DNA of 33,146 nt from Gemmataceae bacterium (GTDB lineage Bacteria; Planctomycetota; Planctomycetia; Gemmatales; Gemmataceae), in assembly GCA_009692005.1 (NCBI GenBank), contig SHZZ01000040.1, positions 1 to 33,146 on the forward strand, in the 5' to 3' direction. Within the stretch, counting starts at the first letter, position 1. Every line of letters starts with the position of its first letter. The notes under the pieces were generated by a model. The model ran no database searches, was not told the origin of the DNA, and saw nothing but the letters and a program-made list of their open reading frames with translations. A program made the position numbers and the translations under genes. Shown here one piece after another: positions 1-33,146 of this stretch.

Positions 1-2084
1 GGTTGATTCACCAGTGTGTTGGCCTTGGGAGTTTTGTCGTCCTTGCTAAAAGGCACCTGGGCCTGGCCAGAAATCACTATGGAATACTCCCCCGGCTGGC
101 AGTTGGCCTGCGCCTCAAGAACCACCTTGGCCTCGTTTTTGTCCGCCGCAAGCACCACATTCCCCATCTTGATGGAGTTGGGAAACTCCAGCGCTTGCAG
201 GGTCACCTGATTTTTGAAATCAGGCCAGTGGCGTTCGAGCTTGACCGTCAGTTCCAATTTCTCGCCGGCTTTGACCTCGGCGTTGGGTTTTTCAAAGTGC
301 AGGGCATAAGCGGCGGAGTCGCGCACCGATAGGAATTGCTCTCGCATCGGTCGGCTGGAGGAAATGTTGGCTTCGCTCCAAACCCGGGTGTAAGGCCTTA
401 CCTCCCGTTGCATCGTCCCGCTGGCTGTCTTGGCGCTTGCAACCAGCTTGATAGGCACCAGGCTGTCTGGCGCATTTTTGTCAGCCCAGAACACCACCAA
501 CCCGTTGGAATTATTTTTTTGAAACATGATTTGTGAGTGAACGCCTGCGGGCAACCCTTCCGCTTGCACGGTAATCGGCGCAGCGGGACCCTTCTGGTGA
601 ATGATGAGATTCAGCCAGGCGGCGCCACCCTTTCTCAGGTTTAAGCCTGCCGGCCCGGGGTTTTGCGAATGGATTGAAGCGATGGAGAAATCGAATTCGA
701 GGTTTTCCAAAACCAGGACATATTGGTAGCGGGCGCCACCCCGTTTGTAGCGGTCCTGGATGAACAGGTGGTACTTTTTCCCCGCGGTCAAGTTGACCTG
801 GCCGGAGGGGTCGCGCAGATGGCCATCGAAGGCGTTCATGCGGTGGCCGTAATCGTCCAGTTCGACAACCTTATTGCCTTTGTCGTCCTGGATGAAGAGA
901 TAGGGGTCAGCCCGGCCGGCAATGCGCTCGCAGTAAACTTCAATGCTGAAGGGGCCGGTCTCGGCGGGGTCGATTTCATACCAGTCGCCATCGCGTTCTT
1001 TATCGAACCAGCCGGAGACCACCGCAGGGAGCTTCAATTTTTGCGCTTGAGAAACGGTGTTGTTCGGCTCGGCTTCCAGGGTGACGGGGTGTTTCGCCGC
1101 CAGGATGGGCGAAGTCGCCAGGCCAAAATCATTTACCATGGCCAGGTTTTGGAAGCCTTTTAAAGTGCAAGTGGCGGCGGTGGGCAAAACACTGTGCGAG
1201 GAAGGATGTTCTACAAAATGGTATTTGCCCAGGGTGAGCAGATCCTTGGGCGGTTGCACCTTCACGCGCAGCATATCCAGCGGGAGATCATTCACTTGCC
1301 AGTTGCTGGGCTGGGAGTTTTTCCCGAGGTTGCGCCCGAGGAGAGTGATCTCCGACTGCCCTTCGCCTTGCACGGCCCGGGGGAAGACATTTTCCAACTG
1401 CGGTTTGTCACTGATCACCAGCCGATAGGGCTGCCCGCCGCGGAAGGAAAGATCATGAAGGCGGATGAAATAATCGCCATCAGCCGGCGCCAAAAAATCG
1501 AGGAAGGGATCACGGCCATCGTAATCGCTGTTGGAAGCCAGTTGCTTCCCCGTGGCATCATTGAGGAACAAGACGGCGTCGAGTTGGGAATCCAAGCGCT
1601 CGGCGTTGGCAGCGATGGTGATGCGCTGGCCTTTCTTCCCTTTAAAACGGAAGGTGTCTTCCCTGCCGTTGTCGGAGGAGCCTTGCACGATGGAATTGAC
1701 CTCCACCTGCTGGGCTAGATCTTGACTGTCATTGGGTTCCTTTTCCAAAAGTTCCTTGAAGCCGGAAGAAATGGCGAAGGCCCGGGGATTGCTCAGGCCA
1801 AAACGGCCGACAGCCCAGCAATCGTAGGTTCCCGGGGGAACCTTGCCGTCCACCGTGACTTGAAATTTGCGGTCCTTTACCAGAGTTGCTTTGATGCCGG
1901 GATGGTCGAAGAGAAGCGCCCGCGGTTCCTCGAGGTCGGCGCCCTGGATTTCGACTTCAACGGAGGCGCCTTGTGCAGCGCCCAAGGGGGAAATTCGGTC
2001 GAGCCTTGGCGAAGGATAATCAGCCAAAGAAATTCCTGGCAACAAGAGCGCCAGGAAAACGGCTGACAAGGATTTGATCTTCAA
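1..2084 (-). CDS. PPC-domain exported protein (3' end outside window)
   Basis: The frame is open without a stop from a TTG at 2084 to the left edge, about 694 codons, so the C-terminus is missing. The TTG start is chosen because AAGGGG lies 6 nt upstream and an in-frame TGA closes the frame just before it. The product begins with a Sec signal peptide (MKIKSLSAVFLALLLPGISLA). Two pre-peptidase C-terminal (PPC) type beta-sandwich domains are recognisable from the EPND/EPNN openings and D-x-D/DWY cores: residues about 115-225 and 337-470. An IPT/TIG-like stretch lies near 230-255. The rest is beta-rich and resembles further Ig-like modules. It lies 13 nt after the DUF1501 gene and is the third gene of the operon. 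Such trios are common in Planctomycetota. A role at the cell envelope, perhaps in binding or degrading a polymer, is inference; no catalytic residues are visible in the part seen. Confidence 0.88.
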   Translation of the reverse strand, partial: MKIKSLSAVFLALLLPGISLADYPSPRLDRISPLGAAQGASVEVEIQGADLEEPRALLFDHPGIKATLVKDRKFQVTVDGKVPPGTYDCWAVGRFGLSNPRAFAISSGFKELLEKEPNDSQDLAQQVEVNSIVQGSSDNGREDTFRFKGKKGQRITIAANAERLDSQLDAVLFLNDATGKQLASNSDYDGRDPFLDFLAPADGDYFIRLHDLSFRGGQPYRLVISDKPQLENVFPRAVQGEGQSEITLLGRNLGKNSQPSNWQVNDLPLDMLRVKVQPPKDLLTLGKYHFVEHPSSHSVLPTAATCTLKGFQNLAMVNDFGLATSPILAAKHPVTLEAEPNNTVSQAQKLKLPAVVSGWFDKERDGDWYEIDPAETGPFSIEVYCERIAGRADPYLFIQDDKGNKVVELDDYGHRMNAFDGHLRDPSGQVNLTAGKKYHLFIQDRYKRGGARYQYVLVLENLEFDFSIASIHSQNPGPAGLNLRKGGAAWLNLIIHQKGPAAPITVQAEGLPAGVHSQIMFQKNNSNGLVVFWADKNAPDSLVPIKLVASAKTASGTMQREVRPYTRVWSEANISSSRPMREQFLSVRDSAAYALHFEKPNAEVKAGEKLELTVKLERHWPDFKNQVTLQALEFPNSIKMGNVVLAADKNEAKVVLEAQANCQPGEYSIVISGQAQVPFSKDDKTPKANTLVNQ

Positions 2085-2097
2085 GCGGAACCCCTTG

Positions 2098-3420
2098 CTA
2101 CCCGATCAATTCCTGAATGGGTTCGCCTTCGTTCAAAATTGGCATGGGCCTTTGCGCCTGGTCATAAAACACCGTGTTGTGGTCGATACCCAGCGCACGG
2201 TACATGGTGGCCAGCACGCAACCGGGAGAAGCTGGTTTGCTGGTGGGATACTCGGCGTTGGCGTTGGTTGTGCCGATCGCCTGGCCCATTTTCAACCCCC
2301 CGCCGGCGTAAAGCACCGACATGGCGCCTGGCCAGTGATCGCGGCCGGCGCCGGAATTAATGCGCGGCGTTCGCCCGAACTCGCCCATGGCCATGACCAG
2401 CACTTCGTCTTGCAAGCCGCGCGCGCACAGGTCCTCCACCAGGGCGCTAACCGCCTGGTCGAACCTGGGCAGCAGGTTGTTTTTCAAGGCTTTGAAGTTG
2501 TCACCATGGGTGTCCCATCCGCCGCCGGCCTGGATGGTGACAAAAGTCACGCCGGATTCCACCAGCCTGCGGCCCAGCAGGCAGGATTGCCCGAGGTCGT
2601 TCCGGCCATAGGCCTCGCGGAGCGGCGCCGGTTCCTGGTTGATATCGAAAGCCTTTTGCGCCTTGGTGTTGGTCACCATTTCAAAAGCATCGCGGTAGAA
2701 GGAATCCAGCCCTTGCAAATCGCCCTTGGCATCGATGTCGCGGCGAATGGTGTCGATGTCTTTCAAAAGGTCGCGCCTGCGGTTCAACCGTTCTGCCGGA
2801 ATCCGTTGCGGGAGTTTTAAATTGCGCACCTGGAAAGAGTCGCTGTTGGGGTCGTTGTCCGGGGCGAAGGGGTTGTACGAGGCGCCCAGGTAGGCGGCCT
2901 TTCCCAGGCTCAACAAGCGCGGCAAATTCACATACGGCGGCATGACCGGATTGTTGGCGCCCTTCACTTTGGCCACCACCGAGCCGGTGGAAGGGAAAAT
3001 GTTGTCGTTCACTTCAATGGTTGGCTGGTAACCGGTCAGCATCCATTGCGAGCCCATGCCGTGGCCGGCGTTGGTGTGCGTGGCCGAGCGCAGAATGGCC
3101 AGCTTGTCCATGATCTTTGCCTGCCTGGGCAGGTGTTCGCTGATTTGGACGCCGTTCACTTTGGTGGCGATTGGCTTGAACTCGCCGCGAATCTCGGTGG
3201 GGGCGTTCGGTTTCAAATCGTACATATCAAGGTGGCTGGGGCCGCCTGCTTGCCAGATGAGAATGACCGAGCGCTTTTTGCCGACCGGGTTGCTTTCGGC
3301 CCTGGCGCGCAAAAGCGAGGGCAAAGCCAGCCCGCCCAAGGCCAGCGAACCAAGGCTCAGGAAGGTTCGCCTCTTGATCCCGTCACAGGTTGAATTACCC
3401 CGGCCCATGAAATCCAGCAT
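2098..3420 (-). CDS. DUF1501 protein with Tat signal
   Basis: This 440-residue protein starts at an ATG preceded by AAGGAG with 7 nt spacing. The N-terminus carries a twin-arginine signal (KRRTFLSLG at residues 16-24, followed by a hydrophobic stretch), so it is probably exported folded. Family features are the VILIWQAGGPSHLDMYDLKP block near the start and the GEFGRTPRIN...GRDHWPGAMS block near residues 343-370, which mark DUF1501 of the alkaline-phosphatase/sulfatase-like superfamily. No enzymatic activity is established for the family to my knowledge. Genes for DUF1501 and DUF1549/DUF1553 proteins are habitually adjacent in Planctomycetota and Verrucomicrobia, which suggests the products act together. 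Here the gap to the upstream gene is 12 nt and to the downstream gene 13 nt, consistent with one transcript. Confidence 0.93.
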   Translation of the reverse strand: MLDFMGRGNSTCDGIKRRTFLSLGSLALGGLALPSLLRARAESNPVGKKRSVILIWQAGGPSHLDMYDLKPNAPTEIRGEFKPIATKVNGVQISEHLPRQAKIMDKLAILRSATHTNAGHGMGSQWMLTGYQPTIEVNDNIFPSTGSVVAKVKGANNPVMPPYVNLPRLLSLGKAAYLGASYNPFAPDNDPNSDSFQVRNLKLPQRIPAERLNRRRDLLKDIDTIRRDIDAKGDLQGLDSFYRDAFEMVTNTKAQKAFDINQEPAPLREAYGRNDLGQSCLLGRRLVESGVTFVTIQAGGGWDTHGDNFKALKNNLLPRFDQAVSALVEDLCARGLQDEVLVMAMGEFGRTPRINSGAGRDHWPGAMSVLYAGGGLKMGQAIGTTNANAEYPTSKPASPGCVLATMYRALGIDHNTVFYDQAQRPMPILNEGEPIQELIG

Positions 3421-3432
3421 GCCTCTTCTCCT

Positions 3433-5877
3433 TCAATGGTTGAACAGGAACTCTCGCGAGTTCAAGATCGCCCACAGCACATCTTCAAACGCTTGTTGCT
3501 TGTTCTCAACCTTGTTAATAAAAGCAGTGATTTTGGTTTTCTCATCCGTGGTGGGTCGGCGGGAGAAGGCAGCCAGGTACAACTCGCCCACGATTTCCTC
3601 CGCCGACTTTTTCGCCTTGATTAACCCGGCCAGACGGCCATCGCCACCAGAGATCTTTCCCTCGATCTCGTCGGAGTTGGCCAACAGGAGCACCTGGGCC
3701 AAAGTGGCGCTGGAGGACCGTTCGCATTCGCAGGCGGTCACCCGGCGCGGCCGGTCAAATGTATCGAGGAAGTACGACCCGAAGTTTTCGTGTGGCAAAT
3801 CAATGGCGCGCCCGTTGGCGTTGATCCCGGTCAACCCCGACTTGCTGCCGGACAATTGGTTGACGCTGTCGAATAACACTTCGGCGGGCAGGCGGCGGGC
3901 GTAATAGCGGGCGAAATTCTGCTGGTCGTTTTTGTTATGCGGGCTGGGCTGCGAACCAAGCTGGTAAACCCGGCTGTTGACAATCATGCGGATGACGCTT
4001 TTCATGTTGAACTTCTGGCGTATGAATTCCTGGGCCAGGAAATCCAGCAACTCGGGGTTGCTGGGCGGGTTGGTCTCGCGCAGATCGTCCACTTCCTGGA
4101 ACAGCCCGCGGCCGAGGAAGTGCCCCCACATGCGGTTGACAAATGTCTTGGCGAAGTAGGGGTTTTCGGGTTTGGCCATCCAGTCGACCAGAGCGTGGCG
4201 CGGATCTTCCTCCGCGGGAAATTTTACCTCCGGGCCATCGAGATACTTTGGCTCCGGGGTCTTGCCTGTTAGCGGGTTTTTTTCTCCGGTGGTCGGCGTG
4301 GGGGAGGCAAAGTAAGGGGGCGGTTCGCCAAAGCTCTTTCTTCCCAGTCGGGTAAAAAACCCTGCCAGGCCGTAGTAATCCGCCTGGCCCCAGCGCTCAT
4401 AGGGATGGTGATGACAGCGCGCGCATTGCAGCCGCACACCCAGGAAAACTTGCGCGGTGTCGGCCGTCACCTGATGCACCTGATCATCGCGGCTTTGCCA
4501 ATACCAATTCACTGCCGGGGCGTCCTGCCATTCTCCCGACGCCGCCACGATGCCCCGCACGAACTCATCGTAGGGCCGGTTGCGAGCGATCATGTCTTTA
4601 ATCCAATTGTGGAAGGCGTAGGCGGCTCGGTCGGCGCCAGCATGGCTGGAGTTGCGCAAAATCACGCCCCAGCGCATGGCGAAGTTGGCGGGGTAATCCG
4701 GCCCATCCAAAAGCTTGTCAATCAACCGGGGGCGCTTGTCGGGCCTGGTATCGTCTAAAAAGACGCGAGTTTCCTCTGGCCTGGGAAGCCGTCCGCACAG
4801 GTCAACAAATAATCTGCGGATGAAGGCCCCATCGTCGCACGGAGCGGATGGCTCGAGGCCGAGTTTCTTCCACTTGTTCATGGCCAGTTCGTCAATCTTT
4901 CCCGCCGGTTGAAATCCCGTGAACTGCGTGGTTGGCTTTCCATGGGGAACAATCGCCCTGCTGGCGCCGACGAACCCCATGTGACGGGCCATGATCACCG
5001 CTTCACCGCTTTGGCTGCCGCCTTGAACCAACCCTTGAGGGTCCACCGTGCCGATGGTTTCGATGTTGGAGGAGAATTCGCTCTGGCGGGTGACATCGCG
5101 TAGGCTGCCATCGGAATACTCAGCAATCACGGCAATTTGCTGAACGCTGCCGAGTTTAAAGGAGAAATCGGCAGGGAGCACCCGGAGGCGCTGCAGTGCG
5201 AGGGAGCTTTTGGCGACCGGAGGCGCGCCAGCCGCAAGCCAACGCGACACCAATTGGTAATCGGCAGTGCCGGGGTGCAGCTTTTTTCCACCGCCATGCG
5301 GCGCCTGGCCCGAAGGCTTCAACAAAAACAGGCTGGCCTCGGGGCTGGAAGGGGAAACCCTTCTTCCCCGTGCTTCTAAAACGATGCTTTCGTAATCAAA
5401 GTCGGTGTCAAAGCCAAAGAGGGAAAGTTTGAAGCCGTTCTGCCCGCTGGCCTTGCCATGGCATCCGCCGGCGTTGCAACCGAGTTTACTCAACAGGGGA
5501 ACGATCTCGGTTTTGAAGTCGATGGAACGGCCATGGGAAAAACCGCTGACCAGGACCGGCGCCTTGGCGGTTTCCCCGGCCAGGGTGATGTGGATGGTGG
5601 TTTCGCCGTCCCCGGTGGGAACGACATGCCCCGAGCTTGCGACCCGGGCGACTTTCTCGTTGGCCGAGGAATAGGCGGCCTTGTTAGTGACATCGTTGCC
5701 GGCTTGCGAAACCAGGATTTGCCAGTTGGCAAAGGGGTCGGGCAGGGAGATTTTTTGCTGAGGTGAAAGGACCGTCAGGGGTTGGGCCTGAACATTTCCG
5801 GCGACTGCCAGTAGGGAAAGTAGGCAGGGCAGACCCAAGGTAAGGAGAGAAGGCAACTTGGTAAACTTATGCTTCAA
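3433..5877 (-). CDS. Cytochrome-like DUF1549/DUF1553 (PSCyt2/PSD1) protein
   Basis: This is the first gene of the three-gene operon. The frame is open from a TTG at 5910, but the TTG at 5877 gives a more natural signal peptide (Lys/His-rich start, then LLTLGLPCLLSLLAVAG), so I place the start there; neither has a strong ribosome site. Visible order: signal peptide, an Ig/BIG2-like domain, a cytochrome-c-like segment with GCNAGGCHG around residue 135, a second BIG2-like domain, a DUF1549 domain with a second haem-type motif (CARCHHHPYERW, about residue 485), then DUF1553 at the C-terminus (VNRMWGHFLGRGL, then RRLPAEVLFDS). Both CxxCH-like sites suggest covalent haem, although the first is CxxxxCH and may not bind haem. 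The protein is presumably periplasmic and works with the adjacent DUF1501 product. The substrate is unknown. Confidence 0.9.
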   Translation of the reverse strand: MKHKFTKLPSLLTLGLPCLLSLLAVAGNVQAQPLTVLSPQQKISLPDPFANWQILVSQAGNDVTNKAAYSSANEKVARVASSGHVVPTGDGETTIHITLAGETAKAPVLVSGFSHGRSIDFKTEIVPLLSKLGCNAGGCHGKASGQNGFKLSLFGFDTDFDYESIVLEARGRRVSPSSPEASLFLLKPSGQAPHGGGKKLHPGTADYQLVSRWLAAGAPPVAKSSLALQRLRVLPADFSFKLGSVQQIAVIAEYSDGSLRDVTRQSEFSSNIETIGTVDPQGLVQGGSQSGEAVIMARHMGFVGASRAIVPHGKPTTQFTGFQPAGKIDELAMNKWKKLGLEPSAPCDDGAFIRRLFVDLCGRLPRPEETRVFLDDTRPDKRPRLIDKLLDGPDYPANFAMRWGVILRNSSHAGADRAAYAFHNWIKDMIARNRPYDEFVRGIVAASGEWQDAPAVNWYWQSRDDQVHQVTADTAQVFLGVRLQCARCHHHPYERWGQADYYGLAGFFTRLGRKSFGEPPPYFASPTPTTGEKNPLTGKTPEPKYLDGPEVKFPAEEDPRHALVDWMAKPENPYFAKTFVNRMWGHFLGRGLFQEVDDLRETNPPSNPELLDFLAQEFIRQKFNMKSVIRMIVNSRVYQLGSQPSPHNKNDQQNFARYYARRLPAEVLFDSVNQLSGSKSGLTGINANGRAIDLPHENFGSYFLDTFDRPRRVTACECERSSSATLAQVLLLANSDEIEGKISGGDGRLAGLIKAKKSAEEIVGELYLAAFSRRPTTDEKTKITAFINKVENKQQAFEDVLWAILNSREFLFNH

Positions 5878-5934
5878 ATCAGCACCAAGGTGGGAAGGTG
5901 TGCTATTCAAGGCAGGCTTAAATTAAGGTGGGAA

Positions 5935-5963
5935 ATTATCCCCGGGTATAGTCTACCACTCAA
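5935..5963 (-). promoter_or_regulatory. Sigma-70-like promoter of the DUF1549-DUF1501-PPC operon
   Basis: On the minus strand there is a -35 TTGAGT (5958-5963), a 17-nt spacer and a -10 GATAAT (5935-5940), each close to consensus. The predicted transcription start near 5928 leaves about 50 nt of leader before the preferred start at 5877 and 18 nt before the alternative TTG at 5910. Confidence 0.6.
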
Positions 5964-6063
5964 TCGCGACTGGGGCCAATACAATTCGGCCTGTTGTCTT
6001 CCACAGGTAGAAATGTCCCCTTTTCTGCGCTGGTCAAGGTGCAAGGGTGATTAGTTCTTCCCT

Positions 6064-6121
6064 GGGATCGCCGCGCTCCAGCGCGGCTTCTTCCTTTGCC
6101 AGGCTGGAGCCTGGCGTTCCC
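6064..6121. repeat. Dispersed double-palindrome repeat, copy 1
   Basis: This 58-nt unit contains two adjacent palindromes, GCCGCGC-tcca-GCGCGGC and CCAGGCT-gg-AGCCTGG, joined by a TTCTTCCTTTG-type linker and ending in CGTTCCC. A near-identical unit lies at 22013-22071, which differs mainly in loop bases. Both copies are intergenic. This is the pattern of a REP-like family that spreads without its own transposase. Confidence 0.75.
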
Positions 6122-6129
6122 GGGGAGAA

Positions 6130-6308
6130 GAAGCGGGCAAGATGCCCGCGCACCCAGGAAGCAAACCCTTCAACGGCGCCAACACCCAACAGGTACGGGG
6201 AATCTCCTGGGGACCGTGGGATTCCCTGGGTACGCGGGCCTCTGGCCCGCATGAAGAAGATAAAGAAGATAAAGAAGCGGGCAAGATGCCCGCGCACCCA
6301 GGAAGCAA
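6130..6308. repeat. Palindrome-rich repeat cluster with a 35-nt exact duplication
   Basis: The same 35 nt occurs at 6130-6164 and 6274-6308 (begins GAAGCGGGCAAGATGCCCGC). Its core GCGGGC-aag-atGCCCGC is palindromic. Between the copies lies another palindrome, GCGGGCC-tct-GGCCCGC (6234-6250), followed by short GAAGATAAA tandem repeats (about 6252-6276). The region lies between the operon promoter and the 3' end of the ggt-like gene and has no convincing coding frame. Confidence 0.8.
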
Positions 6309-6346
6309 GCGCCAGCGCGGGGTGCAAGCAGGGGGAGAACCTGGCC

Positions 6347-8047
6347 TCACCAGCCGACGGCGGCGCCGTCTTTTCTCGCTTCCGACCCGCCGTGCAAAAT
6401 TCCCGTTTGCGGATCGATCAAAATACCCTGGTACCCGCCCCCGTTGACCCGGGTCCAGGTAATCTTGTGCCCTCGTCGTGCCAACTCCCGGGCCACCGGT
6501 TCCGGAATCCCCTGTTCCAAAATGGCAGTGCCGCCCTCCTTATCCCCTTCCAGCCCGGTCGGCGTCGCCGATCCCTTGTGCTCCACGCGCGGCGCTTCAC
6601 CCGCTGTCTGCACATTCATCTGAAAATCAATCAGGTTGCACAGCACCTGCACATGCCCCTGCGGCTGCATGTCACCCCCCATGACCCCAAAAACGAAATA
6701 GGGTTTGCCTTCCTTGGTGACCAGTGCGGGGATGATGGTGTGAAATGGGCGCTTGCCCGGCTCGAAGCGGTTGGGGTGCTTTACATCCAGGGAGAAAAGG
6801 CAGCCGCGGTTCTGTAAAGCAAAACCCAAATCGCCAGGAGTCATGCCCGAACCGAAACCGTAGTAATTGCTCTGAATCAGCGAGACGCAGTTGTGGTCTT
6901 TATCAACGGCGCAAAGATAGATGGTGTCGCTCTTGCTGATCTTTGGATCACCGGGCGGAGTTCCCGTGAGGGCCTTGTCCATTTGAATCAGGGCTCTCCG
7001 TTTTTCCGCGTACGGTTTCGAGATCAACTCTTTGACCGGGACGGGAACGAATTCCGGGTCGGCATAAAACCTGGCGCGGTCGGCATAGGCCAGTTTTTTC
7101 GCCTCCAGAAGCAAGTGCCAGTAATCGGCGGAGTTCGGCCCCATGGAGCGCAGATCGTATTTCTCCAAAAGGTTGAGCATCTGCAAAACGCTAATGCCCT
7201 GCCCAGGCGGGGGCAACTCCCACACTTCGTGCCCGCGGTAGCTGGTGGAAACCGGATCCACCCAGAGGGAACGGTGTTTTTGCAAATCCTCAAGGGAAAG
7301 ATATCCGCCGTTTTGTTTTGAAAAGTCCGCCAGCTTCTGGGCAATTTCGCCTTGATAAAAAGCATCGCGCCCCTGCTCGCCGATCATTTGATAGGTCTTG
7401 GCCAGAGCGGGGTTCTTGAAGAGTTCGCCATTTCTGGGCGCTTTCCCCCCGGGCAAATAGACCTGGCGGGAACCAGGATCCTGTGCGAGTTTCCGCTCGG
7501 CGCCACGCCAATACCCCGAGATCACCTCGGTGACGGGAAATCCCTCTTGGGCATAAGCCACGCTGGGCGCCAGGAGATCTTTCATGGGCAGCGAGCCAAA
7601 GCGCTTGCGCAACTCTTCCCAGCCATCGACACATCCGGGCACCGACCAGCTTAAAGGGCCGGAGTCGGGAATTTGCGCCAATCCAAGGTCGGAAAAAATT
7701 TTGACATTCAAGCTGCGGGGCGCACGGCCGTTGGCGTTCAGCCCGTAAAGCTTTTTGCTCTTGGCATCCCAGACAATGGCGAAGAGGTCCCCGCCGATCC
7801 CGCACGACATCGGCTCCATGAGGCCGATGGCGGCGCTGGTGGCGACGGCGGCATCGATGGCGTTGCCGCCTTTTTTCAAGATGTCCAAGCCTACTTGCGC
7901 CGCCAGGGGGTGGCTGGTGGCCACCATGCCGCGATTGGCCAGCACTGGCGACCGCCCAGATTTACCCGCCACAGGAGTTGGCCTTTCAAAACACATGCCC
8001 CAGGATCCCGTTGTCAGAAGAAGAATCCCCGCGATGATGCAGCGCAT
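6347..8047 (-). CDS. ggt: Gamma-glutamyltranspeptidase family protein
   Basis: A 566-residue protein. The frame extends upstream to 8167, but the ATG at 8047 has AGGAG 7 nt before it and opens a signal peptide (MRCIIAGILLLTTGSWGMCF), so it is the likely start. Family features: the N-terminal VATSHPLAAQVGLDILKKGG block, GGIGGDLF-type block MSCGIGGDLF, the self-processing site SDTIYLCAVD with candidate nucleophile Thr375, then QSNYYGFGSG and LQNRG, and GGDMQPQGHVQ near the C-terminus. Gamma-glutamyltranspeptidases cleave themselves before this Thr and then hydrolyse or transfer gamma-glutamyl groups, for example from glutathione, in the periplasm. The second position after the Thr is Tyr, where the well-studied enterobacterial enzymes have His. 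That places it in a divergent branch, so the substrate is uncertain. No clear promoter or terminator was found. Confidence 0.92.
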   Translation of the reverse strand: MRCIIAGILLLTTGSWGMCFERPTPVAGKSGRSPVLANRGMVATSHPLAAQVGLDILKKGGNAIDAAVATSAAIGLMEPMSCGIGGDLFAIVWDAKSKKLYGLNANGRAPRSLNVKIFSDLGLAQIPDSGPLSWSVPGCVDGWEELRKRFGSLPMKDLLAPSVAYAQEGFPVTEVISGYWRGAERKLAQDPGSRQVYLPGGKAPRNGELFKNPALAKTYQMIGEQGRDAFYQGEIAQKLADFSKQNGGYLSLEDLQKHRSLWVDPVSTSYRGHEVWELPPPGQGISVLQMLNLLEKYDLRSMGPNSADYWHLLLEAKKLAYADRARFYADPEFVPVPVKELISKPYAEKRRALIQMDKALTGTPPGDPKISKSDTIYLCAVDKDHNCVSLIQSNYYGFGSGMTPGDLGFALQNRGCLFSLDVKHPNRFEPGKRPFHTIIPALVTKEGKPYFVFGVMGGDMQPQGHVQVLCNLIDFQMNVQTAGEAPRVEHKGSATPTGLEGDKEGGTAILEQGIPEPVARELARRGHKITWTRVNGGGYQGILIDPQTGILHGGSEARKDGAAVGW

Positions 8048-8168
8048 CTTTTCGCTCCTGATTTGAACTCGTGGATTCAACCAAGTAAACCAGGATTCTA
8101 CTTGGTCTAAAGGCTCATGGGTACAAACTAAAACCCAAGGGGTTGTTTTTCGCCACCACTGTAACAAG

Positions 8169-8205
8169 CTCAGGGAGGGCCGCCTTCCAGCAGCGCCTCC
8201 CTGAG
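8169..8205 (-). terminator. Hairpin after the giant-protein gene
   Basis: A perfect 10-bp stem (8169-8178 with 8196-8205, CTCAGGGAGG type) and a 17-nt loop lie about 40 nt downstream of the stop at 8248. Only a weak T stretch follows on the minus strand, so termination is likely but not certain. Confidence 0.5.
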
Positions 8206-8247
8206 GGTCAATAGGGTCCAGGAGTAGTACCGTCCCCGGTGGGACAG

Positions 8248-11200
8248 TTATTGCTGCGGGGGGTTGACCTCGCGGATTAGCGCTCCTCGCTCATCGCTCA
8301 GCACCAGCACCGAGAACTTCTGAATCGGCGTGCGTTCGGGGGTGCTGACGGTGGCGTAGTCGAACTTCCCGCGCAGGTCGGTGTAACCGTCGCGGTGGAA
8401 CTTCACTTCGCCATTGGCGTTTCGGGCATAAACCTTGACATAGACCTTTGAAAGCGGTTTGCCGTCCGCGCTTTCCGTCACCTTGATCTGCCCGTAGTTC
8501 TCGATGAACTGAACGGTCATGGCATTGGCGTACCAGGGAGCCGACCTGGTGATTCCCCCGGCGGTGATTTCCACAAGGAGATTTTTTCTCGCCAGTTCCT
8601 CGGGCAGCGGGAGTGATGTTTTGGTCATTCCCTTGGGCAAAGTCACGGAGCGTGTCAGGTTCGGCCGGATGTACGAGAATTGCCCGCCCGCTTGCTGCAC
8701 GAACGGATTTCTGCTGAAGAGCAGTTCCACATCCATGAGGTAATAGTTGACCGTGGCGGACTCGAGGTTCTGCCAGGTGAGGTTGATTTTGCCTCCATCG
8801 AGGTTGAATTCCAGGGCCGGTTCTGTTGCGGCAAGTTGGCCCTGTTTTTGGTCGCGGTTTTCCGGATCGTTGACCTTGGCGCCCTTGCCCTGGGCCTCGT
8901 CCAACTGGGCCAGCACCGTGCCAAAGGTGGCTTTCCAGCGGTCAACCGGATGCTCCGCGTATTTCCCGGCAATGGCCCGGGCCTTGTCTGGCTCGTCGGT
9001 GAACAGAGCCAGGTAGGCCTGGCAGTAGTCGTATTGAATCCGCGTGGGGAGCCGTTCGGCGTTGACCAGGGCAAACTCCGCCAGTGATTCCTCCACCCGG
9101 TCCTGCGCCAAAAGGTAATAGGTGACGGCCAGGCGGTCGGCGTCGTTCAAGGTGGTGCGGTAAGAAAGCACTTTAAGAAACTTTTGGTACTGATTGTTAA
9201 GGCCATCGTTGACAATTTGCCTGCGCTGGCCGAGTGAATGAGCGCGGGCGTTGACCAACGGCTTGTATTCCAAATGCTCGTAATGATGCCGTTCGACCGG
9301 ATCATGATGCAGAAGGGTGCAAGTAATCGGCCCGCCGCATTCGCCAATGATCTGCTCGGAATGGAGCAGGAACTGGCGGATGGCCGCAGGCAGGTTGTGG
9401 TACACCCCGTACGACCAGGTGGTGGAATGGTAGAGGTGGCGTTCTTGCAGGAGGGCGGTGACGGCTTCGAAGAAATTCTTGTCGCGCAGGCGGAAGGCAA
9501 TCTTTTCGAGGTTGAGTGCGCGGATATTCTCGCGGTTGAGGAAAGCCAGGACCTCCGCGGCGGTTCCATTTTGCGAAACATAATCCCAGGAGCCCGTATC
9601 CAGACGGGTGGGCTTGGCCACAACATCAAATTCCACCGGCTGAGCGGCTGCAACATACTTCTCACTTTTCCCCGCGTGAACGGGGAAATGCGTGAACTTC
9701 CCGGGCGCGGGGAAGTAAAAGAAGTAATCGAATGTCTGGGTTCGATAAGGTTCCAGGTTGAGAAGAACCGATTTGGTGAACTGGCCGTTAGAAAGTGGAA
9801 TGGCCCCAACGGGCAACTGTAGGAGCACGGTCAGCTTTTGCCGAGAAGAGGTGGGGTTGGTGATGACCACATGGGCGGCATAGACAGTGTGGACGACGAA
9901 TTCCCCGCTGACGAATTTGTCGAACCGTTCGCCGTTCTCGTCGCGGTAGCGGTCGCCAAGCCGGTAGAAATTCTGGCTTACAAGAATGTTGATTTTGTCC
10001 GGGTGAGGCTCAGCGGGAAGCACTTCCTCGTGGAAAGCGATCAGGTCGCTGGCTGCCGTGAGGGTCATCTTCCCCTTTTCGAATTTCAGCGTGTGTTTGC
10101 CTGCTTCAAAGGGAAGTTCCGTAACGGCCAAGGCCAGCATCATCTCGGTGAAATTTCTGGAAGCTTCGCTGATGTGCCTGGAAATAAAAGGCGTTTTGCC
10201 ATCGTGGCTGGCGTAATCAAGCCAGAAGGTGCTCACGCCAACCAGTTCACCCACCTGCGCTTGAATGGGCAGATGGTAGTAGTTGTTCTCGGCCCATTCC
10301 AGTGTAGGATCCACCTTGCGGTAGAGTTGGCGTCTGAGGAGGTCGGTGCGCTGCTCTTCAAAGAAAAAGTGTTCGCCATCTTTTTCCCGATCTTTGCCAG
10401 TTTCGGCCTTGTCCATTAGTTTTTCAGAAAGCTCTTTGCGATCGGCATCCTTGGCAAATTTTTCCTTGGTTCTTCCATCACGGGCGTCGTAGGAACGCTT
10501 CTGCGAATCTACGGATTTTTTTTCGAGTTCTGGCAACAGGGGTTTGGCCGCTGCCGTCTTTCCTTCAGGGCTGCCCTTCATCTCACCGGCACTTCTGGCG
10601 CCTCCCCCGCCGCTCGGCCGGCCAAAAGTCGCCGGGTCAGTGGGGACGATGCCGTTGGTTTGCATTTTTGCTTCAAGCTTTTCATCGTACAGGGAATCGG
10701 CTTTTAATTTTGATCGGTAGTTGGAAAACGAGTCATCCAGACCCAGGTCGCCCCCCTTGACCGCCGTGTCAAACAGCAACACAACCCGTTCCTGGTTGGG
10801 TGGAAGCAGCCGAAGCATTTCTTGCAAATGGCGGTGGGTTTTTGGCCCTTCCCCCTGGATTTTTTGCGCCAGGAGGACGCGCTCCACGGTGTTCAACCGG
10901 TCGAATTGCCACGGTTGCGACCGCGAGGCCAGATCGGCTTGCAGCAGCCAAAGATCGAGGAAAGTTTTGTCTTTCTTGTTGGCCAGATAGGGGACGATGG
11001 CCTCTTTGAAGAAGGCCGGGTCCTTTTTAAAGAGGAAGAAGTTCAATTCATGGCAGGCGTACTTGGAGTACTGTTTGCGCTTTTCCTCGGGCTTCATCTT
11101 GGGCCAGGTGAGGAGGAAGGAAAACTCCATTAGCTTGGGATCTTTTGATAAAGTTGCGTACAGGGCGTAGACTTTGGCCAGGCTGTCGTATTGTTCAAAA

Positions 11201-14200
11201 CGGCTTCCTGCCACATCTTCCAGAATGAACTCCTTGCCCTTGTTCAAAACCGTGACCTGTTTCTGCTGAGTGAAATGCTTTTTTGGGTCGAGTCCCAGGA
11301 GCAGCCTCAGATCAACAAACTTGGCAGCCTGTTCCTGCACGGTGATCGAGCGAAAGGTGGTGGAGAGGGGATCGACGGCGACGGCGTGCAGCATAGCGTG
11401 CGGGCCAGCCAGCTTGCGGGAAACGCGAATCACGCCATTCTTATCGGGAACCAGGTTGATAGCGACCGCGGAAGCATCTGCAAGAAAATCGAGGTTGGCG
11501 AAGGCGCCCGCCGCAAGTGGCGCGGACTCACCAGGCTTGGCCGGGGGGGGCGCTGCTGGCGCCGCCGGTTGGTTCATTTCCCGCCGACGGAATTCTTCTC
11601 CTCCCACCGCTTCTTGTTCACCCGTCTCGGTGGAGCGCACGGCCCAGGGGTTTAACAACAGCATCGGCCGTTCAAGCATATTCCCCGGGTATTTCTTTTG
11701 CCCCTTGCGATCCAGGACATAGCGGAACTCATCGCCGATGTTGCGCCCGGTCAGGTAAACCGACTCCGCGAAGGCGGGGTACATGCCATCGAGTTCCCTG
11801 TCGCGCACCTTTGCCAGGTCGGCATAGGAATCGAAAGCGGGCAGATAGCGAGTGGCAAACAGGTGCACTCGGCTGAAGACCGAAGGGTTGGTCAGTTGAA
11901 TAATGACATCCTTGTCGTCGACGGTGATGCTGTGGATTTGGGTGGGTGTCAACCCAGGGAGGCGCATATGGCGGGCTTTGCCCAGGACATGCCCGGCCAG
12001 GGCCAGGCCGTCCACCACGCGGATCCGGACGCGGTCGCCCGAGGTTTTGATCCACAGGTCGTAGTCGCCCGCAGCCAGCCCTTTAAGAACCAATAAACCA
12101 TCTTTAATAGACAATGAGTCGAAGCGGTCAGCCCGGATGACGGATCCGCCCATTTCAAACAGGGCGTAATCGAGGCGCGACACCTGGGCGCCTGTCCCCA
12201 TATGGGGCAAGGTGATCGGTTCGCCCGCCTGGGCGTGCAGGACTTGCCGGTATGTGTGCCTTCCACTTGTCAACACCCAGGTATGGCTGGTGCTTTCGGG
12301 GCTGGTGGCGCTGACGCTGTAAATGTCAGCCAAGGGCCCCAGGCGAATCCGCCCCAGGGAATCGGTCTTTAAGGTCGCGTGGATGGTGTTGCGGAAATCG
12401 CGGTGCTTGATGGCCAACTGCACCGGGCGGTCTGGCTTGTATTCCCCCGAGCGGCCCAGCAGTTCCACATAGTAATCTGGGCCAAACTTGGCGAAATGCA
12501 TGTCCTCGATCCTGTCTGTCCGGTCGATTTGATTGAGATGGAAGGCGGCGGCAGCGGCCAGGTCGACGGATTTTCCCAGGCTAAGGTTCTTCACCTTCGC
12601 GGTCAGGCCAATGCTGATGGAGGAAAGTCGAGCGGGAACGCGGATTTCATGCACCGACTCGCGGTCTTCGAACAATTTGAAATTGGGGACCTCGAGCGAA
12701 GTGGCAATGCCGTCGTGATCCGTCGAGGTGATGCGCAAGCGGACTTCTTCCAGCAATTTAACCGAAACAGGAACGCCATTGAGCGTCAAACCTGGGCGGA
12801 TCAGAATGGAGGTTGTCTTCTGCGTCTGTAGCGATTCGCGGTCGATATGAATCCCCGCCTGTAGGGCGTAGGCTTCCGCCTGGTGTTGAATGAAATCGAG
12901 CGAGGAAAGGTTGTCCTTGGAGAGAACCACTGCCCGGCGGCCCGGCGCCGTGCTGAAGGGCGCCAGGATGACCCCCTTGTCGTCGGGATGATACTCTTTG
13001 CCCCCCAGCCAGGCCACGGCGTCCTTTACCTGTTTGTTGTTCTCATCGACTACGGTGATGTTGTGTCCGCTGGGGCCAGTGGATACCACCGGACGCAAAC
13101 GCCCCTTGTGAATGAGCGCGCGGCTGCTCTTTCCACCGCCGATGAAATCGATCACATAGATGCCATGCTTGCTGATTTGCGGGAATTCAAAACGCCTGGC
13201 CACCCGCCTGAAAGGAGAATCCTCGTAGGCAATGGTCTTCTCGGTATTGGCAACCAGGCCATCGAGGTTGATATCCGTGGCGATTTCCACTTGGGTGGCG
13301 CGGTAGAAGTTGCGGGCGTTGATCTCGAACACCTTGATCAGCAAGGACGGCACATTCTTAATGTGCAAATCCAACGACACCGCCTCGTTGGCCGCGAAGT
13401 CGGACTTGTTCGTGTGGGCGAAGTCGATGTCGATCCGCTCGCGCAACTGGCGGAAAAGTTCCGGAGGCAATTGCGAGGCCCATTGTTCCGGATCGCCCAG
13501 ACCCTGTTCGATCTTGGCCTCGGCAAACAAGTGGCGCAGATAAATGTCGTTGATGTAGGCTTCAAACTCCTTGGGTGAAGCCAGGTCGAGGAAGAAGTGC
13601 TTTAAATAATCGCGCACCAGCGGCTCATCCGCGCCAATGGATGGCAGCAGCGTCCCCTGGGAAAAGTCCAACCCCAGGTTGGCGGGAAAACGCCGGCTGT
13701 CGTCGTTTTCCAAAAGCGCTTTCGCCATGTAGCCCTGCTGGCGAGGCAGCTTGATGTACTCTTGAAAGCGTTCGCGGTTGTAGGTTCCTTTGGCCCGGTC
13801 GAAGGCCAGTTGGTGATAAAGGACATGGGCCTTGAGAGAGTTGTGCACCGGGGCAAGCTGCGAAACGAAAGCCCACAAGCGATCGAGGTAGGCGGCGGTT
13901 TGAACTCGGTCGCGCCTCCAGTCGGAGTCATCGCCAGGCTGCAGCCGCTTCAGCCAGACCTGGACGAATTGCGTTTGATTGAGAAGCGCCCCGCGCAATT
14001 GCAGCAATTCTTCCAATTGCTTGGCAGTCAACTGGGAATGGATGGGAAAGGCGCCGAAAGGGGAAGGGTATTGCGATTTCATGTCTTCGTCGATCAGCGA
14101 AGGCAAGCCAGCTATGTCTGGCCGTTTCAACCGTTGCAGCAAATTCCGACGACGCTCCCAGGAAAGCGTTTTGGCCTCCAGCCAGTCAAAGGAGGAATCC

Positions 14201-14664
14201 TCAAGGTTGTCGAGATTGGGGTAAGCGGAAAAAGAGATGGCCAGCAAATGATCGCGGGAGATAAGTTTGGGGTCGAGCGCCGTGGGGAGGTTGGGCGCCA
14301 CACCCACGGTTTCCTTTTGGTGATTAAAGTGCAGGCCGAGGCGGGTGCGCAGATAATTGAGTGATCCTTGCGGATCATTGTCGTAGCTCAACAGCGCCCT
14401 GCGCGTTTGGATTTCGGTCCAGTGCGGAGTTTGGCCGAAGCGTTCGTGCCAGGGTTTCAGGAGCGGTTCGATTTTCTCGGGCGCTCCGGTGTTCAAATAG
14501 TGCAAGGCATGGAAATAATAATAGTCCTCGGTGCCGGGAATGAGTTTCTTGAGGGCGTTGGCGCGGTCTTTGGCCAGGGAAAAATCCTCGATGTATTGCA
14601 CCTCGCCGGCCAGCGCCAGCCCGGCCAGGGAAAAAATTGCCAGCGCCTTCATGAAAATCTTCAT
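8248..14664 (-). CDS. Giant exported macroglobulin-like protein (about 2138 aa)
   Basis: The largest gene of the window. The frame opens at 14835, but the ATG at 14664 has AAGGGA at suitable distance and starts a clean signal peptide (MKIFMKALAIFSLAGLALAG). Visible architecture: an alpha-helical, TPR-like N-terminal part (to about residue 430), a long beta-rich part that resembles the MG/MG2 modules of alpha-2-macroglobulins (for example TTSILIRPGLTLNGVPVSVK), a Pro/Ala-rich linker near 1035-1050, a glycine-rich and then highly charged linker about 1355-1430, further beta domains, a helical repeat section about 1800-1920, and a C-terminal carboxypeptidase-regulatory-like domain (VKVYARNANGEVKFHRDGYT). 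I see no thioester motif (CGEQ). An envelope or surface role is inferred. The exact family needs a profile search; I do not assign a biochemical function. Confidence 0.85.
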   Translation of the reverse strand: MKIFMKALAIFSLAGLALAGEVQYIEDFSLAKDRANALKKLIPGTEDYYYFHALHYLNTGAPEKIEPLLKPWHERFGQTPHWTEIQTRRALLSYDNDPQGSLNYLRTRLGLHFNHQKETVGVAPNLPTALDPKLISRDHLLAISFSAYPNLDNLEDSSFDWLEAKTLSWERRRNLLQRLKRPDIAGLPSLIDEDMKSQYPSPFGAFPIHSQLTAKQLEELLQLRGALLNQTQFVQVWLKRLQPGDDSDWRRDRVQTAAYLDRLWAFVSQLAPVHNSLKAHVLYHQLAFDRAKGTYNRERFQEYIKLPRQQGYMAKALLENDDSRRFPANLGLDFSQGTLLPSIGADEPLVRDYLKHFFLDLASPKEFEAYINDIYLRHLFAEAKIEQGLGDPEQWASQLPPELFRQLRERIDIDFAHTNKSDFAANEAVSLDLHIKNVPSLLIKVFEINARNFYRATQVEIATDINLDGLVANTEKTIAYEDSPFRRVARRFEFPQISKHGIYVIDFIGGGKSSRALIHKGRLRPVVSTGPSGHNITVVDENNKQVKDAVAWLGGKEYHPDDKGVILAPFSTAPGRRAVVLSKDNLSSLDFIQHQAEAYALQAGIHIDRESLQTQKTTSILIRPGLTLNGVPVSVKLLEEVRLRITSTDHDGIATSLEVPNFKLFEDRESVHEIRVPARLSSISIGLTAKVKNLSLGKSVDLAAAAAFHLNQIDRTDRIEDMHFAKFGPDYYVELLGRSGEYKPDRPVQLAIKHRDFRNTIHATLKTDSLGRIRLGPLADIYSVSATSPESTSHTWVLTSGRHTYRQVLHAQAGEPITLPHMGTGAQVSRLDYALFEMGGSVIRADRFDSLSIKDGLLVLKGLAAGDYDLWIKTSGDRVRIRVVDGLALAGHVLGKARHMRLPGLTPTQIHSITVDDKDVIIQLTNPSVFSRVHLFATRYLPAFDSYADLAKVRDRELDGMYPAFAESVYLTGRNIGDEFRYVLDRKGQKKYPGNMLERPMLLLNPWAVRSTETGEQEAVGGEEFRRREMNQPAAPAAPPPAKPGESAPLAAGAFANLDFLADASAVAINLVPDKNGVIRVSRKLAGPHAMLHAVAVDPLSTTFRSITVQEQAAKFVDLRLLLGLDPKKHFTQQKQVTVLNKGKEFILEDVAGSRFEQYDSLAKVYALYATLSKDPKLMEFSFLLTWPKMKPEEKRKQYSKYACHELNFFLFKKDPAFFKEAIVPYLANKKDKTFLDLWLLQADLASRSQPWQFDRLNTVERVLLAQKIQGEGPKTHRHLQEMLRLLPPNQERVVLLFDTAVKGGDLGLDDSFSNYRSKLKADSLYDEKLEAKMQTNGIVPTDPATFGRPSGGGGARSAGEMKGSPEGKTAAAKPLLPELEKKSVDSQKRSYDARDGRTKEKFAKDADRKELSEKLMDKAETGKDREKDGEHFFFEEQRTDLLRRQLYRKVDPTLEWAENNYYHLPIQAQVGELVGVSTFWLDYASHDGKTPFISRHISEASRNFTEMMLALAVTELPFEAGKHTLKFEKGKMTLTAASDLIAFHEEVLPAEPHPDKINILVSQNFYRLGDRYRDENGERFDKFVSGEFVVHTVYAAHVVITNPTSSRQKLTVLLQLPVGAIPLSNGQFTKSVLLNLEPYRTQTFDYFFYFPAPGKFTHFPVHAGKSEKYVAAAQPVEFDVVAKPTRLDTGSWDYVSQNGTAAEVLAFLNRENIRALNLEKIAFRLRDKNFFEAVTALLQERHLYHSTTWSYGVYHNLPAAIRQFLLHSEQIIGECGGPITCTLLHHDPVERHHYEHLEYKPLVNARAHSLGQRRQIVNDGLNNQYQKFLKVLSYRTTLNDADRLAVTYYLLAQDRVEESLAEFALVNAERLPTRIQYDYCQAYLALFTDEPDKARAIAGKYAEHPVDRWKATFGTVLAQLDEAQGKGAKVNDPENRDQKQGQLAATEPALEFNLDGGKINLTWQNLESATVNYYLMDVELLFSRNPFVQQAGGQFSYIRPNLTRSVTLPKGMTKTSLPLPEELARKNLLVEITAGGITRSAPWYANAMTVQFIENYGQIKVTESADGKPLSKVYVKVYARNANGEVKFHRDGYTDLRGKFDYATVSTPERTPIQKFSVLVLSDERGALIREVNPPQQ

Positions 14665-14837
14665 GGACCGTCCCTTGAAATAGGAATGCTTACCCGCGAA
14701 TAAGACGAGACACTGGGAGGTTTCGTTCCTTACACCAGTAAGATTTTCAAAGATTAAGGGATTGGGGCGCGCTTTTCTAGTGTGAAACCTTGGGGACGCC
14801 ATCCGGTCCGGGCGCGAACAGCGAGTTTTATCCAACC

Positions 14838-14877
14838 AAAAAAAACCGGGGGGTTGAGGAATGCCCCAACCCCCCGG
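14838..14877 (-). terminator. Rho-independent terminator of the thioredoxin-like gene
   Basis: An 11-bp perfect GC-rich stem (14846-14856 with 14867-14877, CCGGGGGGTTG type) with a 10-nt loop, followed on the minus strand by eight T. It begins about 20 nt after the stop codon at 14897, so the upstream thioredoxin-like gene and the giant-protein gene are separate transcription units. Confidence 0.9.
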
Positions 14878-14896
14878 TGCTGAGTTTTACCCTGCT

Positions 14897-16792
14897 TTAT
14901 TTCAAATGTTTTTTCAGCTCGTCTTCCAAACTGGAGACTTGCAGGTTCTTTCCAAGAGCCTTGCCATCCTTGCCAACCAGGAAGATCTGGGGCAGAACCT
15001 GAATGCCATAGTCCGTGGCCAGTTTTCCATCCAACCCGCCAGGCTGATGCAGGTGATGCCCCTGGACGGTGGAGCGCTTCAAAAAGGCGTTGGCTTCCTC
15101 GGCCGTGGTATCCAAATTAACCAGCACAAGTTCCAGCCCCTTGGGCGCGTAGGTTTCTTGCAGGAGCTTCAACTTGGCGAAATCGCCGACCGTCTGGCCG
15201 TTCCACCCTGCCCAGTAGTAGACCACCACCACACGGTCCTTGAGGCTGGCGATGTCGAAATCCTGCGCGGGGTTGGCGAGAAGTTTTCCCGACAGGGTGA
15301 AGAGCTGGCCTTCGCTGTCGAGCCTGCGAATCGACCCGCTGGCCTTGGCCACCTGCGGCTTGTCGGCGAATTTTTTCACCACTTGCCCGTACCAGTTCCT
15401 GGCCTCGACATCCTTGCCGAGAAATTCGTTGATCATGCCCAGTTGCAGCAGGGCATCGGGGGTGTCTTCGGCTTTGGGGTAAGTTTGCACAAACTTGGTC
15501 AGTTGAGCCGACCAATCGGCTTGCAGTTTGGCGAAGTCTTCGCCAGGTTTGGAAATCCTCACGCTGTAATCGGATTGCAGTTTGCGGAAGGAAATATAGG
15601 CCGCCAGGTTGCTGCCCGGTAGGGCCATGGCCAGTTGTTCCTCCAGTGAGGCAAGTCTTGTCCCCGCCTTGGTGTCGGTAGCCGGGCTGTTTTGCATGGC
15701 GCTACCAAGGCTGTCAGCGATCTGTCGGACCCAGGGATCGCGGTCCTCGGGCTTCACCCTGGGGAGGATTTTTTCCAGCAGGTCGGCTCGAGAAAGGTGA
15801 TGCTTGGCCAAGGCCGGGTTGGCGCCCGCCCCTGGGGTGGAGTCGATGGTGGCATCCAAGGCGGCGAGTTCATCGACGAGTTTTTTCAACTCCGGGTCTT
15901 TTTCCAAGTCGAGGCGGTTGCCTCCGACCCGGGGCGCGCCGTCTTCTTCGCTCACCGCTCCGGGTATGGGGGCGTCGGCCAGTTTCCAGGCGCCATTGAC
16001 CAGGAACATTTCGCCGGTTTGCATCCAGTCGGTCTTGCCGGCGGTGTCGTAAAGGATGGTTCCTTTGGCGTAGCGGTAAATGTCCGCGCGGGCGCCGGTT
16101 TGATCCGTGGGCAGGCATAGTGGCGTGGTCATCTCGACATGCAGCCAGGCAGTTTTGTCCGAGAGTCCCGGGGTTTTGGCAACGGTGGCCTGGAATTTTA
16201 CTGCCGCCCCCGACAGTTGCTCGCGCACCTTGCGGTCAATGTCGCTGGGCAGGCCGAGGTGTTTCAGGTCGGCTTCGGTCAACAGCAAGGATTTCAAGCG
16301 GGAAAAATCGCGGGTAGAAACGGCGCGCAGGATTTCCTGGCTCGCTTCCTCCGGGCTCATGGCCAGCCAGTTGTCGATGCGTTCGTCTTCATTTTCATCC
16401 ACGCCGGTCTTGGCGCCGCCGCTATTCAGCCAGCGGTATTGATCCGCCTTGCCATTGAAGTTGGTGTCGGTTTCCCGGTAGACCTCCAGGCCGTCGCGGT
16501 AGTAGGACCAGATGTCGATGCGGTTGTCGTCGTTGGTGTCGAAGAACCTGCGCAGAAGAGTTCCCTGGGAATCTTTGAGAACCCAGCCGCTTCCTTTTTT
16601 CGCCCCCTTGACCAGCTCGACCTTGAGAGATGGTTCGTCGGCGGCGGCCGGAATGGTGATTTGAATCCCCTCTTGTTTTGGTTTGAAGGAAAGGATTTGT
16701 CCAGGCGCTGGGGCGCTTTGCGCCGCTTGAAACCCGGCCAGCATCGCCAACCCGCCCGAAAACAACCCTGCAATGGATCGCGACAAGCGCAT
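14897..16792 (-). CDS. Exported thioredoxin-fold protein lacking the CxxC cysteines
   Basis: A 631-residue protein from an ATG with AAGGAG 8 nt upstream; the frame opens 30 nt earlier without such a site. A signal peptide (MRLSRSIAGLFSGGLAML...) leads the sequence. Residues about 83-140 hold three D-x-N/D-x-D-x-x-D-x-W-like repeats (DTNDDNRIDIW, DTNFNGKADQYRW, DENEDERIDNW), which resemble EF-hand or dockerin calcium loops. The middle is helical. The last 130 residues are a TlpA/AhpC-like redoxin domain (VVVVYYWAGWNGQT... VLPQIFLVGKDG) with the cis-proline preserved. The usual WCxxC site reads WNGQT (about residues 530-534), so neither cysteine is present and ordinary disulfide redox chemistry is unlikely. 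A binding or scaffold role is inference. Followed by a strong terminator. Confidence 0.85.
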   Translation of the reverse strand: MRLSRSIAGLFSGGLAMLAGFQAAQSAPAPGQILSFKPKQEGIQITIPAAADEPSLKVELVKGAKKGSGWVLKDSQGTLLRRFFDTNDDNRIDIWSYYRDGLEVYRETDTNFNGKADQYRWLNSGGAKTGVDENEDERIDNWLAMSPEEASQEILRAVSTRDFSRLKSLLLTEADLKHLGLPSDIDRKVREQLSGAAVKFQATVAKTPGLSDKTAWLHVEMTTPLCLPTDQTGARADIYRYAKGTILYDTAGKTDWMQTGEMFLVNGAWKLADAPIPGAVSEEDGAPRVGGNRLDLEKDPELKKLVDELAALDATIDSTPGAGANPALAKHHLSRADLLEKILPRVKPEDRDPWVRQIADSLGSAMQNSPATDTKAGTRLASLEEQLAMALPGSNLAAYISFRKLQSDYSVRISKPGEDFAKLQADWSAQLTKFVQTYPKAEDTPDALLQLGMINEFLGKDVEARNWYGQVVKKFADKPQVAKASGSIRRLDSEGQLFTLSGKLLANPAQDFDIASLKDRVVVVYYWAGWNGQTVGDFAKLKLLQETYAPKGLELVLVNLDTTAEEANAFLKRSTVQGHHLHQPGGLDGKLATDYGIQVLPQIFLVGKDGKALGKNLQVSSLEDELKKHLK

Positions 16793-16996
16793 GAGAACAA
16801 CTCCTTGGGAAAACCGAGTCAAAAGGGAAACTCCGTTAAAACAGGATCGACAAAAGGGTAGGGTGGAATTGAAGGCAAAAACGAAAAAACCGGGGGAACA
16901 GGCATATCTCCTCCAGGCGTTATGAATTACCCGGATTCTGGCAAGGGAGAGGGAGAATCCACTTGCGGCTTATCCAAACAGAGTTCTCAGCCATCC

Positions 16997-17024
16997 TTGA
17001 CCGTTTTTTGGAATAAATTACAAT
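16997..17024 (+). promoter_or_regulatory. Predicted promoter of the dnaG-rpoD cluster
   Basis: TTGACC (16997-17002), a 16-nt spacer, and TACAAT (17019-17024) fit a sigma-70-type promoter. The expected start is near 17031. The transcript would have about 295 nt before the dnaG start, long enough for a leader ORF or regulatory structure. Confidence 0.6.
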
Positions 17025-17111
17025 TAAAAAAGCATGAATGTTTGGGCCAGGGGGTTCAGGGCGATTAAGGATTTTTGCCGACCCTGGCTATCAGGCAAAG
17101 GAGTGCCAAAA

Positions 17112-17270
17112 ATGGTTTTCGTGGAAATTGCGTTTCCGGGTGCGCTTCTGGCGGGTGGTTCATTTCGGGGGAATGGTGTGCCGTTTTCAGTCTCCCCATT
17201 AAATTTTAATAGGTCACTCAAGGCGTTTTTTGTCCAAGTCATGTTGCCCGTAAATTGGGCCTGTTGCTAG
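17112..17270 (+). CDS. Possible 52-aa leader ORF upstream of dnaG
   Basis: The ATG at 17112 is preceded by AAAGGAG with 8 nt spacing and the frame closes at 17270, 56 nt before the dnaG start. The product would be hydrophobic (MVFVEIAFPGALLAGGSF start) and end in CC. I recognise no family, and it does not resemble S21 (rpsU), which precedes dnaG in proteobacteria. The frame is open further upstream to 17034. It may be chance; the ribosome site and the position inside the dnaG leader are the only support. Confidence 0.25.
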   Translation: MVFVEIAFPGALLAGGSFRGNGVPFSVSPLNFNRSLKAFFVQVMLPVNWACC

Positions 17271-17326
17271 CATTACAAGGTTCCTGGCGGAAAGCCGCCG
17301 CCCTTTCGGTAAGCCGAGGTTTGCCC

Positions 17327-19155
17327 TTGAGTGACGAAAAGGTCAGTTTGATCAAGGAAGCCAGCGACATCGTTGATGTCGTGGGAAGTTATATCTCCTT
17401 GAAGCCAGTGGGAGCCACCTTCAAGGGGCTCTGCCCTTTCCACGACGATCACCGGCCTTCTTTCGATGTCGATCCCCGGCGCGGGCGTTATCGTTGTTGG
17501 TCCTGTGGAAAATACGGCGATGTGATCAGTTTTGTCCAAGAGTTCGAAAAAGTCGAATTTACTGAAGCGTTGGATATTCTGGCCAGGCGGGCAGGCATCA
17601 CCATCGAAAAATGTAAAAATTTCCTGCAGAACCAGACGCGCGGCTCCATGCTTGATTCCGTGCGCTGGGCTGCGGAGCAGTATCACCAGTGCCTGCAAGA
17701 ATCGACCCTGGCCACGGAAGCGAGAAATTACCTGTCTGGCCGCGGGTTGGAGGATGAAATCATTCGGCAGTTCGGCCTGGGCTACGCACCACGCAGAGGG
17801 GATTGGCTGGTGGAGCTGGCTCAAAGCCGCGGAGTAGACTTGAATATGCTTGAACAGGTGGGATTGATAGCCCGCCGGAACGAGGGACCTGGTTTTTACG
17901 ACCGGTTCCGCGACCGGGTGATGTTCCCTATCAGGAATGTAATGGGCAACCCTGTGGGGTTTGGCGGTAGAATCCTGCCGGGTTCTCCCCTGGCTGAGCG
18001 CGCCGCCAAGTATTACAACTCCTCGGATTCTCCCCTCTTCACCAAAAGTGAACAACTGTATGGCATCGACCAGGCTCGCCATGTTTGCGCCAAAGTGGGT
18101 TACCTGGCCGTGGTCGAAGGCTACACCGATGTGATGATGGCTCACCAGATGGGAATCCATCAGGTGGTGGCCACGATGGGGACAGCGATCAACGGGAGGC
18201 ACCTGAGGCAATTGCGCCGGTGGACCAATCGCGTGGTCCTGGTTTTCGACGCTGATGAAGGCGGCGACCAGGGTGTGGATCGGGCTCTGGAGCTTTTTGC
18301 CACCCACGACATGGATCTGGCTGTGGCCACGCTTCCCGGGGGACTCGACCCCTGCGATTTGCTCATGCGCGGCGGCCCGGAACCGTTCCAAAAAATTCTC
18401 GACTCCGCCGTTGAGGCCTTGGAGTTTAAGATGTCGCGGCTGTTGCCTGTCACCCCGGGTGTGGAACCGGCAGTGGAAGTCAGTCGCCGTGCCATGGATG
18501 TGCTTCTGGGTATTTTGGCCAAGGTTCCTATCGATAACAATCCCTCGTCAGCGCTGAAAGTGCAATTGATGATGGGCCGTATTGCCCGCAGGCTGGGGGT
18601 GTTGGAAACCACCCTGTGGCAGCGAATGAAAGAGATGAAAACGAGCCAGCCGGTGGAAAGGCGTGAAAACACGCCAGAACCTCCCAAGGCCAAGGCTGCT
18701 CCGGAAGAGATTGAACTGGTGGAGGTGCTTCTATCCGCTCCCTTTCTGGTGGCGCGGGCCTGCCAGGAAATTTCTCTCGATACCTTGGAACACCCGGGCT
18801 TGCGTAAGATCTGCGCCATTTTGTTTGAAATTCAAGCAGAGGGGAAAACCCCCGATGTCGATGAGGTGCGGGTTCGGCTGGGAGATTCTCCCGTGGCCAC
18901 CCGCGTGCTCGACCTGGCCGACCACGGCCGCAGAAACAACGAACCCGAAGCCTGGTATGCCCAGGTGGTGGCCTTTTTCCAGGAGCGCATTAAAAAACCG
19001 CAATTGCGCGACTTGAAGGAAAAGTTGCAGGTCACTGCAGATCACGAAAACGCTCTCGAGCTTTTGAAGAAACTTCAGACTTGTTCCGTTAACCAAACTG
19101 CCGGAACGGTCGCTGTAACCGTTCCGGCAAATTCCCCTGGCGATGGAGGCTTTTG

Positions 19156-19156
<1 letters not shown>
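17327..19156 (+). CDS. dnaG: DNA primase DnaG
   Basis: Synthesises RNA primers for DNA replication, working with the replicative helicase. The start is set at a TTG with GAGG 7 nt upstream; this gives 609 residues starting [20 protein letters not shown], the normal DnaG N-terminus. The frame continues upstream to 17255, but that extension is unlike the family. Domains: CHC2 zinc finger with C36, H39, C57 and C60 (CPFH... CWSC), the RNA-polymerase core ([20 protein letters not shown]), TOPRIM with [10 protein letters not shown] at about 262 and DADEGGDQG at about 308, and a helicase-binding C-terminal region. The stop overlaps the rpoD start by one base (TGATG). The 3' end of the gene contains a perfect hairpin (see separate entry). 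Confidence 0.96.
19099..19129 (+). promoter_or_regulatory. Perfect 12-bp hairpin at the dnaG-rpoD junction
   Basis: TGCCGGAACGGT (19099-19110) and ACCGTTCCGGCA (19118-19129) form a perfect stem with a 7-nt loop inside the last codons of dnaG, 26 nt before the rpoD start. No T tract follows, so it does not look like a terminator. It could stabilise or help process the downstream rpoD message. In E. coli the dnaG-rpoD boundary is an RNase E processing site; a comparable role here is inference. Confidence 0.55.
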
Positions 19157-20805
<1,649 letters not shown>

Positions 20806-20809
20806 GCAC

Positions 20810-20834
20810 AGGCCCCGCAAGGGGCCTTTTTTAT
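20810..20834 (+). terminator. Rho-independent terminator of dnaG-rpoD
   Basis: AGGCCCC - GCAA - GGGGCCT (20810-20827) followed by TTTTTATT, five bases after the rpoD stop. This ends the dnaG-rpoD transcript before the zinc-ribbon gene. Confidence 0.9.
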
Positions 20835-20897
20835 TGGACCAACAGCTTCGGCCATCCCCGCGGGCGGCACGGCCAACATTAACTTTGGAGACACTTC

Positions 20898-21629
20898 ATG
20901 ACCCAACCAGGCCTGATTCTTCGCCAAATTCACCGACATTCCATATTCTCCTTCGAAATCCAGCAACAGGTTGAGCGCATTCCCCGCCAGATCAATGCGC
21001 AAAAAAGTCGGGCCGAGAGGCTGGAAAAGGAATTCAAGGAGGCGCAGGATAAACTGAAGAAAGTGAAAATCTCCATTCACGAAAAAGAAGTCACCCTCAA
21101 GGAGTTGAACGGCCAGTTGGTGAAACTCAAAAGGCAGTTGAACGAATCCGGCGACCCCAAGGCCTTCGAGGCCTTGCAGCATGAAATTGGCTTTGTCAAT
21201 GAGCACATTGCCAAGACCGAGGATGAGGGCATGAACGGCTTAATGGAACTCGAAGAGAAGACCGCGGCTTTGCCGGTGTTGGAAAAAACTATGAAAGAGG
21301 CCAGGGAGGAATGCGCCAATGGCGAAAAATCCTCGCTGGAGAAAAAAGCCGACCTGGAGGTGCAATGGGCCCAGGCGAAAAATGATCTGGCCGAGGCGGA
21401 AAAATTGCTGGCCAAGGACTTTTTGGAGCAATACCAGCGCATTTTCAAGGAGAAGGGGCACGATGCCCTCGCCCCCATGCAAGGAAAAATTTGCACCGCC
21501 TGCGCCACCGAGATTACTCCGCAAATGAAATTGAATATCGTGAATCTGGCTTTCGTCTTATGCAAGTCCTGCAACAGGATCCTTTACCTCTCCGAGGAAG
21601 AACATCGGGAGTTGCAAGAGAATGACTGA
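20898..21629 (+). CDS. Coiled-coil C4-type zinc-ribbon protein (DUF164/CdsZ-like)
   Basis: A 243-residue protein with GGAG 7-8 nt before its ATG. Residues about 15-185 are almost entirely charged heptad-like helix, predicted coiled coil. The C-terminus has a four-cysteine zinc ribbon: CTAC then CKSC about 30 residues later, followed by ILYL. This is the COG1579 / zf-RING_7 (PF02591) family, whose members occur near dnaG, rpoD or the Nif3-like gene in many bacteria. Its exact role is unclear; proposed roles involve nucleic-acid or flagellar/secretion functions depending on the lineage. It follows the rpoD terminator, so it probably has its own promoter, but I saw none with good match to consensus. 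Confidence 0.88.
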   Translation: MTQPGLILRQIHRHSIFSFEIQQQVERIPRQINAQKSRAERLEKEFKEAQDKLKKVKISIHEKEVTLKELNGQLVKLKRQLNESGDPKAFEALQHEIGFVNEHIAKTEDEGMNGLMELEEKTAALPVLEKTMKEAREECANGEKSSLEKKADLEVQWAQAKNDLAEAEKLLAKDFLEQYQRIFKEKGHDALAPMQGKICTACATEITPQMKLNIVNLAFVLCKSCNRILYLSEEEHRELQEND

Positions 21630-21677
21630 GCCAAGATAACCCCGTGAATGAAATTACGCGCAAGATGATTCTTCCGA

Positions 21678-21704
21678 GGTTCAACACCATGTAGGGATTG
21701 AAGC
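21678..21704. repeat. Solitary CRISPR-repeat-like sequence
   Basis: The 27-nt stretch ends in GTAGGGATTGAAGC, which resembles the common GGGATTGAAAC end of many type I/III CRISPR repeats. There is only one copy, no spacers and no cas gene in the window, so it is at most a relic or a chance match. Confidence 0.15.
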
Positions 21705-21883
21705 GGTTAGTGCAAGGATTTTGTTTTGGACCCACTTGGATTGAGACCAAGCGCCGCCGCATCCCGGCGGCCATTTGGCCTTGCCCTGGGCTTTGAGATC
21801 CGGCCCCTTTGGGGCCAAATACCATTTCCCACTTTTTGATGGCGTTCCCGGGAAGAGGAAAAAGACGGGCCCGTGTTTTCCCT

Positions 21884-21934
21884 CCCTCTCCACGCTGCGA
21901 AGCAGTAGGGGAGAGGGATTGAGGGTGAGGGGAC
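21884..21934. repeat. Intergenic CCCTCTCC / GGAGAGGG palindromic element
   Basis: CCCTCTCC (21884-21891) and GGAGAGGG (21910-21917) flank an 18-nt centre, followed by a GAGGGTGAGGGGA tail. Elements of this appearance recur between genes in many bacterial genomes. It lies in the non-coding stretch 21630-22128, which otherwise holds a GGCCCC-ttt-GGGGCC hairpin and the repeat at 22013-22071. Confidence 0.5.
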
Positions 21935-22012
21935 CAAAAAAAAACCTCTCGCTGATGCTTCCGGCTCGTAAAGAACGCCTTGGCGACCGCGGTGAAATGT
22001 TTGCCCTTCGCT

Positions 22013-22071
22013 GGGATTGCCGCGCAAAGAGCGCGGCTTCTTCATTTGCCAGGCTGTAGCCTGGCGTTCCC
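22013..22071. repeat. Dispersed double-palindrome repeat, copy 2
   Basis: Same 58-59-nt unit as at 6064-6121: GCCGCGC-aaag-AGCGCGGC type palindrome, TTCTTCATTTG linker, then CCAGGCT-gt-AGCCTGG and CGTTCCC. The loop of the first palindrome has changed while the stem is kept, which suggests structure matters. Confidence 0.75.
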
Positions 22072-22128
22072 AAGGAAAAAGACTGGCCGTCAAGGCGTGC
22101 GAGGGGAAAGCCCGTGCCACAGGAAAAA

Positions 22129-22611
22129 TTACTTGCCGGATGTGAGAACCAGGTCGATCTTCCCGCCTTGGGCTGGAACAGTCACTTGCAGTCTCGTGAA
22201 TTCGGCTGAGGAATAGGCCGGAGGAATGGAAGGTTTCTTCGGCCTGGTGTTATTCGGGAGGCCAATGGCTGGGGCGGGTTCGTCCCCCTTGGCTTCGGGA
22301 ATTTTTGTCTCTATGGGAAATAGGGGTTCGGTCACGATAACCTTGTAGCTGCCTGGGGGGACTCCCAGCGTGTCGCGGGTGGCGCCGCCGCGAACCGCGA
22401 GAAGTTTGTATTTCCCCTCGGCGTCCGTAGTTGCGCCCGCGCCCTGTCCTGGCGTGCCCGGTTCCGGAATGAAGCGCAGAGTTTTGTCTGCCAGGGGCTT
22501 GTTGTCCAAGGTGACTATTCCCACTACATCCACGAGCAACGGGCCGTTGTCCCCGCACCCGCAAGCCAGGGTCAATCCAAGCGCTAAAAACAAGAATGAG
22601 AAATGGCGCAT
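22129..22611 (-). CDS. Small lipoprotein with regulatory-like (transthyretin-type) domain
   Basis: A 160-residue protein. The frame opens far upstream inside the preceding gene, but MRHFSFLFLALGLTLACGCG at 22611 is a lipoprotein signal (LTLAC lipobox, lipidation at Cys18), so this is the likely start; an ATG two codons earlier is also possible. The mature part looks like one carboxypeptidase-regulatory-like beta-sandwich (VVGIVTLDNKPLADKTLRFI, TTDAEGKYKLLAVRGGAT, PPGSYKVIV). Such small lipoproteins typically follow DUF1559 genes in Planctomycetota; the gap is 17 nt, so the two are co-transcribed. Molecular role unknown. Confidence 0.82.
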   Translation of the reverse strand: MRHFSFLFLALGLTLACGCGDNGPLLVDVVGIVTLDNKPLADKTLRFIPEPGTPGQGAGATTDAEGKYKLLAVRGGATRDTLGVPPGSYKVIVTEPLFPIETKIPEAKGDEPAPAIGLPNNTRPKKPSIPPAYSSAEFTRLQVTVPAQGGKIDLVLTSGK

Positions 22612-22628
22612 GAGCATCTCGCAGGGAA

Positions 22629-23654
22629 TTAGTCGAAACTGGAAATCACCTGGCCATCGTCCATGGAACTGAGTCTTTCGAGTGTGGTGGCATCGGTATT
22701 TTCGCGTAGGAATTTGACCGAGCCATCGCCGAAGCCGAACAAGGAACCGCCGGTATGCATGCTTCCCGCTGCGGCCCACCAGGTGCGGATTCTGCCAACG
22801 ACGGGAATATAGGGCGGGTTTTGCCAGGCCGGGGTGACATTGGGCAGGTGCCAAAGATTAATGCCCGGATCGCTTGTGCCGGGGTCGACCCCGGTCATGA
22901 CCCAGGTGCGGTAGCCCCAGGCGAAGGCCGCGCCGTTGACATGCCACATGGTGGTTTCACCCAACGCCAGAGTATTGCTCAGGCCGTCCTTGACATCGGT
23001 CCCGCGTGTGGTGCTGTTCTCGCCAAACATCCGTTTTACCGGGGAGGTTTTCCAGTTATTGCAGACACTAAAGTCGGTGTCGCTGGCGATGAAATCGTAA
23101 TTGGTGGCTGCGCCCTGAAAACCCGGAGCTGGGCCATAGTGCCCGCCGACCAGGCGACCAATGGACGGAGTCATTTCCGAAGGACAGCGGAATATCGAAA
23201 CCTCAGTGCTGGCGGCGGCGGCGTTGCCATTGGTCCCGGGATTCCCCACCACCGTTCCATTGCGATTCCACGATGCCAGGGCGTTGGTGGTCATGGCGCT
23301 GGCTTGGGTCAAATTAAATTTCTGGTAGAGGGTCGACTGTTCCAGATAGGGAAGCAGCAAGACCAAGCCATTGTGGTTGTAGACCTGGGAATCGCCTGCA
23401 CCCCCCGCCAGTGAATTGCACCACTGGTAGCTTTTCCCGCCATAGGGGAAGGAACCGTAGGTGGAATCGTAGTTGTGCAGGGCCAACACGATTTGTTTGA
23501 CATTGTTCTGGCACTTGGAGCGGGCCGCGGCCTCCCGCACTTTTTGCACCGCAGGCAACAGTAAGCCGATTAAGATGGCAATGATGGCGATGACGACGAG
23601 CAGTTCGATCAGGGTAAAAGCAGGCCGGAAGCCTGGCGCCGTTCTCTGGTACAC
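22629..23654 (-). CDS. DUF1559 pseudopilin-like protein (H-X9-DG type)
   Basis: A 341-residue protein. The GTG at 23654 has GGAG 8 nt upstream and gives a short basic leader; the ATG at 23693 has no ribosome site, so GTG is preferred. The N-terminus carries a prepilin/pseudopilin signal, FTLIELLVVIAIIAILIGLL, preceded by Ala rather than the usual Gly at the cleavage point. The C-terminus has the HTGGSLFGFGDGSVKFL motif of the prepilin-type-processing-associated H-X9-DG domain. DUF1559 proteins occur in dozens of copies in planctomycete genomes; their role in type II/IV-like filament or secretion machinery is presumed, not proven. Paired with the lipoprotein gene downstream, and divergent from the isomerase-like gene. 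Confidence 0.92.
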   Translation of the reverse strand: MYQRTAPGFRPAFTLIELLVVIAIIAILIGLLLPAVQKVREAAARSKCQNNVKQIVLALHNYDSTYGSFPYGGKSYQWCNSLAGGAGDSQVYNHNGLVLLLPYLEQSTLYQKFNLTQASAMTTNALASWNRNGTVVGNPGTNGNAAAASTEVSIFRCPSEMTPSIGRLVGGHYGPAPGFQGAATNYDFIASDTDFSVCNNWKTSPVKRMFGENSTTRGTDVKDGLSNTLALGETTMWHVNGAAFAWGYRTWVMTGVDPGTSDPGINLWHLPNVTPAWQNPPYIPVVGRIRTWWAAAGSMHTGGSLFGFGDGSVKFLRENTDATTLERLSSMDDGQVISSFD

Positions 23655-23765
23655 GATTGTTTCTCCAAAAAAAAGTAAAAAGGAGAATTCCATGGGGCAG
23701 GACTTCCATTAACGATACACTTTCATTCGTCCCTTTTGCAATTAAAAAAAGCCTATACCATGTGA

Positions 23766-23794
23766 TTGTTGCCTGCTTTTGAATAACCTATAAT
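23766..23794 (+). promoter_or_regulatory. Strong sigma-70-like promoter of the isomerase-like gene
   Basis: TTGTTG (23766-23771), a 17-nt spacer and a perfect TATAAT (23789-23794). The predicted start near 23801 leaves about 30 nt of leader before the ATG at 23833. The divergent DUF1559 promoter must lie in the same 178-nt spacer, where TTGCAA-18-TATCGT on the minus strand is a weaker candidate. Confidence 0.7.
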
Positions 23795-23832
23795 CCCGGG
23801 GAACCTCCATTTCCCCATCAAGGAATGACATT

Positions 23833-24831
23833 ATGAACCAGGGTATTTCTCGCAGAGTTTTCCTTCCTTCCTCCTTTGGCCTGGCCATGGGCGGATTGCT
23901 TTCCGGAGCAGCGCTTGGAGCCCAAGAGCCGTCTCGCCCGGGTAAACTGCTTTTCGACATTTCCTTGGCCCAGTGGTCGTTGCACAAGGCCCTGTTTGGC
24001 AAGAAAATCGACGCGCTCGATTTCCCCAAGGTTTCCAAGGAGGAATTCGGCATTCACGCGGTTGAGTATGTCAACCAGTTTTACAAGGACAAGAAAAACG
24101 ATGAGGCCACCCTCAAGGAATTGAAGAAGCGCTGCGCTGGCCTGGGCGTGAAGAGCCTGCTGATTATGTGCGACGGCGAAGGGCAGTTGGGCGATGCCAA
24201 CGAATTGAAGCGCAAACAAGCGGTGGAAAACCATTACCGCTGGGTGGAGTGGGCCAAGGAACTGGGCTGCCATTCCATTCGGGTGAATGCCGCCAGCAGT
24301 GGTTCCTACGAGGAACAAAGCAGCCGTGCAGCTAATGGGCTAAGGAAACTGGCCGAATGGGCCGAAAAGCTGCAGATAAATGTGATCGTGGAAAACCATG
24401 GAGGGTTGTCGAGTAACGGCGCCTGGCTGGCGGCCACGATTAAAAAGGCGAACCACCCACGCTGCGGCACCCTGCCCGATTTTGGCAACTTCCGCGTCAG
24501 CAAGGACGAGATTTACGACCGCTATAAAGGCGTGCAAGAACTGATGCCGTTCGCCAAGGGGGTTAGCGCCAAGTCGCACGATTTCGATGAAAAGGGTAAC
24601 GAGATTCACACCGATTACCGGAAGATGATGAAGATTGTTCTGGCCGCTGGTTATCACGGTTATGTGGGTGTGGAGTATGAAGGAAGCAAGATTGGGGAGT
24701 TCGAAGGGATCCGTGCGACGAAAAAGCTATTGGAAATCGTGCGGGAGGAGCTTTCGTCCAAGATCGAAGCGCCCTCAGGCAAGGTTCGCGATTTGGTTTC
24801 CCGCGTTCGCACCCGATTGGCCAGTCGGTAA
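23833..24831 (+). CDS. Tat-exported sugar phosphate isomerase/epimerase-like protein
   Basis: A 332-residue protein; the ATG has AAGGAA 7 nt upstream. It starts with a twin-arginine signal ([20 protein letters not shown]), so it is likely exported folded. The rest is a xylose-isomerase-like TIM barrel (AP endonuclease 2 superfamily): candidate metal ligands are the Glu of VIVENHGG, the Asp of LPDFGNF, the His of AKSHDFDE and the Glu of VGVEYEG. These four positions are those expected for the divalent metal site. The substrate cannot be told from sequence; family members act on sugars or inositol derivatives. It has its own promoter and ends at a bidirectional terminator. Confidence 0.9.
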
Positions 24832-24844
24832 TCGCTTGTTGTTT

Positions 24845-24880
24845 AAAAAAAGAGGCCCCTCAGTAGGGGCCTCTTTTTTT
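24845..24880. terminator. Bidirectional terminator between convergent genes
   Basis: A 10-bp stem AGAGGCCCCT (24851-24860) / AGGGGCCTCT (24865-24874) with a 4-nt loop, with an A tract before and a T tract after. It serves both the isomerase-like gene on plus and the hydrolase-like gene on minus. Confidence 0.92.
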
Positions 24881-24924
24881 GCAAGGTTTGTACACGACAC
24901 TTGAAAATTTAAGAACCGGGAAAA

Positions 24925-26217
24925 TCAGTTGACCCCCATGTACTTGAAGGGGAGGGGCCGGATCGATTCCTTTTCGCTGGGGACTTTGGCCGGCCAAACC
25001 ATTCGGCCAGTACCGGTGGTGGTTGGCTGATTGAAATGGAAGGGGGCCCCCTTGTAACTGGGGGGTAAGGGCAAGGAACCGTCTTTGGCCAAGTCGCCGA
25101 AGAACCAGCCGTAAGTGGATTCCTCCAGGCCCTGTTTTTTATGCGAAGTCAGAACTTCTTTCTTTCCTACCTTGGCCATGTAATCGACGATATCCTTGGT
25201 TGCCAGAGGTAAAAGCTGGTCGCCTTCCATTTTGCTAGCGTAAGTGTATTCTCCGGTAAACCCCTGGGTGTCTTCCGGGGTTTTCGCGCCTTTTTTTGTT
25301 CCTTCTTTGTCTTTTTTCTCGCGCACATAGCCCGGCTTGACAATCTTCAGCATGCGATAGGAAAATTCATCCCCATCCTTGTCTTCTTTGCCGGAGACAA
25401 AAACCGTCTGAACCCGCCTGAGGCTGCGTTTCATGGTCACATCCTTCAACCAATTGGGTAGTTTCCCCATGGTTTTCCCGGCCACAGTCGGGTTGATCGT
25501 CAGCCAGATGGCGGCAAGTTGCTTGGCCCCTTCCGGGTCTTGTGCGGTCATGGCTGTGAGGTAAGATGTCTTGGTTGTGGGGGGAGAAGCGATAAAGAAA
25601 TTGGCCGGTCTTCCCGGGGTGTATTCCACAACTTCGCAAGGCTGCCTGCGCCATTCACTGGCCATCCACAAGGCGCCCAGGGTGGCGCCTTCCCCAGCGC
25701 CGACCACCACCAAGTTCGAGGTGTTCGCTTCCAAAGAATCGTTACGGGCATCGAGGAAGCATTTGGCCGCTGCGATGTCGTTGACCAGATTGGGATAATA
25801 AGAGGATGTAAAATCCGTGTAAGAGATCTTTCTCGGCCTGTCGGTTTTCAGCGCCCCCGGAAGTTTCTTGTTGATTTCCGCTTCCCAGAACTTGCCAGAT
25901 ACTATCGTGCTTTTTCCGTGACCGCGAAAATCAAAGGTCAATACCGAGTGGCCTTCCTTCTGTAACGCCAGCGCCAGGCCTTCCCATTCTTTGGTGGTGC
26001 TGGATCCGCCTTTTTTATGCGTAAACCCATGCAGGCAAAGCACGGTCGGCAAATCCTTGCCCTTGGCGCCAGAGTAAAACTTCCCGGTAATTAGCACCCC
26101 ATCCGAGGTGGTGAAATTGACATCGACGCTTTCTGCCCGGGCGCTGGAAGGCATCGCCAGCCAGGCCAGGAAAAAGGTGGTAATGCTCAGAGAAATCCAG
26201 CGTAACTTCGCGATCAT
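24925..26217 (-). CDS. Exported alpha/beta-hydrolase-fold protein, probable pseudoenzyme
   Basis: A 430-residue protein with AGGA upstream of its ATG. A signal peptide is present (MIAKLRWISLSITTFFLAWL, cleavage after SARA). The alpha/beta-hydrolase core is clear: VLCLHGFTHKKGG (oxyanion-hole HG), VLTFDFRGHGKS, and the elbow VVVGAGEGATLGALW near residue 170. In the elbow the nucleophile position of GxSxG is Gly (GAGEG), so the usual Ser is absent. The C-terminal part is unlike common hydrolases and carries a Lys-rich insert (EKKDKEGTKKGAK). A non-catalytic or altered function is inferred. It converges on the isomerase-like gene and shares its terminator. A weak TTGCAA-16-TACTTT promoter lies just upstream. 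Confidence 0.85.
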   Translation of the reverse strand: MIAKLRWISLSITTFFLAWLAMPSSARAESVDVNFTTSDGVLITGKFYSGAKGKDLPTVLCLHGFTHKKGGSSTTKEWEGLALALQKEGHSVLTFDFRGHGKSTIVSGKFWEAEINKKLPGALKTDRPRKISYTDFTSSYYPNLVNDIAAAKCFLDARNDSLEANTSNLVVVGAGEGATLGALWMASEWRRQPCEVVEYTPGRPANFFIASPPTTKTSYLTAMTAQDPEGAKQLAAIWLTINPTVAGKTMGKLPNWLKDVTMKRSLRRVQTVFVSGKEDKDGDEFSYRMLKIVKPGYVREKKDKEGTKKGAKTPEDTQGFTGEYTYASKMEGDQLLPLATKDIVDYMAKVGKKEVLTSHKKQGLEESTYGWFFGDLAKDGSLPLPPSYKGAPFHFNQPTTTGTGRMVWPAKVPSEKESIRPLPFKYMGVN

Positions 26218-26312
26218 GGTGGCGTTCCTGTAGGCTAAAGTATCCTTTTACCAAAATATTGCAAAAGGAAAGGAACAGGCAAGAGGAAAGCGTAAGGAAA
26301 TGGGAAACTTGC

Positions 26313-26363
26313 GAAAAAAAACGCTCGTCCGCAGGGTCCGGGGAAAACCCAGCGAACAAGCGT
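26313..26363 (-). terminator. Strong terminator of the candidate ncRNA
   Basis: On the minus strand ACGCTTGTTCGC (26352-26363) pairs over 12 bp (two G-U) with GCGGACGAGCGT (26321-26332); an inner GGGT/ACCC pair extends the hairpin, and eight T follow (26313-26320). It stands upstream of the hydrolase gene and about 470 nt after the spoVG stop, so it must end some transcript in between. Confidence 0.85.
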
Positions 26364-26770
26364 TTTATCAGGAGGATTCCCAAGTCCTCCCTTTTTCAGC
26401 CTCTCTTGCCTGGTTTCTCCGAAGGCAACTCCCCAAGGTTTCAGTTTTCTTGGGTTACCTTGTTCCAGGGTTCGAGCAGACAGAAATTCTACGGAGCTTT
26501 TTGCTCCTGGTGAAGATGCAACTTGAGAGCAGTTTCAAGTCGGTCCGGGGCTTTTATCCCCGCGCTTACCGGACTCTTCACCGACGCCGGTTCAATCCTT
26601 TGGATTCCCCCTTTCCGTGTTGGAGCCCTGGCGCCAAAACGGGTACCTCACCCGTGCCTCTCCTTGTCAATCCGACAATGGCAAGGATATCTAAACATGC
26701 CTGAGAGGCGATTTCCACTGTACGGTTCAGTGAACTTGAATTATTTTTTCAGGCGTTTTTTCAATTTGGT
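26313..26770 (-). ncRNA. Candidate structured non-coding RNA, class unknown
   Basis: A stretch of about 450 nt between spoVG and the hydrolase-like gene has no plausible gene but many helices on the minus strand. Seen 5' to 3': a TTCACTG stem-loop, GCCTCT/AGAGGC (enclosing TTGTC/GACAA), ACGGGT/ACCCGT, AATCC/GGATT, a long-range GGTGAAGA/TCTTCACC pair enclosing GTCC-GGGG/CCCC-GGAC and ACTTGA/TCAAGT, then GGAGC/GCTCC, CCCAAG/CTTGGG, TTGCCT/AGGCAA, GGAGGA/TCCTCC, and finally the terminator at 26313-26363. The central part has some resemblance to RNase P (GGTGAAGAGTCCGGTAAG, GGAGCAA), but the universal RNase P ends are not seen. The 5' end is uncertain; TTGACC at about 26771-26776 could be a -35. 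Confidence 0.5.
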
Positions 26771-26831
26771 CAATTTAAGGAAAATGTCTTGACCTCCACG
26801 GGGGGAATGCCATTGATCCGGCCCTATTTTT

Positions 26832-27341
26832 TTAGGCGGGTTTTGCCGGGGCGCTTTCTTCGGTGTTATAACCCCGATTGATTTCAGCTGCCGTTTCCGT
26901 GTAACTAACTGGCTCACCTTCCGGGTCCATATCGTCATAAGTGCAAACATACCCAGGCAATTTGGCCTTTTCCTTTTCCAGAAAAAACTCTTTCATCACC
27001 GCGTTTTGAATTAATTCCCTGCAAGAAGCATGAATCGGGTGAGCGATGTCGGCATGGAGTTTCGTGCGGCCGGAATTGTCGCGGCCGGCGCGGTTGTCAT
27101 AGAGCTTGCCACCGCATTGATTGCAGAAGTGCGCTTTCAGCTGATTTTTGTAACCGCATTTTGCGCAACGGTCCATCAACTTCCTGCTCGGCATGGCCAC
27201 GAACCAGCCACGGGCCCCCTCGATGATCTTCAAATCGCGCACCACGAATGCCTGATCCAGCGTGATCGAGCAAAATCCATACAGCCTTTCATTCTCTTGC
27301 CTTTCTTCCACCAGCTTGATGCGAACTTCCGTGATCTGCAT
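26832..27341 (-). CDS. spoVG: SpoVG-family protein with inserted zinc ribbon
   Basis: A 169-residue protein. The ATG at 27341 has AAGGAG 7 nt upstream and lies 16 nt after the ispE stop; the longer frame to 27467 overlaps ispE and is not needed. SpoVG proteins are small site-specific DNA/RNA-binding regulators of about 85-100 residues. The two conserved SpoVG halves are present: [10 protein letters not shown]...[15 protein letters not shown]...FVAMPSRK (1-54) and [18 protein letters not shown] (from 99). Between them sits a 45-residue insert with a C4 zinc ribbon, C59-x2-C62 and C73-x2-C76. A Ser/Thr/Glu-rich tail follows. The ispE-spoVG neighbourhood is also seen in Firmicutes. The insert may alter nucleic-acid binding; this is inference. 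Confidence 0.9.
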
Positions 27342-27357
27342 GGTCCTACTCCTTGGG

Positions 27358-28254
27358 TCAGTTGGATTCGGGCATACCTGTTCTGGTGAGGAAAACCTGG
27401 CGGACCAGGGTCCCCTGTGTGGCGAGAAATTCTCGGGCAACGCCAAGGGCTTCTTCATCCGAGGCAAACAAGGCGAACAGGGCAGAGCCGCTGCCCGTCA
27501 ACAGGGGCCTGGTCGCCCCGGCTTTTTCCAGTCCTTGCAACAGGCGGGGCAATTGCGCTTCCAGTTGGCAAGCAGGGGCTTGCAGGCGATTGAATAGGGA
27601 TTCCCGAATCAGTGCGAACTGGTTGGTGGCGAAAGAGGCGGCGGCTCGAGTTTCTGCCAGGGGAGTGAATGCGGCTTGCGGGGTGTTGTAAACCCGCGCT
27701 GTGGAGAGCCCAAAGTAGGGCAGGACAACTAATGCGGAAAAGGCTGGAAAAGGCCCAGGAATAGGAGAAACTTGTTCGCCGCGGCCCCGGCACCAGCCCG
27801 GTTTTCCTTCCAGAAAGAAGGCCACATCGCTACCTAAACGCCCGGCCAGAACCGACAATTTTTCGTGGCTAAAGTTCAATCCCCACAGCCGATTTAACCC
27901 GCCAAGCGTGGCGGCGGCATCGGACGAACCTCCTCCAAGTCCCGCTTGAGAGGGGATCCGTTTAAAAAGGCGCAGCGTGGCGCCCAACAGCTTGCCAGCT
28001 TCCTGCTGCATCATCCTTGCCGCTTGAACTACCAGGTTGTCCGCACCGGTGGGAAGAGAAGGGTCATCGCACCAGAAACGGATTTCCCCGGATTTTTCCT
28101 CCACAACTTCCAATACATCGTGAAGCCCAATCGGCACCATGAAGGTGACCACTTCATGGTAACCGTCCGGCCGCTTGCCAAGGATTTCCAAATAAAAATT
28201 CAGCTTGGCGTGCGCCCGAATTTGCAAACCACCCGAGGTCAACTCCTTGCGCAT
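27358..28254 (-). CDS. ispE: 4-diphosphocytidyl-2-C-methyl-D-erythritol kinase IspE
   Basis: Phosphorylates the 2-hydroxyl of CDP-methylerythritol with ATP, the fourth step of the MEP isoprenoid pathway, in the cytoplasm. The 298-residue length is normal. GHMP-kinase features are in order: [20 protein letters not shown] at the N-terminus (catalytic Lys and substrate-binding residues), the ATP-binding loop [15 protein letters not shown] near residue 100, and the C-terminal motif [12 protein letters not shown]. The ATG has only a weak GGAA close upstream. It is transcribed with spoVG, 16 nt downstream. Confidence 0.95.
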
Positions 28255-28322
28255 AGTTCCGCGCCGTCTTACCTTCCTTGGCCCCCGGTTGGGTCAGGTG
28301 TGGCCGGTGCCCGCCGACCTTT

Positions 28323-28352
28323 CACAAAAGATTGCCGTGGATCCTCCACGGC
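28323..28352 (-). terminator. Probable terminator after the esterase gene
   Basis: On minus, GCCGTGGA-GGA-TCCACGGC (28334-28352) is a perfect 8-bp stem followed by AATCTTTTG. It lies 84 nt after the esterase stop and before ispE. The rest of 28255-28435 shows no gene I can support. Confidence 0.5.
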
Positions 28353-28435
28353 TGGCGCGCGACCAACCCGGCCTTTCGCACACTTGGCCGCAGCATAATT
28401 TAAAATGGGCAACCGCGTCAAGGGAGGAAGCCTGA

Positions 28436-29317
28436 TTACCTCTTCAGTTCTTCCTTGCCCAATATCCCATGCACCTTTAGCCAGCCTTGCAAACGCCCCG
28501 GCCAACTCGCGGTTTCCCCTTCATTTGGGGCCAAGCCGACGCCATGCCTGCCTTTTTCATAAATGTGCAGCTCTGCTGGCACCTTGTGTTTCTTGAGTGC
28601 CAAGTAGAACAGAACACTGTTTTCCGGAGGAACGCCAGTATCGGCATCCGTGTGGAACAAGAATGTTGGCGGCGTTTGCGCCGTTACCCGCGTGTGGTTG
28701 CACAGGCTTGCCACCAGTTTCGCATCGGCATCCTTTCCTAGCAAATTGTAACGGGAACCCATATGGGCAAAGGGCGGCTCCAGGGTGATCACAGGATAAG
28801 AAAGGATGAGAAAATCGGGCCTGCAACTGGCGCGCTCGATTGGGTCCTCGGAATCGGCTTTACCGGCATCGAATTGCGTGCCGGCGGTGGAAGCGAGATG
28901 CCCGCCAGCGGAGAATCCCCAGATGCCGATTTTTTTCCCATCGATCTTGAACTCCTCTGCGCGGGATCGAACGGTGCGGATGGCCCGCTGCGCGTCGAGC
29001 ATGGGTGAGGGGTGTTTATAACGCGGCGCCAGGCGGTACTTCAACACAAAAGCGCTGACGCCCAACTGGTTTAAAAAGGCGGCGATATCTTTGCCCTCGT
29101 GCCCCATGGCCAGCCCTCCGTAGCCCCCGCCAGGGCAAACCACCACGGCGGAGCCGTTGCTCTTGCCTTGCGCAGGAAGGTAAACCGTCAGGGAAGGTTT
29201 ATCGGGGTCTGTTTCGCCAACCGCGCCCGGTGCCCCTTTGGCCCACAGGGGAAAAGTTTGCGGTTCCTGGGCCAGCGCCAGGGTGGCAAGAACAAGCCAG
29301 GCAGAAGTCGTGATCAT
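28436..29317 (-). CDS. Exported BD-FAE-type alpha/beta hydrolase (esterase)
   Basis: A 293-residue protein. The ATG at 29317 opens a signal peptide (MITTSAWLVLATLALAQ); the frame extends only 10 codons further upstream. Family features: VVVCPGGGYGGLAMGHEG (oxyanion hole, HGGG-like), VLKYRLAPRYKHPSPMLDAQ, the nucleophile elbow GIWGFSAGGHLAST (intact GxSxG), HTDADTGVPPENS (acid residue) and KGRHGVGLA (catalytic His). This matches BD-FAE/acetyl-xylan-esterase-like hydrolases, so it probably removes acyl groups from polysaccharide side chains outside the cytoplasm. The exact substrate is inferred. Confidence 0.9.
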   Translation of the reverse strand: MITTSAWLVLATLALAQEPQTFPLWAKGAPGAVGETDPDKPSLTVYLPAQGKSNGSAVVVCPGGGYGGLAMGHEGKDIAAFLNQLGVSAFVLKYRLAPRYKHPSPMLDAQRAIRTVRSRAEEFKIDGKKIGIWGFSAGGHLASTAGTQFDAGKADSEDPIERASCRPDFLILSYPVITLEPPFAHMGSRYNLLGKDADAKLVASLCNHTRVTAQTPPTFLFHTDADTGVPPENSVLFYLALKKHKVPAELHIYEKGRHGVGLAPNEGETASWPGRLQGWLKVHGILGKEELKR

Positions 29318-29392
29318 GGTTTTTCCAATAAAAGGGTTAATATCCAAGTTCCATTAACGAAAATACTGTATCGCCACCTTGGAATCGAGAGC

Positions 29393-29398
29393 TATAAT
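29393..29398 (+). promoter_or_regulatory. Probable -10 element of ssrA
   Basis: A perfect TATAAT 32 nt before the mature tmRNA 5' end. The expected start is near 29405, giving a leader of about 25 nt to be removed by RNase P. The -35 is poor. Confidence 0.5.
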
Positions 29399-29429
29399 AA
29401 AAGAGTGAGGAGGAAAAGTTGACACTTTC

Positions 29430-29820
29430 GGGGGCGAACTGGTTTCGACCGGGCTTACGGAAGTGCAAGCTGCGTGCCGTGGTTAATCGGAAGGCCACGC
29501 AAAAATCCGATTACAACTCAACTGCTGAACCGCAGTTTTCTATGGCTGTCTAATAATACGATAGCCGCGTGTCCGGGAGCTTAACCTGAGAGGTTCCGGC
29601 GCGCTCGTTAAATCAGGATCGCAGGGGTTAGAAGCCGCGCAAGCGGTTGCACCGGTGGCAATCCCCGCTAAACCTTACAACCGGTTAGTCCGCAGTGCCT
29701 TTGTTTGTTGAAGCCACGCGGATGAACAGGGCGGAGTAAGACCGCCAGATCGACGAGCTACGCACGTAGATGCCTGCATGGAAGGGCTTCGGGACGCGGG
29801 TTCGATTCCCGCCGCCTCCA
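29430..29820 (+). ncRNA. ssrA: Transfer-messenger RNA (tmRNA), tag AEPQFSMAV
   Basis: Rescues stalled ribosomes by acting as tRNA-Ala and then as mRNA. The 5' GGGGGCGAACTGGTTTCGAC and the 3' GGTTCGATTCCCGCCGCCTCCA are the universal tmRNA ends. They pair as a 7-bp acceptor stem with the G3-U70 pair that alanyl-tRNA synthetase needs; the CCA tail is not encoded (A73 is 29820). The tag frame starts at GCT 29524 and reads AEPQFSMAV, then two TAA stops (29551-29556). Other frames hit stops early or give no plausible tag. The four-pseudoknot region fits 29557-29760. The encoded one-piece length of 391 nt is typical. The tag ending Met-Ala-Val is unusual (see findings). The 3' end abuts an integrase gene. 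Confidence 0.97.
29800..29820 (+). other. Putative attachment site at ssrA 3' end
   Basis: Inferred from position: the 3' part of the tmRNA T-arm and acceptor is retained, and the element begins beyond it. The direct repeat expected at the other end is outside the window, so the exact core is unknown. Confidence 0.4.
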
Positions 29821-29823
29821 CTT

Positions 29824-29899
29824 AAACCCTTACGCAGTAACGAGTTATGGCGATTCATGAAGAGTGTTGAGCTGCAAATTCGGTTACTGCGTAGGGTTT
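29824..29899. repeat. 17-bp inverted repeat at the ssrA/integrase junction
   Basis: AAACCCTTACGCAGTAAC (29824-29841) and GTTACTGCGTAGGGTTT (29883-29899) are inverted copies apart from one extra T, with a 41-nt spacer. The right arm lies inside the last codons of the recombinase gene and is followed on plus by TTTTGTTTG-like sequence. It could end the ssrA transcript, or be a recombinase arm site. Confidence 0.7.
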
Positions 29900-31162
29900 T
29901 GTTTGCATAATTTTGTCATCCTGTCCATTCCCCACAGCTTGTTGCTGTGCCGGAAAATGTGCCACCACTGTGCCGGATTCTGTGCCGCTTTTTAAAACAG
30001 GATTACAGGCCCTGTCGAAATGTTCCTGGGGAACCTGGGCGTAGTGCCGTAACAGAATTTTTACATCATGTCCCATCCAGGACACAACCGTTTTGATAGG
30101 CCAGGCCTCGCACAGTTCCGTAGCCCTGGTTGCTCGCATGGCGCGGAACGGTTCCATGATCGGGTCTAACCCTGCCTTAACGCACAGACTGTAAAATGAT
30201 TTCCTCAGGTTGGTATTTGTCCATCCTCGAGGGCCAATTGCTGTTTCCCGGAAATGGCCAGGAATCACATATTCGGCGCCCTCGGGAGCAATCTCCTCTA
30301 ACAGGCGCAACGGCGCCACCAGTTCTGGAAACAAAGGAATCAACCGGAAACCTTTCCCGGGATGGTGTTCCGTTTTGCAGGATGGCACCAGAATTGTTCG
30401 TTTGTCCCAGTGTACCTGGGACCATTTCAGGCTGAGAGTTTCCGATGGGTTTCTGAGGCCTCCATAGCGCGCTAGTGCCAAAATTCCCTGCCAGGCAGGG
30501 TCAGCTACCCGCATGAGCAATTCCATGGTTTGCCGCGTAATGAATTCCTTTTCCCGGGAATAGGTATCGCCTGGGCATTTCACTTTCCTGAACGGGTTTT
30601 TGCCAATCAATTCCAGGTCCACCGCCCGTTCAAAAAACTGGCGGCTAAATTTAATGCGTTTCGCCACGGTTGTAAGTGCCAGCCTGATTACCTCACGGCG
30701 CCGCTTGCACGGGGAAGCCACTAACCACTCCTTGAACGACGAGGCATCGCCAGCAGTAATTGTCCCCAGTTCTCTGCCACCGCCGAAAAACTCGATTAAA
30801 TTCCTACAGGTATTTTTCCAGACCGTGTGGGTTGCCGGTTTAATATCCTGGCGATTTAGTACGGTGGAGCCTAGGAATGCACTGAGTGTCGGGGTTTTTC
30901 TCAGGCCCTGGTCGTCGTCGATTAACTTACATTTTGCGAGTTTGGTTTTTAGTCCAGGCCCGAGGTCATTCAGCCAAGCCACAACCTCTAGTGGAATTGG
31001 TTGGCAGCTTGCTCTTGCACTCACCAGGAACTCAACCATTCGGTTGATAGACTCTGCCGTTTTTTTGTCACATTGCCCCAGGCGCAGGGTTTTCCTCACC
31101 CCGTCTGGCGCGAAAAACAGTATCCGCTTTCGTCCGTTCGCATCGTTACCAATACTTGCCAT
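29855..31162 (-). CDS. int: Tyrosine recombinase / phage-type integrase
   Basis: A 435-residue site-specific recombinase with AGGAGG 5 nt before its ATG. The N-terminal half has an SAM-like core-binding domain (about 100-200: FLGSTVLNRQDIKPATHTVW, then EFFGGGRELGTITAGD). The catalytic domain shows box I Arg (ARYGGLRNPSETLSLKW, about residue 235), the beta-hairpin Lys (SCKTEHHPGKGFRL), box II (FRAMRATRATEL), WMGHD and the nucleophile Tyr in LRHYAQV at about residue 375. In box II the usual H-x-x-R reads R-A-M-R, so the first His is Arg. It likely integrates and excises the element at ssrA. It is the last gene of the operon; its stop is 35 nt from the tmRNA end. Confidence 0.93.
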   Translation of the reverse strand: MASIGNDANGRKRILFFAPDGVRKTLRLGQCDKKTAESINRMVEFLVSARASCQPIPLEVVAWLNDLGPGLKTKLAKCKLIDDDQGLRKTPTLSAFLGSTVLNRQDIKPATHTVWKNTCRNLIEFFGGGRELGTITAGDASSFKEWLVASPCKRRREVIRLALTTVAKRIKFSRQFFERAVDLELIGKNPFRKVKCPGDTYSREKEFITRQTMELLMRVADPAWQGILALARYGGLRNPSETLSLKWSQVHWDKRTILVPSCKTEHHPGKGFRLIPLFPELVAPLRLLEEIAPEGAEYVIPGHFRETAIGPRGWTNTNLRKSFYSLCVKAGLDPIMEPFRAMRATRATELCEAWPIKTVVSWMGHDVKILLRHYAQVPQEHFDRACNPVLKSGTESGTVVAHFPAQQQAVGNGQDDKIMQTKPYAVTEFAAQHSS

Positions 31163-31193
31163 GATTTCCTCCTGTTAAAAAAAACCATTCCTG

Positions 31194-32612
31194 TTATACG
31201 ATTTCACTCGTTTCAGACTTCTTGAAATCTTTGATGGTCAACGCCGCCTTGGGCAATCCCATGGCGAAATCCTCACCAGGCCGTTTTAAACGCCATATCT
31301 CAATCGGATTTCCACCGCCAGTCCTTTGCCGCAATTCGGTTTCCGCACTGCCGGCTTGTTTGAGCGCGGCCAGTTCGGCAATAATTTTTTCGGATTGAAT
31401 GTGTCGGGAGAGGCCTTTTGAAATATCGGTTCGGCTCATGCCGCTTTTTCCCGCGCTCCTGAGGAGAGTTAGGATCTTGCCGCTCAAACCAATTTGATAA
31501 TCGCCAAATATGTAAACCGCACTCTGCCGCGCATAGTCCCACACAGACAAGGCAGCTTTGAGATGGTCGATCTCAATCACATGACTTTCCCCGATTAACG
31601 CGTATGTCATTGCCAGGCGCAAGGCCTGGGCCTCGGCGCGGCAAGTGATAGTCCCCACCAATCCCGTATCCTCTTTAGCGAGTTCCCCCGCGTAAGCGCA
31701 CTCCCAAACTTTTGACGCAGACTCGGAGAAACTCATTCGAGTAACGCGTTTCGATTCATTGAGGCCCTGACAAATGGTTTTTCCAAAACCCGGCAATTTG
31801 GTCAAATCGCCGCCGTACGGTAGCAACTTTGAGCGTTTCACCAACAACCAGAGAAAACGATTAGCAAAACCATTGGCAATGTCCACGGCGCCCAGAAGGC
31901 TCTTTAATTCATCCAGGGTAATGTGCGCCGTAATACTGCCGTGCATACCGGTTGTTGAAAATGAACTGTTTTTGGTGCGAAACTCTAGTTTTTTTCCATC
32001 CCACAATTTCCGCACCATGGCAGAGAGGTTGTTGCCTGCACGGCTTGCGTTTTGCAGCACTACCGCCAATTCAGTCTCATCAAAAAACGCCCGCTTATCG
32101 TCAGCTAGTCGGGGTTTCTCTATCGTTTTTTTTTGCATCTTTGAGGAGTTGGGCGTGTCGTCGTCCAGGTCTTCGGCCTCGGTATCCCGCGCCAGCCAGG
32201 CAAGTCCCTCTCCCGTGGACAATCCGCTGAAACGATGGTGAGACACCCATTCCTGGTCGGCGTAGTTAAACAAGGCCTCGCAGAGGTCGCCGCAGGTTCC
32301 TTTCCTCGCTTTCGCTGATTGACCCACCAGTGTGCAAAACAGGTTGGCTCTATGGGTGGTTGCTCCCACCAGGTAATGCGGGCCTCGCCCGCAAGCGTTG
32401 CCGTAGCTGGTCAGGATTGAGGCCAGTAAACCCACGGAATCGGCCTCGGTTTCCGGTCCAATGACTTTGACAATTTCCCCGGCCAGGCCCTGGTACGCCA
32501 CGGGGTCCATTGCCGGCCACGGCTTTTCCTCCGGGAGTGAAATATCCTCCAACCCGTTCGTTTCGTTCAGCCTGGCCGCGTATTTCAGAGCGTCATCAAT
32601 AGCTTTTGCCAT
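31194..32612 (-). CDS. DUF3987 protein
   Basis: A 472-residue protein. The ATG at 32612 has AGGAG at 8 nt; a GTG at 32621 is also in frame but overlaps the ribosome site. The first gene upstream overlaps it by 17 nt. DUF3987 (PF13148) proteins occur in phages and integrative elements, often beside primase-like genes. Visible: a modified P-loop-like GQSAKARKGT (about 97-106), an acidic Asp/Glu segment (EAEDLDDDTPNSS), FFDETELAVVLQ (Walker-B-like D-E), GSITAHITLDELK and a C-terminal winged-helix-like region (GMSRTDISKGLSRH). An ATPase role in element replication is inferred. Confidence 0.85.
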   Translation of the reverse strand: MAKAIDDALKYAARLNETNGLEDISLPEEKPWPAMDPVAYQGLAGEIVKVIGPETEADSVGLLASILTSYGNACGRGPHYLVGATTHRANLFCTLVGQSAKARKGTCGDLCEALFNYADQEWVSHHRFSGLSTGEGLAWLARDTEAEDLDDDTPNSSKMQKKTIEKPRLADDKRAFFDETELAVVLQNASRAGNNLSAMVRKLWDGKKLEFRTKNSSFSTTGMHGSITAHITLDELKSLLGAVDIANGFANRFLWLLVKRSKLLPYGGDLTKLPGFGKTICQGLNESKRVTRMSFSESASKVWECAYAGELAKEDTGLVGTITCRAEAQALRLAMTYALIGESHVIEIDHLKAALSVWDYARQSAVYIFGDYQIGLSGKILTLLRSAGKSGMSRTDISKGLSRHIQSEKIIAELAALKQAGSAETELRQRTGGGNPIEIWRLKRPGEDFAMGLPKAALTIKDFKKSETSEIV

Positions 32613-32961
32613 AGTTGCCACTCCTGTTCCGGTTGCTTTGATATGCTGATTCTTCTTTTAGTTCGGCCAGCGTTTTCATGGCAAGAGCCAGTAATCGGTT
32701 CGTTTGCTCATGCTCCTCCACGGTTACAGTGTTAGAAACCCTCTTTTGTAGGCAAAGAATATCCGCTTTGATGTTCCGCGTTTGGTCATCAGGCAATCTC
32801 TTTCCGTTATTCGGCTGGCCACGGGGCCATGGTGATCGCGCATAGGCCCGCAGTCGGCGCGCAAAAGAACATTCTCCTGGATACAAGCCCCAGGCGCCGC
32901 CGCCGGAAAGAGCTGCGGCATTGGCTAGCAATCGTCCCTGGGTGGAGTTATCTTCGTTCAT
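32596..32961 (-). CDS. Small element protein of unknown function
   Basis: 121 residues. The ATG at 32961 overlaps the stop of the upstream HTH gene (ATGA), and its own 3' end overlaps the DUF3987 gene, so it belongs to the same operon. The frame continues to 33081, but that part lies over the HTH gene in another frame and is not credible. The C-terminal half is charged and helical (DILCLQKRVSNTVTVEEHEQ, LALAMKTLAELKEE), likely coiled coil. I recognise no family. Coupling to the HTH and DUF3987 genes suggests a role in element maintenance. Confidence 0.7.
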   Translation of the reverse strand: MNEDNSTQGRLLANAAALSGGGAWGLYPGECSFARRLRAYARSPWPRGQPNNGKRLPDDQTRNIKADILCLQKRVSNTVTVEEHEQTNRLLALAMKTLAELKEESAYQSNRNRSGNYGKSY

Positions 32962-33146
32962 TTTCCACCCCCGCTCGTTTTCCGGGTCAGGAATTCGTTC
33001 AGGTACGCCAATGGGTAAAGCACAGCACTGCGCTTGCCGTTCCCCGCCCGGATACCCGGCAGGATTCCATTCTTGTCCCAAAGAGCCAAAGTCCTCGAGG
33101 AAATTCCCAATAGCTTTGCCGCCTGTCTGGGCCTCACCGCTAGTGG
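32958..33146 (-). CDS. Excisionase/MerR-like HTH protein (5' end outside window)
   Basis: The frame is open from the right edge to a TGA at 32958-32960; 62 residues are visible. The sequence PRQAAKLLGISSRTLALWDK, then GILPGIRAGNGKRSAVLYPL, is a winged helix-turn-helix of the HTH_17 / MerR-excisionase type, ending YLNEFLTRKTSGGGK. Such proteins act as recombination directionality factors in elements with tyrosine recombinases. The start lies just past the edge. The stop overlaps the next start by ATGA, indicating translational coupling. Confidence 0.85.
   Translation of the reverse strand, partial: PLAVRPRQAAKLLGISSRTLALWDKNGILPGIRAGNGKRSAVLYPLAYLNEFLTRKTSGGGK

Follow-up and report, generated by a model that had tools for sequence, protein, structure and literature searches.

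Closest described RNAs and the locus downstream of spoVG

To our knowledge, few non-coding RNAs have been described in planctomycetes beyond the housekeeping set, and the accessible parts of the literature on planctomycete small RNAs and RNase P RNA contained nothing bearing on the locus reported here. OLE, GOLLD, ROOL, HEARO and raiA are orphan large structured RNAs of bacteria, and they share with the present RNA a length of hundreds of nucleotides, many covarying helices, a restriction to certain taxa and a function that is not evident from sequence. On the other hand, the present RNA has no Rfam match to any of them and belongs to another locus and taxon, and OLE, GOLLD and ROOL are larger. 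In Listeria, SpoVG binds RNA, including Rli31 in its C-rich loop, and Rli31, which is described as one long hairpin plus a terminator, is tied to SpoVG both genetically and physically (PMC4959528). Rli31 resembles the RNA described here in being a small RNA that has a C-rich loop and whose 3' end forms a terminator hairpin, whereas no homology between the two was seen and SpoVG is considered as a partner here from gene adjacency only.

The locus lies in the freshwater planctomycete Gemmataceae bacterium, in the spacer that separates spoVG from a hydrolase gene, on the minus strand of the window (the whole stretch of 33,146 nucleotides that was analysed). The structured RNA spans 26313-26690 and perhaps extends to 26734, and the RNA proper, from hairpin A to the terminator U-run, covers about 26314-26686, corresponding to approximately 370 nt (about 350-420 nt overall, and up to about 420 nt if an upstream 18-nt motif is transcribed). 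It is present as a single copy. The spacer had been predicted to hold no credible gene, and this agrees with our results: no reading frame on either strand is open in all genomes (window copy and sister genus), a Pfam search of the spacer gave no match, and the indels among homologues measure 1 and 4 nt, which are not triplets. Some sister-genus copies contain a 49-codon frame, and an antisense frame is open in three, but these frames are broken in other copies, and a small ORF was rejected since it is not kept in all of them. Together with the non-triplet indels and the compensatory changes described below, the broken frames make an unrecognised small protein gene, or a spacer that is foldable by chance, very improbable. 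Judged from covariation combined with the lack of a commonly open frame, the locus has the marks of a conserved structured non-coding RNA, and we take it as nearly certain that an RNA element of conserved structure, whatever its kind, is encoded there.

When the window was searched against 4227 Rfam families at the gathering threshold, no match was obtained at the locus, and a tmRNA elsewhere was the only match in the window. Permissive searches (E up to 10 at the locus and up to 5 for four homologues) gave nothing credible; the RNA family is absent from Rfam, in agreement with its predicted position outside the known classes. Separate canonical genes exist in the genome for tmRNA (RF00023; window 29430-29823), 6S RNA (RF00013; G000:C84:217202, 61 bits), bacterial SRP RNA (RF00169; G000:C58, 56 bits) and A-type RNase P RNA (RF00010; G000:C47, 262 bits), indicating that the locus RNA is none of these, and neither 6S nor SRP RNA gave a match at the locus. 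The original prediction had correctly set aside tmRNA, SRP and 6S RNA, while the partial resemblance to RNase P that it noted proved wrong. In the window copy, a helix enclosing two hairpins and followed by GGAGCAA recalls P10-P12 of type A RNase P RNA, but neither RNase P RNA nor a paralogue was matched at the locus at E up to 10, no obvious equivalent of the GGAGCAA hairpin was seen in the homologues of the sister genus, and the resemblance is superficial because a canonical RNase P RNA is encoded elsewhere in the genome. The tmRNA gene is on the plus strand, and a phage-type integrase gene (PF00589; 29855-31162, minus strand) lies 32 nt from its 3' end, making the tmRNA gene a possible attachment site of an integrated element.

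CsrB and RsmZ are similar to the locus RNA in length and in their strong terminator, and a CsrA sponge of this kind could be considered since the genome carries three csrA genes (G000 C14, C4 and C95; L099-L101) and the window copy contains 16 GGA motifs. However, GGA is not enriched (16 in the window copy against 12.3 in shuffled sequences; 5-6 in the sister genus against 7-8, at or below the shuffled level), which argues against a CsrA sponge despite the three csrA genes. We rejected this explanation as scarcely credible.

Fold, covariation and the terminator loop

The minus strand of the spacer folds with a minimum free energy of -172.9 kcal/mol, compared with a mean of -146.0 kcal/mol for shuffled sequences (z = -3.9), which bears out its predicted high degree of structure. 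The features are collected in Table 1. The 8-bp long-range pair foreseen between GGUGAAGA and UCUUCACC is real and forms the outer part of helix D, and the two hairpins said to be enclosed by it are present as D1 and D2. Sequence is also conserved among homologues in the loops of hairpins B, D2 and F and in one strand of stem E. CAGGCAAGAG, which follows stem E in the window copy (about 26400-26412, minus strand), is complementary to CTCTTGCCTG past the terminator (about 26276-26287, minus strand), and this complementarity was not seen in the sister genus.

Table 1. Positions of the RNA elements, flanking blocks and neighbouring genes in the window
Feature	Position	Strand	Basis or remark
spoVG with inserted zinc ribbon, upstream neighbour	26832-27341	-	Pfam SpoVG 5.6e-24, DZR 2.4e-6
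Conserved 18-nt 5' motif TTCACTGAACCGTACAGT	26717-26734	-	Possible promoter element or RNA 5' end
Hairpin A, CCUU...AAGG	26662-26686	-	Covarying upper stem, GUC/GAC versus GCA/UGC; R2 match 26509-26682; helix 1, compensatory changes
Hairpin B, ACGGGU-GAGGU-ACCCGU, loop consensus RNGGY	26639-26655	-	Helix 2; closing pair exchanges CG/UA forms
Helix C, 5' arm	26630-26636	-	Pairs with 26583-26589; GC/GU/AU/CG at one pair
Helix C, 3' arm	26583-26589	-	Partner of 26630-26636
Helix D outer, 5' arm GGUGAAGA	26575-26582	-	Helix 4; two-sided changes at 5/6 pairs, 100% paired
Helix D outer, 3' arm UCUUCACC	26509-26516	-	Partner of 26575-26582
Hairpin D1, GGGG-containing loop	26543-26574	-	Helix 5; two-sided changes at 7/10 pairs
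D1 loop GGGGA, with a probable kissing contact to the terminator loop	26557-26561	-	Pairing possible in 8/8 genomes; suggestive only
Hairpin D2, conserved loop CUGCU	26521-26540	-	Helix 6; two-sided changes at 3/6 pairs; loop common to 8/8 genomes
Small hairpin GGAGCAAAAAGCUCC	26493-26507	-	Sequence and minimum free energy; no obvious counterpart in aligned sister-genus homologues
Stem E, conserved internal-loop strand CCUUCRGAGA at 26416-26425	26409-26469	-	R1 model and alignment; weak covariation
Hairpin F, loop CUUGGGAA, consensus YYGGGAA	26371-26390	-	Weaker covariation
Intrinsic terminator hairpin, upper loop UCCCC at 26340-26344	26321-26363	-	-30.5 kcal/mol; stem covaries in homologues (helices 12 and 13)
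Terminator U-run, 8 T	26314-26321	-	Sequence; conserved in all homologues
Conserved block immediately beyond the terminator, GCAAG...CUCUUGCCUGUUC	26273-26312	-	Probable promoter/operator of the hydrolase gene
Alpha/beta hydrolase gene, downstream of the terminator	24925-26217	-	Pfam Abhydrolase_1

Covariation in relatives, which had been proposed as a check of the fold, is present, and compensatory base pairs occur in most helices. In the alignment of the sister genus only, a model of 13 helices including the pseudoknot comprises 82 pairs with 97.9% of the cells paired, and two-sided changes were observed at 9 pairs, a number that none of 500 shuffles equalled; when the structures were slid along the alignment, pairing fell to 33-53%. 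When the window copy was added for the 5' half by alignment through the covariance model R2 (see below), 22 of the 42 pairs showed two-sided compensatory changes (0/500 shuffles equal), a count that leans towards the structure because the alignment was fitted to it. The strongest covariation was found in outer helix D and the two hairpins inside it, and that of the 3' half (stems E and F) is weaker than that of the 5' half.

The strong rho-independent terminator with eight T that closed the predicted RNA is real, with a lower stem of 15 bp, then one mismatch and an upper stem of 6 bp beneath the UCCCC loop. A simple terminator scan missed it, so the silence of that scan elsewhere is not evidence. 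Pairing between loop GGGGN of D1 and loop N'CCCC of the terminator is possible in each of the eight genomes, and the fifth pair is CG in four, UA in two and UG in one of the sister-genus genomes and AU in the window. The probability of a 5-bp loop match by chance is about 0.01-0.07. Since the pseudoknot taken by itself is no better than its controls (76 of 500 shuffles), we grade the kissing contact between the two loops as probable, not proven.

Homologues in a sister genus

When the spacer was searched against 95 family genomes by plain nucleotide comparison, only short chance matches were returned, and the ten loci that were inspected looked coding. Homologous loci were reached through SpoVG and spoVG synteny, and in all seven genomes of a sister genus the RNA is present, flanked by spoVG and the same hydrolase gene. 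These genomes are MAGs such as UBA969, several of them from lake samples according to a pattern scan of named genomes, and their gene order, conserved blocks, terminator and downstream hydrolase are all as in the window. In a tree of ispE plus spoVG, the window genome joins the sister genus, next to g30, in which spoVG is directly followed by another gene.

Covariance model R1, made from stems E and F with the window copy included, gave strong scores in exactly the sister-genus genomes, its other matches being weak. Model R2 was built for the 5' half from sister-genus sequences only and left out the window copy, and it is therefore an independent test of homology; it recovered the window copy at full length (26509-26682) with 41.5 bits and E = 3.4e-11 in the window or 4.4e-9 genome-wide. 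In 347 genomes of the class, the family included, R2 gave a single further match, a weak one antisense to a cheW-like gene (G256/L098), which was rejected as due to chance. A third model, run on 38 selected genomes with laxer filters, added one match (G056, 15.6 bits, E 0.41). A weak model match in a DoxX-like gene region (G088/L079) was inspected and rejected, and a pattern match in Colwellia (L084) was not confirmed by R1. In viral contigs, a short piece of D1 had four exact matches and the pattern of the 5' motif had none.

Neither the other Gemmataceae (95 family genomes in all) nor about 250 further Planctomycetia yielded the RNA, and while spoVG and the hydrolase gene occur family-wide, the RNA was found in two sister genera only; a strongly diverged copy elsewhere could have been missed, since these searches scored just the top candidates from an initial pass over each genome. 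One record from the pattern scan, CAMDHK010000025.1 (L083), is a MAG titled Candidatus Kuenenia stuttgartiensis that carries the Gemmataceae ispE-spoVG-RNA-hydrolase locus; it is evidently misassigned and looks mislabelled or misbinned.

Transcript boundaries, neighbouring genes and possible roles

The conserved 18-nt motif lies 30 nt upstream of the RNA, and the pattern TTCANNNNANCGTACAGT has exactly one match per genome in all eight genomes, while the stretch from the motif to spoVG is not conserved. A helix between this motif and the stretch before hairpin A was predicted by alifold and was rejected, being broken in several homologues. Because the predicted pairing with downstream sequence is not maintained, the motif may be a promoter, and it is at least as likely to be a DNA element as the 5' end of the RNA.

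The main rival of a separate RNA is that the spacer forms a structured 3' UTR with the terminator of an ispE-spoVG operon, which stabilises or autoregulates the spoVG mRNA, for example by SpoVG binding to the 3' end of its own message. The RNA starts within about 100-150 nt of the spoVG stop codon on the same strand, no other terminator is visible in between, and ispE-spoVG synteny was found in nearly all loci examined. The claim that the terminator serves no other gene end nearby was not safe: since ispE and spoVG closely precede the RNA on its own strand and no run of at least five T is visible between the spoVG stop codon and the RNA, the terminator may end the ispE-spoVG operon too, and that it belongs to the RNA alone is unproven. 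However, the unique conserved motif and the unconserved stretch between it and spoVG look like an independent start, and the multi-helix fold exceeds the needs of a 3' end. We regard the 3' UTR explanation as rather unlikely.

On the downstream side, the RNA could be a long leader of the hydrolase gene, that is, a riboswitch or attenuator in which a ligand decides whether the terminator forms. Its terminator is located about 100 nt ahead of the start codon of the hydrolase gene, and this gene and the RNA are kept together in both genera. However, this linkage is confined to the two sister genera, hydrolase homologues are present family-wide, and upstream of those checked outside the two genera no covariance-model match was obtained, which argues against a leader. 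In addition, antiterminator pairing was not noticed, and a separately conserved, promoter-like block follows the terminator, so that this explanation appears quite improbable. At the nucleotide level the block matches the sister genus better than any other part of the spacer does (76-91% over 23-55 nt), and it is probably a promoter or operator of the hydrolase gene. Within it, GCAAG...CTCTTGCCTGTTC forms an inverted repeat with a promoter-like TTGCCT.

The dedicated, lineage-specific structured RNA that was originally proposed is thus supported by the lack of an Rfam match and by its conservation and covariation in relatives, and it is rather likely that the RNA acts as a separate non-coding RNA and not as a 3' UTR or leader. 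We suggest that it would be made from the minus strand downstream of spoVG, either as a segment or processing product of the ispE-spoVG transcript or from a promoter of its own, and would end at its own intrinsic terminator. The folded RNA would act in trans and would probably be protein-bound, and the GGGGN/N'CCCC loop contact may dock its 3' terminator hairpin onto hairpin D1. The most likely partner, put forward as a tentative and doubtful candidate, would be SpoVG, the product of the neighbouring gene; the RNA could sequester SpoVG, or SpoVG could stabilise the RNA. This link rests on adjacency only because SpoVG is present in 34 genera of the family against two for the RNA, and we know of no binding motif of SpoVG. 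The most specific reading, an undescribed class of large folded RNA in a freshwater Gemmataceae clade, with a terminator kissing an internal hairpin and an RNP formed with the zinc-ribbon SpoVG, is unlikely to hold in all its parts.

A single-copy complex RNA kept by compensatory change beside spoVG offers a testable entry to RNA-based regulation in planctomycetes, and, since little is known of the RNAs that SpoVG targets, it may provide a natural partner for this protein. The alignment of eight sequences is ready to use for this non-Rfam family. Finally, the SpoVG encoded here (window 26835-27341, minus strand) contains an inserted double zinc ribbon (Pfam DZR), unlike the short SpoVG proteins that are known from Firmicutes.
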